DNA from: Roseivirga spongicola
Lineage (GTDB): Bacteria > Bacteroidota > Bacteroidia > Cytophagales > Cyclobacteriaceae
Length of the DNA stretch: 64,000 nucleotides
Assembly: GCF_001592965.1 (NCBI RefSeq)
Contig: NZ_LRPC01000001.1
Location: forward strand, 434,001 to 498,000
Direction: 5' to 3'
The notes beneath the pieces were generated by a model, which saw only the letters and a program-made list of their open reading frames with translations, made no database searches and was not told the origin of the DNA. The translations under genes were made by a program, and so were the position numbers. Numbering within the stretch: position 1 is the first letter of the stretch; every line of letters starts with the position of its first letter. Shown piece after piece: positions 1 to 64,000 of the stretch.

Positions 1-1
1 A

Positions 2-544
2 TCGCTTCTTCAGCGGATTATGAATTTCATTCAAAAGTTCATTGGCTCAATCTTCCAAGCAGCAACAGGCACCCCAATTGGTAGAATTTTGCTCTATGTA
101 GCGCTTTTTATTCTATTGCTTGTGGCCATCATTAAAATATTCAGCATAGACATAAAAGATGTGTTTTATGGTTCGGCCGATAAGGGAAAAACGAGCTTCG
201 AATACATGGAGGAAAATATTCATGAGCTAGACTTTGATCAGCTGCTGAATGATGCATTAGCCAACAAAGATTATCGATTAGCTATTCGTGTAGAATACCT
301 TAAAACCCTCAAGGCCTTAAGCGAAGCCCAGATTATTGATTGGGAACAAGGGCGAACCAATTACGAATACCTTTATCAGCTGAACGATGAAAAGCTAAAG
401 CAGCCATTCAAAGATTTGTGCTACTACTTTGACTACGCTTGGTATGGAGATTTCGAAGTAGAAAAAAGTATCTATGAGAAAGCGCACACCAAAGCCAAAA
501 CTCTTGCTGATATAGCTAGTAGAAAGGAGGTGGCAGCAGCATGA
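2..544 (+). CDS. DUF4129-type membrane protein, 5' end outside window
   Basis: C-terminal part of a membrane protein of the DUF4129 kind that usually opens MoxR/DUF58 operons in Bacteroidota. Seen: one membrane segment at about residues 22-43 counted from the ATG at position 20, then a mostly helical, acidic cytoplasmic domain with the typical short tetratricopeptide-like stretch around DYRLAIRVEYLKTL. The frame stays open upstream of that ATG to the window edge, and family members normally carry a signal peptide and an extracytoplasmic region before the membrane segment, so the ATG is probably internal and the gene partial. It overlaps the next gene by 4 nt (ATGA), so the genes are translationally coupled. 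Function unknown; the family is inferred from context and shape. Confidence 0.7.
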   Translation, partial: SLLQRIMNFIQKFIGSIFQAATGTPIGRILLYVALFILLLVAIIKIFSIDIKDVFYGSADKGKTSFEYMEENIHELDFDQLLNDALANKDYRLAIRVEYLKTLKALSEAQIIDWEQGRTNYEYLYQLNDEKLKQPFKDLCYYFDYAWYGDFEVEKSIYEKAHTKAKTLADIASRKEVAAA

Positions 545-1713
545 GAGGAGATAAAAAGTATTACGCCATCATCATCTTTGTCTTTCTAGTATTGTTCCTC
601 ATTCAATATTTCCAGAAAGAACCAACCAGCTATGCACGAACTTATTCTCATTTAGATAAGAACCCTTATGGTGGCTATGTACTGAAAGACCTGCTGCCAG
701 AGTTTATGGGAGGCAGCGAAGTACAGTCGCTAAACCGCACGCTTTATGAAATTAAAGACTCGGTTTTAGCAGATAAAAACCTGATCATCTTTGCCGATCA
801 GCTATTGATGGATCAAGAGGATACGTACATACTACTTAATGCGGTGAACCAAGGTATGACAGCCTTTATTTCTGCCGAAAAAATGGGAGGGCCTTTGCTC
901 GACACACTCAAAATCGGCACCGATCTGGACGAGCTGTATTATGTCATCAATGCCAATCAAGATACAGTTGAAGCTAGAATTAACAGAGATATCTACCGCT
1001 TCAAGCGCGATGCTGTGGCCACCTACTATTCTGAATTAGACAGTGTAGATCATACGGTTTTGGCTGTTAATGAAAATGATGACCCCGTGGCTATTAGCGT
1101 GCCTTTCGGTAGCGGCAAAATAGTGTTCAATAGTACACCTTTAGCTTTCACCAATAACTACCTCTTTTTTGAAGACAATGCTCAATATGCCTCAACTTTA
1201 TTGAGCGAATTACCTCAAAGAACCACTATTTGGAGCGAATATTATCAATTAGGAAGAATAGAAGCACAAACACCTTTGAGGGTAATTCTTACCACCCCAG
1301 CCCTAAAATTTGCCTACGGTGTAACCATCATTTCGCTACTCCTTTTTATGGTGTTTGAAGCCAAGAGAAAACAGCGAATCATACCGATAATAGAACCGCT
1401 CAAGAACACAAGCCTTGAATTCGTAAAGACCATTGGCAAACTTTACCTAAAGAGCGGAAATCACAAAGACATTGCAGAAAAGAAGATTCAGTATTTTCTG
1501 GAGTTCATTCGCACTAAATACTACCTGAACTTTCAAAAATTCGACAAAGATTTCTTCGAGAAGCTGAGTGCTAAATCGGGCAAAGATGTGGTGCAGCTGA
1601 AGAAGTTATTCGACATGATGGAGAAGATCAAAAATCAGTCGGAAGTCAGTGTTCAGGAATTGAAAATGTTAAACACTCAACTCGAGAATATTTATGGAAC
1701 AGATGGAAGATAA
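541..1713 (+). CDS. DUF4350 domain membrane protein
   Basis: A 390-aa protein with an N-terminal membrane anchor (about residues 7-22), an extracytoplasmic domain and a second membrane segment (about residues 253-272) followed by a basic cytoplasmic tail. The N-terminal pattern SYARTYSHLDKNPYGGYVL is what DUF4350 proteins show just after their first membrane helix; this domain resembles a ThuA/GATase-like fold (family knowledge). It lies between the DUF4129-like gene and moxR, overlapping both (4 nt upstream, 20 nt downstream), so the operon order is the usual DUF4129-DUF4350-MoxR-DUF58. Probable role: membrane component working with the MoxR chaperone; substrate unknown. Confidence 0.8.
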   Translation: MRGDKKYYAIIIFVFLVLFLIQYFQKEPTSYARTYSHLDKNPYGGYVLKDLLPEFMGGSEVQSLNRTLYEIKDSVLADKNLIIFADQLLMDQEDTYILLNAVNQGMTAFISAEKMGGPLLDTLKIGTDLDELYYVINANQDTVEARINRDIYRFKRDAVATYYSELDSVDHTVLAVNENDDPVAISVPFGSGKIVFNSTPLAFTNNYLFFEDNAQYASTLLSELPQRTTIWSEYYQLGRIEAQTPLRVILTTPALKFAYGVTIISLLLFMVFEAKRKQRIIPIIEPLKNTSLEFVKTIGKLYLKSGNHKDIAEKKIQYFLEFIRTKYYLNFQKFDKDFFEKLSAKSGKDVVQLKKLFDMMEKIKNQSEVSVQELKMLNTQLENIYGTDGR

Positions 1714-2683
1714 ACCAGAGTTCGAATCAAGATTAGACCTTTCTGTGCTTCAAGGCAAGCTAGACGCTATGCGAGCAGAGATAGGCAAAGTGTTGGTCGG
1801 CCAACAAGAGATGGTAGACATGCTTTTGGTGAGCATACTTTCCAACGGGCATGTGCTGTTAGAAGGTGTGCCAGGTGTGGCCAAAACGCTCACGGCTAAA
1901 CTTTTAGCCAAAGTAATTAAAGCCGACTTTTCCAGAATTCAGTTTACACCAGACCTGATGCCATCAGATGTTTTAGGTACTTCAATCTTCAACCAAAAGA
2001 AGACCGAATTTGAATTCAAACCTGGGCCAATCTTCTCGAACATCATCCTCATCGATGAGATAAATCGTGCTCCAGCCAAAACGCAAGCAGCCCTTTTTGA
2101 GGTGATGGAAGAGCGTCAGGTTACAGTTGATGGCGAGACTCGAAAAATGACTGAACCCTACTTTGTGGTGGCCACTCAAAACCCGATTGAGCAAGAAGGA
2201 ACTTACCGATTACCAGAGGCTCAACTCGATAGATTCCTCTTTAAGCTCACGGTTGGTTATCCTTCAATAGATCAGGAAATGGACATTCTGATAAACCACC
2301 ATGAGCAAAAAGTGGCGGTAGATTTAGAGACTGTTCAACCTGTTCTTTCTCCAAGTGATATTGCGGAGTTCAAGAAAGTAGTTGGCGAAGTGCATGTAGA
2401 GCAAGAAGTGTTGAAGTACATCGCAGAGATTGTAGCCGCTACCAGAAAACACGTTTCGCTAATTCTTGGGGCATCACCAAGGGCTTCAGTGTCTATTTTG
2501 GCGGCTTCTAAAGCATTTGCCGCCATGAATGGGAGAGACTTTGTAACTCCTGAAGATGTGAAGTTTATCGCTGTTCCTGTAATGCGACACAGGGTAATTC
2601 TTACGCCAGAAAGCGAAATGGAAGGCATTTCTTCTGATGAAATAATCAAAGAGATCATTGATAAAGTAGAAGTGCCACGTTAG
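1694..2683 (+). CDS. MoxR-family AAA+ ATPase
   Basis: 329-aa cytosolic AAA+ ATPase of the MoxR/RavA type, thought to act as a chaperone in maturation of protein complexes together with DUF58/VWA proteins. Seen: the MoxR-style Walker A GVPGVAKT (residues about 58-65), Walker B IILIDEINRAP (about 118-127), sensor 1 ATQNPIEQEGTY and the arginine-finger region LPEAQLDRF. The start overlaps the DUF4350 gene by 20 nt; a second ATG three codons further on is also possible. The end overlaps the DUF58 gene start by one base (TAGTG). Length is normal for the family. Confidence 0.93.
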   Translation: MEQMEDKPEFESRLDLSVLQGKLDAMRAEIGKVLVGQQEMVDMLLVSILSNGHVLLEGVPGVAKTLTAKLLAKVIKADFSRIQFTPDLMPSDVLGTSIFNQKKTEFEFKPGPIFSNIILIDEINRAPAKTQAALFEVMEERQVTVDGETRKMTEPYFVVATQNPIEQEGTYRLPEAQLDRFLFKLTVGYPSIDQEMDILINHHEQKVAVDLETVQPVLSPSDIAEFKKVVGEVHVEQEVLKYIAEIVAATRKHVSLILGASPRASVSILAASKAFAAMNGRDFVTPEDVKFIAVPVMRHRVILTPESEMEGISSDEIIKEIIDKVEVPR

Positions 2684-4014
2684 TGAAAGTAATTCGGGCA
2701 ATATATCTCAGCAATAGGCTTTTTGCGGCCATTGGTATAATTGTAGCCAGTGCCCTGTTGGGCTATGCTATTGGAGGCTTGGAAAGTTTTGCCCGCGCCT
2801 TGCTCTACTTACTATTAAGCTTGGCGATTATTGATATTCTTCTCCTCTTTAGGGTGAAGAAAGGAGTAACCGCCAGCAGGTTTGCTCCAGAGAAATTCTC
2901 TAACGGTGATCAGAATCCTATGCGCATATTCATTCAGAATATGTATCAGTTTAAGGCGAAGCTAATGGTAATTGATGAGGTGCCTGATCAATTCCAAATG
3001 CGGAAGGCAAGCTTTGATATTGAAATTCCAGCGGCCGGTTCGAAAGCCATTAACTACGAACTCAGACCAGTAAAGCGAGGCGAATATCACTTCGGTAAAA
3101 CCAATGTCTTTGTAAAATCACCACTTGGATTAATCTCCAGAAGGTTTCAGTTTGGTGAATCTACCATGGTTCCTGTCTACCCTTCTTACATTCAAATGAG
3201 GAAGTATGAACTGTTAGCTATCTCTAATCAGCTGACGCTTCAGGGAGTGAAGAAGATTAGAAGACTGGGCCATAATCAGGAGTTTGAGCAGATTAAGGAA
3301 TACGTTCCGGGAGATGATTTTAGAACTATCAACTGGAAGGCTACTGCCAGAAGAGACCAGCTGATGGTGAACAACTATCAGGATGAAAGGTCTCAGCAGG
3401 TTTACTGTCTGATAGATAAGAGTAGGGTGATGCAAATGCCTTTTGAAGGGCTCAGTTTGCTCGATTACGCTATCAACGCTACACTGGCACTTTCCAATAT
3501 CATCATCAAAAAAGGCGATCGTGCCGGGATGATTACCTTTCAGCACAAAGTGAGTACGGTGCTTCCTGCTAGCAAGCGAAACAAGCAGATGCAGCTGATT
3601 CAGGAGTCGCTTTACAACCAAAAGACACTGTACAAAGAAGCGGACTACTCAAGGTTATTTGTTACCGTAAAGAGGAAGCTCACGCAAAGAAGCTTGTTGA
3701 TTCTCTTTACCAATTTTGAGTCGATGGCTGCTTTGGAAAGGCAATTGCCTTATTTCTCTAATCTGGCAAAGAACCATGTATTAGTAGTCGTGTTCTTCGA
3801 AAATACGGAGTTGAAAGACCTACTGGAAAGCAGACCAAAGTCTGTGAAAGACATCTATTACAAAACTATTGCTGAGAAATACGATCACGAGAAGCGACTC
3901 ATAGTAAAGGAGCTCAGAAAGCATGGCATTTATTCGGTGCTTACCCCTCCGCAAGACCTGACGGTAAATACGATCAACAAGTATTTGGAACTAAAGTCAA
4001 GGGGGTTGGTTTAG
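2683..4014 (+). CDS. DUF58 domain-containing protein
   Basis: 443-aa protein with two N-terminal membrane segments (about residues 10-57) and a C-terminal DUF58 domain, a vWA-like fold. Diagnostic motif: YVPGDDFRTINWKATARR at about residues 207-224, followed by a D-x-S-like vWA strand (CLIDKSR). DUF58 proteins are encoded next to MoxR ATPases and are presumed clients or partners. The start is GTG and shares its first base with the last base of the moxR TAG stop, so expression is coupled. It is the last gene of the operon: a hairpin repeat follows at 4032-4051. Confidence 0.9.
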   Translation: MKVIRAIYLSNRLFAAIGIIVASALLGYAIGGLESFARALLYLLLSLAIIDILLLFRVKKGVTASRFAPEKFSNGDQNPMRIFIQNMYQFKAKLMVIDEVPDQFQMRKASFDIEIPAAGSKAINYELRPVKRGEYHFGKTNVFVKSPLGLISRRFQFGESTMVPVYPSYIQMRKYELLAISNQLTLQGVKKIRRLGHNQEFEQIKEYVPGDDFRTINWKATARRDQLMVNNYQDERSQQVYCLIDKSRVMQMPFEGLSLLDYAINATLALSNIIIKKGDRAGMITFQHKVSTVLPASKRNKQMQLIQESLYNQKTLYKEADYSRLFVTVKRKLTQRSLLILFTNFESMAALERQLPYFSNLAKNHVLVVVFFENTELKDLLESRPKSVKDIYYKTIAEKYDHEKRLIVKELRKHGIYSVLTPPQDLTVNTINKYLELKSRGLV

Positions 4015-4031
4015 AATTCATTTAGAACGTC

Positions 4032-4051
4032 ATTCCCGTGAAAACGGGAAT
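4032..4051. repeat. Short perfect palindrome ATTCCC-N8-GGGAAT
   Basis: Arms ATTCCCGT (4032-4039) and ACGGGAAT (4044-4051) form an 8-bp perfect stem with a GAAA loop, directly after the DUF58 gene and 21 nt before the next start. The ATTCCC-N8-GGGAAT pattern matches the shape of widespread dispersed intergenic repeats (dRS3-like in Neisseria, REP-like in others). Whether it is dispersed in this genome cannot be seen from one window; it could also act as a processing hairpin. Confidence 0.6.
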
Positions 4052-4071
4052 CTCCTAAAACAACAAGCCTC

Positions 4072-4470
4072 ATGAAACCCAAGCAAATTATATTGGCAAT
4101 TACAGTGCTTATCCTTGGCGTTATGCTTTGGAACGCCTTCAATCAGAAAGGGGTGAATGATCTTGAAACCCAATTTGAGCAGGTTACCTTCTACAGAAAC
4201 GAGAACAACACTGGGCCGGTAAAACGAGTCTACATTGTCACTGTCAATGACACGGTTTGGTCAGAATTAGAAGCTTATGGCAATTTTCAGCCTCATAATA
4301 AACTAGGAACTACAGAGGTCTTTTTCTTCCTAGAAGGAAGTCCTTTTCCAACTAAAGTGAGTGGAACCAAACCTTACTTCTCCGAGTCGTTCAATGATGA
4401 TGTAGTTGCCAGATATGAGAAAAACCCTTCGGGTTTGGTTTCCTTGAAAAAGTATCCTTTCAGGCATTAA
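4072..4470 (+). CDS. Hypothetical membrane-anchored protein
   Basis: I do not recognise this family. 132 aa: an N-terminal hydrophobic segment (about residues 5-21) that could be a signal anchor, then a soluble, presumably periplasmic region with no cysteine and few charges. The C-terminal half has alternating hydrophobic and polar residues typical of a small beta-sheet domain (VKRVYIVTVNDTVWSELEAY, TEVFFFLEGSPFPTKV). The gene follows the MoxR operon after 57 nt that contain a hairpin, so it may be separately expressed. Codon use resembles its neighbours. No function proposed. Confidence 0.65.
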   Translation: MKPKQIILAITVLILGVMLWNAFNQKGVNDLETQFEQVTFYRNENNTGPVKRVYIVTVNDTVWSELEAYGNFQPHNKLGTTEVFFFLEGSPFPTKVSGTKPYFSESFNDDVVARYEKNPSGLVSLKKYPFRH

Positions 4471-4540
4471 TTGATACTCGTTGGTGACAACACGACCGAG
4501 GGCCGAAAGCCAACACAGGTTAGAGAAAATCTATATCGAA

Positions 4541-4645
4541 AGCCCTCTCTCTGACTCCCCCTGGGAGGGGGAGATTTGATATTCAAAAAAATCATGAGCC
4601 GCATAAATTCCAATTTCCCTCCTCTCAGGAGGGGTTAGGGGCGGT
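4541..4645. repeat. Pair of inverted C/G-rich hairpin repeats (REP/BIME-like)
   Basis: Two similar hairpins face each other in the 282-nt gap between the hypothetical gene and the DinB-like gene. Hairpin 1 has stem CTCCCCCT (4555-4562) with AGGGGGAG (4566-4573); hairpin 2 has stem CCCTCCT (4617-4623) with AGGAGGG (4627-4633). The reverse complement of copy 1 aligns with copy 2 over about 24 nt (pattern AATYTCCCYCCTCYCAGG), so the copies are in opposite orientation. This is the arrangement of paired REP-type elements. The rest of the gap shows no coding potential. Confidence 0.6.
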
Positions 4646-4752
4646 AGTGATAAATCTAATTTCCTCTCTTTCAAAACCTACTGACATAGGGCTGTCACTA
4701 GTGGCCATTTTCTTTGAATTATAAATCATTTGAAACTTTTTAATTCAAGACA

Positions 4753-5256
4753 ATGGAAACACAAACTGCAACCACAACTGACCAACTTTTCATTTCAACC
4801 GATGCTATGCTTGCTCATTGGCAAGGGCATAGAAACTTGACCAGACGAGTAATTGAAGCCTTTCCTGAAGATAAACTTTTCAATCACTCTATTGGTGGAA
4901 TGCGCCCGTTTGCGGAGCTAGCCATGGAACTGATAGACATTGCTGCACCAGGTGTTGAAGGCTTAGCTACTGGAAAATGGGAAAAGATTGAGGAATTCGA
5001 TCACACGAAGACAATGCCCAAAACTAAAGAGGGTTTACTCGAATTATGGGATAAAGTCACAGTTACTATAGATAGCGTTTGGCCAAAAATTAGCTCAGAA
5101 AGATTTCAAAAGGTCGAATCTGCATTCGGACAATACGAATACCCTAATTATGCTTCACTGCTCTATTTTGTTGACAATGAGATTCACCATAGGGCTCAAG
5201 GCTATGTTTACCTTAGATCGCTAGGCATTCAGCCACCTTTCTTTTGGGAGAGATAA
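4753..5256 (+). CDS. DinB-like (YfiT/DinB superfamily) protein
   Basis: 167-aa four-helix-bundle protein of the DinB superfamily; members are metal-binding enzymes, often thiol transferases or of unknown substrate. Seen: N-terminal helix with MLAHWQGHRNLTRRVIEAFP, the conserved middle stretch IGGMRPFAELAMELIDIAAPG, and the C-terminal signature DNEIHHRAQGYVYLRSLG with the paired His. The middle helix, which in many members carries a metal-binding His, shows none here, so the metal site may be incomplete. Single gene with its own upstream region containing the inverted hairpin pair. Substrate unknown. Confidence 0.8.
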   Translation: METQTATTTDQLFISTDAMLAHWQGHRNLTRRVIEAFPEDKLFNHSIGGMRPFAELAMELIDIAAPGVEGLATGKWEKIEEFDHTKTMPKTKEGLLELWDKVTVTIDSVWPKISSERFQKVESAFGQYEYPNYASLLYFVDNEIHHRAQGYVYLRSLGIQPPFFWER

Positions 5257-5611
5257 CTGGAAGGACAGGTCAGAAAGCACACCCATTATCGCTCTGATTT
5301 TGCTAAAAGACTGAGCATCAACATGAAAGGTTTTAAAACATGTTTTAACCGCCTAGCCGCTAAATCTGGAAAAAGATTTTCAGAGAGAATAGGGTATAAT
5401 CTCTATAAAGAGTACTAATTATAAGTGAAGAAAATTTATAGCTATTTATATTATATAAAGCATTAAGAAACCATTTATTTTAATGACCCAGCAGAAGGCC
5501 CTAACACACACGGTGATCAGGGCCTTTTCATTTTCTGCTGTAAATAGCATAAAACAGCCATGTGAAATAGAATCATAGTGGCTCAAACAACTTTTTTGAT
5601 ATATTTAGATT
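5257..5611. other. 355-nt intergenic region with hairpins, no gene seen
   Basis: No open frame with coding character. Seen: an AAAACATGTTTT palindrome (5335-5346), a small hairpin CTCTATAAAGAG near 5400, the terminator-like nested hairpin at 5489-5540, and an AT-rich stretch just before the LytTR gene (TATATTTAG near 5599) that could be a -7 element one base away from the Bacteroidota TAnnTTTG. The stretch could encode a small RNA ending at the hairpin; nothing else supports that. Confidence 0.4.
5489..5540 (+). terminator. Nested terminator-like hairpin
   Basis: Inner stem AAGGCCCT (5495-5502) pairs with AGGGCCTT (5519-5526), followed by TTC and a T-rich stretch. An outer stem CAGCAGAA (5489-5496) can pair with TTCTGCTG (5533-5540), competing in part with the inner one. 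It lies 230 nt after the DinB-like gene, so it may end that transcript or an unseen small RNA, or act as an attenuator ahead of the LytTR gene. Confidence 0.55.
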
Positions 5612-6340
5612 ATGCCTGATGTAAAAGTATTTGTCGTAGAGGATGAGAAAATTCATGCTAAAATCACAAGGATTTCAGTCCAAAATGCTGGATATGAAGT
5701 GGTTGGAGAATGCGATAATGCTAATGAAGCACTAGACGCCATTGAAAAGGCAGCTCCTGATGTTGTTCTCATGGATATTTCCATTCCTGGAAAGATTAAT
5801 GGTATCGGTTTAGCGAAGTGCCTTTATGAGAAAAAAGGACCTCCGGTAATTTTCACCACTTCATTTACCGACCCAGAAGTAATTGAACAAGCAGCAGCAT
5901 CATTTCCAGCTTCATACTTAATTAAACCTATTCAACTAGATAATCTGAAAGCTGCTGTAGCACTTGCTTTAGCTAAGAAAACGCAAGCCGCCCCCCAAAG
6001 CAGCAGAGCACCACTCAACGGAAGGTCGGTATATATTAAGTCTGGAAACAAACTTCAGAAAGTACTCTTAAAGGACATTCTCTAGATAGAGGCCGCAGGA
6101 GACAATTACTGTAAAGTAGTTACCAAAACACATCAACTTATCTCTAGACATACGGTTAAGGGCATGGTAAAGGAGCTTAATTCCGACTACTTTATACAGA
6201 CTCACAGAGCTTACGTGGTAAACAGAGAGCGTATTGATAGTATTCATGAAAAAGAGCAGCTAGTAATAATTAATGGTTGTGAAGTTCCTATTGGAAGAAC
6301 TTATAAAGAAGAACTCTACAGTCAGATGAGGCGCTGTTAG
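5612..6340 (+). pseudogene. LytTR-family response regulator interrupted by in-frame TAG
   Basis: A receiver domain (residues about 1-125: acidic pocket VVEDE, phospho-acceptor in VVLMDISIPG, Thr/Ser in VIFTTSF, Lys in SYLIKPI) leads into a LytTR DNA-binding domain. At codon 158 (6083-6085) the frame hits TAG after LLKDIL. Reading on in the same frame gives an uninterrupted, typical LytTR remainder (IEAAGDNYCKVV, FIQTHRAYVVNRERID, VPIGRTYKEEL) to a TAG at 6338-6340. LytTR domains have Tyr or Trp at this position (the paralogue at 37717 has LEWIEADGN), so one substitution (TGG, TAT or TAC to TAG) explains the break. The intact length would be 242 aa. Either a recent nonsense allele, a sequencing error, or a site of readthrough; without readthrough only the receiver is made. 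Confidence 0.85.
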
Positions 6341-6521
6341 CGCTAGTACTACTTTTCGCTACATTATTTCGTTTAACTCAGCAGTCAATAAAGCAGGTAC
6401 ACTCTTTAATGGACTTTAAATGCCATTTTTTAACAATCAGCACATAAGAACTGACCATTTTTAAATATTCCACCCTCAATTATTAATATAAGTTGTTTGC
6501 AGTTAAACGACAGCAAACTGA

Positions 6522-6554
6522 CATTCGCTTACAAATTTTAGCCATTCGCTTACA
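6522..6554. promoter_or_regulatory. Direct repeat with 21-nt period, candidate LytTR operator
   Basis: CATTCGCTTACA occurs twice, starting at 6522 and 6543. LytTR-type regulators generally bind pairs of about 9-bp direct repeats separated by 10-13 bp, so the 21-nt period fits one face of the helix over two turns. The site is 180 nt downstream of the broken LytTR gene and upstream of the structured stretch. The assignment to LytTR binding is inference. Confidence 0.4.
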
Positions 6555-6738
6555 TTTCAAAACGCGGACTTTAAGGGTTTTGCATCTTCATAATAGAATG
6601 TGCGAGCAACAGCTTTGTCGGAGAAGCTGTTTAGCTCAAAGTAGGTTAGTCTGAATAATAAAGAAGGCTTATAACTCACTTTGATCTTTGGTAGTGTGTT
6701 ATTAGTTGAGGTGTTTGGATTACTAGTAATCTAAACCA

Positions 6739-6772
6739 GGCCTCTCCATAGATGGTGGAGGGGCCGCTTTAT
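6739..6772 (+). terminator. Intrinsic terminator without an adjacent gene
   Basis: Stem GGCCTCTCCA (6739-6748) with TGGAGGGGCC (6756-6765), 10 pairs including one G-T, loop of 7, followed by GCTTTATTTT. It stands about 400 nt after the LytTR gene and 110 nt before the convergent ureohydrolase-like gene's stop, so it terminates either a long 3' tail or a separate small transcript. Confidence 0.65.
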
Positions 6773-6880
6773 TTTACAGGCAGTCTAACTCAATAAATCA
6801 CTTTCACATCAATCACTTACAACTAAACGCTGATCCTTAAAGAAAGCGGCAAAAGATATCTACTAAAGTAATAGACAAGC

Positions 6881-8023
6881 CTAAATAAGCTTCCCTTGTG
6901 CTTTTATCCACCTTTCAGGGAAATCTCCATGTGTGGCTGTGGTATAATCTTCATATGAACAAGGTATATAAGCCCTATCCATCATCTTATCTCCATAGTT
7001 CACTAGCATCCACCACTTTTCGGAAAGTCTGCTCTTATAAAAAGTCATGGTATCATCGGTACCTTCAAAGCTAACTGTGTATTTAGTATACTGATCTGAG
7101 TTAAATTGGCCAGTGTCTTTTCTATTGTAATAACCCTCAATGAAGTACCACACCATTGTTGCCACTACAGAAGCCGTAGAAAAGTGCTGATCGTCCATGT
7201 CTGGATTATACTCACAGATGCTAACTGAACTCATTTTTTCATTCATACCAGCATACCACATAAGTTGGCAAGCCTCCTCTCCTGAAAGGCCGAAGGGCTG
7301 AGCATTTGCATTAGCAGTTGCGTCCGCGTTTCTAATAGCAGAAATATCAAAACTCAACATATTGGCCATACGCACTACTGGCTCTGCATTATGAAAATTC
7401 TCTCTTAATTCACCGAGCCTTAAAGCTTCAAAATAGAGCTTATCTAGTGCCGATAGTGCACCTGCCTCCACTAAATAACTCTGGTGCCCTAGGTGATTAT
7501 AGCTAAACATAAAGTTTGGCCGGTGTGTAATTAGCTTAGAAAGAAATGTTTCGTTTTCATCGCCTTCATCTTCTACATCCAATTTGGCATCTACATTCAA
7601 GACAGATATTAGATCTTTCTTTGATTCATAAGCCAAATATTGAGGCAAGGCTATGTCATGCGTGCCTCCAATAATTATCGGGGTAACCTTTGTAGCCATA
7701 AGGTGCTCACACACCTCCTTGAGCCTATCCATGGTATCTTGATAATCGGCACCATTCTGAATATTACCCAAGTCGGCAATTCTGTAGGTTAAACTCCCCT
7801 TTTTTAAGCGATAAAATTTCTTTCGGAAAGCATCTGCCGCTCCCTGAACACCAACATTTACAGACGTACCTCTGTTGTCGGTAACCCCTACTAATGCCAA
7901 ATCGGTTTTTGAAATATCGAGGCTTTCATCGTTCAGCTGCTTAATGCTATTGCCAATAGCAGACTGCGGAAGGCCTTCGATTTGTTCAGCGGCTTTGAAG
8001 AAGAGTTTTAAGTTCATAGGCAA
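6881..8023 (-). CDS. Ureohydrolase-fold (arginase/formimidoylglutamase family) protein
   Basis: 380-aa member of the arginase/agmatinase/formimidoylglutamase superfamily, enzymes that hydrolyse guanidino or formimino groups with a two-Mn centre. The three motif blocks are recognisable but altered: GGTHD (His122) is intact; the DAHxD block reads VDAKLDV, with Lys147 in place of the metal-binding His; the SxDxDxxDP block reads SFDISAIRNAD, with Ser228 in place of the second Asp. Two of the usual metal ligands are thus missing, so metal content and activity are uncertain. C-terminal extension of about 70 aa beyond the usual domain. An alternative start two codons inside gives MNLKLFF. Single gene. 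Confidence 0.8.
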   Translation of the reverse strand: MPMNLKLFFKAAEQIEGLPQSAIGNSIKQLNDESLDISKTDLALVGVTDNRGTSVNVGVQGAADAFRKKFYRLKKGSLTYRIADLGNIQNGADYQDTMDRLKEVCEHLMATKVTPIIIGGTHDIALPQYLAYESKKDLISVLNVDAKLDVEDEGDENETFLSKLITHRPNFMFSYNHLGHQSYLVEAGALSALDKLYFEALRLGELRENFHNAEPVVRMANMLSFDISAIRNADATANANAQPFGLSGEEACQLMWYAGMNEKMSSVSICEYNPDMDDQHFSTASVVATMVWYFIEGYYNRKDTGQFNSDQYTKYTVSFEGTDDTMTFYKSRLSEKWWMLVNYGDKMMDRAYIPCSYEDYTTATHGDFPERWIKAQGKLI

Positions 8024-8197
8024 AATTGAAACTCAAAAATAAGGATAATGGATTTCATTGAACTACCATAAGCTCAAAGTTTACTTTCCTCTCAATAGTT
8101 TTAAGGAATGAATTTCATTGTACAAGACTAGTGGCCGATCCATTTCCAGTGAGGCATAGTTTAACCAGAACCAAGCATCTCAGGTCTGCATTAAATG

Positions 8198-8226
8198 AAA
8201 AAGGCCACCCGTACGGTAGCCTTTCT
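8198..8226. terminator. Bidirectional intrinsic terminator
   Basis: AAAGGC (8200-8205) pairs with GCCTTT (8219-8224), with an inner ACC/GGT extension. On the minus strand it is followed by a T run (TTTTTC), and it sits about 65 nt after the stop of the minus-strand receiver gene at 8291, ending the operon that begins at 11870. Confidence 0.65.
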
Positions 8227-8290
8227 CCGGACTATATTAAAATAGGACCTCAACCAAATAGTCCATCAACTGTTTCTTACTTCAATGCCT

Positions 8291-8680
8291 TCAGACAAGC
8301 TCTGTAGTTGGAGAACCTGCTCCAATTGCACCACTTATGGTTGCCTCCAAATAATCTAAACCTTGCAATTTTGTGATAATGGCAAAAGGCTCAGTAGCTT
8401 GTGCCTTTTTCAGTAGGCCTTCCTCTTGGCAAGCAGAGTAGAAAATAAAAGGTTTGGACGAACCCTTTCTAATAAACTCCGCTACCTCTACCCCATTAAA
8501 ACTTCCTTTCAAATTGATATCTAGAATAGTAAGGTCGGGTTCATGGTGAAGGAATTTTTCTATGGCATCATCATAGTTACTTGCTATGGCGCATGGTTCA
8601 TACCCCATAAAATCTATCAGATCAGCAAGGTTCTCTGCCACCCCAATATGATCTTCAACTATCAGAATCTTTTTCAGCAT
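8291..8680 (-). CDS. Single-domain response regulator (receiver only)
   Basis: 129-aa CheY-like receiver. Seen: acidic pair in ILIVEDH, phospho-acceptor Asp in LTILDINLKG (about residue 54), Ser in FIFYSAC, and the conserved Lys in IITK, though without the usual following Pro. No output domain, so it probably works by protein contact or as a phosphate sink. It is the last gene of a minus-strand operon-like run: LuxR-type regulator, TPR kinase, receiver, receiver. A 17-nt element shared with the neighbouring receiver gene lies about 50 nt upstream of its start. Confidence 0.88.
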   Translation of the reverse strand: MLKKILIVEDHIGVAENLADLIDFMGYEPCAIASNYDDAIEKFLHHEPDLTILDINLKGSFNGVEVAEFIRKGSSKPFIFYSACQEEGLLKKAQATEPFAIITKLQGLDYLEATISGAIGAGSPTTELV

Positions 8681-8729
8681 GGATTATTCAAATAACTTCT
8701 TGGTGAAATTAAGCCTGCTATACTTGGTG

Positions 8730-8746
8730 GTAAATAGACCTTAAGG
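8730..8746. repeat. 17-nt direct repeat, copy 1
   Basis: GTAAATAGACCTTAAGG, identical to 9178-9194. It overlaps the stop codon of the receiver gene at 8741 and ends 50 nt upstream of the next receiver start at 8680. It holds a CCTTAAGG palindrome. It may be a shared promoter or leader element, or a trace of tandem duplication. Confidence 0.6.
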
Positions 8747-9124
8747 TTCATTTTGTATTTGCAATGCCGAGCTGATAAGCTCTTTAAGCTCATTTTCTAC
8801 AAATGGCTTTTCTAGATAGGCATGAGCCTCAGTAAGTTCGCAGGTTCTTTTTGTGGCAACATCGTCAGAAACTGACAGATAAATAATAGGTATGGAACAG
8901 TTGTTTTTTCTGAGCCATGTGGCAAAATCTACTCCCGACTCTACTCCATTGAGCTTAATATCTAAAATAACAAGGTCTAAACGCTGTCTCTCACAACACT
9001 CAACGGCCTGAGCATAACTAAAAACGGGAACCACACAATCGTGCCCCAAATCGTTAACTAGCCTCGAAATATCATCGGCAACAATTATCTCGTTTTCAAC
9101 AATGAGTACGGTTTTTCTATCCAA
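8741..9124 (-). CDS. Single-domain response regulator (receiver only)
   Basis: 127-aa receiver domain. Acidic pocket in LIVENE, phospho-acceptor in VILDIKLNG (about residue 56), Ser in IIYLSVS and the Lys-Pro pair in AYLEKPF are all present, so it should be phosphorylated. It has no effector domain. The KLNGVESGVDFA segment resembles the one in the LuxR-type regulator at the head of this operon (QLGGKKTGMDVA), suggesting that the receivers of the locus are related. It is preceded, 54 nt upstream, by the second copy of the 17-nt element. Likely partner: the TPR histidine kinase encoded immediately upstream. Confidence 0.9.
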   Translation of the reverse strand: MDRKTVLIVENEIIVADDISRLVNDLGHDCVVPVFSYAQAVECCERQRLDLVILDIKLNGVESGVDFATWLRKNNCSIPIIYLSVSDDVATKRTCELTEAHAYLEKPFVENELKELISSALQIQNEP

Positions 9125-9177
9125 AGGAAATGTTTAGTACACGATAAAAAACAAAGTAACCCGTGAAAACTCTTCCA

Positions 9178-9194
9178 GTAAATAGACCTTAAGG
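9178..9194. repeat. 17-nt direct repeat, copy 2
   Basis: GTAAATAGACCTTAAGG, identical to 8730-8746, in the 90-nt gap between the kinase gene and the receiver gene at 8741-9124 and 54 nt before that receiver's start. The equal distance to each receiver start argues for a function in expression. Confidence 0.6.
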
Positions 9195-9214
9195 ACTAAT
9201 TTCAGCTGAATCTA

Positions 9215-11257
9215 TTATGAGTTGATATATTGACTCTGATTGAAATAAATTTTGAAGACAGCACCAGCATCATAAGCATACTCATACCTTCCATGTATTT
9301 GAAGTGCCAGCCTGCTCACCAGCCACAACCCAGTACTTTTTGCTCTTTGTATATCGAAACCATCGGGTATGCCCGGCCCATTGTCTTTGACGGTTAGAAG
9401 CAAAGAATCTTCCATTCGAGACAAAGAGATTGTTAGCTGCAGCCCATTGGCAGAAGCATACTTGAAGCTATTCGTTATCAGCTCATTAGCAATAAGCCCC
9501 AAAGGCACCATGGTGTCTACATCTATCTCAATATCTGAATCGATAGCAAATTTGGCGTCAGAAGAAATATTCTCGAACGATCTCTGAATCTCTGCAAATA
9601 AATTCTGCAAATAGCTTAGTACCGAAACTTTAAGACTGTCTGTATTATAAAGCTGATTATGAATAAGCGCCATAGACTTTACCCTGCTTTTACCCTCGCT
9701 AATGAGGCTCTTAGTGTTAGGGTCGGTGGTTCCTTTGGCCTGTAGTTCTAGTAAGCTAGATAGAATTTGAAAGTTGTTTTTTACCCTGTGATGTATCTCC
9801 GTAAGCAGTAACTCTTTTTGTTTTAGCTCATCTGTTACTTCATTAGTTCTTATCTGAAGTAAGCCAGCCAGCCTTTTCTGTTTTTTGTAGTTGGTAAAAA
9901 TCAATACCGCAATAATGGCGACAGCCAACATAGAGATAATCAGAATGATTCTCGAACGCTTTTCTATCGAAGCTTCGTACTCATAACTTACTTTTAAAAG
10001 GTTCAGTCGTTCTTCGTTTTTCAGACTATCCGCAATCTGTTGCTTCTGAAACTCGTAGCTTAATTGTAACTCCTTTACTTTCTCTACATTTTCCTGACTA
10101 AACAAACTATCCTTTAAGTTCACATACTCATTTAAGTATTTATAAGCATTTCTAAAGTCTTGCTCGGCCCTATAGTGTTTTTGAAGGTGTGATGCCACGT
10201 ACATCTGATCACTCTTGCTTCCAATCTCCTTCCAAATATTAAAGGCTTTTTCAAAATAAATAATGGCCTTCTTATTATTGCCAGCCTTACTCCAGTATGC
10301 TGCTTGAGAAGAACTCACCAAACCCGTAAAATCCTTTTTATCAATCTCGGGTAAAAGCCTTTCTATTTGATCTAAGTAGTAACGCGTGCTATCCAAGATG
10401 CCCTCATCGCGATAGGTATCGGCCATGTGTTTGTATGAGTATGCCTTGCCATAAGCAAAGTTGGCCTCTTCTGCATAAGCAATGGCTTCTCTTAGTATAG
10501 ATTTCCTTCTTTCGAACGAGACGCAGCCCTGACACAAAGAGTATACGCTAGCAAGATTATTAGACCAAACATTGAGACGCCTTGCATTGCCCGATGGCTT
10601 GAGCATTTCTATTATCTGACTTATTTTCTCTGCACTTTTATCGTATTCTTCCAAAGAGTAAAGTGCAAAAGATTCCTTGTTCAGAATGTCTTGAACCATA
10701 GCCTGATTATCTTCCATTCTTTCGGCCAACATCCTTCCTTTATTCAGCTCTTGCAGAGACTGTGTATAGAGCGCCAAATGCGAATACATGGAAGAGAGCA
10801 ACAATCGGCCTTTGATGATGCCAACTGTATCGGCCTGTTGCTCGGCCAAAGCAACGGATCGTTCTGCGTAAATTCGAGTGCTGTCGTAATCGTTCTGAAG
10901 CTGCTTGGCATTGGCAATTTCATAGTTTGCCCTTGTCATTCCCAGCGTATCATTGGTCTGAGTGTAAATAGCCAAGGCCTTGGCATAATGCCGCTCCATT
11001 TCTACCCCGGTATAATCTGAACTTGCTCCAAGCTTAAGCTCCAATAGTGCTTCCTTCTTCAAATCGCCTTGTTGTTGAGCAATACTTAATTGTTCGGCAT
11101 AGAGCAGCTTTAAAGAATCTTGCGCTTTGGTTTGGTCTACTATGCTCTGCAGACTGTCCATTTTCTCAGCTAATCTATCTTGGCCGTTAGCCACAGATAC
11201 GTAAGCAAAACGTAAAAGACAAAAGAGAAAAAAGCCAATGGCGCGATGTGTTTTCAT
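9215..11257 (-). CDS. TPR-containing sensor histidine kinase (HisKA_2 type)
   Basis: About 680 aa. Signal peptide (residues about 1-26 from the chosen ATG), several tetratricopeptide repeats in the periplasm (to about residue 400), one membrane helix (RIILIISMLAVAIIAVLIF), then a HisKA_2 dimerisation box with EIHHRVKNNFQILSSLLELQ (His near 488) and a GHKL ATPase domain (NELITNSFKYA, DNGPGIPDG, STGLWLVSRL). An ATG at 11284 would give nine extra residues overlapping the regulator gene; the ATG at 11257 starts 1 nt after that stop and gives a clean signal peptide, so I prefer it. HisKA_2 kinases usually signal to receivers encoded next to them; three are present here. Signal unknown. Confidence 0.9.
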   Translation of the reverse strand: MKTHRAIGFFLFCLLRFAYVSVANGQDRLAEKMDSLQSIVDQTKAQDSLKLLYAEQLSIAQQQGDLKKEALLELKLGASSDYTGVEMERHYAKALAIYTQTNDTLGMTRANYEIANAKQLQNDYDSTRIYAERSVALAEQQADTVGIIKGRLLLSSMYSHLALYTQSLQELNKGRMLAERMEDNQAMVQDILNKESFALYSLEEYDKSAEKISQIIEMLKPSGNARRLNVWSNNLASVYSLCQGCVSFERRKSILREAIAYAEEANFAYGKAYSYKHMADTYRDEGILDSTRYYLDQIERLLPEIDKKDFTGLVSSSQAAYWSKAGNNKKAIIYFEKAFNIWKEIGSKSDQMYVASHLQKHYRAEQDFRNAYKYLNEYVNLKDSLFSQENVEKVKELQLSYEFQKQQIADSLKNEERLNLLKVSYEYEASIEKRSRIILIISMLAVAIIAVLIFTNYKKQKRLAGLLQIRTNEVTDELKQKELLLTEIHHRVKNNFQILSSLLELQAKGTTDPNTKSLISEGKSRVKSMALIHNQLYNTDSLKVSVLSYLQNLFAEIQRSFENISSDAKFAIDSDIEIDVDTMVPLGLIANELITNSFKYASANGLQLTISLSRMEDSLLLTVKDNGPGIPDGFDIQRAKSTGLWLVSRLALQIHGRYEYAYDAGAVFKIYFNQSQYINS

Positions 11258-11258
11258 T

Positions 11259-11870
11259 CTAATAAAAGGTGTGTTTATTTTCAATAGCCCATTTCAATAG
11301 AGAGTGTGTACCTTGAGGCAGATCTAATTTTACACAAATATTGTGTCGATGGTTTTTAACCGTACTCAGACTAATTGAGAGCCACTCAGCTATTTCTTTG
11401 GTAGTTTTATTATCGGCCACCAGCCTAAGCACAACTTTTTCCATCGGTGTAAGGTCTACCTTCTCTTCCTTTTCATAGCTAGCTCGCTTATTGGTATACC
11501 GAGAATGGTTGCTCAAGGCAATTGCCAATGTTGTCTGTACATCTGGAGCATTGAAGGGCTTTACCAAATAACCATAGGGCATGGTATCTTTGACCAACTC
11601 AAGTGTTTTTTGGTCTGAATGAGAAGAGAGATAAATAAAAGGCACATTTAGATGTTTTCTAATATACTCAGCTACGTCCATCCCAGTCTTTTTCCCACCT
11701 AGCTGAATATCTAGTATTACTATGTCTACTGACTCGGTCTGTAGTACCTCAATGGCCGAATAATAATCCAGAGCTGGCTCTAATACGTGGTAATTGAGCT
11801 CCTCCAAGGTAGCGCAAAGATCGTCTGCGATCAGAATCTCATTTTCAACAACAAGAACCTTGGTTTTCAT
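11259..11870 (-). CDS. Response regulator with LuxR-type HTH
   Basis: 203 aa: receiver domain (acidic pair in VVENE, phospho-acceptor in VILDIQLGG, Ser in FIYLSSH, Lys in GYLVKPF) and a C-terminal LuxR/NarL helix-turn-helix (LTPMEKVVLRLVADNKTTKE, then STVKNHRHNI). Typical NarL/FixJ-like transcription factor. It is the first gene of the minus-strand run and probably the output of the TPR kinase whose start follows its stop by 1 nt. Targets unknown; autoregulation of the operon is likely but not shown. Confidence 0.92.
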   Translation of the reverse strand: MKTKVLVVENEILIADDLCATLEELNYHVLEPALDYYSAIEVLQTESVDIVILDIQLGGKKTGMDVAEYIRKHLNVPFIYLSSHSDQKTLELVKDTMPYGYLVKPFNAPDVQTTLAIALSNHSRYTNKRASYEKEEKVDLTPMEKVVLRLVADNKTTKEIAEWLSISLSTVKNHRHNICVKLDLPQGTHSLLKWAIENKHTFY

Positions 11871-11953
11871 TAGTAGGAGCCTAGTATTTAGTCAGCAATC
11901 TTAAAAATGAATATACTCATAACGAAGGCTTTTTGCAGCCAACGGCAAAAAAT

Positions 11954-11981
11954 AAAAAAGCCTCTTCATTGCTGAAGAGGC
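11954..11981 (-). terminator. Intrinsic terminator of rho
   Basis: On the minus strand GCCTCTTCA, loop GCAA, TGAAGAGGC (11960-11981), then TTTTTTATTTTTT: a 9-bp perfect stem and a long U tract, 24 nt after the rho stop codon. A textbook factor-independent terminator behind the gene for the termination factor. Confidence 0.92.
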
Positions 11982-12004
11982 CTCTTGTATATAGTTAGTC
12001 AGTA

Positions 12005-13618
12005 TTAACCGTTCATAGAAACCAAGAACTCGTTGTTGTCTCTGGTTCCTTTCATTCTGTCTAGCAAGAATTCCATAGCCTCTACAGAGTTCATATCTGC
12101 CATAAACTTGCGTAGAATCCACACTCTCTGAAGTTCTTCTTTGCTCATTAGCAAATCTTCTCTTCTTGTTCCAGACGCAGGTACATCGATAGCAGGGTAA
12201 ACACGCTTGTTCGAAAGCTTTCTGTCTAACTGAAGCTCCATGTTACCCGTACCTTTGAATTCTTCAAAGATTACTTCGTCCATCTTAGAACCAGTTTCTA
12301 TAAGAGCAGTAGCAATGATTGAAAGTGATCCGCCATTTTCTACATTACGGGCAGCACCAAAGAAACGCTTTGGTTTGTGAAGAGCGTTGGCATCTACACC
12401 ACCAGAAAGAATTTTTCCAGAAGATGGCACTACAGTATTGTAAGCTCTGGCTAAACGAGTGATCGAGTCTAGAAGAATCACCACATCGTGACCACACTCT
12501 ACCATTCTCTTGGCTTTTTCTAACACAATGTTAGAAACCTTTACGTGACGCTCAGCTTGCTCATCGAAGGTCGATGAAATCACCTCGGCCTTCACACTTC
12601 TAGCCATGTCGGTAACTTCTTCTGGACGCTCATCAATCAAAAGAATGATCAGGTAACACTCAGGGTGGTTTTCAGCAATTGCATTTGCAATTTCTTTCAA
12701 AAGAACCGTTTTACCAGTCTTTGGCTGAGCCACAATCATACCTCTTTGTCCTTTACCAATTGGAGCAAACATGTCCAAAATTCTGGTAGACATCTGAGAT
12801 GGTCTTGTGCTAAGCTTCAATTTTTCTTCAGGGAAAAGTGGCGTTAAATATTCGAATGCCACTCTATCTCTAATTTCTTCGGTAGTCTTTCCGTTTACCG
12901 ATTCAACTCTTAATAGAGCAAAATATTTCTCTCCCTCTTTCGGAGGTCTGATCTGACCTTTTACAGTATCTCCAGTCTTTAAACCAAAAAGTTTGATCTG
13001 AGATGGAGAAACATAAATATCGTCAGGGCTAGCTAAGTAGTTATAGTCAGATGAGCGAAGGAAGCCGTAGCCATCTTGCATCATCTCCAAAACGCCTTCA
13101 TTTTCAATTAGGCCATCAAAATCTTTGATGTTTTGGTTGTACTCCTGCTTTTTATTTCTTCTGTTATCTTTTCTATTATTCTCAGGCTTCTCCGGCTTGT
13201 CACCGCTTTCCTGATTGTTATTGTCTTCTTTCTTAGCCTCTTTATTCGGGGCTTTAGACTTTTCAGGTTTTTCTTGTGGTGTGTTTTCGTTTGAAGAAGC
13301 GTCTGTACTTTCTGCAGAGTCAGTAACATTCTCTCTTCGAGGTCTTCTGGCAGACTTATTCTCTCTTGGAGCTCTTTTCTTTTCTTTCGACTCTCTTGCT
13401 TGAGGAGCTTCTTTCTTGGCTTCAGGAGCTTTTTCTTCAGTTTTTTCTGAATCGGCTTTCTTAGGTAGTTTCTCGTCTGGTGTAATGGCTTGCTGATCGA
13501 GGATAGCGTAGATGAGATCTTGCTTGTTCAGCTTTTTGAAGTTTTTTACACCAAGATTCTCAGCAATTTCCTTCAATTCTGAAAGAAGTCTGAGCTTCAG
13601 TTCTTCGATGTTATACAT
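12005..13618 (-). CDS. rho: Transcription termination factor Rho
   Basis: 537-aa hexameric RNA helicase that ends transcription. Seen: N-terminal Rho_N helices (residues about 1-45), a long low-complexity insertion rich in Lys, Glu, Asn and Pro (about 50-165), the cold-shock-like RNA-binding domain with [20 protein letters not shown], Walker A QPKTGKT (about 300), Walker [17 protein letters not shown] and the R/Q-loop region [13 protein letters not shown]. coli Rho is about 419 aa, so the extra length is the charged insertion, usual in Bacteroidota. A hairpin lies in the 5' leader at 13634-13659 and a strong terminator follows the gene. Confidence 0.97.
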
Positions 13619-13633
13619 AATAAATTTATTGGG

Positions 13634-13659
13634 AAAATCTCCTCTGGGAGGACGATTTT
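13634..13659 (-). promoter_or_regulatory. Leader hairpin in front of rho
   Basis: AAAATC-TCCTC (13634-13644) pairs with GAGGA-C-GATTTT (13648-13659) around a 3-nt loop with one bulged base. On the minus strand it ends 15 nt before the rho ATG, so it lies in the leader RNA and includes a GAGGAG stretch that could serve as ribosome-binding sequence. rho is autoregulated in E. coli through its leader; whether this hairpin does that here is inference. Confidence 0.4.
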
Positions 13660-13862
13660 AAAAATGATTTCAGTTAAATGAATTGTAGTTAGTGATGACT
13701 ATTGGAAAGCATCCGATCATCAAAGGATATACAATATTAGAGCAAACATTTAAACTCTCAAAATTTAGACCTTGTTTTTCTTACTTATCCCTCTTTTCCA
13801 TGCCATTTAAGGCTTCTATTCCAGCGGAATTAAATAATTTAGCGGCCTAAATTAAATGACTG

Positions 13863-15134
13863 ATGCTTCAGGTAAACAACATTATTGCTGAAAAAGACCG
13901 ATACATAACCGGATTAAAGAAAAGAAACATTTCTAATGCGGAAGAATTGCTGAATGAGGTAATTCAATTGGACGAATCTAGAAAGAGTACACAGCAAGAG
14001 TTAGACTCCAACTTGGCCGAAGCAAACAGTATTGCCAAGCAAATTGGTGCCTTAATGAAGGAGGGCAAAAAAGATGAGGCTGAAAAAATAAAGGCCAGAA
14101 CCTCTGAATTAAAGCAACTAAATAAAGAGCTAGGCGAAAAGCTAAATGGCATTCAAGACGATTTGACCCAAAAGCTTTACAATATCCCCAACGTTCCTAA
14201 TGAATCTGTACCTGCAGGAAATACAGATGAAGACAATGTAGAAATTAAGAAAGTGGGCGAAGTTCCAACCCTTAATGATGGCGCTATGGCGCATTGGGAT
14301 CTCATAAAAAAGCACGACATCATAGATTTCGACTTAGGGATAAAAATCACAGGGGCAGGATTCCCAGTTTATAAAGGAAAAGGTGCTAGGCTTCAAAGAG
14401 CCTTAGTAAACTATTTCTTAGATGAAGCGGTAAAAGCAGGGTACTCTGAAGTTCAGCCACCTATTGTAGTTAATGAAGCTAGCGGCTATGGCACTGGTCA
14501 GCTTCCAGACAAGGAAGGACAGATGTATCATATTGGAGAAGAGAACCTATTCCTTATTCCAACCGCAGAAGTTCCAATCACTAACCTTTATAGAGATGTG
14601 ATACTGAATGAGCAGGATCTTCCTGTAAAGCATGCTGGTTTTACCCCTTGCTTTAGAAGAGAAGCTGGGAGCTGGGGAGCTCACGTGAGGGGTCTCAACA
14701 GACTTCATCAGTTCGATAAGGTAGAAATTGTGCAAGTAAGAAAGCCAGAAGAGTCTTATCAGGCACTTGAAGAGATGTGTGCTCATGTAGAACACCTGCT
14801 CTCTAGCTTAAATCTGCCATACCGAATTTTGAGGCTTTGCGGTGGAGACCTAGGTTTTACTTCTGCCCTAACCTTCGATTTTGAAGTATATTCTGCCGCA
14901 CAAGGCAAGTGGCTAGAAGTAAGTTCTGTTTCTAACTTTGAAACCTACCAAGCAAACCGCTTAAAGCTTAGGTATAAAGACGAAAACAAGAAGTCCATTT
15001 TACTTCATACCCTTAACGGTAGCGCCATGGCCTTACCTAGAATAATCGCTGCAATTTTGGAGAACAACCAAGACGAAAGCGGAATCAACATTCCAGAGGT
15101 ATTACATTCGTATACTGGGTTTAACAGAATATAG
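13863..15134 (+). CDS. serS: Seryl-tRNA synthetase
   Basis: 423-aa class II aminoacyl-tRNA synthetase that charges tRNA-Ser. Seen: N-terminal antiparallel coiled coil (about residues 25-105, binds the tRNA long variable arm), motif 2 with GFTPCFRREAGSWG, and motif 3 near the C-terminus (LNGSAMALPRIIAAILENNQ). Length is normal. The ATG is followed by the typical MLQVNNI start. It is transcribed divergently from rho with a 244-nt gap, AT-rich near the start. Confidence 0.97.
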   Translation: MLQVNNIIAEKDRYITGLKKRNISNAEELLNEVIQLDESRKSTQQELDSNLAEANSIAKQIGALMKEGKKDEAEKIKARTSELKQLNKELGEKLNGIQDDLTQKLYNIPNVPNESVPAGNTDEDNVEIKKVGEVPTLNDGAMAHWDLIKKHDIIDFDLGIKITGAGFPVYKGKGARLQRALVNYFLDEAVKAGYSEVQPPIVVNEASGYGTGQLPDKEGQMYHIGEENLFLIPTAEVPITNLYRDVILNEQDLPVKHAGFTPCFRREAGSWGAHVRGLNRLHQFDKVEIVQVRKPEESYQALEEMCAHVEHLLSSLNLPYRILRLCGGDLGFTSALTFDFEVYSAAQGKWLEVSSVSNFETYQANRLKLRYKDENKKSILLHTLNGSAMALPRIIAAILENNQDESGINIPEVLHSYTGFNRI

Positions 15135-15212
15135 AACCCACCTTGTAGCAGGCGTTCTACATACTTATATTGCGAGCTTTCGTTATTACGAAGAGAATAG
15201 AACGCGCTGCTA

Positions 15213-17606
15213 TTGACTTTTACTAGACTCCATTTTTTGGTGTGTATTTTACTGTGCACCAATATTTTCAGCTTTGCCCAAACACTAGAGGTACAAGCTC
15301 AAGCCTCTTACTGCTATATAGCGGGACAACCATTACCCATCTCCCAATTCGTAGTAATCAGCGGAGACAGTAACGAACAGCTAGAAGGCATTCAGGTAAC
15401 CATAGAAAACTATGATGCTTCTACAGATTTACTAGCCTACAATGGCACTGCAGTAAATAGCAACTTCGATAGCTCAAATGGCATACTCACTTTAAATGGT
15501 CAAGCCACACTGAGTCAGTATCGACAAATCATATCGGAAGTCACTTTCACTAGCAGTGATATGACCAGGCAAAAGTCTATCAACTTTACACTATCTGGAG
15601 TAGACTTCTTGGTCTCAACTGGTCATTTCTACCAGTTTTTCGCTGCATCTAGAGTTTCTTGGAGCCAAGCCAAAGCTCAGGCAGAAACAAAAGAGATTTT
15701 TGGTCTTAAGGGCTATTTAACCACCATTACATCTCAAGAAGAAAATGCCTTTATTCTTGAGAGAGTAAGCGGCACGGCATGGATTGGTGCAAGCGATGAA
15801 AATCAAGAAGGCACTTGGCGCTGGGTTACTGGCCCAGAAGGAGAAGCAAATGGAGGCCTAGGCACACTTCTGACTTCTGGATACGAAAATTGGAATACCG
15901 CAGAGCCTAATAACAATGGAGGTAACGAGCATTATGCACACATGATGGATTGGACCTCTCCCCCTGGCCGGTGGAATGATCTACCCAATGCTGGCGGCTC
16001 GGGAGACTTTGAACCTACAGGCTATATTGTTGAATACGGTGGCCAAACAGGCGATCCAGATGTGCTTTCTTCTATTTCTGGAACAACCATATTGGATCCG
16101 AAAAGAGATATTCAGATTACTGGACCAATTTCTGTATGCCCCAACATTAACGGTTTGCCCTACTCAGCCACACTTTTAAATGGCTACTCATATAACTGGA
16201 CTGTAAATGGTGGCACAATAGCTTCTGGACAGGGAACAAACGAAATAACAGTGAACTGGGGCAACACAAATGATAATGCCTCAGTAGTTTTAGAGGTCGT
16301 GTCTGACTTTGCCTGTACCACTGAAATAACATATTCTGTTAAAATCAATCAGAAGCTAGAGCCATCTACACCAGAAGGCCCTGAATTTGTTTGTTATTCA
16401 GACCTTGCTTCTGAGCAAACTTATTCGACCCCAAGAACACCTGGCTCCGACTATTTCTGGCATATTACAAACGGAACAATTACAAGTGGAGATGGCACCA
16501 ACGAAGTAACTGTTCTCTGGAATGGCTCTGGCACAGGAGAACTCTATTTTACTGAGTCGACCAGAACAGCCACAGATATTTGCGATGGAGATTCTCCAAT
16601 ATTAATAGTTGATCTCCGTGATGAAATTGCGGTAAACATGGATTTAACTCATGTAAGTTGCTATCAGGGAAGTAACGGAACTGCAACGGCAACTATTACC
16701 TCTGGCAGCGGCACCACAAATAGCTTTATTTGGCAAACTGGAGGGCTTGGCACTACCAGTGGAAATAGTATTTCTAACCTACCACAGGGAGATTACTCTG
16801 TCGATGTCACAGTAGATAATTGTACTGTAAACATACCTTTTACTATAACAGAACCTACTGAACTAACAGCTACATTTTCTGATCAAAATAACACCTTATG
16901 CCATGGAGATGCCAATGGAACCATTCAAGTGAATGCCACTGGCGGAACTACCCCATACACTTACCAGTGGAGCCATAGCTCAAGAGAGACCAGCTTCTCG
17001 GTTAGCAATTTACCCGAAGGCAATCACTCAGTGACCATAACAGATGCTAATGGCTGTATTTGGAGTGACAGCTTCTCCATTGGCCAACCTGCCCCATTGG
17101 TGATAGAAGAAATATATACCTATAAAGTTTCATGCCCAGGTGGTACAGATGGCTCTTTGGAAGCTGTTATTTCGGGAGGAACAAGCCCTTATACTTTCAG
17201 TTGGGAAATGAATTCAGAAACTGGAGCTTATGCAACCGGCTTTAAACAAGGCACCTATAGTGTTACTGTTACGGATGCCAATGGCTGTACCACAACTGGC
17301 TCACAAATTGTTGAAGAAGCAACCCCAAAAATAGTTCTTCCAAATGCCTTCAGCCCAAATGGCGATGGAAGTAACGAAACATTCCGTCCTTCAAACTCAT
17401 GTCCAGTAGAATACCAGCTGACTATTTACAACAGATGGGGAAATGTCATTTTCCATACCAATGACATCAGCCTAGGTTGGGACGGTACTTTCAACGGAAG
17501 TGATGCTCCAGAAGGAAAATACTCTTACTTTGCCTCTTGGGTTATTGAAGCCAACAATATCACTTCTACAGAAGAAGTTAGAGGAGAGTTTAAATTAATA
17601 AGATAA
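15213..17606 (+). CDS. Secreted C-type-lectin and SprB-repeat protein with CHU_C T9SS signal
   Basis: 797 aa. The only start fitting the frame is a TTG at 15213 (a stop lies five codons upstream); it gives a clear signal peptide ending FSFAQ. Then a cadherin-like segment, a C-type lectin domain (about 140-275: FYQFFAASRVSWSQAKAQAE, TAWIGASDENQEG, WNTAEPNNNGG), PKD-like stretches, and three SprB-like repeats marked by V-T-DANGC ends. The C-terminus is the gliding-motility CHU_C domain (LPNAFSPNGDGSNETF, YNRWGNVIF), a type B signal for export by the type IX secretion system and surface display. Probably a cell-surface adhesin; ligand unknown. Confidence 0.88.
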   Translation: MTFTRLHFLVCILLCTNIFSFAQTLEVQAQASYCYIAGQPLPISQFVVISGDSNEQLEGIQVTIENYDASTDLLAYNGTAVNSNFDSSNGILTLNGQATLSQYRQIISEVTFTSSDMTRQKSINFTLSGVDFLVSTGHFYQFFAASRVSWSQAKAQAETKEIFGLKGYLTTITSQEENAFILERVSGTAWIGASDENQEGTWRWVTGPEGEANGGLGTLLTSGYENWNTAEPNNNGGNEHYAHMMDWTSPPGRWNDLPNAGGSGDFEPTGYIVEYGGQTGDPDVLSSISGTTILDPKRDIQITGPISVCPNINGLPYSATLLNGYSYNWTVNGGTIASGQGTNEITVNWGNTNDNASVVLEVVSDFACTTEITYSVKINQKLEPSTPEGPEFVCYSDLASEQTYSTPRTPGSDYFWHITNGTITSGDGTNEVTVLWNGSGTGELYFTESTRTATDICDGDSPILIVDLRDEIAVNMDLTHVSCYQGSNGTATATITSGSGTTNSFIWQTGGLGTTSGNSISNLPQGDYSVDVTVDNCTVNIPFTITEPTELTATFSDQNNTLCHGDANGTIQVNATGGTTPYTYQWSHSSRETSFSVSNLPEGNHSVTITDANGCIWSDSFSIGQPAPLVIEEIYTYKVSCPGGTDGSLEAVISGGTSPYTFSWEMNSETGAYATGFKQGTYSVTVTDANGCTTTGSQIVEEATPKIVLPNAFSPNGDGSNETFRPSNSCPVEYQLTIYNRWGNVIFHTNDISLGWDGTFNGSDAPEGKYSYFASWVIEANNITSTEEVRGEFKLIR

Positions 17607-17613
17607 ACCAGCC

Positions 17614-18075
17614 ATGAACATCAGAAAAGGGATCAAATCTGACCTATCACAAGTACTAGAACTTATTCAGGAGTTAGCCGATTATGAAAAAGCCGCTCAT
17701 GAAGTAGAAATAACTCTTACACAATTGGAAGAAGATGGGTTTGGGGAAAACCCAGTCTATGAGTTTTTTGTGGCTGAAAACGAAAGTGAAATTGTTGGCA
17801 TTGCTCTTTATTACTTCAGGTACTCCACCTGGAAAGGAAAAGCCGTTTACCTAGAAGATTTGGTAGTAAAAGGCTCTGAAAGAGGAAAAGGCTACGGACA
17901 ACTTCTTTTAGATTCAATAATTAAAGAAGCAAAACGAACCAACTCCAAGCAGGTAAGATGGCAAGTACTCGATTGGAATGAACCCGCCATTGAATTCTAC
18001 AAGAAACTTGGAGCTGATCTAGATGGGGAGTGGATAAATTGTACACTTACCTCCCAACAAATTCAATCTTACTAA
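17614..18075 (+). CDS. GNAT-family N-acetyltransferase (SSAT-like)
   Basis: 153-aa acetyltransferase using acetyl-CoA. Motif A (VVKGSERGKGYGQLLLDSI, with R/K-GxGxG) and the end motif EPAIEFYKKLGA are clear. The N-terminal LIQELADYEKAAHEV and the acceptor-loop segment FYYFRYSTWKGKAVYLEDL-type pattern resemble spermidine/spermine or thialysine acetyltransferases. It starts 7 nt after the lectin protein and may be co-transcribed with it by chance. Its 3' end overlaps the convergent DUF4286 gene by 4 nt. Substrate (polyamine or similar amine) inferred from family resemblance only. Confidence 0.88.
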   Translation: MNIRKGIKSDLSQVLELIQELADYEKAAHEVEITLTQLEEDGFGENPVYEFFVAENESEIVGIALYYFRYSTWKGKAVYLEDLVVKGSERGKGYGQLLLDSIIKEAKRTNSKQVRWQVLDWNEPAIEFYKKLGADLDGEWINCTLTSQQIQSY

Positions 18076-18374
18076 GCCTCTTCCAACAATGTTCTAAAGG
18101 CTGCAAACTGGTTTGGAAACTTCTGATTAACCTTTAATCTCAATTCTTGAGAGAATGCATTAAGGTACATGGTTATGTTATCCATACTTTCAGCAAAATA
18201 CTGAATGCTATAAGATGACGACTCAGGGTCTTCTGTATTCAATACCTTGAAAATTTTATGATCTACGAACTGATTTGTTTCGAGCACCTCTGGAATGTGA
18301 GTTTCTTTCATCCACTTTAACCACTCTTTTTCAACTCTTTTGTCTATTGCTACCGTTACGTTATAAAGAATCAT
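18072..18374 (-). CDS. DUF4286 family protein
   Basis: 100-aa small cytosolic protein with the DUF4286 pattern MILYNVTVAIDKRVEKEWLK followed by HIPEVLETNQF, an alpha/beta ferredoxin-like fold common in Bacteroidota. A longer frame begins at 18449, but family members begin at MILYNVT, and the extra 25 residues look non-native and would overlap the divergent cruF-like gene; I chose the ATG at 18374. No function known. Convergent with the GNAT gene, overlapping it by 4 nt. Confidence 0.82.
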   Translation of the reverse strand: MILYNVTVAIDKRVEKEWLKWMKETHIPEVLETNQFVDHKIFKVLNTEDPESSSYSIQYFAESMDNITMYLNAFSQELRLKVNQKFPNQFAAFRTLLEEA

Positions 18375-18440
18375 TCTACTGCTGTTTGGCACAAAATTAA
18401 GGCTTATTTTTGTGCTAAACATTTCAATAGTCGTTGAGTT

Positions 18441-19100
18441 TTGAAGCATATGCTATCTAAGGTTGACAACCTACCCTTCGTAAACGAGAACAATGCCTTC
18501 TATCTGCTCTTAGCCATGCACGTTGCTGGAGTAGTAGGCATGAGTATAGACGCATCGAGAGAACTCTTTCAGATGCTCACCCCATTCAACCTTGTGGCCA
18601 CTGCCGCTATTCTTCTTCATTTTGAAAAGATTAAGTCTGGTCAATACTTCTTATTTATTCTACTCACCATAATCATTGGCTTTTTTGTTGAAGTAGCCGG
18701 GGTTCATTCGGGAGTTATTTTTGGTGAGTATAGCTACGGGCCAACTCTTGGATTTAAACTTTGGGATGTACCTCTGGCAATAGGTATAAACTGGGTAATT
18801 ATGATTTATTGCACTGGCTTATTTGCCAGAAGTGTTGCCCATAGCAAGGTTCCAACCATACTAGTTGGTGCTGTTTTAATGACGGCCATTGACATTCTAA
18901 TTGAACCTGTTGCAGTTAAGCTCGATTTTTGGACTTGGGAAGGAAACCATATTCCTCTGCGCAACTACTTAGGTTGGTTTATTACCAGCATAATACTTCA
19001 CACTTTATTTTATTATTTAATGCCGAAGTCAAACAATTCGTTGGCACCTAGACTTTTATATATATTGATCGGCTTTTTTATGGCTTTGAATTTTATTTGA
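18441..19100 (+). CDS. cruF: Carotenoid biosynthesis membrane protein, CruF-like 1',2'-hydratase
   Basis: 219-aa polytopic membrane protein (about seven helices) of the DUF422/CruF carotenoid hydratase family, which adds water across the terminal psi-end double bond of carotenes. Seen: the segment GFFVEVAGVHSGVIFGEYSY and TAIDILIEPVAVKLDFWTWE, with acidic and His residues in the membrane as in the family. In Cytophagales such enzymes make the 1'-hydroxy group of saproxanthin, myxol or flexixanthin. It is the first gene of the carotenoid cluster and is followed after 42 nt by crtZ. An internal ATG three codons in is also possible. Confidence 0.85.
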   Translation: MKHMLSKVDNLPFVNENNAFYLLLAMHVAGVVGMSIDASRELFQMLTPFNLVATAAILLHFEKIKSGQYFLFILLTIIIGFFVEVAGVHSGVIFGEYSYGPTLGFKLWDVPLAIGINWVIMIYCTGLFARSVAHSKVPTILVGAVLMTAIDILIEPVAVKLDFWTWEGNHIPLRNYLGWFITSIILHTLFYYLMPKSNNSLAPRLLYILIGFFMALNFI

Positions 19101-19142
19101 AGCAGTTAAAAACAATTCAATGAACGTACTGTTTGTGAGGAA

Positions 19143-19592
19143 ATGTTAGAGGCAATTTTGTGGACGTTTTTGGGATTTGTTTTGATGGAGGTCTTTTCTT
19201 GGGCCATTCACAAATACCTAATGCATGGTATTTTGTGGAACATTCACAAAACCCATCACACTCACACAAAAGGTTTCTTTGAGCTAAATGATCTCTTTAC
19301 TGTAATTTTTGGTGGAACGGCCATAGCATTAATACTACTAGGCGCAGAGACCTTCGATTACAGGTTCTGGATAGGCTGCGGTATTAGTCTGTATGGTATG
19401 TCTTACTTTATTTTACACGATGTACTCATACACAAAAGGCTGAGTTGGTTTAACAGACCAAAAAGTAAATACCTAAAAGCCATAACCGAGGCTCATAAGG
19501 CTCATCATAGCACTCAAAAAAACAACTCAGTGTCGTTCGGACTATTTGTTGTACCGAGAGAGTTTTGGAAGAAGCAAGGAATAAAGGAGTAA
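19143..19592 (+). CDS. crtZ: Beta-carotene 3-hydroxylase CrtZ
   Basis: 149-aa membrane di-iron hydroxylase adding 3-OH to beta-ionone rings. All four His clusters are visible: HKYLMHG, HKTHHTH, HDVLIHKR and HKAHHS. Length is normal for bacterial CrtZ. It sits between the cruF-like gene and the CarH-like regulator, whose TTG start follows 4 nt after the crtZ stop. Together with crtW it would give a 3-hydroxy-4-keto ring. Confidence 0.93.
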   Translation: MLEAILWTFLGFVLMEVFSWAIHKYLMHGILWNIHKTHHTHTKGFFELNDLFTVIFGGTAIALILLGAETFDYRFWIGCGISLYGMSYFILHDVLIHKRLSWFNRPKSKYLKAITEAHKAHHSTQKNNSVSFGLFVVPREFWKKQGIKE

Positions 19593-19596
19593 AGGT

Positions 19597-20499
19597 TTGG
19601 CAAATTATTCAATTAAAGATTTAGAGCACCTTTCGGGGATTAAAGCTCACACCCTAAGAATCTGGGAACAGAGATACGGATTGATTAATCCTAAAAGAAC
19701 TGATACCAACATACGGTATTACGATCAGGATGATTTGAAGCTCGTACTCAATGTTTCTTTATTAAAAGACAACGGTTTTAAGATCTCCAAAATAGCGGAG
19801 ATGTCTAAGAAAGAGCTGCAGGAAGCTGTAGTAGAAGTATCTGACAAAACAACAAGTTTTGTAGATCAGATCTACGGTCTCACTTTGGCAATGATAGACT
19901 TAGACGAACAGCGTTTTGAGAAAATCATTTCGTCTAGCACCCTAAAAGTAGGCTTTGAGCGCACCATGCTCAACATTATATATCCTTTCCTTTCAAAGAT
20001 TGGAATAATGTGGCTTACTGACGCTGTAAATCCTGCACAGGAGCATTTTATCACTAATTTGATAAGGCAGAAGGTTATTGTAGCCATAGATGGACAATAC
20101 GAGACCTTTGACGAAAAGGCAAAAAAGTACATGCTCTTCCTTCCCGAAGGCGAACTTCACGAACTTGGTTTGCTCTTCGCTAACTATCTAATAAGAGCAA
20201 AAGGTAATAAGGTAATTTATCTGGGTCAGAATATGCCGTTCGATGATCTGTCAATGGTGTACGACACCTATCAACCAGACTACCTCTTTACTATACTTAC
20301 AAATAACAGTAGAGCATTTGACCCGAAGGAATACTTGGCCAATCTTTCTGAACTGTTCCCTAATACAGAAATCTTGGTAAGTGGTAGCCAAATTATTGGA
20401 GAAGATTTAGGCCTACCAGATAATGTAATAGAGGTAGCCAATCCGAACAGAATACTAGAATTCATCAGCGCTCACCAGTCTGAGTCGGTTTCAAAATAA
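19597..20499 (+). CDS. CarH/LitR-like MerR regulator with B12-binding photosensor domain
   Basis: 300 aa: MerR winged helix (residues 1-75, HTLRIWEQRYGLINPKRT), a four-helix B12-binding cap (about 90-165) and a cobalamin-binding Rossmann domain (about 178-295). The adenosylcobalamin photoreceptor signature W-x9-EH is present (Trp139, Glu149, His150), as is the ExHxxG cobalt-ligand motif (Glu186, His188, Gly191). The residue after the Trp is Leu140, whereas Thermus CarH has the light-state His there (from memory). Family role: represses carotenoid genes in the dark and lets go in light. The start is TTG, 4 nt after crtZ, with AAAGGAG upstream. Confidence 0.92.
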   Translation: MANYSIKDLEHLSGIKAHTLRIWEQRYGLINPKRTDTNIRYYDQDDLKLVLNVSLLKDNGFKISKIAEMSKKELQEAVVEVSDKTTSFVDQIYGLTLAMIDLDEQRFEKIISSSTLKVGFERTMLNIIYPFLSKIGIMWLTDAVNPAQEHFITNLIRQKVIVAIDGQYETFDEKAKKYMLFLPEGELHELGLLFANYLIRAKGNKVIYLGQNMPFDDLSMVYDTYQPDYLFTILTNNSRAFDPKEYLANLSELFPNTEILVSGSQIIGEDLGLPDNVIEVANPNRILEFISAHQSESVSK

Positions 20500-20732
20500 T
20501 TTTTTTTTGAATTTATTGAGCTCGCGATGTACCTGCTTCGCGAGCTACAGTCATTCCTATTCATCAATTAGCTCAACCCCTGAGATTAAGGCGTAAGAAG
20601 TGCCGTTTTTCAGCTTTTCCTCCTTTTAGAGCTACTCAAAACCTATATCTAGACACTTTTTTGCGATTGGTTGAATCCATTAGCCAATTTGCCTCGTATA
20701 TATATAGTTACATGTACATACCCGTATAATCA

Positions 20733-20873
20733 TTTTGTTGAATCATTTGTCAACTATCTCTTCCATATTTTAAACAGTCTGATCATTATCTCATTTTTTG
20801 TTTAACCTTATTATTTAAACTTTCCACAAAAAGCTCTTGACTTTTGTTTAATCATTATTGATATTTGTTCAAC
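20733..20873. promoter_or_regulatory. Cluster of TTGT(T)nAA sites, candidate CarH operators
   Basis: Related words: TTTTGTTGAAT (20733-20743), TTTGTCAAC (20746-20754), TTTTGTTTAAC (20796-20806), TTTTGTTTAAT (20842-20852) and TTTGTTCAAC (20864-20873). The last two sit inside or just after the sigma-gene promoter. MerR relatives such as MlrA bind TTGTACA-type half sites, so a TTGT core is plausible for this regulator. Binding is inferred from position and repetition. Confidence 0.5.
20838..20867 (+). promoter_or_regulatory. Predicted promoter of the ECF sigma/crt genes
   Basis: TTG (20838-20840), 19-nt spacer, GATATTTG (20860-20867), one base from the Bacteroidota TAnnTTTG. The start of transcription would fall near 20874, 15 nt before the chosen ATG at 20889. 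It overlaps two of the putative operator sites. Confidence 0.5.
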
Positions 20874-20888
20874 ATAAAAGCAAAAGTT

Positions 20889-21395
20889 ATGACAGCTCTA
20901 GAATACAGTTACACAATTACACAAATGACTAAATCTCTGAAGCCATTTGCTTTGAAGTTGACAAAGGATACCGAAGACGCTAATGATTTACTTCAGGAGA
21001 CATTAATGAAGGCCTATAGAAACAGAGAGAAATTCTCTGAAGGCACAAATCTGAAAGCGTGGTTATATACTATAATGAAGAACACTTTTATTACCAATTA
21101 TCAGAGAATGGTAAGAAGAGGAACCTTCATTGATACTACAGATAATTTACACTTTATCAATTCTAGCGATGTAAACATCGAGAATGGAGCGTATGGCAAC
21201 TTTGCCATGAAAGACATTACAGCGGCAATTGAGTCGTTAGATGATGTTTATAAAACTCCATTTATGATGTATTTCAGAGGTTTTAAATATCATGAGATTG
21301 CCGATAGACTTGAAATTCCTATTGGTACAGTGAAAAATAGAATTCACATTGCCAGAAAGCAACTCAAAGAAAAATTAAGAACATACAGAAGCTAG
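20889..21395 (+). CDS. ECF-type RNA polymerase sigma factor of the carotenoid cluster
   Basis: 168 aa with sigma region 2 (about residues 15-80: DANDLLQETLMKAYRNREKF, LKAWLYTIMKN) and region 4 (about 105-160: TPFMMYFRGFKYHEIADRL, IPIGTVKNRIHIARKQLKEK). A TTG eight codons upstream is possible, but it lies in the -7 element of the predicted promoter, so I use the ATG at 20889. It is followed after 16 nt by crtI. No anti-sigma factor gene is adjacent, which suggests control by transcription, probably by the CarH-like repressor, as in light-induced carotenoid systems of other phyla. Confidence 0.9.
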   Translation: MTALEYSYTITQMTKSLKPFALKLTKDTEDANDLLQETLMKAYRNREKFSEGTNLKAWLYTIMKNTFITNYQRMVRRGTFIDTTDNLHFINSSDVNIENGAYGNFAMKDITAAIESLDDVYKTPFMMYFRGFKYHEIADRLEIPIGTVKNRIHIARKQLKEKLRTYRS

Positions 21396-21411
21396 TGCTA
21401 GTTTAGCTTTA

Positions 21412-22887
21412 ATGAATAAGAAAACAGCACTAGTTATTGGTTCCGGTTTTTCAGGCCTTTCTGCCGCCATCAACTTGGCTCACAAAGGTTTTGAGGTAAA
21501 AATTCTGGAAAAGAATAACTCCATTGGAGGAAGAGCCCGACAGTTTAGCGAGTCGGGCTTTACTTTTGATATGGGGCCTAGTTGGTACTGGATGCCCGAT
21601 GTTTTTGAAAGTTTCTTCAACAAATTCGGAAAATCGGTTACCGATTATTACGATTTAGTCAGGCTAGACCCTTCATATCAGGTAGTTTATGAAAATGGAG
21701 ATGCTATGCCAATTCCAGCCCAAATGGCCGAGCTTAAAAAGCTATTCGACTCTATTGAGCCGGGCTCTGGTGTTCAATTGGATGAATTTCTAAAACAGGC
21801 TGCTTACAAATATGAAGTAGGCATTAACCAACTGGTGTATAAGCCAGGCAGGACCCTCACAGAATTTGCTGACCCTAAACTACTAATTGATGTAGTTAGA
21901 ATGGATATCTTCCAATCTATGGCTAAGCATGTAAGAAAATACTTTAAGCACCCCAAGCTAATTCAGCTCATGGAGTTTCCGGTGTTGTTTCTTGGTGCCC
22001 TTCCTGAAAATACCCCTGCGCTTTATAGTTTAATGAACTATGCAGATATGGCTTTAGGTACTTGGTACCCAAAGGGTGGCATGTTCAAAATTGTTGAGGC
22101 AATGGCATCTTTGGCCGAAGAGCTAGGCGTGGAAATACTTACAGACCATGAAGTAACATCTATAGAAACCAAAAGCGGCAAGGTTTCTTCAGTAGAAACA
22201 GTGCGAGGCTCCTATTCTGCAGATGTTGTGGTGGCAGGAGCGGATTATCATCATGTAGATGATAAATTATTGAGCAAAGCCGATAGAAACTACTCAGAGA
22301 AATACTGGGACAAGCGAGTACTTGCCCCATCTTCTTTACTTTATTACGTGGGACTAAATAAAAAACTGGACGGCCTACTCCATCACAATTTGTTTTTTGA
22401 TACGGACTTTACCCCGCATGCCCATAATATTTATACCGATCCTAAGTGGCCTGATAATCCGTTATTCTACGCATCACTAACTTCAAAAACTGATGACACA
22501 GTAGCCCCTGAAGGTCATGAGAATTTATTCTTGCTAATACCTGTAGCACCAGGACTAGAAGACAATGAAGAAATAAGAGATCATTACTTTAAGCTTATAG
22601 TAAAAAGAATGGAGGAATACTGCGGACAATCCATTTTGGAACACGTGGTATACAAGAGAAGCTTTGCGCACAAAGACTTTGTTAGCGATTACCATTCATT
22701 TAAGGGCAACGCTTATGGCTTGGCCAATACATTGAAACAAACCGCCATTCTGAAGCCTAGCCTTAAAAATAAGCATGTAAAAAACCTGTACTACACAGGT
22801 CAATTAACTGTTCCCGGGCCAGGGGTTCCTCCGAGTTTAATATCGGGAATTGTGGTGGCCAATGAAATTGTAAAAGACTTGGCTTAA
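21412..22887 (+). CDS. crtI: Phytoene desaturase CrtI
   Basis: 491-aa FAD-dependent membrane-associated enzyme that desaturates phytoene to lycopene. Seen: N-terminal dinucleotide-binding GSGFSGLSAAINLAHKGFEV, the CrtI-type MGPSWYWMPDVF stretch, and the C-terminal signature YYTGQLTVPGPGVPPSLISG. Length is normal. It could in principle be a CrtD-type 3,4-desaturase, but the N-terminal and C-terminal patterns match phytoene desaturase and crtB follows 32 nt downstream, the usual pair. Confidence 0.93.
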   Translation: MNKKTALVIGSGFSGLSAAINLAHKGFEVKILEKNNSIGGRARQFSESGFTFDMGPSWYWMPDVFESFFNKFGKSVTDYYDLVRLDPSYQVVYENGDAMPIPAQMAELKKLFDSIEPGSGVQLDEFLKQAAYKYEVGINQLVYKPGRTLTEFADPKLLIDVVRMDIFQSMAKHVRKYFKHPKLIQLMEFPVLFLGALPENTPALYSLMNYADMALGTWYPKGGMFKIVEAMASLAEELGVEILTDHEVTSIETKSGKVSSVETVRGSYSADVVVAGADYHHVDDKLLSKADRNYSEKYWDKRVLAPSSLLYYVGLNKKLDGLLHHNLFFDTDFTPHAHNIYTDPKWPDNPLFYASLTSKTDDTVAPEGHENLFLLIPVAPGLEDNEEIRDHYFKLIVKRMEEYCGQSILEHVVYKRSFAHKDFVSDYHSFKGNAYGLANTLKQTAILKPSLKNKHVKNLYYTGQLTVPGPGVPPSLISGIVVANEIVKDLA

Positions 22888-22919
22888 ACCTCTTACACAT
22901 AATTTAGTTATCTTAACTC

Positions 22920-23753
22920 ATGGATCTGTTCGATCAAACCACATTGGAATGTAGCAAGCTTATCACTCAACGGTACAGCACTTCGTTCACTTTAGGTATA
23001 AAAACCCTGCACAAGAAGCTGCACTTCCCGATCTACGCCATTTATGGCTTTGTTCGCTATGCAGATGAAATTGTAGATACCTTCCATGATAAAGACAAAG
23101 CAAGGCTACTGGATGAATTTGAAGAGAATACGTTCAAGGCAATTGCACAACAAGTGAGTCTCAACCCAGTACTTCATGCTTTTCAACTTATAGTAAACAA
23201 ATACGAGATAGACCATGAGCTTATTCGGTCTTTCTTACACTCTATGAGGTTAGACCTCAGTGAAACCGTTTATAATCAAGACGGGTATGAAGAATATATA
23301 TATGGTTCGGCAGAAGTAGTTGGCCTAATGTGCTTGAAGGTCTTTTGCAACGGAGACAATACCCAGTATGAAGAGCTATTACCTCCTGCCAAAAAGTTAG
23401 GAGCAGCGTTTCAGAAAGTAAACTTCATCAGGGACATTAAAAGTGATTATGAAGAAAGAGGAAGGGTTTATTTTCCTGGTGTAGACTTTAACGATTTTAG
23501 TCTAACAGCCAAAGAAGCCATTGAAGCCGATATTCAGAAAGACTTTGACGATGCATTAATAGGCATTAAGAAGCTTCCGAAAGAAGCAAGGTTAGGCGTG
23601 TATTTAGCCTACAAGTATTACCTGAAGCTCTTTAATAAAATTAAAAAATGTCCTCCTTCTAGAATTAAGGAAGAGAGAATTCGAATTCCCGATGCTAGAA
23701 AGTTTGGCATTTTAGTAGGCATTTACTTTAAGCACAGAATCCACACAATTTGA
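22920..23753 (+). CDS. crtB: Phytoene synthase CrtB
   Basis: 277-aa prenyl transferase joining two geranylgeranyl diphosphates into phytoene. Both Asp-rich motifs are present: YADEIVD (about residues 41-47) and NFIRDIKSDYEERGRVYFPG. Length is slightly short but within the bacterial range. It directly follows crtI. The substrate comes from the MEP pathway, to which ispH, the next gene, contributes. Confidence 0.95.
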   Translation: MDLFDQTTLECSKLITQRYSTSFTLGIKTLHKKLHFPIYAIYGFVRYADEIVDTFHDKDKARLLDEFEENTFKAIAQQVSLNPVLHAFQLIVNKYEIDHELIRSFLHSMRLDLSETVYNQDGYEEYIYGSAEVVGLMCLKVFCNGDNTQYEELLPPAKKLGAAFQKVNFIRDIKSDYEERGRVYFPGVDFNDFSLTAKEAIEADIQKDFDDALIGIKKLPKEARLGVYLAYKYYLKLFNKIKKCPPSRIKEERIRIPDARKFGILVGIYFKHRIHTI

Positions 23754-23823
23754 TTTTGACTGATTAATTAGTGCTACAGAAACTAAATCTCAAACATAAA
23801 TATTCATTCTAGGTTATGCTATT

Positions 23824-24669
23824 ATGTTTAATCTCAGTGTAGATATCGACAACAATTCTGGCTTCTGCTTTGGTGTGGTATACGCCATAGAAATGGCTGA
23901 AGACATTCTGGAAGAAGAGGGAAATCTCTATTGTCTAGGAGATATAGTACACAATGATGAGGAGGTTAAGCGCCTAGAAAAGAAAGGGTTGAAAATCATC
24001 AACCATGAGCAGCTTAAGCTGCTTACAAATGCTAAAGTGCTCATTAGAGCCCATGGCGAGCCACCTGCCACATATCAAATGGCACTTCAAAACAACTTAG
24101 AGTTAATTGATGCATCTTGCCCAGTGGTTTTAAAGCTTCAGAATAGAATCAAAAACAGCTTCGATAAAGAAGAGCAGATATACATTTACGGTAAACATGG
24201 CCACGCAGAAGTAGTAGGTCTTTTAGGCCAAACCAATAATGAAGCCGTTGTCTTTCAAGATATAGCAGAACTAGATATTCCAACATTACCACGAGAGCTC
24301 ACCCTCTATTCTCAAACCACCAAAAGCACAGACAAATTTTACGAGATCAATAGAATACTTGAGGAAAACGGAATCACTGTAAAAACCAATGATACCATTT
24401 GTCGACAGGTATCGAATCGCGATAAAGAGTTAAGAGATTTTGCCAGAAAGTTTGATGTAGTCGTTTTTGTAAGCGGCACAAAATCTTCTAACGGTAAAGT
24501 GCTGTACAGAATATGTGCCGATCAGAATCCAAGAACACATTTTGTCTCATCGCTTGCAGATGTAAAATCTGAGTGGTTCGGGAAAAACGAAAGTGTTGGT
24601 ATTTGCGGAGCTACTTCTACTCCAATGTGGTTGATGGAAGAAATTAAATCACACCTTCAAAAGCTATAA
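23824..24669 (+). CDS. ispH: 4-hydroxy-3-methylbut-2-enyl diphosphate reductase
   Basis: 281-aa [4Fe-4S] enzyme making IPP and DMAPP in the last MEP-pathway step. Seen: cluster Cys in SGFCFGV, DASCPVV and DTICRQVSNR, the HNDEEVKRLE and RAHGEPP blocks, the GHAEVVG motif with catalytic His-x-Glu, SSNG and GATSTP. The position in the crt cluster suggests co-induction of precursor supply with pigment synthesis. All key residues are present. Confidence 0.95.
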   Translation: MFNLSVDIDNNSGFCFGVVYAIEMAEDILEEEGNLYCLGDIVHNDEEVKRLEKKGLKIINHEQLKLLTNAKVLIRAHGEPPATYQMALQNNLELIDASCPVVLKLQNRIKNSFDKEEQIYIYGKHGHAEVVGLLGQTNNEAVVFQDIAELDIPTLPRELTLYSQTTKSTDKFYEINRILEENGITVKTNDTICRQVSNRDKELRDFARKFDVVVFVSGTKSSNGKVLYRICADQNPRTHFVSSLADVKSEWFGKNESVGICGATSTPMWLMEEIKSHLQKL

Positions 24670-24684
24670 TCGTTAATTTTAGGC

Positions 24685-25383
24685 ATGGCCGGAGCCAAGT
24701 CAAATACTGGAGTTTATGTTGCCCTTGCCATAATTATTTTATGGTTTGCCACTTTAGCCTTTGCCTTGCAATGGCAACTAGAGTTTGACTCGCCAGTTAC
24801 CTATTTGCTTATTCTTTTGCTGACCCATTTATATACTGGGCTATTTATAACTGCTCATGACGCAATGCACGGAACAGTGGCCAAAAGCCTTAAACTCAAC
24901 CATGCTATTGGCCATTTCACCTCGTTATTATTCAGCTTTAACTTTTACAGAAGGTTGTTTCCAAAACATCATGAACATCATAGGTATGTAGCTACAGACA
25001 AAGACCCAGACTACCACAGAGGCAACTTCTTTTCTTGGTATCTAAGCTTTTTGAAGCAGTACCTAAATATTTGGCAAATTCTACTCATGGCCATAAGCTT
25101 CAACATTCTAAAGCTTTTCTTACCCACGGAAAACCTTATTGTATTTTGGATGCTGCCAGCGGTACTTTCTACTTTACAGTTGTTCTATTTTGGCACTTAC
25201 CTACCCCATAGAGGAGAACACAAACAAGACAACATTCATAAGTCTAATAGTCAGAAGCTTAATCATGTTTGGGCATTTTTAAGCTGCTATTTCTTTGGCT
25301 ACCACTACGAACACCATGCCTCTCCAGGCACGCCATGGTGGCAACTCTGGAAGGTTAAAGAGAAATACGAAACCAGTAAATAA
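24685..25383 (+). CDS. crtW: Beta-carotene ketolase CrtW-like di-iron enzyme
   Basis: 232-aa membrane fatty-acid-desaturase-fold protein. The His motifs fit CrtW: ITAHDAMHG, FPKHHEHHRYV and GYHYEHHASPGTPWWQLW, with a further LPHRGEH. CrtW puts a 4-keto group on beta-ionone rings. The gene starts 15 nt after ispH and ends the cluster at a bidirectional terminator. The position of the keto group on the final pigment is inferred. Confidence 0.88.
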   Translation: MAGAKSNTGVYVALAIIILWFATLAFALQWQLEFDSPVTYLLILLLTHLYTGLFITAHDAMHGTVAKSLKLNHAIGHFTSLLFSFNFYRRLFPKHHEHHRYVATDKDPDYHRGNFFSWYLSFLKQYLNIWQILLMAISFNILKLFLPTENLIVFWMLPAVLSTLQLFYFGTYLPHRGEHKQDNIHKSNSQKLNHVWAFLSCYFFGYHYEHHASPGTPWWQLWKVKEKYETSK

Positions 25384-25415
25384 AAAGGCTACTCGCATTT
25401 CTACAAGTAGCCTTT
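25384..25415. terminator. Bidirectional terminator between crtW and the ABC ATPase gene
   Basis: AAAGGCTACT (25384-25393) and AGTAGCCTTT (25406-25415) form a 10-bp perfect stem with a 12-nt loop. The minus strand continues into TTTTTATTTA, the plus strand into TAAGGTGTTTTC. It separates two convergent transcripts. Confidence 0.8.
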
Positions 25416-25438
25416 AAGGTGTTTTCTATCTGTTTTTC

Positions 25439-26113
25439 TTAATGTCTATCGTCTTTTTCTACAGCACCATCCACAATGTTAATTGTTCTATTTCCGTAGG
25501 CTGCATTCTCCTTTGAGTGGGTTACCTGAACAATGGTCATCCCTTCACTATTTAATTTCTGGAACAACTTCATTATTTCTTCTGCTTGATCTGAGTGCAG
25601 GTTACCCGTAGGCTCATCGGCCAAGAGTAGTTTTGGCTCACCTATTAAAGCCCTAGCTACACCAACCAACTGCTGCTGGCCACCTGAAAGCTGCTCTGGA
25701 AAAAGGTCTTTCTTCGCCACCATTTGGAACCTATCCAACATTTCGGCCACCATACTTTTTCTCTCTTTCGACTTTACGCCTTTGTATAGCAAAGGCGTCT
25801 CAATGTTTTCATAAACTGTCAATTCATCGATCAAATGATAGGCCTGAAAAACAAAGCCAATGTGATGTTTGTGTAAATCGGAGCGCTTACGTTCTTTCAT
25901 TCTATGAATAGGCTCATCAAAGAAGTAATACTCTCCCTGAGAAGGTTCGTCTAGCATTCCAATAATGTTCATTAAAGTAGACTTTCCTGCACCCGATGGC
26001 CCCATAATAGTTACAAACTCACCTTGCTCTATGTCTAAATCAATTCCTTTTAGAATGAATGTTCTCTGGTATTTTGAGTCGACAAATTTGTCGATGTCGC
26101 GTAGTTTAATCAT
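25439..26113 (-). CDS. ABC transporter ATP-binding protein (MacB/LolD type)
   Basis: 224-aa ATPase. Walker [10 protein letters not shown] (about residues 38-46), Q-loop FVFQAYHL, signature [15 protein letters not shown], Walker [12 protein letters not shown] and the switch His in QVTHS are all present. The family pairs with FtsX/MacB permeases for export of macrolides, lipoproteins or peptides by a mechanotransmission mechanism. The permease gene lies upstream on the same strand, 137 nt away. Substrate unknown. Confidence 0.93.
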
Positions 26114-26250
26114 TTGACTTGTTTAAGTTTTGACCTTTTCGTTTTACCAATTTATATGCCAATAGCGAATATATTGATTTTCAGCATTAAGCAGTTATTA
26201 CGCAAATCAAAACTGTACAGATTCGATCACTTTTGTTCACTATTGACACG

Positions 26251-28656
26251 TTATTCAGACCGCAGTGCCTTAACCGGATTAGATTTGGCAGCAGCATAAG
26301 TTTTCTGACTCACTGTTAGCAATGCTATGAATAGCGCTACAAAGCCTGCAAGCAAGAACGTTAAAACTGATGGAGTAATGGAAAAAGCGAAGTTTTGCAA
26401 CCACCAACCAGACAAGTAGAACGCAACAGGTGCCGCAATAACAAAGGCAATAGCTATTAGAATAGCAAAATCTTTAGATAGCAGATATAAAACTTGCCAT
26501 ATAGAGGCGCCTAACACTTTCCTCACGCCTACCTCTTTTATTCGTTGTTCTGTTGAATATGATGCAAGACCAAACAAGCCCAAGCACGCAATCCCCACAG
26601 CCAGTATTGCGAAGAAAACCACCAATTGACTTAAGGCTTTTTCATTATCGTAGTGTGCAGCTAAGTCTTCTTCTAAGAAAGAATATTCAAAAGGTTGCGA
26701 TGGAGCAAATTCCGTCCACTTATCTCGAACGTAGCTCACCACCTCACTTTGACTCTCTGGATTTACCTTTATGAAGATCTCTTGAAAGTTCGGGAAGAAG
26801 TAGGCATAGAAGCATGATTCAGTTCTTCTCTGAAGGGGTTCAAAATTGATATCATCGATAACACCTATGATCTGTTTTCTTTGCCAGTCACCTCCAAAAC
26901 CTTGGACATCTATAAACTTGCCAACGGCCTCGCCTTTTAGGTTAAGCTCTGCTTCGGCCCTCCTATTAATAATAATTGCTTCTGTGGAATCGGTTGGAAT
27001 TGTTGGGTCAAAATTTCTACCATCTTGTACCTCTATATTCATGACATCTAGGTAGTTCAGATAAATATTTATGCCGGCTAAATTCAATCCATCAACTTCT
27101 TCAGAAACAGATTCTGACTTCACAAAAATAATTGGCCTGAGTCCGCCTGGTTTAGAAAAAGTAGCTGTAACCCCTTCAATACTAGGGTTCTTCTCAAGCT
27201 CATTTTTGAAAGCCTCCATTCTTGGAGTAATCGCCTGATTGGTATTAGAAACCATCAAAATATTTTCACGCTCGAAGCCCAAAGGTTTATTCTGTAGAAA
27301 GCTAAGCTGATTATAAACTATAACTGTTCCGATGATCATCACAATGGATATTACAAACTGGAAAACAACCAGCGCTTTTCTAAAAATACCAGAGCCTCCC
27401 ATACCCGCTGCAAGCTTGCCTTTTAACACCACTACAGGTTTAAAAGCCGAGAGAAAGAGAGCAGGATATACTCCAGAGCCCAACCCAATAACAACTACTA
27501 TGAGGGCCAACGCTCCCAAAACCTCAGGCTCAAATAGCATTGCCGAGGACAAAGGCTTATTGATGAAGCTAGAAAAGGGGCCTATGAGCAAGTAGACCAT
27601 AATTAATGACAGAAGAGCTGAAATTGATGCCAATACCAAAGACTCTCCCAAAAACTGATTTATCAGTTGTTTTCTGTAGGCTCCAAGCACTTTCCTCATA
27701 CCCACCTCTTTAGCTCTTTTGGCCGATCTGGCCGTAGCCAAATTCATGTAGTTGATACCCGCAATAAGTAGAACAAACACGCCTACAGCCGTAAAAATGT
27801 AGACGAAATCCATGCTGCCATTTACAGATATTTCGTTTCTCAAATTCGATTTTAAATGAATGTCTTCTAAGGCTATTAAATCAGGATTAAACATATGCAA
27901 ACGCCCCTCCTCAATATTGGCTGCCTTCAGCTCAACCATTTTAGCTGTCACCAAATTAGCATGCTGTTCATCTGTTAACTTAATGTAGTTATAGAAGCCA
28001 TCATTAGCCCAAGAATTAAGGAAATTGGCATTTTGGCTACGAAATGTCTGATTAGAAAAAAGCAGATCGAAGGCGATATGGGTGTTTTTTGGCAAATTCT
28101 CTAACAGACCCGTAACCTCATAGTTGGTATCCTGCTGCCCCTTCACTTTTAGCGTTTTGCCAATTACATTGGTGTTTCCGAAATATCTAACGGCCGCAGT
28201 TTCTGTTAGCACAACCGTATTGGGAGCAGACAGCACCTGTTCTTTCTGGCCTTGAAGCAAAGAGAAATTGAAAAACTCTAGGAAGTTAGGATCCACAAAA
28301 AAGGAATTATTCTCTTTGTAAAGCTCCGTCTCTACTTCTATTACCAGCTGTTGGCCACCACCACTCATTCGGGTATAATCTGTAACTTCTGGTAGTTGAT
28401 TGCTAAGGGCAGGAGCTAAGGCAGAAGTGCTAGTTGGATATTTATAGTTTCCACTACTTAATCTCAACTCATTATTGATTCTAAAAATCTTCTCAGAATC
28501 TGAATGAAATTTATCGAAACTTAATTCAAACCTTATGACAAGAAGTATGACCAAAAAGGCCGAAATACCTAAGGTAAGACCGAAAATATTGACTCCAGCG
28601 TAGCCAGGATTTTTCCTGATTGTGCGTAGGGCAACTAAAAAATAACTCTTTAACAT
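26251..28656 (-). CDS. MacB/FtsX-type ABC transporter permease, duplicated domain
   Basis: 801 aa in two MacB-like halves. Each half has a periplasmic MacB_PCD domain and an FtsX three-helix bundle; the first membrane helix is at about residues 20-42, the first FtsX bundle at about 280-400 with RSAKRAKEVGMRKVLGAYRK, and the second at about 685-795 with TEQRIKEVGVRKVLGAS. The repeated R.KEVG.RKVLGA motif marks both FtsX domains. Large two-half permeases of this kind are numerous in Bacteroidota. Co-directional with the ATPase gene. Substrate unknown. Confidence 0.92.
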   Translation of the reverse strand: MLKSYFLVALRTIRKNPGYAGVNIFGLTLGISAFLVILLVIRFELSFDKFHSDSEKIFRINNELRLSSGNYKYPTSTSALAPALSNQLPEVTDYTRMSGGGQQLVIEVETELYKENNSFFVDPNFLEFFNFSLLQGQKEQVLSAPNTVVLTETAAVRYFGNTNVIGKTLKVKGQQDTNYEVTGLLENLPKNTHIAFDLLFSNQTFRSQNANFLNSWANDGFYNYIKLTDEQHANLVTAKMVELKAANIEEGRLHMFNPDLIALEDIHLKSNLRNEISVNGSMDFVYIFTAVGVFVLLIAGINYMNLATARSAKRAKEVGMRKVLGAYRKQLINQFLGESLVLASISALLSLIMVYLLIGPFSSFINKPLSSAMLFEPEVLGALALIVVVIGLGSGVYPALFLSAFKPVVVLKGKLAAGMGGSGIFRKALVVFQFVISIVMIIGTVIVYNQLSFLQNKPLGFERENILMVSNTNQAITPRMEAFKNELEKNPSIEGVTATFSKPGGLRPIIFVKSESVSEEVDGLNLAGINIYLNYLDVMNIEVQDGRNFDPTIPTDSTEAIIINRRAEAELNLKGEAVGKFIDVQGFGGDWQRKQIIGVIDDINFEPLQRRTESCFYAYFFPNFQEIFIKVNPESQSEVVSYVRDKWTEFAPSQPFEYSFLEEDLAAHYDNEKALSQLVVFFAILAVGIACLGLFGLASYSTEQRIKEVGVRKVLGASIWQVLYLLSKDFAILIAIAFVIAAPVAFYLSGWWLQNFAFSITPSVLTFLLAGFVALFIALLTVSQKTYAAAKSNPVKALRSE

Positions 28657-28691
28657 GAACCTATTTAGCCAGAGGTTCGCAGAAAATCAAG

Positions 28692-29918
28692 CTAAAAAGT
28701 GTAGAAACCTGTTTGTTCTACTGGTGGAAACAGTAACATAGCACATACAAAAGCTAATATGGAAATGACAAAACCTATCATAAAGAAGGTGTAACAAGCC
28801 CTTAGTAATTTGTATTTTTTACCAAGCACTACACCCAAATAATAGATGTCTTTTACAAGGCTACTGTAAAGGTAGTCGCCATCTTTCATCATTTCTTTCA
28901 TGCCCCATTCGTATCTGTCTAGCTTCATCTTATGGAAGTTTCCAAAAAAGAGCAGGTTCGTTTTCTTACTCAATACATCTTGATCTGTAAACACCCCAGA
29001 TGATACATTAGGCCGAGTAGCCAAAATGGCCAATACGATAGTGGTTAAAGAAACAATAATGAGTACAATGGTGGGTATAACTAAGTTGGGATACTCGTAT
29101 AACTTGCGGATAAGCACCGAAACCACTACCGAAAGAATAATGGTATTCACTGAAATCATGATATTGGCCTTATTATCGGCCATAGCACTGAGTTCTAAGT
29201 GGTTTTTAGAGGTAGTTCTGAACATGGTTTCAACCCCTCTATCTGGCTTCAGCCTGGCCTTCTCTTCCATTTTCGCCAGTTGCTTCTCCAGCTTTTTTAT
29301 CTTTTTAGACTCGGCTTTGTTTTTCTTCTTAGGCTCTCCTTTCCCTATCCTTTTAAGGTTATCATCCTTAATGGGTTGCAAGTATTTCTTGCCGAACTCA
29401 GTGAAGTACTCATGGTCATTAAAGAAGCTATAGTTCAGTTCATCCCACTCCTCATCACTGATTTGCTTGTCTTTGGTTAACTCAATTTCCCGATGCATGC
29501 GGTCAGACATTTTATGGTAATCAGTACATGCTAAATGGTGCATGTCCGCATCGCACAAAATTTCTTCCATTAGCGTTTTAGGAGCTTGAGGCATCTTTGT
29601 GGCCGAGATGCAATTACAGATGGTCTCTATTTTATCTTGGGCTAGACCTTCCTTTTGCAAAAACTCTTTGGCAATCCTTACACTAGTATCTTCATGGTTA
29701 GTACATCCCTCAGTATAACCAACATCGTGAAACCAAGCTGCAATGGTGATCAGCTCCAACTCATCTTCGTTTAAATCACTTTCTCGTCCAATAATACGAG
29801 CCGCATCCACAACCCTTTCGGTATGTTGATAGTTATGATAAACGAAACTCTCCGAGAGTTTCTCGGTAAAAAGTTCTTTACAATAGGCCTGAACCTTCGA
29901 AACAAGTAAATCTGCCAC
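28692..29918 (-). CDS. HD phosphohydrolase fused to Pycsar-effector-like (PycTM/DUF5706) membrane domain
   Basis: 408 aa. N-terminal HD domain (about residues 20-150) with the metal-binding set visible: His32, the HD pair His64-Asp65, and Asp123/Asp125 in ILCDADMHH. A charged Lys/Glu-rich linker (about 190-228) follows, then a membrane domain (about 228-400, three hydrophobic helices) with the pattern NHLELSAMADNKANIMISVN, which I recognise as the Pycsar-effector-like family. Known Pycsar effectors depolarise membranes on binding cyclic UMP or CMP. No nucleotide cyclase gene is adjacent. The HD part might hydrolyse a nucleotide ligand; this is inference. Confidence 0.8.
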   Translation of the reverse strand: MADLLVSKVQAYCKELFTEKLSESFVYHNYQHTERVVDAARIIGRESDLNEDELELITIAAWFHDVGYTEGCTNHEDTSVRIAKEFLQKEGLAQDKIETICNCISATKMPQAPKTLMEEILCDADMHHLACTDYHKMSDRMHREIELTKDKQISDEEWDELNYSFFNDHEYFTEFGKKYLQPIKDDNLKRIGKGEPKKKNKAESKKIKKLEKQLAKMEEKARLKPDRGVETMFRTTSKNHLELSAMADNKANIMISVNTIILSVVVSVLIRKLYEYPNLVIPTIVLIIVSLTTIVLAILATRPNVSSGVFTDQDVLSKKTNLLFFGNFHKMKLDRYEWGMKEMMKDGDYLYSSLVKDIYYLGVVLGKKYKLLRACYTFFMIGFVISILAFVCAMLLFPPVEQTGFYTF

Positions 29919-30000
29919 TGCGCTTTGTTCTAATCTTAAATATAGGACCCGGGACCCAAATTACTTGAATCTCAGTGCCTATAAGGAATGATATTAAATT

Positions 30001-30008
30001 TATTTTTG
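30001..30008 (+). promoter_or_regulatory. -7 promoter element TATTTTTG
   Basis: Perfect match to the Bacteroidota TAnnTTTG just before the SdiA-regulated-like gene; no -33 TTG at proper spacing. If it is used, transcription begins near 30015, which favours the downstream start codon at 30018 over the ATG at 29988. Confidence 0.35.
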
Positions 30009-30017
30009 TTCCCTAGC

Positions 30018-30851
30018 ATGAAAATGATCCATTCGGCCAAGATATTCATCTTATTTATTTTAACCTCTTTGTCGCTCCATATACAAGCGCAAGATAGACC
30101 TCCGTACGATCTAGAATCGCCAAAGATAATCTATACGCTTCCTGACTATTTGGAAGAAGTTTCTGGCCTTACTTATTTCAATACCAATCAACTCGCAATG
30201 CACAACGATGAAAAAGGGAGAATGTATGTATTCGACCTAAAAAAAAGAGCCGTTGTACAAAGGGTAAGGTTTGATGGAGATGGAGACTATGAGGGCATTG
30301 AACGAGTGGGAGAATACATATACATTGTAAAAAGCAATGGTAATCTATATCGTTTTAATGTAAACATTGAAGGTGTTGTAGAGAAAATTGAAACTCCATT
30401 CGATTCTAAAAACAATGTAGAAGGCCTTGGGTATAACCCAAAAACCAACCATTTGCTAATAGCCCTAAAAGATGATGGAGACACCCCCGATGTAAAAGTT
30501 GCTGGCAAGGCCATTTATGGGTACAACCTCAATGAAAAGACTTTCGATAAACTCCCACATTTTTCTGTAAGCCATAAAGACATGGAAAGAGTGCTGGGAA
30601 AAGACTATAAATTTCACCCTTCTGCAGTGGCTGTTCACCCTTTAACTGAAGAGGTATATGTTCTTTCGGCACACAAAAGAGCACTTATGGTATTTGGAAA
30701 AGACGGTAAGCCCAAAAACCTGACCGACCTAAAGAGGAGCTTATTTCCTCAACCTGAAGGAATAGCTTTTAGCCCCGAAGGAGACCTCTATATAAGTAAT
30801 GAAATGGAGGGCGAAGGGGGAACACTACTTTGGTTTAAAATGAAGCAGTAG
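30018..30851 (+). CDS. SdiA-regulated-like secreted beta-propeller protein
   Basis: 277 aa with a signal peptide (MKMIHSAKIFILFILTSLSL) and a propeller-like domain of the SdiA-regulated family: EEVSGLTYF, QLAMHNDEKGRMYVFDL, DGDYEGIERVGEYIYIVKS, VEGLGYNPKTNHLLIALK and FPQPEGIAFSPEGDLYISNE. An ATG ten codons upstream exists but would precede the -7 element and spoil the signal peptide. Family function is unknown in Bacteroidota; the fold suggests a periplasmic binding or esterase-like protein. The next gene is 45 nt downstream. Confidence 0.82.
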   Translation: MKMIHSAKIFILFILTSLSLHIQAQDRPPYDLESPKIIYTLPDYLEEVSGLTYFNTNQLAMHNDEKGRMYVFDLKKRAVVQRVRFDGDGDYEGIERVGEYIYIVKSNGNLYRFNVNIEGVVEKIETPFDSKNNVEGLGYNPKTNHLLIALKDDGDTPDVKVAGKAIYGYNLNEKTFDKLPHFSVSHKDMERVLGKDYKFHPSAVAVHPLTEEVYVLSAHKRALMVFGKDGKPKNLTDLKRSLFPQPEGIAFSPEGDLYISNEMEGEGGTLLWFKMKQ

Positions 30852-30896
30852 AACCATTAATTGAAAACCGCTGTTTGAACCTGCAATTGTCATAAT

Positions 30897-33800
30897 ATGA
30901 AAAGACTACTCTTTTTTCTTCTAACCATTCTACCATTTAGCAGTATAGCCTTTCAGGCGAATCCACCTATTTACTCAGTTTATCTGATTGGAGATGCTGG
31001 TGAACCTTACGAAAACCCTGTGCTCACATTGCTCAAGAAAGAGCTAGATATGGCTGGAGAAAATGCAGCAGTCATTTTTTTGGGAGATAACATTTACCCT
31101 AAGGGAATGCCTCCGGAAGATCATCCGCTAAGGGCAGAAGCTGAATTAGCTATTGATGGCCAAATCAATGCTGTTAAAGACTTTGCCGGCAAAAAAGTGT
31201 TTATACCTGGCAACCACGACTGGGCTCAGGGAAGAAGCTATGGAGTAGACTGGCTGCGCAACCAAGAAGATTATGTAGAAAATGCTTTGAACAATCTTGA
31301 CGTATGGATTCCTACCAGAGGTTGTCCTGGGCCTGTTGAAATTGATCTTAACGAGAAAATCACCCTTGTTGTAATAGACACCCAGTGGTTTTTGCACAAA
31401 GGCAGAAAGCCAGAAGAAGGGAATAATTGCGGAGTAACTTCTTTGGTAGAAGTGGGAGCACTCTTGCAAGACATTCTAAAGAGAAATGCCCACAAAAAAG
31501 TGATAGTTAGCTCACACCACCCTATGTACACATATGGAATTCATGGAGGTGTTTTTGGGCTGAAAGATCATATTTTCCCACTTACGGCTTCAAAAAAGCT
31601 CAAGAACCTGTACATACCACTCCCGGTTATTGGCTCCATTTACCCGATGTACAGAAAGATCTTCGGAAACATTCAAGACAATACGCACCCCGTTTACAAG
31701 CAGTTCAGAGATGGCATGGTTCAATTAATGAAAACCCACCCTGACGTAATTCATACGGCAGGCCATGAGCATGCGCTAGAACATATAGAAAAAGAAGACA
31801 TGCACTTTGTTGTCAGTGGGTCTGGCGCCAAAAACAATGCCCATGTAAAGCAGAAAGGAGATGCTCTTTTTGCACAAAATACTATGGGCTACGGCAGGCT
31901 AGACTACTACAATGATGGAAAAGTAACCCTTACGTTTATCACTCCAGAAGGAGGCCAGGCGAAAGAGCTCTATTCAGCCGTTTTGTCTGAAAATCCGTTC
32001 CCCCCAAATCCGGAAGACCTGATTGCTAAATTCAACACTAACGAGTTTAAGGATAAAACCGTTGAATTTCCTGCATCACTCAAATACAACAATAAGAGCA
32101 ACCTCCACAAAAGCTTATTTGGAGCCAATTACCGAGAAGAATGGGCTGCAGAAGTAGAGCATCCAGTTTTTGACATTGGCTCTGTAAAAGGCGGACTCAA
32201 AATTTTGAAAAAAGGCGGAGGGCATCAAACCATTTCACTAAGGCTAGAAGCCGAAGATGGTAAGCAGTATGTTTTGAGATCTATAGACAAGAATCCAGCA
32301 CTCACACTTCCACCAAACCTGCGTAGAACATTTATTAAAGGCATTGTTCAAGATGGCATTTCATCTTCTCATCCTTACGCTCCCACTGTAATTCCTCCAT
32401 TGGCTGATGCTGCTGGAATTTACCACGCTAACCCTGAGATTTACTACATTCCAGACGATCCTCGATTTGGTATTTACAGAAAAGACTTTGCCAACACCTT
32501 GGCGCTGTTCGAAGAAAGAGCGAACAAAGAGCATATATCAGAGCCATTTTTTGGCGCTGGAGACGATGTTCATTCTAGCATTGAACTATATGAAAAGCTT
32601 CAAGACGATAATGATGAAAAGGTTGATGAGGCTTTTGTTGTCAGAAATCGCTTGTTCGATATGTGGTTAGGCGATTGGGATCGTCATGACGACCAGTGGA
32701 GATGGGTTGAGTTTGACCAAAAAGATGATAAAAAGCTCTACCGACCAATACCTAGAGACAGAGACGTAGCCTTTTTTGCTGGAGAAGGTGCTTTTAAAAA
32801 GCTCTCAGCATCTAAATGGGCGCAACCAGCCCTAAAAGGTTTCCATGACGAAATCAGTTACACTCCTTCTTATGGTTTCTACAGAATTCGTTGGTTCGAT
32901 AGGTACTTTATGACCGAACCAGACGAGGTTTCTTGGGTGCAACAAGCGAATGAGCTAAAAGCTGCCTTAACTGATGAAGTAATAGAGTCGGCCTTTAAAG
33001 TTTGGCCACAAGAAATCTATAACCTTTCAGGCGAAGAAATTATCCGCAAACTCAAGAACAGAAGGGATAATCTAGATACTTACGCTCGAGACTATTTCCG
33101 CTTTCTCTCTAAAACCGTGAACGTTCTTGGAAGCGATAAGCGTGAACGTTTTGTTGTAGAAAGACTAGATGATGAGCATACTAAGGTTACCATGTTCAAA
33201 ATCTCAGACAAGGGCAACCTTGAAAAGAAGTACGAGAGAACCTTCAAAACCTCCATCACTGAAGAAATAAGACTATACGGCTTCGATCAGGAAGATGAGT
33301 TTATTATCTCTGGCGATGTAAATGAAGGAATTGTTGTAAGAATAATTGGTGGTGGCGACAAAGACTTAATAAAAGACTCTAGTAATGTGCAAGGCGCTAA
33401 GAAACACACTATTGTTTACGACAAAACCAAGAGCACAACCATTGAAGCTGGCCTAGAAACCAAAGACAAGACATCTGACGATGATCCGGACATCAATCAG
33501 TATGATATGGAAGAGTTCGACTTTGATGTAACTATGCCACTTGTAAGCTTCAACTACAACCCCGATGATGGGATTTTCATTGGTGGTGGGTTTATGAGAA
33601 AGAATGATGGTTTTAGAAAAGAACCTTACGCCAGCAAACACAAAGTACTAGCCAATTATGCAGTGGCCACAAGCTCGTACAATCTGAGCTACGAAGCAGA
33701 GTTTGTAGACATATTAGGCAGAGCAAATCTACTTTTAGACTTGGATGTAAAAGCTCCAAACTTTGTAAACAACTTCTTTGGCTTAGGAAATGAAACAGAA

Positions 33801-34571
33801 TACAATAAAGATTTAGACCTTACCTATTACAGAACTCGCTACCAGTCTTACTTGATAAACCCTAGCCTGAGCTTCCCAGTGGGGGCCAGCGCCAATTTTG
33901 TAATTGGCGGCCGTGTGTGGGGAGTTGAAATTGAAGAAAACAATGACCGCTTTATTTCTGACTTCCCTAATAATGGTCTGAATCCGAATATCATAGAGGA
34001 GCACAGAACCTACGTTGGAGGAAACGTAGGCTTTCATTTTGAAACTAAAGACGATGAAATTTTCCCAAAAAGGGGAGTTACATTTAACACTGATGTTATC
34101 TATGACAATGGCATTGGAAACCTAGCTAAAAACAGTGCAAGATGGACTACTGACTTAACTTTTAGATGGGTGCTCGATGGTTTTGGCCGTACATCAATGG
34201 CTACCAGAGTAGGATACAATAAGTCTTTCGGTGATTACGAGTTTTATCAGGCCAGCAGATTAGATGGTTTCAATACTCTAAGGGGTTATAGAAGGTATAG
34301 ATTTGCGGGCGAGAGCAGTTTCTACCATCAAGTAGACCTAAGAGTAGACTTGTTTGAGTGGAGAAATTACTTCTTGCCAGCAAGAGTTGGCCTTATTCTA
34401 TTCAACGACATTGGCCGAGTTTGGGTAGATGGAGAAGACTCCAACAAACTGCACCATGGTTATGGTGGAGGCGTTTACCTCACCCCATTTGGGCAGTTTG
34501 CTGTGAACATTTTATTAGCCCGATCTGAAGAAAACTTCCTTCCGCTATTCAAGCTAGGCTTCTATTTCTAA
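30897..34571 (+). CDS. Metallophosphoesterase fused to Omp85/BamA-like outer-membrane barrel
   Basis: 1224 aa. Signal peptide, then a calcineurin-like phosphoesterase domain (about residues 25-360) with the metal-binding set YLIGDAGE, FLGDNIYP, IPGNHDW, SSHHPMYTYG and AGHEHALEH. A middle region (about 400-850) follows, with WLGDWDRHDDQWRW and YRPIPRDRDVAFF, a kinase-like-looking DRD/D set typical of these fusions. The C-terminal third (about 890-1224) is a 16-strand-like surface-antigen barrel with RGYRRYRFAGESSFYHQVDLR-type motif and a terminal Phe (LGFYF), so the protein should sit in the outer membrane. Role unknown; possibly surface phosphate or phospholipid metabolism. Confidence 0.85.
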   Translation: MKRLLFFLLTILPFSSIAFQANPPIYSVYLIGDAGEPYENPVLTLLKKELDMAGENAAVIFLGDNIYPKGMPPEDHPLRAEAELAIDGQINAVKDFAGKKVFIPGNHDWAQGRSYGVDWLRNQEDYVENALNNLDVWIPTRGCPGPVEIDLNEKITLVVIDTQWFLHKGRKPEEGNNCGVTSLVEVGALLQDILKRNAHKKVIVSSHHPMYTYGIHGGVFGLKDHIFPLTASKKLKNLYIPLPVIGSIYPMYRKIFGNIQDNTHPVYKQFRDGMVQLMKTHPDVIHTAGHEHALEHIEKEDMHFVVSGSGAKNNAHVKQKGDALFAQNTMGYGRLDYYNDGKVTLTFITPEGGQAKELYSAVLSENPFPPNPEDLIAKFNTNEFKDKTVEFPASLKYNNKSNLHKSLFGANYREEWAAEVEHPVFDIGSVKGGLKILKKGGGHQTISLRLEAEDGKQYVLRSIDKNPALTLPPNLRRTFIKGIVQDGISSSHPYAPTVIPPLADAAGIYHANPEIYYIPDDPRFGIYRKDFANTLALFEERANKEHISEPFFGAGDDVHSSIELYEKLQDDNDEKVDEAFVVRNRLFDMWLGDWDRHDDQWRWVEFDQKDDKKLYRPIPRDRDVAFFAGEGAFKKLSASKWAQPALKGFHDEISYTPSYGFYRIRWFDRYFMTEPDEVSWVQQANELKAALTDEVIESAFKVWPQEIYNLSGEEIIRKLKNRRDNLDTYARDYFRFLSKTVNVLGSDKRERFVVERLDDEHTKVTMFKISDKGNLEKKYERTFKTSITEEIRLYGFDQEDEFIISGDVNEGIVVRIIGGGDKDLIKDSSNVQGAKKHTIVYDKTKSTTIEAGLETKDKTSDDDPDINQYDMEEFDFDVTMPLVSFNYNPDDGIFIGGGFMRKNDGFRKEPYASKHKVLANYAVATSSYNLSYEAEFVDILGRANLLLDLDVKAPNFVNNFFGLGNETEYNKDLDLTYYRTRYQSYLINPSLSFPVGASANFVIGGRVWGVEIEENNDRFISDFPNNGLNPNIIEEHRTYVGGNVGFHFETKDDEIFPKRGVTFNTDVIYDNGIGNLAKNSARWTTDLTFRWVLDGFGRTSMATRVGYNKSFGDYEFYQASRLDGFNTLRGYRRYRFAGESSFYHQVDLRVDLFEWRNYFLPARVGLILFNDIGRVWVDGEDSNKLHHGYGGGVYLTPFGQFAVNILLARSEENFLPLFKLGFYF

Positions 34572-37500
34572 TTATACATTAGGAATATCTACATAAAAAG
34601 AGGTGCCTTTACCCACTTCCGAGCTGAAGGTAATGGTGCCTCCATGCATTTCTATGAACTGCTTTACAATAACTAAACCTAAGCCCGTGCCTTCTATATC
34701 ACCAACATTAGAGGCTCTGGAAAAAGATTCAAAAAGGTTCGGCTGATCCCTCTCTGGTATACCAATTCCGTAATCGTTTACCACAACAGAAATACCGTTA
34801 TCAGAAAACTTGAGTACTACATCTGGATCTTTCTTAGCTCCTGAGTACTTGAGCGCATTGCTTATTAGGTTAGAAATAGCGTGAGAAATTAACTGACTAT
34901 CCAAAAGTAGCTGGCGTTCCTTACCTTCTACGGTTAAACCAACTGATCGGTCTTTATACTGAACTTGGCACTCTTGAATTACCTGCTTTACTATACCTGT
35001 TAAAGACGTTATCTCTTTCTTTAGGTGAGTTTTTCCTACATCTAGACGCCCCAAGGTGAATACGTCTTTTAGCAATGAATTTAGGCGATCTAATTCAGTT
35101 CTGATTCTAGTTACGTGCTTAACAAGCTTATTATCTGGCATTTCTGGTCTGTTATCCAGATACATGCTGATAAGTTCGTTACTTGATTGTATGGTGGTCA
35201 ATGGTGTTCTGAACTCATGCGATGCCATTGAAATAAAGCTAGACTTAAGCTTATTAAGCTGTCGTTCTTTTTCAATAACCTTAACAATCTCACTAATATC
35301 TCTAGTTGAAGTAAGCACAAACTGTACTTTATTTTCTTGATTCATAACAGCGCTCATAGAAACACCTGCCCAGAAATACTCACCATCCTTCTTTTGAATT
35401 CGATACTGGGTCATCACATTGGTGCTCTTATTGGCAATGGTGTCTCTAAAAACTTCCAATGCACGCTTGCTGTCATCAGGATGAATGAACTCCTCCAGCG
35501 TCATTTCCATCTTTTCTTCTACAGAATACCCTTCTAGCCTTTCGCAAGAAGGTGAAACAAACGTATAAGAACCGTCTAGCTTATGAAGGCAAATTACATC
35601 GGCAGAGTTTTCGGACACCAGTTTATACTGTTCTTCCTTGGCACGAAGCTTCTCTTCAGTAATCTTCTTTTCGGTAATGTCAATTTTATTAGCCCTCCAG
35701 TAAATCGGCTTGTCTTCTTCATCGAAAATTAAGCCACCAGTAGCCTGAATCCATCTCCACTCGCCATTCTTATGCTTATACCTGAAGTAGCTTGTTTTCT
35801 CCTTGATTCTTTTCTCCAGACTCTCCGTAAAATCTTTTTCTATAGCAGAAACATCTTCGGGGTGTACAAACTCTAAGGCATTCCTACCCAGCATCTCCTC
35901 CACTTCATAGCCCATAGACTCTTTCACCGATGGGGTAACAAATAGATAGTTACCTTCTAAATCCATGAGCGTAACAATGTCGTTGGAGTTTTCAGTAATA
36001 AGCTTGTAGCGTTCTTCACTCTCTTTTAGCTTCTGCTGAGCCTCCACTCTATCCGTTACATTTCTTGTAGAAGTTTGTAAGAAAATGGCTTCTCCATTAT
36101 CGTCCAAAATAGCGCCACCCACAGTTTCTAACCACTCCAATTCGCCCTCTTTATTTTTAGCCTGAAAAGTAATGCTTACAGTTTTCAGCTTACCCTCAAT
36201 TACGCTAAGCATGGTATCCGAAACCTTGTACAAGTATTCAGGCGCAATAATCTCTCGCAACCTTAGCTTCTGAAGTTCCATTGGCGTATACCCCAATACT
36301 TCTTTTGAAGAAGGAGAGGCAAATACAAATCGGCCATTCAGCTCGTGCAAGCAGATACAATCACTCGAATTTTCTGAAATGAGCTTATACTTAGCTTCAC
36401 TTTCCCGAAGCTTTGTTTGTGCCTCCTTTAGGGTAGTTATGTTAGAGAGAGAACCTACAGCCCGTACTGGTTTATCTTCTTTTCCGTAAATAATTCCGGC
36501 TTTAAAAAGTGCCCAAATTATACGGTCGTTGGCAGCCGCTAATCTAAATTCTAAAGTGATTTTATCGCGTTTACTTTCAATAGCCTGCTGAAGAATAGAA
36601 ATGAACTCCTTCTTATCTACATCGTGCAAATATTTAGCTATTAGCAAGTCGTCTAAAGGATTTTCTTCAGGAGGAATACCCATTCCTTACCAAAATTGAG
36701 GGGAAAGATAGGATCGCTTCGTATTGAAGTCATACTCCCAAATGGCATCGTTGGTACCTTCTACAGCTAACTGATATCTTTCATTACTTTCTTGTAGCTG
36801 GCGCTCTAGATTCTTTCTATCCGTGACATCTTGCAGAATGGTGATAAAGCACTCCTGATTCTGAAAGTCGAGGGGCATACTTGAAGCACTTACCCAAAAA
36901 GACTCTCCTTTTTTGTTCTTTAAAACCAGCTCGTGACTTTGGATATGCCCATCGGTTTGGAGCCTGTCTATGTATGACTTTCTACCTTCAAAATTCTGGT
37001 AAAAGTGAATCACTTTTTTCCCCAGAAAGTCTACGGGAGACATTTCATATACCTTAAAAAGAACCTCATTGGCAAAAATTACTTTACCATCTTCTTTGGT
37101 GGAAATAAAAACAGGGTCAGGAAGAGCATCTACTATTGCCTTTAATCTCTGTTGGCTTAGCTCCAAATTTAATCGAGACCGCCTGATGTTATCAATATCT
37201 TCAGTTATGCCATCTAACCTAATGGGCTTATCGTCTTCATAGAGCACACTAATTCTATCTCTATAATATCTGTAAGTATCCTTTTTTCTTAGCGACTTGT
37301 AAGCATAACTAGCTTTGCCCGAACTCAGTGCATTAACTACCTCTTCAAGCACTCTTTCTCTATCGTCTGGGTGAATTCTCTGTTGCCACTCTTCCATGGT
37401 TTTAGGAAGAGGGTCTAAGTCTTCTGGATTACCAAATCGAGCAATTGGATTATTATGATATAAAATTTCGTAAGGTTCACTAGTCAAATCAATTGACCAT

Positions 37501-37601
37501 ACAACCTCGGTAAGATTATCTACCACAGAGCGTAATTGGACCGTCCTATTTTTGACATCCAGTAAATCGTCTGTAGCACCTTTTAAAATGTTTTCCATCA
37601 C
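34572..37601 (-). pseudogene. Multi-PAS sensor histidine kinase interrupted by in-frame TAA
   Basis: Two frames, 36687-37601 and 34572-36683, are in the same phase and separated only by TAA (36687-36689) and a Gly codon. Joined they give about 1008 aa: six PAS domains (the stop falls inside the third, between SPQFW and GMGIPPEENP), HisKA with SMASHEFRTPLTTIQ (His about 794) and HATPase (SNLISNALKYSG, DYGIGIPERD, GTGLGLVIVK). Only one codon is wrong and the halves complement each other within one PAS fold, so this is a recent nonsense allele (AAA, CAA or GAA to TAA), an error, or readthrough. An ATG two codons past the stop could restart a 703-aa kinase lacking the first 2.5 PAS domains. Divergent from an intact LytTR regulator. 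Confidence 0.85.
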
Positions 37602-37716
37602 CTGAGAGCGTAAGAAGCGTGTTTTTTGGATAATTTTAAGATACTATTTTAGTAGTTTTCCGCCAATTAACCTCATTTTTTAGCATATTCACCTAAATGA
37701 CCAAAGCAGATTAGCC

Positions 37717-38484
37717 ATGGACAACGACTATCAAAACAGCCCTAAAATATTAATTGTTGAAGATGAGCCTTTCATAGCAGAAAATCTTCAAGAAATGTTA
37801 GGCATTTTCGGCTATGAAAATACAGAGATAGCCAACTCTGCCAACCAGGCTATTAAAGCCATAAAAGCTTCCAGACCGGACCTTATACTGTTAGACGTAA
37901 AGATAAAAGGAGACCAAGATGGAATTGAGCTAGGCGGCATTATTAAAGAGCAGTACAAAGTACCGTTTGTGTACATCACCTCTTATTCAGACAAAGACAC
38001 TGTTAATAGAGCTAAGCAAACTCAGCCTTTAGGCTTTATAGTTAAGCCTTTTACAAAAGATGATGTATATGCGGCTATTGAAGTAGCGCTATTTAATAAG
38101 AACAGACAGGCAGTAATTTCTGGAGAAAGACTACCAGAAAACAACCCTACCACCTACAACAACGACTCTATCTTTATTAAGAAGAAGAGCATGTTGGAGA
38201 AAGTGAAATACAGTGATCTTGAGTGGATTGAAGCAGATGGTAACCACATTACCATTCATGCCAGTGATGGCCGTGATTTTACTATTAGAAAATCTCTTAA
38301 AGAGATTACGGACAGACTGCCAAAAGATAGATTCTTGAGGGTTCACAAATCATTTGTAGTATTAGTAGATTCGGTAACAGCCATAGACACCAACTTTGTT
38401 TATCTAGGCCAAAAGAAAATTCCGATAGGAAGGTCTTACTACAATGCCTTTACAGCAACTCTAAATACAATTAGCGCTAGCTAA
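37717..38484 (+). CDS. LytTR-family response regulator
   Basis: 255 aa. The receiver (residues about 10-125) has the acidic pair in LIVEDEP, phospho-acceptor in LILLDVKIKG, Thr in VYITSYS and Lys-Pro in FIVKPF. The LytTR domain (about 150-250) has LEWIEADGNHITIH, FLRVHKSFVVLVDSV and KIPIGRSYYNAF. It is divergent from the broken multi-PAS kinase, its probable partner, with 115 nt between them. It is the intact paralogue of the interrupted regulator at 5612. The 3' end abuts the convergent lipoprotein gene without a gap. Confidence 0.93.
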   Translation: MDNDYQNSPKILIVEDEPFIAENLQEMLGIFGYENTEIANSANQAIKAIKASRPDLILLDVKIKGDQDGIELGGIIKEQYKVPFVYITSYSDKDTVNRAKQTQPLGFIVKPFTKDDVYAAIEVALFNKNRQAVISGERLPENNPTTYNNDSIFIKKKSMLEKVKYSDLEWIEADGNHITIHASDGRDFTIRKSLKEITDRLPKDRFLRVHKSFVVLVDSVTAIDTNFVYLGQKKIPIGRSYYNAFTATLNTISAS

Positions 38485-39420
38485 TCAGTTTCTCGAATAG
38501 CTGTAAATAACTGGAGTATCTCCGTTAGATTCACTTAAAGTGAAGTAACCAGATTCATCTGTTGCCCAGGCAATAGCCTCTCCTTGGGGCTCTTGCCTGT
38601 AATTCAGACGACTAGGCTGGGTAGCCAAAAGCTCTTGAATACTTTCGTTACCACTTTTAGCCCAATGATATACGTTGGAGTAGTTTTTTATTAGCACCTC
38701 ATTGCCTGAAGGCGATATATCTGCTGCTACTACAAAAGTGAATGGCAGTACCATTACCCTTTCTGCTGTGTTTTGTTCAGTAGTGCTTTGTGGATAAGAC
38801 AGTTTGTAGAGTATTACGCTAGGTTCTCTCTTAGTGATTATGTAAATATCTCTGGTTTCAGGATCTACAAAAATCGACTCTGCATCTCTTGCACCATCTT
38901 CATAAATATAATTGATGGTTTCCACATCGTTGAGCGTAGCAGTAGCAGGCAAGTCTACTCTAGCTCCTCCAACACCAAATTGCTCAGAAACATCTGGCTC
39001 TGGCACTCTATATATATTTAAGCTCTCTCTTACAGCGTTATTATCTCCAATATCGGCTGCATATAGGTAGTTAAGGTTGTCGTCAGGGCCAGCTCCGATA
39101 GCCAAGTCTTCCCAATCCCTATTCTGAGCCCCACTTAATTCATATCTACCAGAGTCTGCCCCCTGAAGGGTGAACAGGTAAAGTACGGGGTCACCTCCAC
39201 TATCATTGTGAGACCATAAGTATTCAGGATTAGAACGACTATTCACTAGCCCAGAAGCCTCATCTAGATCTGAAAATTGGAGTTCGCCAGTAGCCTGTGG
39301 AGCAGAGAAAAGTGATGAAATCTCTTGGTCATCATCTTGAGGGTTCTCGTCACTCTGCGGAGACTTACAGCCATTGGCACAAAGTAAGAACAAGCAGAAA
39401 ATAGCGGTTAGGTTTCTCAT
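38485..39420 (-). CDS. Putative beta-propeller lipoprotein
   Basis: 311 aa from the ATG at 39420, giving a lipoprotein-like signal (hydrophobic stretch ending CANGC, with Cys as acylation site); a longer frame adds nine residues. After an acidic Asp/Glu/Gln spacer comes a propeller-like domain with LDEASGLVNSRSNPEYLWSH, NDSGGDP, NRDWEDLAIG, YAADIGDNNAVRESLNIYR and GAAWATDESGYF-like end blades. I do not know a named family. Probably surface- or periplasm-exposed. Convergent with the LytTR gene; co-directional with the cytochrome c gene 80 nt upstream. Confidence 0.75.
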   Translation of the reverse strand: MRNLTAIFCLFLLCANGCKSPQSDENPQDDDQEISSLFSAPQATGELQFSDLDEASGLVNSRSNPEYLWSHNDSGGDPVLYLFTLQGADSGRYELSGAQNRDWEDLAIGAGPDDNLNYLYAADIGDNNAVRESLNIYRVPEPDVSEQFGVGGARVDLPATATLNDVETINYIYEDGARDAESIFVDPETRDIYIITKREPSVILYKLSYPQSTTEQNTAERVMVLPFTFVVAADISPSGNEVLIKNYSNVYHWAKSGNESIQELLATQPSRLNYRQEPQGEAIAWATDESGYFTLSESNGDTPVIYSYSRN

Positions 39421-39500
39421 AACTCTTTTAAGTAGTTCTAAATCCATGTTGGAACTTGAAAATGTAACTGCTCTTTTCTGCTTTTATTTTGTTTTGGAAA

Positions 39501-39932
39501 CTATTTGAGGCTAGCTCTTACTTTAGCCACCTGCTCTTTAGTTACCATTTTTTCCGCCTTATTCCCGAAAGAATTCATCACGTAATTCAATACATTGGCA
39601 ATATCAGTGTCGTCTAGGCCAGAAGCCGGCATCACCTGATTATATTTCTTTCCATTTACGGTAATCTCTCCCTGAAGCCCTTCAATTAAGTTTTTGATGT
39701 TTCTAGTAACATCTTTCATCAAATAGTCTGACTTAGCTAATGGAGGAAAAACATTAGGAATACCCTGACCTTTATCCATATGACAGGCCATACAAACTTG
39801 GTTGTAAGTATTTTTTCCGGCTTCCATGCTTTTTTTCAGAGCATCACTCTGATCTTCAGCAGATTTAAATGAAAATGAAGCCAGCAATAGGCCACAAAAA
39901 AGAGTTAAAAGGGTAAGTTTCTTAGTATTCAT
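39501..39932 (-). CDS. Single-haem cytochrome c, secreted
   Basis: 143 aa with an N-terminal signal peptide (about residues 1-24), one haem attachment motif CMACH (47-51) and an axial Met candidate in QVMPASG (Met101). Class I cytochrome c fold, periplasmic electron carrier. The GQGIPNVFPPLAKSDYL stretch is typical of small cytochromes found near nitrite reductase or oxidase genes, but no oxidoreductase is adjacent here. Partner unknown. Confidence 0.92.
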   Translation of the reverse strand: MNTKKLTLLTLFCGLLLASFSFKSAEDQSDALKKSMEAGKNTYNQVCMACHMDKGQGIPNVFPPLAKSDYLMKDVTRNIKNLIEGLQGEITVNGKKYNQVMPASGLDDTDIANVLNYVMNSFGNKAEKMVTKEQVAKVRASLK

Positions 39933-40005
39933 AGTCTTGCGTTTCGTATCGTCTAAAGTACTTAAGATAATTTACTTAATTAAGGCTTTATTAGTTTATC
40001 GATTG

Positions 40006-41238
40006 CTAAATATCTAGCTCCACCTGGTTTTTCAAAAGGTCTTCAAACTCCTCTCTCTTTCTTATAAGATGCGCCTTTCCTTCATAAATAAGCACCTCGG
40101 CAGGTCTTAGCCTAGAGTTATAATTAGAAGCCATGCTAAAAGAGTATGCTCCAGCATTTTTAAAAGCCAGAATATCACCTTCCTTTACTTCACTAAGCTT
40201 TCTGTCTAAACCGAACGTATCGGTTTCACAGATATAGCCAACCACCGTATAAACACGTTTCGTGCCAGAGGTATTTGAAACATTGACAATCTCATGGTAG
40301 GCATCGTACATCATTGGTCTTATTAGGTGATTCATTCCTGAATCTACCCCAGCAAACACAGTTGCCGGTGTTGTTTTCACCACATTAGTTTTAGTAAGAA
40401 ATACACCAGACTCACTTACCAGAAACTTTCCAGGTTCAAACCACATTTGTAATTTCCTACCATAAGCCTCGCAAAACTCATTAAAAGCTGCTGAGAGTTT
40501 TTGACCTACTTCCTCAATATCGGTGGTAATATCTCCTTCTTTATAAGCCACTTTAAAGCCACTTCCAAAATCTATAAAGTCTAGGTTGGTGAAATTCTTA
40601 GCAGCATCGAAAAGTATTTCTGCAGCCCTTAAAAACACCTCCGCATCCAATATGTCAGATCCGGTATGCATATGAAGCCCAACAACATTTAAGTTGTAAG
40701 TTGAAACCACTTTAAGTATGTGAGCCATTTGATATATGGAAATACCAAACTTCGAATCGGCATGACCTGTAGAAATCTTTTTATTTCCTCCGGCCATAAT
40801 GTGCGGGTTCAGTCGAATACACACCGGAACCGAGTCATGGTATTCATTTCCAAACTGCTCCAAGATGGAGATATTATCTAAGTTGATCATTACACCGATT
40901 TTCACGGCTTCTTGAATTTCAGCGAAGGAAACACAATTGGGGGTATATAGAATCTGCTCTGGGCTAAAACCTGCTTTGAGCCCCATTCTTACCTCTTGAA
41001 TTGATACACAGTCTAATTCAGACCCATAACTTTTGAGTAGCTTAAGGATAGAAAGGTTGGTTAAAGATTTACAGGCAAACTTAACCTTCATATCTACGGT
41101 GCTAAATGCCGAATTCAATCTATCGAACTGCGACTTTATTTTAGCAGCGTCATAAACGTAAAGTGGAGTTCCGTACTCTGCAGCGAGATCTTCTAAAACA
41201 ACTCCTTGAATGCTGAATTTATCGTTAACCAATTCCAT
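40006..41238 (-). CDS. lysA: Diaminopimelate decarboxylase
   Basis: 410-aa PLP enzyme converting meso-diaminopimelate to lysine. Seen: Lys in KFACKSLTN (the PLP Lys region), HMHTGSDI, DFGSGF, the EPGKFLV substrate/PLP motif, and CETDTFGLDR with the active-site Cys from the partner subunit. A longer frame begins at 41319, but its first 27 residues (hydrophobic) run through the terminator hairpin of the upstream gene, and the family starts at MELVNDKFSI, so the ATG at 41238 is used. Confidence 0.95.
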   Translation of the reverse strand: MELVNDKFSIQGVVLEDLAAEYGTPLYVYDAAKIKSQFDRLNSAFSTVDMKVKFACKSLTNLSILKLLKSYGSELDCVSIQEVRMGLKAGFSPEQILYTPNCVSFAEIQEAVKIGVMINLDNISILEQFGNEYHDSVPVCIRLNPHIMAGGNKKISTGHADSKFGISIYQMAHILKVVSTYNLNVVGLHMHTGSDILDAEVFLRAAEILFDAAKNFTNLDFIDFGSGFKVAYKEGDITTDIEEVGQKLSAAFNEFCEAYGRKLQMWFEPGKFLVSESGVFLTKTNVVKTTPATVFAGVDSGMNHLIRPMMYDAYHEIVNVSNTSGTKRVYTVVGYICETDTFGLDRKLSEVKEGDILAFKNAGAYSFSMASNYNSRLRPAEVLIYEGKAHLIRKREEFEDLLKNQVELDI

Positions 41239-41276
41239 CTGTTTCAAATTGAGCGCCAAATATATAGCCAATAAAA

Positions 41277-41307
41277 CAAAAAGAGGAAGTTTGACCGACT
41301 TCCTCTT
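41277..41307 (-). terminator. Intrinsic terminator of the T9SS-protein gene
   Basis: On the minus strand AAGAGGAAGT (41307-41298), 7-nt loop, ACTTCCTCTT (41290-41281), then TTTGTTTT. Ten perfect pairs, 26 nt after the stop codon at 41333, and upstream of lysA, which therefore has its own promoter or depends on readthrough. Confidence 0.88.
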
Positions 41308-41332
41308 CGAATTACTCAACTAAAACTAATTA

Positions 41333-42340
41333 TTACTCGATTACCAAGCGTTTGGTAAGCGCTTTGCCGTTTTGAACTAACTTCATTATATAAATTCCTT
41401 TTCCTTGAGAGGAGAGGTCTACTTTTAAAACATATTGTCCATCACTTGGCTTACCCACTCTATTAAACACTTCGTTTCCATCATCATCTACAATGATCAC
41501 CTGCACTGGAGCATCGCTTTTAGTTTCAAGTTCTACATCAAACCTTCCATCACTTGGGTTAGGGTAAAAGTCAATGTCTCTTAACTCTAGGCTCTCCATC
41601 TCATTGGTTCCCACGGCCTTTTTATCATCTTCATTAGCAGATCTAACCATTACTTTGGCTCTAGTAATTACCCTCACATCATCTCTATCGTCTTCGTCTC
41701 CATAACTCCATGATCCAAAATTCCCTCTATCTCCCCAGTCATCGAAATCAAAATTGAAGCGAAAACCTTGAAACCGGTCTTTCATTGCATCTCGCAAAGA
41801 GTCTACATCCATAATCTCTTCACCATTAAAAAAGAATCTGCCATTGTCATTTCTAAAATCGAATCGCTTCACTAGCGAATCCATATCCATGAAAGAATTA
41901 TTATCAAAGTCAAAAGCAAAGTTGCCACCAAAGCCTCTCATCATTTCCTGCATTCTTTCCTGCATATCTAAGAATGGAGACATGTCGAAATCTTCATCAT
42001 CCCAAAAACCTTGGGCTGGTCCATTATGGAAAAAGAACTGTGGCTTATTGCCTCCGAAAGAAAAGCCCAATGCATTTTTATCTATGCCATACTTCTCCAA
42101 GTCCGGATCGTTCTGCATTTCCTCACGAGACTCGTAAGTTTTTTCGAAAGTGGTTTCATCATTGCCTTTCTTTTGAACCACCTTTAGCTTGACCTTGCCT
42201 TCATGGGTTGTAGAAATAGACACAGATTGACTTTCCCTTATCTTTTCATCTTGAGCCAAAACGGCCACACTTAGTACCATCAGAAATGCAACCATTGCAC
42301 TTCTAAGTCTCATAAATTGATAGAAAACTGACCTTTTCAT
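41333..42340 (-). CDS. Secreted Phe/Asp/Met-rich protein with type A T9SS sorting domain
   Basis: 335 aa. Signal peptide (about 1-30, ending VLAQ), a charged first part, then a low-complexity stretch (about 100-215) unusually rich in Phe, Asp, Asn, Gly and Met (for example MRGFGGNFAFDFDNNSFMDM), and a C-terminal type A T9SS domain (DIDFYPNPSDGRFDVELE, GIYIMKLVQNGKALTKRLVIE). Exported by the type IX system. It is divergent from an OmpR-type two-component pair and separated from it by four phased GTTAA repeats, so it is probably a target or partner of that system. Its ribosome-binding site is a full AAGGAGGT. Function of the middle part unknown. Confidence 0.85.
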   Translation of the reverse strand: MKRSVFYQFMRLRSAMVAFLMVLSVAVLAQDEKIRESQSVSISTTHEGKVKLKVVQKKGNDETTFEKTYESREEMQNDPDLEKYGIDKNALGFSFGGNKPQFFFHNGPAQGFWDDEDFDMSPFLDMQERMQEMMRGFGGNFAFDFDNNSFMDMDSLVKRFDFRNDNGRFFFNGEEIMDVDSLRDAMKDRFQGFRFNFDFDDWGDRGNFGSWSYGDEDDRDDVRVITRAKVMVRSANEDDKKAVGTNEMESLELRDIDFYPNPSDGRFDVELETKSDAPVQVIIVDDDGNEVFNRVGKPSDGQYVLKVDLSSQGKGIYIMKLVQNGKALTKRLVIE

Positions 42341-42345
42341 TTTTT

Positions 42346-42353
42346 ACCTCCTT
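42346..42353 (-). promoter_or_regulatory. Strong Shine-Dalgarno site
   Basis: Minus-strand AAGGAGGT ends 5 nt before the ATG at 42340. Such complete anti-SD complementarity is uncommon in this window, where most genes have no clear site, so the T9SS protein may be made at high level when transcribed. Confidence 0.7.
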
Positions 42354-42390
42354 ATTCATTCAAAAGTACTCTGAGAACTTGCAAATCGTT

Positions 42391-42426
42391 GTTAAATGCC
42401 GGTTAAACGATGTTAATAATTGTTAA
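42391..42426. promoter_or_regulatory. Four phased GTTAA repeats, candidate OmpR-family operator array
   Basis: GTTAA starts at 42391, 42402, 42412 and 42422, that is at 11, 10 and 10-nt spacing, all in one orientation. OmpR/PhoB-family regulators bind tandem direct repeats with about one helical turn between them. The array lies in the 126-nt gap between the divergent T9SS gene and the kinase-regulator pair. Confidence 0.65.
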
Positions 42427-42466
42427 GCTTGTGATGACACGATTTAATTAGCCGTAATTTTAAAGC

Positions 42467-44050
42467 GTGACGCAGAATAAGATACGTTGGTTGATAGGTT
42501 TGCTAAGTGTAGCGCTACTCGGGCTCATCGGATTCCAGTTCTACTGGATAGATGAGGTAAATACCGTTAATAGAGAGCGCTTCAATAAAGCGGTAAATGA
42601 TGCACTGAATGAAGTGGCCTACAAATTAGCCATTCAGAACGATCGTGACTTTCTTCAGCAGACCATGAATAGCGGTGTTCGTTCTCCGCAGAGAAACTTA
42701 GAAATACTTCGCGACACCTTGAAGCGAATCTCTAACCCTGGCCAATTTAGCCCTCAAAACCCTGAGAGTTTCGATCAGGATGGAGAGATATTGAGAAGCA
42801 TGGTCAAAATTCAGGTAAACGAACAAACCGGGGAGTTACTCTTTAATGTAGACTTCACCACCTTTGTAAATCAGGTCCCTTCTTTTGGACCTTCTAATCG
42901 CAGTGTAAATCGCGAAGCCTTCATGGAAGATCAGCTTAATAGAAGGTTAGACATGCTTAAGGAGACTTGGCTCAACCATTTGGTAGGAAGCAACAACCTT
43001 TTTGAGCGCATCAATCCAGCAGATTTAGATACCCTACTTAGAAAAGAGCTAGAAGGCAAAGGTATTGAGCTAGAGTACAATTACGGAGTGATTGACGCCA
43101 CTAACAACAACCTAAAAATACTCAATGCCAACACTAAAGAAGATGCTGAAGGAGTGAAAAACTCCAGCCTTAAGGCTAACCTTTTCCCTATGGACTTAAC
43201 AGAAAAGGAGTATTTTCTTTCCGTAGACTTTCCTCAAGAAAAGAACTACCTAATGAAACAGGCACTCTTACCGCTATCTGCTTCTGGTGTGCTTATGTTT
43301 ATTGTTATTGGATGCTTTACCTACGCCATTATGGTTATTCTAAAGCAGAAGAAAATCTCTGAGATCAAAAATGATTTCATAAATAACATGACACATGAGT
43401 TTAAAACCCCTATAGCTACAGTTTCTTTAGCAACGGAAGCCCTTCAAGACGATGACATAAAGGGGAACAAAATCATTATGGACAGGTATGTTCAGGTTAT
43501 AAGAGATGAAAATAAAAGGCTAGGTATGCAAGTAGAAAAGGTATTGCAGATTGCTAGTCTAGATAAAAAAGACTTTATACTTAAGTTTGAAAAGGCCGAT
43601 GTGCACGACATCATTCAAAAGGCCTTGGTTAATATAACGATAATGGTTGGGCAACGAGGTGGCGTAATTTCTAGTCAGCTTTTGGCTTCTAATCCAGAAA
43701 TAGAAGCAGACAAAGTTCACTTAACTAATATTATCTACAACCTCTTAGATAATGCCAATAAGTACTCTCCAGATGCACCTGAAATACATATTCGCACCGA
43801 AAGCATATCTACCGGAGTAATTATCAAAATTACCGACAAAGGCATTGGTATGTCTAAGGAAGCTACCCAAAAAATATTTGATAAATTCTATCGTGTTTCT
43901 ACAGGAAATGTTCACGACATTAAAGGTTTTGGTCTTGGCCTCTCCTATGTTAAAAACATTGTAGACATGCACCAAGGTTCGGTTTCTGTAAAAAGTGAGC
44001 TGGGCAAAGGAAGTACATTTAAAGTTTTTTTACCGTTTACTCATGGCTAG
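42467..44050 (+). CDS. Sensor histidine kinase of an OmpR-type two-component pair
   Basis: 527 aa from a GTG start. First membrane helix at about residues 8-28, an extracytoplasmic sensor region (about 30-260) rich in Asn and charged residues, second helix at about 265-290, HisKA with NDFINNMTHEFKTPIATVSL (His near 311) and HATPase with NIIYNLLDNANKYSP, ITDKGIGMSKE and GFGLGLSYVKNI. The regulator gene overlaps its 3' end by 8 nt. The sensor region does not match a named domain I recognise. Confidence 0.92.
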   Translation: MTQNKIRWLIGLLSVALLGLIGFQFYWIDEVNTVNRERFNKAVNDALNEVAYKLAIQNDRDFLQQTMNSGVRSPQRNLEILRDTLKRISNPGQFSPQNPESFDQDGEILRSMVKIQVNEQTGELLFNVDFTTFVNQVPSFGPSNRSVNREAFMEDQLNRRLDMLKETWLNHLVGSNNLFERINPADLDTLLRKELEGKGIELEYNYGVIDATNNNLKILNANTKEDAEGVKNSSLKANLFPMDLTEKEYFLSVDFPQEKNYLMKQALLPLSASGVLMFIVIGCFTYAIMVILKQKKISEIKNDFINNMTHEFKTPIATVSLATEALQDDDIKGNKIIMDRYVQVIRDENKRLGMQVEKVLQIASLDKKDFILKFEKADVHDIIQKALVNITIMVGQRGGVISSQLLASNPEIEADKVHLTNIIYNLLDNANKYSPDAPEIHIRTESISTGVIIKITDKGIGMSKEATQKIFDKFYRVSTGNVHDIKGFGLGLSYVKNIVDMHQGSVSVKSELGKGSTFKVFLPFTHG

Positions 44051-44750
44051 TTTTAAGTTATTATTGGTTGAGGATGATCCCAATCTAGGACAGATTTTGA
44101 ATGAATACCTCACCTTAAAAGGATATGAAACCACTCTTTGCAGAGATGGCGAAGAAGGAGTTTCGGCCTTTAAAAAAGAACAGTACGACCTGTGCCTCTT
44201 CGATGTAATGCTTCCTAAAAAGGATGGCTTTTCCATGGCCAAGGAAATACGCAGAACAGACTCTGTTACTCCAATAATCTTTCTCACCGCTAAATCGATG
44301 AAGGAAGACACTATTGAAGGCTTTAAAATTGGTGGCGATGATTACATCACCAAGCCCTTCAGTATGGAAGAGCTTTTATTACGTATTCAGGCTATTCTGC
44401 GTAGAACAGCAGAAAAAAACCCTCAGGTATCTGATCAGAAAGAATTCGATTTTGGTTCTTTTCACTTCGATTATGACAAGCAATTGCTCATACATGGAAA
44501 CGACCAAACCAAACTTACTTCTAAAGAATCTGAGTTACTAAGGTTACTTTGCTTACACGTAAATCAACCTTTAGACAGGTCTACAGCACTAAAAATTATT
44601 TGGAGAGACGACTCGTACTTTAATGCTAGAAGTATGGATGTGTACATTGCTAAACTGAGGAAACACCTAAAACCAGACCCAACCGTTCAAATTATGACTC
44701 TGCATGGCTCAGGCTTTAAGTTGATAACTGACGCTCAGATTACTGAATAA
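44043..44750 (+). CDS. OmpR/PhoB-family response regulator
   Basis: 235 aa from the ATG at 44043; an earlier ATG at 43995 would add 16 residues read out of the kinase gene and is unlikely. Receiver: LLVEDD, phospho-acceptor in LCLFDVMLPKKDG, Thr in IIFLTAK, Lys-Pro in YITKPF. C-terminal winged helix (about 135-232): LTSKESELLRLLCLHVNQPL, then RSMDVYIAKLRKHLK. Predicted to bind the GTTAA array upstream of its own operon and the divergent T9SS gene. Confidence 0.95.
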   Translation: MASFKLLLVEDDPNLGQILNEYLTLKGYETTLCRDGEEGVSAFKKEQYDLCLFDVMLPKKDGFSMAKEIRRTDSVTPIIFLTAKSMKEDTIEGFKIGGDDYITKPFSMEELLLRIQAILRRTAEKNPQVSDQKEFDFGSFHFDYDKQLLIHGNDQTKLTSKESELLRLLCLHVNQPLDRSTALKIIWRDDSYFNARSMDVYIAKLRKHLKPDPTVQIMTLHGSGFKLITDAQITE

Positions 44751-44807
44751 GCATATAAATTGTGCTTGGAAAGTGTCCGAAAGTTTAGTACTTTATTCAA
44801 CACGCTG

Positions 44808-44858
44808 TTAATAAATTAATAAAGCAGCGCTTCATTTTTCTGCTTAATAAATTACTAA
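44808..44858. repeat. 14-of-15 nt direct repeat before the HisA-like gene
   Basis: TTAATAAATTAATAA (44808-44822) and TTAATAAATTACTAA (44844-44858), 36 nt apart, in the 139-nt gap before the HisA-like gene. AT-rich and possibly chance, but the spacing is compatible with a regulator site. Confidence 0.3.
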
Positions 44859-44889
44859 TTTTAGCCGCCTTAAAAGTGCTCATCAACAT

Positions 44890-45612
44890 ATGATTCAGAT
44901 TATACCTTCAATTTCTATCATCAACGGTAAGTTGACCCGACTAAAACAGGGTGATTATTCCCGAGAAACTGTATATAAAGACAGCCCGATAGACATTGCT
45001 AAACAATTTGAAGACTATGGCATCCGTAAAATCCATATAGTAGACTTGGACGGTGCCCGAAAGGGAAGCCCAGTGAACTATCATATTTTGGAGAGCATAG
45101 CTGGTTATACCAATCTAAAGATAGATTTCAGTGGTGGTATCAGAACGGATGGCGATATAAGCAAAGCCTATGAGCATGGCGCCACCTCTATTACAGCCTC
45201 TTCTATTGCAATTAACAAAAGAGAGCTTTTCTCTTCATGGCTAATGTCTTACGGAAGAGAGAAAATCACACTTGGTGCCGATGCTAAAAACGGCAAAATA
45301 ACCATTCGTGGCTGGCAAGATGCTACTAACTTCGACCTAGAAGAACATATTGATTACTTCTATATGCGAGGCATCAAGTATGTAAAATGCTCTGATGTTG
45401 AGAAAGACGGAATTCTTGAAGGCCCGAACTTCGACCTATACAAAAAGGTAGTGGCTCTTTTCCCTCATATTAATTTCTTGGCCAGTGGCGGTGTGAGATC
45501 TGTGGATGACATTAAGAAACTTGCGGACCTTGGAGTTAAGGGAGTTATTTTCGGAAGAGCGTATTACGAAGGCAACCTGACCCTGAAGGACATAGAATCT
45601 CTAACTAAGTAG
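44890..45612 (+). CDS. HisA-like (beta/alpha)8 protein lacking the catalytic Asp
   Basis: 240 aa, clearly homologous to HisA, the phosphoribosyl isomerase of histidine synthesis: VDLDGARKGS, GADAKNGKITIRGW, ASGGVRSVDDI and VIFGRAYYEG phosphate-binding blocks are present. The first catalytic Asp (Asp8 of Thermotoga HisA, in PAID) is Ser9 here (IIPSISI), and the usual GGG of the first phosphate loop is SGG (81-83); the second catalytic Asp is kept (Asp131). It stands alone, without other his genes. More likely a paralogue with another role than the biosynthetic HisA. Confidence 0.85.
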   Translation: MIQIIPSISIINGKLTRLKQGDYSRETVYKDSPIDIAKQFEDYGIRKIHIVDLDGARKGSPVNYHILESIAGYTNLKIDFSGGIRTDGDISKAYEHGATSITASSIAINKRELFSSWLMSYGREKITLGADAKNGKITIRGWQDATNFDLEEHIDYFYMRGIKYVKCSDVEKDGILEGPNFDLYKKVVALFPHINFLASGGVRSVDDIKKLADLGVKGVIFGRAYYEGNLTLKDIESLTK

Positions 45613-47994
45613 TTAGAATTCTAAAATTAGCCTCAGGGTTACATTTATACCCATTTCATCAGCGTAGTACCTAAACCTATTCAGATAATCTCTGTATTCT
45701 GTGTTGAATAGGTTATTAACTGAAAGGTTAACCTTAAGTGTATTGGACCATATCTGCTTTTCAAAACCAGCAGAAACATCTATCAGCAAGTAAGCATCTG
45801 GCACCTCCAGTATGTCAAAAACTGACTGGTCTCCTTCAAACAAATCTGAGCCCTGATCATTCGAATCACGAATTTCAGCTATAGAAACTACTCTAGGATC
45901 ATTCCTTTGCCTATCAGTATAACTTGCATCTAAACCAAAGTATGAATTCTCAAGTCCTTTTATCTTCAAATCGTATTCAATTCCGCTTGATATTGAATTA
46001 GCAGGAATATTAATTAAAGGACTTTTAGACACCCTGTCTTGGGCATAGATAAACGACACTTTGCTCTCACTTTCTAACCTCTCGGACAATTTATACTTTA
46101 AGTCGAAATCTAAACCTGAAAGAAGAGCATCAGTCTGTCGGTACCTAAATACAGGAAACGCCCCTCTAATTGTCAAGCTCACATCTTCTGGCCTTAAATA
46201 AATGTAGTCCGTTATGTAATTGATATAGCCAGACAAAGTCAAACTATACCTGTCTACGGACTTTTCTATGCTTGTAATCCACTTTACAGACTTTTCACTC
46301 TTTAACTGGTCATTTCCTTCTTCAATAGCTGCAGAGCCATGATGTAGCCCCTCGCTATACAGCTCATTTACGTGAGGTGCTCTCCAAGCAGTTCCAATAT
46401 TGGTTCTTAACTGAAAGTCATTTGGTAAGAAGAAAAGAGCACCAACAGAACCAGTAAGATTATTGAAATCGAACTCCGGTTTGAGTAAGTTATTCTGCCG
46501 ATCGAATCTCTTTATTAAATAATGCCTAAAATCATAACGCGCTCCAGCCTCCAATTCATAACTCGGCTTAATGAATCTAGCAATTAAATGAGCACCAGCC
46601 ACCCAGTTTTCAAAATCAGGAATTAACGGCCGAATACCAGTTTCGGAGTCGTTTTCATTATTCTGATACATGAAACTAGCTCCAACATCCCACTTCCAGT
46701 TACCTCTGTGCCTCATATCAAAATCTAGGTCCAAGGTATGAGTGTAAAGGTCCAACGAAAGTGCTGGTATAGTCGATCTGCCTGCTCTCCTAATGTCATA
46801 CTCCTGCCTAGAGTTCACTTGCATTCCATATTGCACTGAAAACTGACCCAAGTCAGAAACCTCTATATGGCCATTTGCTTTTAGGAGTTTGTGGTTAACT
46901 GCCTGATAAGGGTTATTAATGTCGTAGCTAAAATCTTCTATGAACAGAGGCTGCTCACTGCCAATTGCTCTTTCTAAATCTGTTAGGTTGCCAATATGTG
47001 CACTTCTTAATATGGCTATTTCGGCATCGAAGCTACTGAAGAACAACTCAGCACCTAAATTATCTTCATGATAACCAACGCCTATAGAATAGTTGTTCTC
47101 GAATGTTCCAGTATTGGTTAGCCTATAATCTGATGCTCTAGCATCTCCAGCCCTTTTATAAGTACCCTGAACTCTCCACCCAAAACCTTCTAAGCCTTTA
47201 AGACCACCTTCTAGCAATAATGAACCAGCGTACATTCTATTATTCTCCGCTCCAATCCAACTCGCCTTACCAGCTATACCAGGCGTTTTTGGCAATTCTG
47301 CTGGATTAACAAGTATAACCCCACCAATTGCATCGGAGCCATATTTAACTGCTGCCGCTCCTTTAATAAGCCTTAGGTTGTTAGCCACAAAGGGGTCTAT
47401 TTCTGGTGCATGCTCTTGCCCCCATTGCTGACCTTCTTGTCTAATGCCGTTATTAAGAATAAGAATACGATTGCTGTGCAGCCCATGAATTACTGGTTTA
47501 GCAATGGTTGGACCTGTCTGAAGCATATTTACCCCTGTAAGACCTGACAGACTTTTACCTAAGGACTCCCCCGCTGTTTTTTCTAAGGCCTTCGTGTTGA
47601 TTTCGACCCTGCTAATTGTGGCAACTTCTTCTACGGCCTCTTCCTCTACAGTAACTTCAGATAAATCTTGGACATTCACCTCTAACTGAAACTCGAATTC
47701 ATTTGCACCTACATCTAACAACAGTGTATCTGTCAAAGTAATGAAGCCAACAAAACGAATGGAAATAATTGCCTCCTTATCACAAAGGTTTTCGAAAAGA
47801 AACTCTCCTCTTTCATCGGAAACAGTAGCTTTCTCTCCTTCATTATTCAGTATGATAGTTGCAAAAGGAATTGGCTCGCCATCCTCTGTAGAAAACACTT
47901 GGCCTCTCAGGTTAAAGTCACAATCTTGCTGAGCAATAGCTCCTTGAAAAAAGAAACAGCCTAAAAATATTACCGCAATCCACACCCGATTCAT
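45613..47994 (-). CDS. TonB-dependent outer-membrane receptor
   Basis: 793 aa. Signal peptide, carboxypeptidase-regulatory-like domain (about 25-110: LRGQVFSTEDGEPIPFATII), plug domain (about 130-235 with HGLHSNRILILNNGIRQEGQ, HAPEIDPF and VKYGSDAIGGVI) and a 22-strand barrel ending in Phe (LRLILEF). Such receptors import siderophores, cobalamin, metals or glycans with TonB energy. The plug pattern resembles ZnuD-like metal receptors, but the substrate is uncertain. Convergent with the HisA-like gene without any gap; a small secreted protein gene lies 73 nt upstream on the same strand. Confidence 0.9.
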   Translation of the reverse strand: MNRVWIAVIFLGCFFFQGAIAQQDCDFNLRGQVFSTEDGEPIPFATIILNNEGEKATVSDERGEFLFENLCDKEAIISIRFVGFITLTDTLLLDVGANEFEFQLEVNVQDLSEVTVEEEAVEEVATISRVEINTKALEKTAGESLGKSLSGLTGVNMLQTGPTIAKPVIHGLHSNRILILNNGIRQEGQQWGQEHAPEIDPFVANNLRLIKGAAAVKYGSDAIGGVILVNPAELPKTPGIAGKASWIGAENNRMYAGSLLLEGGLKGLEGFGWRVQGTYKRAGDARASDYRLTNTGTFENNYSIGVGYHEDNLGAELFFSSFDAEIAILRSAHIGNLTDLERAIGSEQPLFIEDFSYDINNPYQAVNHKLLKANGHIEVSDLGQFSVQYGMQVNSRQEYDIRRAGRSTIPALSLDLYTHTLDLDFDMRHRGNWKWDVGASFMYQNNENDSETGIRPLIPDFENWVAGAHLIARFIKPSYELEAGARYDFRHYLIKRFDRQNNLLKPEFDFNNLTGSVGALFFLPNDFQLRTNIGTAWRAPHVNELYSEGLHHGSAAIEEGNDQLKSEKSVKWITSIEKSVDRYSLTLSGYINYITDYIYLRPEDVSLTIRGAFPVFRYRQTDALLSGLDFDLKYKLSERLESESKVSFIYAQDRVSKSPLINIPANSISSGIEYDLKIKGLENSYFGLDASYTDRQRNDPRVVSIAEIRDSNDQGSDLFEGDQSVFDILEVPDAYLLIDVSAGFEKQIWSNTLKVNLSVNNLFNTEYRDYLNRFRYYADEMGINVTLRLILEF

Positions 47995-48067
47995 GAGGCA
48001 AAGGTAATGACTCTTGCAACTCTATTGCAAAAGCATCATTAGTATTTACAGGAATGGTTAAAAGGAA

Positions 48068-48433
48068 TTAATTGTCTACCTGCTTGAACTTGTAGAGAAG
48101 GTAGTAGATAATGTTAAATGAGAAGTCTTGCTTATTCTCTTTCGGTTTAATTTCTCCCTCTTGAATTGGCCTATTGATAGTGTTTTCAAGCATTGGAGAA
48201 GCGTTTCGCTTAGGCTCCTTAACAGGGATATTAAATGGAGTGGCCGTTGGCTGAACAATCTGTTCCATCTCGCCACTTTCAAAAATCAGAGCCGAGTCTT
48301 TTTGAGTAATAATTTCATCTGATGTTTTATCATCGACACCGCCCTCCTCTTGAGCAAATACATTTTGCTCAACAAGTAGCAGGGCTACCATAGTAAGAGA
48401 AAAAATTGTGACCTTGCGAATCATACTGTCCAA
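48068..48433 (-). CDS. Small secreted hypothetical protein
   Basis: 121 aa with a signal peptide (about residues 1-27, ending VFAQ) and a Pro/Glu/Lys-rich, probably disordered mature part, finishing with a hydrophobic-aromatic stretch (FNIIYYLLYKF). I do not recognise a family. It is co-directional with and upstream of the TonB receptor gene, so it may be in the same operon. An ATG four codons inside is an equally good start. Confidence 0.65.
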   Translation of the reverse strand: MDSMIRKVTIFSLTMVALLLVEQNVFAQEEGGVDDKTSDEIITQKDSALIFESGEMEQIVQPTATPFNIPVKEPKRNASPMLENTINRPIQEGEIKPKENKQDFSFNIIYYLLYKFKQVDN

Positions 48434-48462
48434 ATGAACGCCTAATTTAATTAAAATTTGTA

Positions 48463-48491
48463 TTGGGCTTAACGTTCGGTAGATAATTTTG
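48463..48491 (+). promoter_or_regulatory. Predicted promoter of the csaA-murF/alr operon
   Basis: TTG (48463-48465), 18-nt spacer, TAATTTTG (48484-48491), an exact TAnnTTTG. Another TTG at 48458 gives a 23-nt spacer. Expected start of transcription near 48498, 40 nt before the CsaA-like ATG. Confidence 0.6.
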
Positions 48492-48538
48492 TTTACTAAT
48501 TCGTAATAAATGTCAAACCTTTTTTGTGATAAACCGTC

Positions 48539-48877
48539 ATGGAGCTAATTGAATGGAAAGATTTTGAGAAGGTAGAATTGCGCGTAGGAACCGTTCTTTC
48601 GGCCAAAATCAACGAATCTGCAAGAAAAAAAGCCTACACATTGCAGATAGATTTTGGTTCTGAAATAGGCACAAAAAAAACTAGTGCTCAAATAACAGAT
48701 TATTATAAGGAGGAGGATCTTGTAGGCAAACAAATAATTGCTGTTGTCAACTTTCCACCAAAGCAAATTGGCAAGGTAATGTCTGAAGTTTTGGTTACCG
48801 GATTTCCAAGTGAAGACGGCAAAGTGGTTCTTTGCTCTCCAGACTTTAAAGTTCCCAACGGATCTAAACTCTTTTAA
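48539..48877 (+). CDS. CsaA-like tRNA-binding-domain protein
   Basis: 112-aa OB-fold protein matching the tRNA-binding domain of the CsaA/YgjH family: VELRVGTVLSAKINESARKK, LVGKQIIAVVNFPPKQIG and SEVLVTGF. CsaA dimers bind tRNA and have been described as chaperone-like. It is followed after 9 nt by murF-alr, so the two are likely co-transcribed from the promoter at 48463. Confidence 0.93.
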   Translation: MELIEWKDFEKVELRVGTVLSAKINESARKKAYTLQIDFGSEIGTKKTSAQITDYYKEEDLVGKQIIAVVNFPPKQIGKVMSEVLVTGFPSEDGKVVLCSPDFKVPNGSKLF

Positions 48878-48886
48878 TCGATAGCT

Positions 48887-51316
48887 TTGAATATAGACCA
48901 ACTAGCCAAGGTTACTCATGCCGAAGTTTCCGCTCACCAAAAAAGTGAAACGGAAATATTAACGCTGTGTTATGACAGCCGGCAGGCCACACATTTACCC
49001 AATGAACTATTTGTAGCGCTTAAAGGTGCTACTCAAGATGGCCACGATTACATTCCTGAATTGCTGAGGAATGGATCGAAGTTCTTTTTGGTTGAAAAAG
49101 ACATACCTGTGGCTAGTGGAGGCACATTTATAAAAGTAAAGTCTTGCCTTTTGGCCTTGCAACAAATAGCAAGTTATAAGAGAAACCAATTCGAAGGGCG
49201 TGTAATTGGAATAACAGGAAGCAACGGTAAAACTATTGTCAAAGAATGGCTCACCTCTGTACTGACTACATCACATGCTGTACTTGCTAGCCCTAAGAGC
49301 TTTAACTCCCAACTTGGGGTACCTCTTTCCGTTTGGCCAATTAGCAACAAGTATGACTTAGCCATTTTTGAAGCTGGCATTTCAAAACCTAATGAAATGG
49401 AGCCGCTTCAAGAAATACTTTCTCCCGATATAGGAATATTCACCAATATTGGACCGGCACATGAGGAGAACTTCATTAACCTAGAACAGAAAGTAAAAGA
49501 GAAACTCAAGCTCTTTAAAAGAGCCAAAACCTTAATTTATGACAAGGACGACCAACTTGTTAGCACATTAATTGACAAACATTTTAATGGTGATAAAATT
49601 GGGTGGTCCAGAAAGAGCAATGGTTCAATTTTCGCTCAGAAAGCAAGTAACGGCTTGACAGTAAAATGGGGAGACAAAACACATTACTTCAATACCTCTT
49701 TTGAAGATGAGGCTTCTATTCAAAACCTGACCCATGTAATTGTATGTAGCCTATTTTTAGGCATTGAAGACAACTCAATTCAAGAACGTATTGATAGGAT
49801 AAAACCTGTTAATATGAGGTTGGAACTAAAAAGAGGCATTGAGGGCAATTTTGTAATTGATGACACCTACAATAATGATTTAGCGGGACTGAATAAGGCG
49901 CTCAACTTTATGGAGCAACAGCGGTCTCATGAGCAAAAAACGCTCATACTTTCAGACTTTATACAGTCCAAAGTGACTCTCGAAGACTTTGCCAAACTCA
50001 ACGATCTTCTCATTTCTAAAGGAGTAGATCAGCTGATTGGCGTTGGCCCCCAACTATCCGAAGCAAGCTCATGCTTTACAATTAAATCTCGTTTCTTTGA
50101 ATCGACCGAGGCGTTAATCAACTCAGACATACTAGATCAACTCAACAACCAGTTGGTATTAATTAAGGGCTCTAGGAAGTTCGCTCTTGAGCGAGTATCA
50201 CTGCTTCTTACAGAAAAAGTTCATAAAACCCGGCTAGAAGTCAACCTAGACGCGGTAAGACATAATCTTCATTTTTATAAGTCCCTATTAAAGTCGAGCA
50301 CTAAGGTGATGGCTGTAATAAAGGCCATGGCTTACGGCTCAGGAAGCACCGAAATTGCTAAACTATTAGAATACAATAAGATAGATTATCTGGCAGTTGC
50401 CTATGCTGATGAAGGGGTAGCCCTAAGAAAAGATGGCATCGACACGCCAATTATGGTAATGAATCCATCTGAAGATGATGTCTACGCCATGGCTAGGAAT
50501 AATCTTGAGCCAGAAGTACATGGAGTAAGCCAATTAAAGCACTATTACGATGCTTTTAAATCGCTAGGCCGAACGCTACCCGTGCACCTTGTGATTAATA
50601 CTGGGATGAACCGGCTAGGCTTTAACGAAGGCCAAATCAAACAGCTAAAAGAAGTATTAAGCCTGATGCCTGACCTAGAAGTGAAAAGTATTTTTTCTCA
50701 CCTAGCCGCATCTGACGAAGCTGAACACGAAGGGTTTTCCCTCACACAAATAGAAAGCTTTAAGCAAATAGCTACTGATATAACCTCTATACTAGCTAAT
50801 CAGCCTTTATTACATATCCTGAACTCTGGAGGAATTACTCGTTTTGCTGAACATCAGTTAGACATGGTAAGACTAGGCATAGGGCTCCATGGAGTAGAAG
50901 TTAATGAAAGGCTTCAGAGTCAGTTGATGAGACCGGCACAACTGAAGACCATCATTTCACAAACTAGAGAGGTAAAAGCGGGAGAGAGTATTGGTTATGG
51001 CAGAAAAGGAAAGGCCGTACAAGACATGACTATTGCTGTGATGGCCATTGGTTATGCCGATGGTTACCTAAGAGTGTTTGGCAATGGCAATGCCTATGTT
51101 TCCATCAACCAGCAGAAAGTAAAAACAATTGGCAATGTGTGCATGGACATGACCATGATTGACATAACTGGTCTTTCAGTAAAAGAGGGAGATGAGGTTA
51201 CTGTTTTTGGAAATAGCCCTACAGTATCGGAACTTGCAAGATGGGCCAACACCATTCCGTATGAAATACTAACTAATGTAAGTGGAAGGGTACAAAGAGT
51301 GTTCTATGCTGAATAG
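48887..51316 (+). CDS. Bifunctional MurF ligase / alanine racemase
   Basis: 809-aa fusion usual in Bacteroidota. The N-terminal half is a Mur ligase (UDP-MurNAc-tripeptide:D-Ala-D-Ala ligase): ATP loop GITGSNGKT (about 108-116), SFNSQLGVPLSVW and IGPAHEENF. The C-terminal half (from about residue 448) is an alanine racemase: LEVNLDAVRHNL, the PLP Lys in VIKAMAYGSG (about 477), GMNRLGF and GYGRKG with the catalytic Tyr from the partner subunit, then GNVCMDMTMID. It both makes D-Ala and, through Ddl, uses it in the cytoplasm for peptidoglycan. The start is TTG, 9 nt after the CsaA-like gene. Confidence 0.95.
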   Translation: MNIDQLAKVTHAEVSAHQKSETEILTLCYDSRQATHLPNELFVALKGATQDGHDYIPELLRNGSKFFLVEKDIPVASGGTFIKVKSCLLALQQIASYKRNQFEGRVIGITGSNGKTIVKEWLTSVLTTSHAVLASPKSFNSQLGVPLSVWPISNKYDLAIFEAGISKPNEMEPLQEILSPDIGIFTNIGPAHEENFINLEQKVKEKLKLFKRAKTLIYDKDDQLVSTLIDKHFNGDKIGWSRKSNGSIFAQKASNGLTVKWGDKTHYFNTSFEDEASIQNLTHVIVCSLFLGIEDNSIQERIDRIKPVNMRLELKRGIEGNFVIDDTYNNDLAGLNKALNFMEQQRSHEQKTLILSDFIQSKVTLEDFAKLNDLLISKGVDQLIGVGPQLSEASSCFTIKSRFFESTEALINSDILDQLNNQLVLIKGSRKFALERVSLLLTEKVHKTRLEVNLDAVRHNLHFYKSLLKSSTKVMAVIKAMAYGSGSTEIAKLLEYNKIDYLAVAYADEGVALRKDGIDTPIMVMNPSEDDVYAMARNNLEPEVHGVSQLKHYYDAFKSLGRTLPVHLVINTGMNRLGFNEGQIKQLKEVLSLMPDLEVKSIFSHLAASDEAEHEGFSLTQIESFKQIATDITSILANQPLLHILNSGGITRFAEHQLDMVRLGIGLHGVEVNERLQSQLMRPAQLKTIISQTREVKAGESIGYGRKGKAVQDMTIAVMAIGYADGYLRVFGNGNAYVSINQQKVKTIGNVCMDMTMIDITGLSVKEGDEVTVFGNSPTVSELARWANTIPYEILTNVSGRVQRVFYAE

Positions 51317-51472
51317 TCAACCTCCACAACCTATGTTTCTTTTCAAATCTACATCCTTAGGAAAACCACCAAAATCAAAACCAGTATCATCCTCTTCTTT
51401 ATCGTTTTTCACTACTTGAGGCTTCTTGGTATTTTGCTCTTTTTTTAAAGCTTTCTTTTTGCTTTTAGCCAT
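51317..51472 (-). CDS. Small conserved-looking protein with C-terminal GCGG
   Basis: 51 aa, too short for most gene finders. Basic, Lys-rich N-terminus (MAKSKKKALKKEQNTKK), acidic middle (KNDKEEDDT) and a defined end: GFDFGGFPKDVDLKRNIGCG followed by one Gly. The stop abuts the alanine racemase stop on the other strand without a gap. A second ATG at 51478 adds two residues. Reading was done by hand on the minus strand: no stop in 51 codons and a strongly protein-like pattern. I recall similar short proteins ending D-x-K-x-N-x-GCG in Bacteroidota but know no function; the single Cys near the end may matter. Confidence 0.65.
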   Translation of the reverse strand: MAKSKKKALKKEQNTKKPQVVKNDKEEDDTGFDFGGFPKDVDLKRNIGCGG

Positions 51473-51512
51473 AGACATATAACTGTAAATTGCATTAATT
51501 AATTCAATTGAA

Positions 51513-52838
51513 TTGAACTGGTTAAAAACTCAATTCCAACCTGTAGATAACTCACCACTTATTCTTTTTAGAATCTGTTTCGGGCTACTCATTTTTCTAG
51601 AAAGCTTTGGTGCTACACTTACAGGCTGGGTAAATACAGCACTAATTGAGCCCACATTCAACTTCACCCTAATTGGTTTAGAATGGCTACAACCACTGGA
51701 TGGCCCATGGATGTATATTTACTTCTATGCTATGGCCTTATGTGGACTAATGGTGATGTTTGGCTTTTATTATAAGGCAGGTATGGCGGGCTTCACCATT
51801 CTTTGGACCCTAGTCTATTGGATGCAGAAATCTCACTACAACAATCACTATTACCTACTCATTCTCTTGTGTGTATTTATGCTCATAGTACCTGCACACG
51901 CCTATGCATCTTACGACTCAAAACGCTGGAACTCTGTAGTCTCCACTACTTGCCCAAAATGGTGCATTAATATCTTCATTTTACAAATGTGGATAGTTTT
52001 TACGTTTGCCGCATTGCATAAAATTTACCCTGGCTGGCTCAATGGAGATTTTATTGGAATGAACTTCAAAGCAAAGTCAGACTATTGGCTCATTGGCGAG
52101 TTGCTACAAAAAGATTGGCTTCAACAGATGGTAATTTATGGTGGCATTTTCTTTGACGGTCTAATAGTCTATTTCCTGCTCTGGAAGAAAACACGAAAAG
52201 CTGCATTTATCATAGCCGCATTTTTTCACCTATTTAATTCAGCGGTATTTCACATTGGTATTTTCCCATATCTAATGATAGCCCTAATGGTTTTCTTCTT
52301 CGAACCAGAAACAATCAGACGCACTTTCTTTAGAAAAAAGCCAATAGTTCAGCTGCAGAAGAACCTTCCAAACCTTACCCCTAGTTGCCTAGTCTTGGTA
52401 GGCATATTTGGACTTTATTTTGCGTTACAGATTTATCTTCCACTTAGAAATCACCTTTATAAAGGAGACGTTTTTTATACAGAAGAAGGGCATAGACTTT
52501 CTTGGAGAATGATGCTAAGATACAAGTCGGGTTATACTAACTATATGATTAGAGACTTAGCTACAGACTCTACTTGGACGGTAAAACCAATTGAGTTCCT
52601 TACTCCGAAACAATCATCATCACTATCTGGCCATCCAGACATGATCTGGCAGTTCGCCCAGTATTTAGAGCGCGAATATCAAGAGCAAGGCATTGAGGAT
52701 GTAGAAATAAAAGTAGAAGCATTTGTACGCCTCAATAGAGACCCGATGGTAAGGCTCATAGACCCAGAGGTTGACCTGAGCCAAGTAAGATGGCAACCCT
52801 TAAAACACTCTCCTTGGATACTAAGCCCCAATAATTAG
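51513..52838 (+). CDS. HTTM / vitamin K-dependent gamma-carboxylase-like membrane protein
   Basis: 441 aa from a TTG start (a stop lies nine codons upstream and no ATG is available). Horizontally transferred transmembrane (HTTM) domain with about six to eight helices: SPLILFRICFGLLIFLE, MQKSHYNNHYYLLILLCVFM, FTFAALHKIYPGWLNGDFI and AAFFHLFNSAVFHIGIFPY, the last with the conserved His pair region. Relatives of the gamma-carboxylase membrane part occur in many Bacteroidota; the bacterial function is unknown. A soluble C-terminal domain of about 110 aa follows. Confidence 0.87.
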   Translation: MNWLKTQFQPVDNSPLILFRICFGLLIFLESFGATLTGWVNTALIEPTFNFTLIGLEWLQPLDGPWMYIYFYAMALCGLMVMFGFYYKAGMAGFTILWTLVYWMQKSHYNNHYYLLILLCVFMLIVPAHAYASYDSKRWNSVVSTTCPKWCINIFILQMWIVFTFAALHKIYPGWLNGDFIGMNFKAKSDYWLIGELLQKDWLQQMVIYGGIFFDGLIVYFLLWKKTRKAAFIIAAFFHLFNSAVFHIGIFPYLMIALMVFFFEPETIRRTFFRKKPIVQLQKNLPNLTPSCLVLVGIFGLYFALQIYLPLRNHLYKGDVFYTEEGHRLSWRMMLRYKSGYTNYMIRDLATDSTWTVKPIEFLTPKQSSSLSGHPDMIWQFAQYLEREYQEQGIEDVEIKVEAFVRLNRDPMVRLIDPEVDLSQVRWQPLKHSPWILSPNN

Positions 52839-52907
52839 TTCCAACGGTTTTGTTTAGACCAACCTGTCTGCTAAATTGCCGCTCTTTATAATTAATCTAA
52901 ATAAGTC

Positions 52908-53129
52908 TTGAAGAACGTCACCCATTTAAAGCTGCACGAAAAAGCCGTGATTAAGGGTTTCACGGACGAAGTTCTTTCTGTGAAATTAATGGAAATGGGC
53001 TGCTTACCAGGTACAGAGATATCGCTAGAACTTATAGCACCTTGGGGCGACCCAATAGCTATTGAAGTTGCTGGCTATCAGCTTTCATTGAGAAAATCAG
53101 AAGCTTCAAGCATTCTTATCGAAGACTAG
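52908..53129 (+). CDS. feoA: FeoA family ferrous iron transport protein
   Basis: 73-aa SH3-like cytosolic protein with the FeoA pattern: MEMGCLPGTEISLELIAPWG followed by DPIAIEVAGYQLSLRKSEAS. It assists the FeoB iron permease. Start TTG; feoB begins 5 nt after its stop, so they form an operon. No FUR-like palindrome is evident in the 69-nt gap upstream. Confidence 0.93.
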   Translation: MKNVTHLKLHEKAVIKGFTDEVLSVKLMEMGCLPGTEISLELIAPWGDPIAIEVAGYQLSLRKSEASSILIED

Positions 53130-53134
53130 AATTA

Positions 53135-55243
53135 ATGGCATCTAAGGCAGATTTAAAAATAGCACTGGTTGGAAATCCAAATTCTGGTAAGTCAACCTTG
53201 TTCAATTTACTTACAGGACTTAAGCAAAAAACCGGAAACTTTCCTGGAGTAACTGTAGATAAGAAATCCGGTTCTTTCAAGCTTCCTGACGGAAGAATTG
53301 CTGAACTGACGGATCTGCCTGGCACATACAGTATTTATCCAAAAACGCTCGATGAGCAGATAGTTCAAGAGGTACTTCTAAATCAAGAGCATCCGCAACA
53401 CCCAGACGCACTAATTGTAGTAGCCGATGCCACCAACCTAAAGAGAAACTTATTACTCTTTACTCAAATTCGGGACTTAAATATTCCTTGTGTTCTAGTG
53501 TTGAACATGATGGATTTAGCGGAGCGCAAAAAACTCAAGTTCGACTTAAGATCCCTTTCAATAGACCTAGGGGTTAAAATAGTAGCAACAAACTCGCATT
53601 CTGGTTTAGGAGTAGAAACCTTAAAGAACATTTTAACTCAAGAACTTAGGGTTCCAAAAAAACCTTTTTACCCGGTTCGGTCTTTGGCTGAAGACACTAT
53701 AGACAAAATAATGTCTTCTTTCGACATAGCTGAAGACTATAGAGCATACCAATATGCCCAGCAAAATGTAAAGTTGAACTTCTTAAGTGAAGAACAACGC
53801 AAGCAAATAGAGCAAATAAAAAGCGATACGGGTTTTTATGACGTCCCTACTCAATCGCAAGAGGTTCTTGGCCGCTATACGCTTATTTCAGAGACAGTAG
53901 ATAGAAACATTAAAACCAACGATGTCAAAGAATTAAGTCTATCTCAAAAAGCAGATAAAATCATAACTCATAAATTCTTTGGTTATGCCATATTTGCAGC
54001 CATTCTCCTACTCATTTTCCAAGCCATATTCGCTTGGTCAGAATGGCCAATGACCTTTATCGAAGAAATAATGGCTGGCTTCTCTTCTCTTGTCAGTGAA
54101 GCACTCCCAGAGGGAGTTGTGAGAGATTTACTGACAGATGGAATAATCGCAGGCTTAGCAGGTGTAGTGGTTTTTATTCCTCAAATAGCCCTTCTTTTTG
54201 GTTTCATTAGTCTTTTAGAAGAGTCTGGCTATATGTCTCGCGCTGTATTTTTAATGGATAGAGTTATGCGAGCCTTTGGTTTAAATGGCAAAAGTGTAGT
54301 GCCCCTAGTTTCTGGTATGGCATGCGCCATTCCCGCCATTATGGCCACTAGAAGTATAGACAGCTGGAAGGATAGAATCATCACTATTTTTGTTACGCCT
54401 TTCATGAGTTGCTCGGCAAGACTGCCCGTTTATACCTTACTAATTGCCTTAGTTGTGCCAGAGCAAGAGGTTTTGGGCTTTTTGAACCTACAAGGACTAG
54501 TACTTACCGCTTTGTATCTATTGGGAATTATTGCCGCGGTTTTATCTGCTTGGGTAATGAAATTCATCCTCAAAACTAAGCAGAGAGGCTATTTCATTAT
54601 GGAATTACCTACCTATAAAGTACCACAGTGGAAGAACGTGCTTCTTACTATCTATGAAAAGTCTACAACCTTTGTTTTTGAAGCAGGTAAGGTGATTGTG
54701 GCCATCTCGATTATATTATGGGTACTCGCCTCTTATGGGCCTGGTGAAGACTTTGATAATGCTGAGCAGATTGTTAGATCAGAAATGCCATCTGGAACAG
54801 AAGAGGAGATTGAAAATGCCATTAGCGCCTACGAACTAGAGCACTCTTACGCTGGGGTTTTTGGTAAATTCATTGAGCCTGCCATAAGGCCTCTAGGCTA
54901 TGACTGGAAGATTGGAATAGCACTTATCACATCTTTTGCTGCCAGAGAAGTATTTGTAGGCACTATTTCTACCATTTATAGTATAGGAGCTGACGAAGAG
55001 GATGAACTCACCATCAAAGAAAAGCTCAGCAAGGAAGTTGATCCAAGAACCGGAGAGAAGATGTATACACCAGCCTTAGGTTTTTCGCTTATGGTTTTCT
55101 ATGCTTTTGCCATGCAATGTATGAGTACTTTAGCAGTAGTATATAGAGAAACCAAGGGTTGGAAATGGCCTTTGCTTCAAACCATTTACATGTCTGCTGT
55201 AGCATACTTGGCTGCCTTTGTAACCTACAATATATTTAGTTAG
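53135..55243 (+). CDS. feoB: Ferrous iron transporter FeoB
   Basis: 702-aa inner-membrane Fe(II) transporter. N-terminal G domain: G1 GNPNSGKST (residues about 13-21), G2 with Thr in NFPGVTVD, G3 DLPGTYS, G4 NMMD; then a helical GDI-like segment and about ten membrane helices with two gate motifs holding Cys (SGMACAIPAIMATR and TPFMSCSARLPVY). Length is normal. Its 3' end overlaps the convergent STN-protein gene by 8 nt. Confidence 0.96.
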   Translation: MASKADLKIALVGNPNSGKSTLFNLLTGLKQKTGNFPGVTVDKKSGSFKLPDGRIAELTDLPGTYSIYPKTLDEQIVQEVLLNQEHPQHPDALIVVADATNLKRNLLLFTQIRDLNIPCVLVLNMMDLAERKKLKFDLRSLSIDLGVKIVATNSHSGLGVETLKNILTQELRVPKKPFYPVRSLAEDTIDKIMSSFDIAEDYRAYQYAQQNVKLNFLSEEQRKQIEQIKSDTGFYDVPTQSQEVLGRYTLISETVDRNIKTNDVKELSLSQKADKIITHKFFGYAIFAAILLLIFQAIFAWSEWPMTFIEEIMAGFSSLVSEALPEGVVRDLLTDGIIAGLAGVVVFIPQIALLFGFISLLEESGYMSRAVFLMDRVMRAFGLNGKSVVPLVSGMACAIPAIMATRSIDSWKDRIITIFVTPFMSCSARLPVYTLLIALVVPEQEVLGFLNLQGLVLTALYLLGIIAAVLSAWVMKFILKTKQRGYFIMELPTYKVPQWKNVLLTIYEKSTTFVFEAGKVIVAISIILWVLASYGPGEDFDNAEQIVRSEMPSGTEEEIENAISAYELEHSYAGVFGKFIEPAIRPLGYDWKIGIALITSFAAREVFVGTISTIYSIGADEEDELTIKEKLSKEVDPRTGEKMYTPALGFSLMVFYAFAMQCMSTLAVVYRETKGWKWPLLQTIYMSAVAYLAAFVTYNIFS

Positions 55244-56711
55244 TAGGCCTATAATTTAGGGGGAGAACATCTGAGAAAGCTCCCCACCTCCACCAACCAC
55301 CAAAAGTAACGTCACGCGGGCTTAGAAACTGCCCTGGAAAGCTCACAGGGGTTTCCTTCTTGTCAAAAAAGATAATTGACTTTTGGAAGAGCTCTAGCTC
55401 ATCCAACTCCAGACCGAAAACCTGATAGCTTGTTAGGCTTTGATTGTCCGACAATGAAATAGAGGATCTTGCTTTCTTATCCGTATACTTATAATTACCG
55501 CTTTTAGAGGTACTTCTATACAGTTTCTTATAGTCATCATCTTCAAATTCTCCTCTATAGGTAACCTCTATATCACCTACTGTTTTAAGCCTATATAAGT
55601 ATTCCTTTTCGGTTTTCTCAATCTGTAGTATTTGATCGAGCGGTTGCGGATTAAGTGGTGTGGTATATTCTGAAGTTACTGAATCGTATTGAATAATATT
55701 AACCCTAAAACCTTCTGCTTCCAACCTCCCCATAATCAAGGCATTCAAAAAATGAAGTACAGAACCGTTGTAAGCTTGCTCTCTAGCCTCCTCCCATCTT
55801 CTATATTGCCTTCTAGATTTTGGCTCTAATTCCTTAAACTGCGCAGAGCCTATATTTACTTTAGTCCCATTCTCAAATTTAAATTCCTCTAATAAATAAC
55901 CTATTCTAAAGCCTAATGCCCTATTTTCTATGTAAAGTATGTCTTCAGCAGTAACCTTGTAATTATCAAGGCTATCTATAACCTCAAAATCCAGCACATC
56001 GGGATTGATAATTTCACAGTCTTTGGCATTTTCAGATCGGCCTAAGAATTCCTGCTCAAACCGCTTGTAGAGCCGTCTGTTTTCACCACTATTTTTCTTC
56101 CTAGATCTGCCTATAACTTGAATACCCTCCAAGGCAATAGGGTCTATCTCCATTTCAATGATGAAGTTTCTGTCCTTCACCTCCTGCTTATAATTAAAAG
56201 AGATAGATTTAGACTTATATCCAACATAAGAGACTACCAAGTTGAAGCCAATATCTGGTATATTATCAATTTTGAACCTTCCCTCTAGATCTGTTGGCAC
56301 TCCTAAAGTACTATTGTCTATAAACACATTAGCAAAGGGTAAGGGCTCTTGGGTCTCCTTATCTAAAACAACTCCCGTAATTGTCCTTTCGCTATATATT
56401 CTTTTTAAGATAACAATGGTACCATTTACCTCTCTATAGTAGAGATTGCCTTTGGAGAGCAAGTCATCGAGTAGATATTTGATAGACACATTGTTATAAG
56501 ACTCATTTATTCGAGTGTCTCTGGGAATGATATTACTATTGTAGGAAAAGCTAAGATTCGCTTCTCTGTTGAGCTGTCGTAAAACCGTTGGCAAGCTCAC
56601 ATCATCGAACTGAATGGACACCTCATTATTAAGGACAGAATTCTGAGTGTCCTGAGCAAATAATTTAATGGCAACGAAGAAGAAAAATGAGACGACAAGC
56701 GTTCGATGCAT
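55236..56711 (-). CDS. STN and carboxypeptidase-regulatory domain protein without receptor barrel
   Basis: 491 aa. Signal peptide; STN domain (about 30-100: VSIQFDDVSLPTVLRQLNRE, FSYNSNIIPRD), which in TonB receptors signals to FecR; carboxypeptidase-regulatory-like domain (about 110-195: ITGVVLDKETQEPLPFANVF). The remaining 290 aa, in place of a plug and barrel, form a domain I cannot name, with an EEAREQAYNGSVLHFLNALI stretch seen in Bacteroidota outer proteins of unknown function. It follows fecR by 8 nt, so it is the third gene of the sigma-FecR-STN module and probably its signal giver. Confidence 0.85.
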   Translation of the reverse strand: MHRTLVVSFFFFVAIKLFAQDTQNSVLNNEVSIQFDDVSLPTVLRQLNREANLSFSYNSNIIPRDTRINESYNNVSIKYLLDDLLSKGNLYYREVNGTIVILKRIYSERTITGVVLDKETQEPLPFANVFIDNSTLGVPTDLEGRFKIDNIPDIGFNLVVSYVGYKSKSISFNYKQEVKDRNFIIEMEIDPIALEGIQVIGRSRKKNSGENRRLYKRFEQEFLGRSENAKDCEIINPDVLDFEVIDSLDNYKVTAEDILYIENRALGFRIGYLLEEFKFENGTKVNIGSAQFKELEPKSRRQYRRWEEAREQAYNGSVLHFLNALIMGRLEAEGFRVNIIQYDSVTSEYTTPLNPQPLDQILQIEKTEKEYLYRLKTVGDIEVTYRGEFEDDDYKKLYRSTSKSGNYKYTDKKARSSISLSDNQSLTSYQVFGLELDELELFQKSIIFFDKKETPVSFPGQFLSPRDVTFGGWWRWGAFSDVLPLNYRPTN

Positions 56712-56719
56712 GCACCAAT

Positions 56720-57706
56720 TTAATCGTTACATGCAATTCCGTCTAATTTTATGTGATTTTCTTTATCCTTGGTTATAGTGATGGCAGGAAAAGTCGCTTG
56801 TAAGATATCTAAGGCTCCGTCAATAGTTTGGTCATTGACATACAAAGTTGCCTCACATTTTGCTATAGATTCAGCTACTTCAATTTCTACCCAGTAAGTC
56901 TTTTGGAGGTCTTTTGCTATATCAGCTAAACTAACGTTTTCAAATTCAAGCTGCTTTGTCCACCAAGCGGAAAAATTGTTGTTCTTCAACTTACCTTTCT
57001 GCATTTGAGTACCATCAGCAGAAAGAACTGCCTTCTCTCCCGCTTCTAGAACTGCTGGCTCTCCTTTAGCTTTAGTAGATTTAAAGCCAACCTTACCAGA
57101 GGTTACATTCACCTCTACAGATTCATTTTCATAGGCCCTAACTTCAAAGCTAGTACCAAGCACCTCTACTTCGCTATTAACAGTAGATATAACGAATGGT
57201 AGGTTCTCGTTTCTTTGAACATCAAAATTAGCTCCGCCCATTAGCGTCACGTTTCTATTTGATTCTCCAAAGGACTCGTCATAACTAATAGAAGAGTTAG
57301 CGTTTAGTCTAACTACAGAACCATCTGGCAATGTAACTTCTTCAACTTGATTGGCTGTTTCTACGAGAAGGGGCTCATTATCCGAACCTATCGTAAACCC
57401 ACCATTTTTAGCTAGAAAGAACCCTGCCGCTGCTACAATAACAATGCTTGCAGCAATTTTTAAGAATGAAAAATTGTTTTTTTCTGGCTTAAGTTGACGT
57501 TCTATGGTAAGCTCAGGAGCTATTTTATTCCATGCAGCATCTGAATCGAAGCTATCATTTGTGTAGACGGAACTTACTTCCCACGAGGCAGCACATTTTT
57601 GCAGCTCATTGCTAAGCTGTTCATCAGAAAGCAATTCGGCTTCAAACTGCGCTCTTTCTGCCTTTCCCATCTCATCAGCCAGATATTTGGCTATTCGCGT
57701 TTCCAT
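56720..57706 (-). CDS. FecR-family anti-sigma factor
   Basis: 328 aa from the ATG at 57706 (a longer frame from 57736 adds ten residues with an unlikely composition). Cytosolic N-terminal anti-sigma region, one membrane helix (about 78-100: FLKIAASIVIVAAAGFFLA), periplasmic FecR domain (VTLPDGSVVRLNANSSISYD, GTSFEVRAYENESVEVNVTS) and a C-terminal DUF4974 domain (LADIAKDLQKTYWVEIEVAE). It should hold the sigma factor encoded just upstream and receive the signal from the STN protein downstream. Confidence 0.92.
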   Translation of the reverse strand: METRIAKYLADEMGKAERAQFEAELLSDEQLSNELQKCAASWEVSSVYTNDSFDSDAAWNKIAPELTIERQLKPEKNNFSFLKIAASIVIVAAAGFFLAKNGGFTIGSDNEPLLVETANQVEEVTLPDGSVVRLNANSSISYDESFGESNRNVTLMGGANFDVQRNENLPFVISTVNSEVEVLGTSFEVRAYENESVEVNVTSGKVGFKSTKAKGEPAVLEAGEKAVLSADGTQMQKGKLKNNNFSAWWTKQLEFENVSLADIAKDLQKTYWVEIEVAESIAKCEATLYVNDQTIDGALDILQATFPAITITKDKENHIKLDGIACND

Positions 57707-57754
57707 TGTATTTCTTGATCTACAATATTCAGACAATTTTATGCATAGATACCC

Positions 57755-58327
57755 CTACCAAAAAAAGATAAGAGGTAAAAAAATAGTTAAATAATCTCCT
57801 AAACTTTCTCTAAGCATCTTCAGAGCCTTACCCATATGTACTTCTACGGTCTTTTTAGAGATGCCCAGCTCATCAGCAATTTCATGATACTTCAGCCCTT
57901 CTTCTCTGCTTAACCTAAACACTCGCTGACATTGTGGTGGCAATTCCTCAACTGCATTTTTTATTCTCTTCTGAAGCTCGAAATCTGGCTGATGACTTAC
58001 AAAGTTTCTTCTTACCTCTTCAATTCTATCTTGCTTGCTGGCCACATGCCGAGCCACTACTTTTCTATGCTTTATGTAGTTGAGTGCGGTATTATAGGCA
58101 GCCCTAAACAAATAGGACCTGAAGCTGATATCGGACCGAATCATTTCCCTTTTTTCCCAAAGGTTCACAAAAGTAGCCTGAACAATCTCTTCAGTTGTAT
58201 CTTGATCTCTAATAATTCTGATCACATACCTACAAGCAGGATCATAATATTCCTTAAAGAGTTTTTCAAAAGCTTTTTTGTCGCCTTTGGCAAATGCCTT
58301 TAACAACTGCACTTCGTCTATTACCAC
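57755..58327 (-). CDS. ECF RNA polymerase sigma factor, FecI-like
   Basis: 190 aa. Sigma region 2 (about 15-85: FEKLFKEYYDPACRYVIRII, ATFVNLWEKR, FRSYLFRAAYNTALNYIKH) and region 4 (about 115-175: LPPQCQRVFRLSREEGLKYH, ISKKTVEVHMGKALKMLRE). The hydrophobic C-terminal tail (YLTIFLPLIFF) is typical of the Bacteroidota-expanded family of FecI-like sigma factors. First gene of the module with fecR and the STN-protein gene. Confidence 0.93.
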   Translation of the reverse strand: MVIDEVQLLKAFAKGDKKAFEKLFKEYYDPACRYVIRIIRDQDTTEEIVQATFVNLWEKREMIRSDISFRSYLFRAAYNTALNYIKHRKVVARHVASKQDRIEEVRRNFVSHQPDFELQKRIKNAVEELPPQCQRVFRLSREEGLKYHEIADELGISKKTVEVHMGKALKMLRESLGDYLTIFLPLIFFW

Positions 58328-58404
58328 ACTTAGTTGTTTCTCGATGGGTTGAAGTTATAAAGATTTTACTAATTGCATAGAGGTAGAAAATAAAGGGCTA
58401 ACCC

Positions 58405-58412
58405 TAGTTTTG
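58405..58412 (+). promoter_or_regulatory. -7 promoter element TAGTTTTG
   Basis: Exact TAnnTTTG 35 nt before the MutS-like TTG start. The nearest upstream TTG (58373) gives a 29-nt spacer, longer than usual, so the assignment is weak. Confidence 0.35.
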
Positions 58413-58447
58413 TAAACCCGTATGCTAAAGCTTAAACTAAAGAAAAC

Positions 58448-60247
58448 TTGAAAGAAACAGCCCAAGAGACCTATCAAAAAAGATTCGATGAATTCAAGCA
58501 ATCTGCCAAGTCATTGAAGTCTGACTCTAATACATTCTCAACATTACGAGTTATTCTGTTTATAGTTTTCACAATCACCTTTGTTTATGCTGCCAATGCT
58601 GGGAATAGTGTCTTGCTTCTGTCATCAGTTGTTGTCTTTCTAATTGGCTATTTGGTGCTATTGAAAAAACACCAATCTATAAAAAGACGACTAAAGGTTA
58701 TGAACAACCTTTCTCAGATAAACTCTGATGAAATTCTGAGAGGGCAATTTAATCTAAGTGGATTTGAAGATGGTATGGAGTTCTTTGTCCCGAGCCACCC
58801 CTACCATATGGACTTAGATATTTTTGGAAAGCACTCGCTATATCAACTTATCAATAGAACTTCATCAGTATTCGGAAAACAAATTCTTGCTAACTGGCTA
58901 AGTAATCACGCTCCTAAAAATGAGATACTAAAAAGACAGGAGGCTATTAAAGAGCTCACTTCTCAGTTAGATTTAAGACAAGAGTTTCAGGCACAGGGAA
59001 TGGCTGAAGAAAAGCCTAATAAGGACAGTATTAAAACTCTTTTCAATTGGTTAAAAGAAGAGCAATCCACTAAAAACCGGTCCGTTTATAAAGTGCTCAT
59101 GGCATTGCTTTCAGTAGCCACTATAACAAGCATTGTCTTAGCGTATTTCTCTGTTGTGGCAATAGGCTTACCCATTTTACTGATTTTCATAAACATTGGA
59201 GTATTGAGCACTCTTTTCCAAAAGCTCTTGGCCATCACTAGACAAACAGAAAACGGCTATAAGTCTCTTCGTTCATTAAAAGCACAAATTGAGTTAATAG
59301 AAAATGCAGAGGTAAAAAGCACAGTACTTCAAGAACTGAAATCCCCATTAAGTAACGGAAACAAAAAGGCCTCTAAGTTACTGCAGGAGTTATCGGGCAT
59401 CTTGGATAACCTTCAGAACAGAGCTAATGTGCTTTACCAATTACTCAATGCGATCTTGCTTTTAGACATATTTTGGTATCTAAAGATTAATAAGTGGAAG
59501 GAAGAGAACGAAGCAAACCTAGAAGAGTGGTTTGAAGTAATAGGAACCATAGATACTCTTATGAGCATTGCTGGCTTTGCATTCTCTAACCCTGATTATC
59601 AGTATTCAGAAATTGCCGACACACCTCATACTATCCGCGCAGAAGAACTCGGACACCCGCTTATCAACTCAAACAAAAGGGTGAGTAACAATTTTGATTT
59701 CTCTGGTAAGGGCGGAGTTTGTTTAATCACTGGTTCAAATATGAGCGGGAAAAGTACTTTTCTCAGAACAGTAGGAATCAACTGCGTTCTTGGACTTATG
59801 GGAGCACCCGTCTGCGCCAAATCAATGCAAGTGGGAGAGCTGAAAGTATTTACTAGTATGCGAACCCAAGACGACTTGGAAGAGAGCGTTTCATCCTTCT
59901 ATGCTGAACTTAAAAGACTGAAGCAACTTATCGGTCAGATTGATGAAGTACGACCAACACTATTCATGATCGATGAGGTCTTGAAAGGCACAAACTCAGA
60001 TGACAGGCATAAAGGTGCCACAGCACTTATTAAACAGCTCAACAAAACCAATGCCTTTGGCTTTGTTTCTACACACGACATTGTGCTGGGCAACATGACC
60101 AATGAATTGGCAGGAGTAAAGAACTACAGTTTCAACAGTACCATTACCGGAAACGAAATTCATTTCAACTACAAACTAACGCCAGGTTTATGTAAAAGCT
60201 TCAACGCCACTAAGCTAATGCAGCTCATGGGTATTGAAGTTGAATAA
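58448..60247 (+). CDS. Membrane-anchored MutS-domain V ATPase
   Basis: 599 aa from a TTG start. Two pairs of membrane helices (about residues 35-75 and 215-260), a coiled-coil middle region, and a MutS-type ABC ATPase at the C-terminus: Walker A GSNMSGKST (about 429-437), signature-like stretch ESVSSFYAEL, Walker B TLFMIDEVLKGTNS with DRHKGA, and the H-loop VSTHD. It lacks the DNA mismatch-recognition and connector domains of true MutS. Bacteroidota commonly carry such membrane MutS relatives; function unknown, not likely classical mismatch repair. Confidence 0.9.
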   Translation: MKETAQETYQKRFDEFKQSAKSLKSDSNTFSTLRVILFIVFTITFVYAANAGNSVLLLSSVVVFLIGYLVLLKKHQSIKRRLKVMNNLSQINSDEILRGQFNLSGFEDGMEFFVPSHPYHMDLDIFGKHSLYQLINRTSSVFGKQILANWLSNHAPKNEILKRQEAIKELTSQLDLRQEFQAQGMAEEKPNKDSIKTLFNWLKEEQSTKNRSVYKVLMALLSVATITSIVLAYFSVVAIGLPILLIFINIGVLSTLFQKLLAITRQTENGYKSLRSLKAQIELIENAEVKSTVLQELKSPLSNGNKKASKLLQELSGILDNLQNRANVLYQLLNAILLLDIFWYLKINKWKEENEANLEEWFEVIGTIDTLMSIAGFAFSNPDYQYSEIADTPHTIRAEELGHPLINSNKRVSNNFDFSGKGGVCLITGSNMSGKSTFLRTVGINCVLGLMGAPVCAKSMQVGELKVFTSMRTQDDLEESVSSFYAELKRLKQLIGQIDEVRPTLFMIDEVLKGTNSDDRHKGATALIKQLNKTNAFGFVSTHDIVLGNMTNELAGVKNYSFNSTITGNEIHFNYKLTPGLCKSFNATKLMQLMGIEVE

Positions 60248-60273
60248 TGCGCCATCAGTTCTACGGAATTACT

Positions 60274-60281
60274 TATTTTTG
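60274..60281 (+). promoter_or_regulatory. -7 promoter element TATTTTTG before purK
   Basis: Exact TAnnTTTG, 20 nt before the purK ATG, giving a very short leader. No TTG at 17-23 nt upstream, so it is a partial match. Confidence 0.35.
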
Positions 60282-60301
60282 GGCTCATTTTTGAAAAATC
60301 T

Positions 60302-61438
60302 ATGGCGTTCGATTCTAATGTAAAAATTGGTGTACTTGGCGGTGGTCAGCTAGGCAGAATGATGATTCAGTCTGCGATCGACTTCAATCTCGATGTTCAT
60401 GTGCTAGACCCAGACCCAAATGCTCCGTGTAAAAACATCTCTACCAGTTTCACCAATGGCTCACTTACCGATTTTGATACTGTAATGGCTTTTGGGGCAG
60501 ATAAAGAGCTACTTACTATTGAGATAGAAAATGTAAATACTGAAGCATTAAAAGAACTCCAAAAACAAGGCAAGAAGGTATTCCCTCAGCCAGAAGTAAT
60601 CGAACTAATTCAGAATAAACTGCATCAGAAGCAATTCTATGCAAAGCATGGAATTCCAACCGCTCCATTTCACGAGGTGGCCAATGCAGAGGAAGTGAAA
60701 GCTAAGAAAGACTTCCTTCCATTCGTAAATAAGCTGGCAACCGGAGGTTATGACGGACGAGGAGTGCAGGCAATCAGAAATGAAGAAGCCATGGACAAAG
60801 CTTTCGATGCCCCTGGCTTTGTGGAAGAAATGGTCGATTTCGAGAAAGAGCTAGCAGTAATTGTAGCTCGAAATGAGGCAGGAGAAATGAAGACCTTCCC
60901 TACGGTTGAAATGGTTTTCCACCCAGAGCACAACTTAGTTGAATATCTTTTCTCACCAGCAGAAATCAATTCAGGCATTGAAGAGCAAGCTCAAAAGCTT
61001 GCCAAAGAAGTTATCGAAAAGCTCGATATGGTAGGCCTTTTAGCCATTGAAATGTTCCTTACCAAAGAGGGCAAATTATTAGTGAATGAAGTGGCTCCAA
61101 GAACCCACAACAGTGGCCACCAAACTATTGAGGGCAATGTTACCTCTCAGTTTGAGCAACACTTGCGAGCAATCTTAAATTGGCCTTTGGGTGACACCAC
61201 AACGCTATGGCCATCGGCTATGGTGAATGTTTTAGGAGAAGATGGTTTTACTGGAGACGCCAAATATGAAGGCATGTCTGAAGTAATTGCCAAATCTGGA
61301 GTTCACGTGCACTTATATGGTAAGAAACTCACCAAACCGTTCCGAAAAATGGGACACATAACCGTGTCTGACCAAGACATGAATGAACTAAGAGAAAAAG
61401 TTAATTTCGTTAAATCCACCTTAAAAGTAAAAGCATGA
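60302..61438 (+). CDS. purK: 5-(carboxyamino)imidazole ribonucleotide synthase
   Basis: 378-aa ATP-grasp enzyme that carboxylates AIR to N5-CAIR with bicarbonate in purine synthesis. Seen: N-terminal [15 protein letters not shown]-grasp core with [24 protein letters not shown], the metal site [19 protein letters not shown] and the C-terminal [17 protein letters not shown]. It overlaps purE by 4 nt, the usual coupled pair. Confidence 0.96.
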
Positions 61439-61941
61439 GTAAGGCAGTAGTAGGAATTATAATGGGTAGTCAGTCAGACCTAAGGGTAATGAGAGAAGCT
61501 GCTCAAGTTTTAGAAGACTTAGGCGTTGAATTCGACCTTACCATTGTTTCTGCCCACAGAACACCAGATAGAATGTTCGATTATGCCAAGTCGGCCAAAG
61601 ACCGTGGCTTGAAGGTGATTATTGCTGGTGCTGGTGGTGCTGCTCACTTACCTGGAATGGTGGCTAGTTTAACTACTCTGCCAGTAATTGGCGTACCCGT
61701 AAAATCTAGCAACTCTATAGATGGTTGGGATTCTGTTCTTTCCATTCTACAAATGCCTGGTGGTGTTCCTGTAGCTACAGTAGCACTAGACGGAGCAAAA
61801 AATGCAGGTATTCTTGCGGCTCAAATTGTTGGCACTTCAGATGAAGCAGTTGCCAATAACTTAACCGAATACAAAGAAAACCTCAGAACAAAAGTAGAAG
61901 ACAGTATTGAGGCCGTTGCCAAAAGTGGTTGGAAAGCCTAA
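61435..61941 (+). CDS. purE: N5-carboxyaminoimidazole ribonucleotide mutase
   Basis: 168-aa class I PurE converting N5-CAIR to CAIR. The substrate loop [21 protein letters not shown] with the catalytic His, [15 protein letters not shown] and the [11 protein letters not shown] segment are all present. Start overlaps the purK stop (ATGA). The 3' end overlaps the convergent small gene by 4 nt. Confidence 0.96.
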
Positions 61942-62159
61942 ATACTAAAGTCTGCTTCGTAAGATTCATGGTGGAAATCGAACCAGTATTCGTACTGGCT
62001 ATACTCCAATACATCGGCTATAAAGCCTTCTGAGGTATTGAAGCTCAAAATGCTCGACTGAGGAATAAACTCCCTTATCTTGATCGCCTGATCAAAAGGG
62101 AGCCTAGATATTTGCACATATCCAGTGCCTAAATCTATGTGTGGACTTACTTTCGACAT
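61938..62159 (-). CDS. Small hypothetical protein
   Basis: 73 aa, acidic, no signal peptide, with an aromatic-rich end ([20 protein letters not shown]). I do not recognise a named family, but the composition is protein-like and the convergent stop overlaps purE by only 4 nt, typical of the tight tail-to-tail layout in this window. The pattern [20 protein letters not shown] then a YEYWFDF end looks like a conserved small cytosolic protein. No function proposed. Confidence 0.6.
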
Positions 62160-62235
62160 TATTATGCAAGCATAACATATTTTCCGAAAGCAATTGATAA
62201 AGAGCTATTTAAGATTTTGTTAATTAGATGAATTC

Positions 62236-62281
62236 CTTTGTTAAGGTTAAATGAACTCTACTTTTAACCTGTAACAAAGGG
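62236..62281. repeat. Long interrupted hairpin after the AsmA-like gene
   Basis: CCTTTGTTA (62236-62244) pairs with TAACAAAGG (62273-62281), extended inward by GGTTAA (62246-62251) with TTAACC (62265-62270). It lies 16 nt beyond the AsmA-like stop on the minus strand, with no U tract. It could stabilise the 3' end of that mRNA or bind a regulator. Confidence 0.5.
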
Positions 62282-62296
62282 CAGGCTCAAGTCGTC

Positions 62297-64000
62297 TTAT
62301 GGCCTGCCACCATCATCTTCATCTTCTTTCTTGGCCTGCTTCTTTTTCTTCTTTAGAAGCCCTTCTAATACCCCTTTTGCCTTTTCTTTTACTTCTTCCA
62401 ATTTTTTATCTACAGAGTCTTTCTCTACCCCTAATTTGCCAGCAGCAACAGCAGCAATACTATCTTTTCTAGACTGAAGAAGACTATCTATTTTCGCCTT
62501 GGCGGTATCTGTTTTAGCCTGAATAACCTGTCTGGCCGAATCTTTTGCAACATCTACTTTCTCCTGAACTTCTTGCTTTACCTCTTCCTTTTTCTCCTCT
62601 ACTTTGGCCTCTACACTTGCCTGAACAGTTTGCTTAATTCCACTACCATCGGCAGAAGCAATGCTCTTCAAAGAGAATTTAGGATCAGAGAAAACTCCAC
62701 CCATACCAATATTCAAGATGAGGTTATCTCCAGTAAGTTTATTGCTAGTCCCTGTTAAAGACGAAACCAGACTATTCAGTTGAGCTCCCACTTGGCCAGC
62801 AGGCACATTCATAGCCAAAGTATAATCTATAGAACCGTCTATTCCAGTACTCCCAGCAATAGTAGTTTTGTAGTCTCCCAAGTTCAGGTCGAATGGCTTA
62901 ACAAAGAGTCTCCCATCTTTTATTTCAGCAGTCATCTTTACTTTATCTAGGGTGGCTGCCCCCACATCGCTCAATTTTGTAACACTGGCTAAACCAGAGA
63001 GTAGATTAGACTGACCCAAGCTAGCCTGTAGAATTTGTATAAGCCCTCCACCAGTAAGACTACTATAGTCAGGCATCATGTCAGAACCCAATGCCCCCTT
63101 AATATTAAAGTCAGTGGAGAAAAGCCCTGTCATGTTTTGAGTGACTGGAGCCATTTTTTGTACCATATCTATAGATTGGAATGAAGCAGGGATTGAGATT
63201 TCTTGGGCTCCGAACTTGAAATCGAAGGTTGGTTTTTCAGGCTTACTATCATATTCACCAGTAGCCGATACTTTTCCATTTAGTGCATCAAAACCAGCAT
63301 TATTTAGTGCAACAGCTCCATTTTTAACCTCTATGCGCCCAGCCATATTATTTAGCGTAAGGCTGTTATACTTCACTTGATTCACTCTTGTGGTTAAGTT
63401 GAACACTACATTCTCCGGTATTCGCACTACCTCTAGAGGCTCTCCAGATTCGGTAGTTTCCTCAAGCTCATCGGAATCTGTCATCCACTCATTCACATTC
63501 AGTTGATCTGCCTCCACACTTAAGGCTCCTGTTAAAACCTCATCGTTAAGAGCAAAACCTAAGTAGTTTTCTATCTTACCGTTCATTTTGTAAGGTGTAG
63601 AACCGGCCTTTCCTGAATAGTTCGCTAGGGTAATTGCATTATTATCAAACCTAGCTTCGGCATTTGATATAGTAATTTCTTGCTCAACAGCATCTCCCTT
63701 ATAGCTAAAGTCCGTCAAAACCAAATCTCCAGATGTTGGAAGTCTACTGTAGCGCTTGGCCTCTAAATCCTTCATATTACCACTGCTTTGCAGGTTGGTA
63801 TTCACCTTGCCTTTGAGCTGCATTCCTTCCATAGGATACATAGCCATCAGCTTCTCTAAGTCTAAAGAACCACTTGACTTTACGTTCCAAGAAAAATTAT
63901 CGGGGTTTACCAGCTTAATTTGAGCTACAAACTCTTGACCATCGAGGTTAAGAGAAAGGTTATCTATATTAATTTCAGTGTCTGCCATTTGGCCAGACTT
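62297..64000 (-). CDS. AsmA-family protein, 5' end outside window
   Basis: At least 567 aa, and the frame runs open past the window edge; the ATG at 63988 is probably internal, since AsmA-like proteins are usually 800 aa or more with an N-terminal membrane anchor. Seen: beta-rich repeats typical of the AsmA_2/DUF3971-like region (GSLDLEKLMAMYPMEGMQLK, FDFKFGAQEISIPASFQSID), the C-terminal AsmA signature (GGLIQILQASLGQSNLLSGL, then LFVKPFDLNLGDYKTTIAGS and DGSIDYTLAM). A 130-aa Lys/Glu/Ala-rich coiled tail ends in KKKKKQAKK and DEDDGG. The family bridges inner and outer membranes for lipid transport (established for AsmA/TamB). Confidence 0.85.
   Translation of the reverse strand, partial: KSGQMADTEINIDNLSLNLDGQEFVAQIKLVNPDNFSWNVKSSGSLDLEKLMAMYPMEGMQLKGKVNTNLQSSGNMKDLEAKRYSRLPTSGDLVLTDFSYKGDAVEQEITISNAEARFDNNAITLANYSGKAGSTPYKMNGKIENYLGFALNDEVLTGALSVEADQLNVNEWMTDSDELEETTESGEPLEVVRIPENVVFNLTTRVNQVKYNSLTLNNMAGRIEVKNGAVALNNAGFDALNGKVSATGEYDSKPEKPTFDFKFGAQEISIPASFQSIDMVQKMAPVTQNMTGLFSTDFNIKGALGSDMMPDYSSLTGGGLIQILQASLGQSNLLSGLASVTKLSDVGAATLDKVKMTAEIKDGRLFVKPFDLNLGDYKTTIAGSTGIDGSIDYTLAMNVPAGQVGAQLNSLVSSLTGTSNKLTGDNLILNIGMGGVFSDPKFSLKSIASADGSGIKQTVQASVEAKVEEKKEEVKQEVQEKVDVAKDSARQVIQAKTDTAKAKIDSLLQSRKDSIAAVAAGKLGVEKDSVDKKLEEVKEKAKGVLEGLLKKKKKQAKKEDEDDGGRP

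Follow-up and report, generated by a model that had tools for sequence, protein, structure and literature searches.

The locus considered here raises the question of what becomes of a multi-domain sensor histidine kinase gene of Roseivirga spongicola that is interrupted by an in-frame stop codon in the middle of one of its PAS domains: is it simply a broken gene, a pair of genes, or a gene whose catalytic half may still be made from a start codon immediately behind the stop? The window, i.e. the whole stretch of 64,000 nucleotides that was analysed, is part of contig 1 of the 4.48-Mb genome. The analysis confirms the break in the kinase and finds a restart plausible; until expression is measured, we regard the case as an ordinary one.

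Structure of the interrupted gene

On the minus strand the codons TGG (36692-36690), TAA (36689-36687), GGA (36686-36684) and ATG (36683-36681) follow one another in a single frame. This reading bears out the first-pass annotation, which had described two halves of the same phase with only TAA and one glycine codon between them, and an ATG two codons behind the stop. The TAA splits the kinase, whose full-length protein is not encoded by one open frame; if it is read as X, the frame comprises 1,007 residues in addition to the stop, and over its full length it can be aligned with the 1,008-aa protein of Roseivirga thermotolerans (NZ_BNAG01000001.1; genome G018), the nearest named relative found. 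The ATG at 37598 is the first in-frame ATG, and a similar beginning (MEN, MQN or MDN) is found in all 17 gene copies; a GTG at 37601 offers an alternative start of the N-terminal frame (36687-37601, 304 aa). The features of the locus are as follows:

36687-37598, minus strand: N-terminal open frame, 303 aa from the ATG at 37598, closing at the in-frame TAA
36687-36689, minus strand: in-frame TAA within the third PAS domain (PAS3), a column with a sense codon in 16 of 16 orthologues
36681-36683, minus strand: candidate restart ATG, 3 nt past the stop, second codon behind the TAA
34572-36683, minus strand: C-terminal open frame, 703 aa
37717-38484, plus strand: intact response regulator with receiver and LytTR domains, divergent neighbour of the kinase in all 17 loci, that of R. 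spongicola among them

The same divergent arrangement of a HisKA-type PAS kinase and a LytTR regulator (34572-38484 in the window) is seen in every one of these 17 loci, and by its position the regulator is the likely partner of the kinase. LytTR regulators usually have another kinase type as their partner. A second kinase match and a LytTR-regulator-like match also lie side by side on contig 28 of R. spongicola (340575-342248).

Domain architecture of the kinase

Pfam recognizes PAS domains in two places of the N-terminal frame, and four PAS_3 stretches followed by HisKA and HATPase_c in the C-terminal frame. All of the following lie on the minus strand:

about 37206-37409, minus strand: PAS1 (Pfam, N-terminal frame)
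about 36819-37121, minus strand: PAS2 (Pfam, N-terminal frame)
about 36690-36794, minus strand: front of PAS3 (N-terminal frame)
36399-36683, minus strand: back of PAS3 (Pfam, C-terminal frame)
about 36045-36374, minus strand: PAS4 (Pfam, C-terminal frame)
about 35697-35945, minus strand: PAS5 (Pfam, C-terminal frame)
about 35289-35594, minus strand: PAS6 (Pfam, C-terminal frame)
about 35040-35246, minus strand: HisKA (Pfam; residues 480-548 of the C half)
about 34581-34901, minus strand: HATPase_c (Pfam; residues 595-701 of the C half)

When the R. thermotolerans orthologue was submitted to Pfam in six slices, every slice gave a PAS match, and HisKA and HATPase_c were found behind them; PAS sensor domains ahead of these two modules are the architecture of a PAS-domain HisKA histidine kinase. 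The break falls inside the third PAS domain. Residues 2-77 of the C half, the back of PAS3, still match positions 13-87 of the PAS_3 profile, and the solved PAS domain 3mr0 aligns across the stop (E 1.7e-14); the 44-aa front piece on its own gave no Pfam match. We take the stop to lie past the second strand of the PAS fold, near the beginning of the first helix. The Pfam slices, together with the 16 open orthologues described below, support the original proposal of six PAS domains, one of them split, in a single ancestral gene. In the C half, SHEFRTPLT can be read as the H-box, and DYGIGIP and GTGLGL as the glycine-rich motifs that bind ATP. As no membrane segment is evident in the kinase (highest 19-residue Kyte-Doolittle mean 1.07), it is probably cytosolic.

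Conservation of the open frame in the genus

The genus was represented by 19 genomes, one per species, namely R. spongicola and 18 others. An orthologue of the kinase is present in 16 of these 18; the remaining two (G009 and G013, 80 and 84% complete) gave weaker matches only and no orthologue. Fifteen orthologues are complete frames of 1,006-1,015 aa, and the sixteenth, in genome G011, is open up to its contig end. The TAA column is occupied by a sense codon in all 16, specifying four different residues, so that the column itself is variable. The column of the candidate restart methionine is ATG in 11 of the 16 and another codon in five. A sample of 196 genomes of the family, with up to 11 candidates scored per genome, gave matches at E<=1e-40 in at least six, every one of them a member of this genus and one of them R. 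spongicola; among the matches listed, the short frame occurs only in R. spongicola.

The alignment of orthologues, which had been proposed as a check, thus finds the frame open across the site in every copy. As this column is open in 16 of 16 orthologues, the stop is, on the comparison of sequences, more than a chance feature, and the same count marks it as a putative lineage-specific nonsense substitution, not a conserved split; the change is apparently a substitution of a single base. We consider a nonsense substitution in an ancestral single gene very probable.

The opposite reading, under which the kinase is encoded as two stable genes, had been named at the outset as the finding that would overturn the claim of a split gene. 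It was looked for: no orthologue in the genus is split (0/16), no split common to several lineages was found, a stable two-gene split as a conserved arrangement is ruled out by this count, and the claim stands. In its narrower form this reading holds that the split is kept in R. spongicola and that both products are used, perhaps re-associating via the divided PAS3. The short gap between the frames would suit translational coupling, and both halves retain conserved columns about as well as the intact relatives do (see below), although a recent stop accounts equally well for that conservation. With the lack of split orthologues and with a break that lies within the PAS fold and not at a domain boundary, two stable genes seem to us decidedly unlikely.

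That the frame remains open past the stop might also suggest programmed readthrough or recoding. However, no orthologue (0/16) has a stop at this site, and TAA is the commonest stop (162 of 303 long frames sampled), which indicates that it is not reassigned. Readthrough or a code change is thus unlikely, and for programmed readthrough or recoding of this TAA we see hardly any chance at all.

Constraint on the two halves and age of the stop

A rival reading of the stop is a plain null allele: translation would cease at the TAA, no useful kinase half would be made, and the gene would be a young pseudogene. No further stop or frameshift was seen in the kinase gene. Dating by synonymous change was tried and rejected: synonymous sites are saturated between R. 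spongicola and both nearest relatives, and for this reason only lineage counts were used and no date is given. Lineage-specific amino-acid changes in the N half number 11 in R. spongicola, 11 in G011 and 24 in R. thermotolerans, and over the opening 195 residues of the C half the corresponding counts are 17, 10 and 21; purely synonymous codon changes, in the same order of genomes, number 46, 49 and 47 in the N half and 24, 28 and 23 in the C part. Fisher tests found no significant excess of amino-acid change in the N half (p 1.0 against G011) or in the C part (p 0.24 against G011, 0.66 against R. thermotolerans). At conserved columns, defined as those in which at least 12 of 14 outgroups agree, R. 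spongicola deviates at 17 of 308 in the C half (R. thermotolerans at 23 of 308) and at 8 of 152 in the N half (R. thermotolerans 7, G011 10).

Three R. spongicola changes fall at columns invariant in the 14 outgroups, at residue 240 of the N half and residues 71 and 123 of the C half; in G011 two such changes lie in the N half and the C part is free of them, and R. thermotolerans has none. The two at otherwise invariant columns of the C half favour the null allele. The PAS4 stretch has seven changes in R. spongicola, one in G011 and seven in R. thermotolerans, and the excess of the C part over G011 (17 vs 10; PAS4 7 vs 1), though non-significant overall, would fit relaxed constraint. Against the null allele, the C half shows no additional lesion, and its changes are not significantly in excess. 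In terms of what marks a nonsense pseudogene, intact relatives and a stop confined to this genome were found; relaxed constraint and further lesions were not. Judged from these counts, the gene is compatible with a recent event. Given no significant excess in either half, the stop is probably recent, or else both halves are still translated and useful.

Frequency of gene breaks in the two genomes

To place the stop against a background, 1.26 Mb of R. spongicola contig 1 (bases 1-1260000 without 518001-520000) was compared with 1.28 Mb of contig 1 of R. thermotolerans. The counts leave out frames shorter than 120 aa, matches with less than 50% identity, and any stop that falls within the first 25 residues or the last 12. 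The comparison covered 572 of 997 R. thermotolerans frames (about 219,000 codons) and listed five internal stops in R. spongicola, of which two are genuine, namely those in the six-PAS kinase and in a second regulator (window 6083-6085). Three were dropped: two share a frame that runs antisense to a frame of 1023 aa, and the third sits in poorly aligned sequence upstream of where the gene probably starts. In the reverse direction 574 of 984 frames were compared, and of three R. thermotolerans stops listed one is genuine, the other two lying ahead of starts. Of two frameshift-like cases, one, in R. spongicola, is genuine and the other is an artefact of a start region. The broken genes seen besides the kinase are:

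window 5612-6340, plus strand: receiver-LytTR-like regulator with TAG at 6083-6085 (Trp in R. thermotolerans), its DNA-binding part lost
R. thermotolerans kinase locus (L002) 8806-12519, minus strand: copy of the 1224-aa kinase-adjacent gene, with in-frame TAG at 12127-12129
R. spongicola contig 1, about 829860 (within 820001-840000): TonB-receptor-like gene with a frameshift, 516-aa and 175-aa frames against one 723-aa frame in R. thermotolerans

The cut regulator has no other stop up to 6340, and no ATG, GTG or TTG occurs in the ten codons behind its TAG; close relatives are found in 5 of the 18 other genus genomes (54-61% identity in the front part, frames of 239-244 codons). The kinase-adjacent gene, which by look has a metallophosphatase-like front and an outer-membrane-like back, is open in the window (30897-34571); it occurs in 17 genus genomes, and no stop was seen in the 16 besides R. 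thermotolerans (in G011, the last part only). The TonB-receptor-like label is likewise by look.

With 2 of 572 genes cut by a stop here and 1 of 574 in R. thermotolerans, gene breaks of this kind occur normally in these genomes, at a low level, and that a second regulator in the window is likewise cut by a stop again favours the null allele. The presence of both genuine stops of R. spongicola within a single window of 64 kb is a post hoc observation.

These counts also bear on whether the stop is an error of the assembly consensus, or a change that the isolate picked up in culture before it was sequenced. In favour of either, the change concerns one base in one genome, and the sole two genuine stops among the 572 compared genes lie 30.6 kb apart in the same window. 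An error is opposed by the quality of the assembly (99.98% complete, 0.07% contaminated, 33 contigs) and by the tally of two genuine stops and one frameshift in about 219,000 codons, which is unlike a poor consensus. Substitution errors are rare in a deep short-read consensus, if this assembly is one. We regard error or culture mutation as improbable.

Sequence context of the candidate restart codon

The short distance from the stop to the ATG at 36683 suggests termination-reinitiation as a way in which the C half could be made, and we scored this ATG with a context matrix built from 203 other starts, the site itself left out. This score replaces one for which the matrix had been trained on the site as well, and which had placed the ATG at the 98th percentile of internal ATGs. 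Only 82 of 2094 in-frame internal ATGs score as high or higher; among the 203 real starts, a fraction of 0.40 do not exceed it. Taken separately, the score of positions -20 to -7 is reached by 215 and that of -6 to -1 by 257 of the 2094 internal ATGs. The letters of the stop occupy positions -6 to -4, so that the TAA itself supplies part of the score, and the sequences of the orthologues at the restart column (16, 11 with ATG) reach 0.61 at best, against 1.81 for R. spongicola.

Starts in this genome are A-rich upstream. Shine-Dalgarno-like motifs are not enriched at them (12 of 204 starts vs 156 of 2094 internal ATGs), and the AAGGA beside ATG 36683 therefore counts for nothing; the ribosomes of this phylum are described as making no use of Shine-Dalgarno pairing (PMC9976891). 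An A at -3 is a positive start determinant in Flavobacterium johnsoniae, according to the available part of another report (PMC6847099); position -3 of ATG 36683 is G, not the favoured A. RNA folding at the junction is unremarkable, 552 of 969 windows folding no more strongly. The co-directed neighbours that are spaced by -30 to 60 nt form 132 pairs; a 3-nt gap occurs in five, one of which is this site by the logic of the script, and overlaps of 4 nt (19) and 1 nt (14) are commoner. In E. coli reporters, as given in the accessible portion of PMC10666635, a 2-nt gap cost three gene pairs only 5, 20 and 70% of their reinitiation, and a 38-nt gap cost two of them 80-90% and abolished it in the third.

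The idea that translation could restart here thus fares unevenly: the 3-nt gap and the good start context speak for it, and the inherited methionine codon and the G at -3 against it. The same points weigh on the null allele in reverse, which is countered by the very short stop-start gap and the good context, and favoured by the G and by a restart ATG that is the inherited methionine codon (ATG in 11 of 16 orthologues), such that nothing shows evolution for restarting. An in-frame ATG within the next two codons is available at 36 of the 1006 codon positions of the kinase gene, a scarcity that is suggestive, though the measure was chosen after the fact. From its sequence context, restart at 36683 is a plausible candidate event; once a nonsense substitution in an ancestral single gene is granted, we hold the chances of appreciable restart to be evenly balanced, while the plain null allele is a serious contender whose chances fall somewhat short of even.

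A proposed history and its implications

The explanation that we favour, and think probable on the whole, is one ancestral kinase gene with a TAA in PAS3, whose downstream product, if made, arises by reinitiation. Of the lineages compared, this one alone would have gained the TAA within PAS3 of an ancestral one-piece gene for a six-PAS HisKA histidine kinase. Translation up to the stop would yield a PAS1-PAS2 fragment that lacks the kinase. Any product of the downstream frame would best be explained by termination-reinitiation at the ATG 3 nt past the stop; it would retain PAS4-6 and the HisKA/HATPase_c core, would lack PAS1-2 and have PAS3 only in part, and would probably be less abundant. 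We regard this as an ordinary gene break, probably a recent one, although the ATG directly after the TAA may still allow the catalytic half of the protein to be produced.

If the downstream kinase is made by reinitiation, the locus would show, in a natural setting, a nonsense substitution by which a protein loses sensor domains but keeps its kinase; if there is no reinitiation, the kinase is one of two stop-cut genes among 572 compared in R. spongicola. A more far-reaching version is that the stop is tolerated on account of the ATG within two codons, which would turn the gene into a coupled pair of a PAS1-PAS2 fragment and a PAS4-6 kinase, with its input altered or the PAS3 halves re-associating, and a two-component system rewired by one substitution. 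This we offer as speculation with little chance of being right.

Comparison with known systems

A literature search found no histidine kinase that is reinitiated behind a premature stop, and none that has an internal start; the accessible text of a Roseivirga paper (PMC10746172) contains nothing on this kinase gene. Among the closest parallels are termination-reinitiation pairs, which in the available portions of PMC10666635 and PMC6728339 have a stop and a start within a few nucleotides on the same strand, as here with 3 nt; the former includes premature stops placed 2 nt ahead of a start in E. coli. Those pairs, as far as these portions of the two papers go, are two real genes, whereas the present case is one cut gene, described from its sequence alone.

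Compared with the six-PAS HisKA kinase of R. thermotolerans, the R. spongicola gene has the same domain order and the same divergent LytTR response regulator, with identity at 258 of 303 aligned residues in the N half and 545 of 704 in the C half; the R. thermotolerans kinase is open through the site, whereas the R. spongicola copy has a TAA in PAS3. Recent nonsense pseudogenes of bacteria are generally recognized by one stop in an otherwise intact, conserved frame, and this gene resembles them in that respect; unlike them, it has an in-frame ATG with a good start context 3 nt behind the stop.
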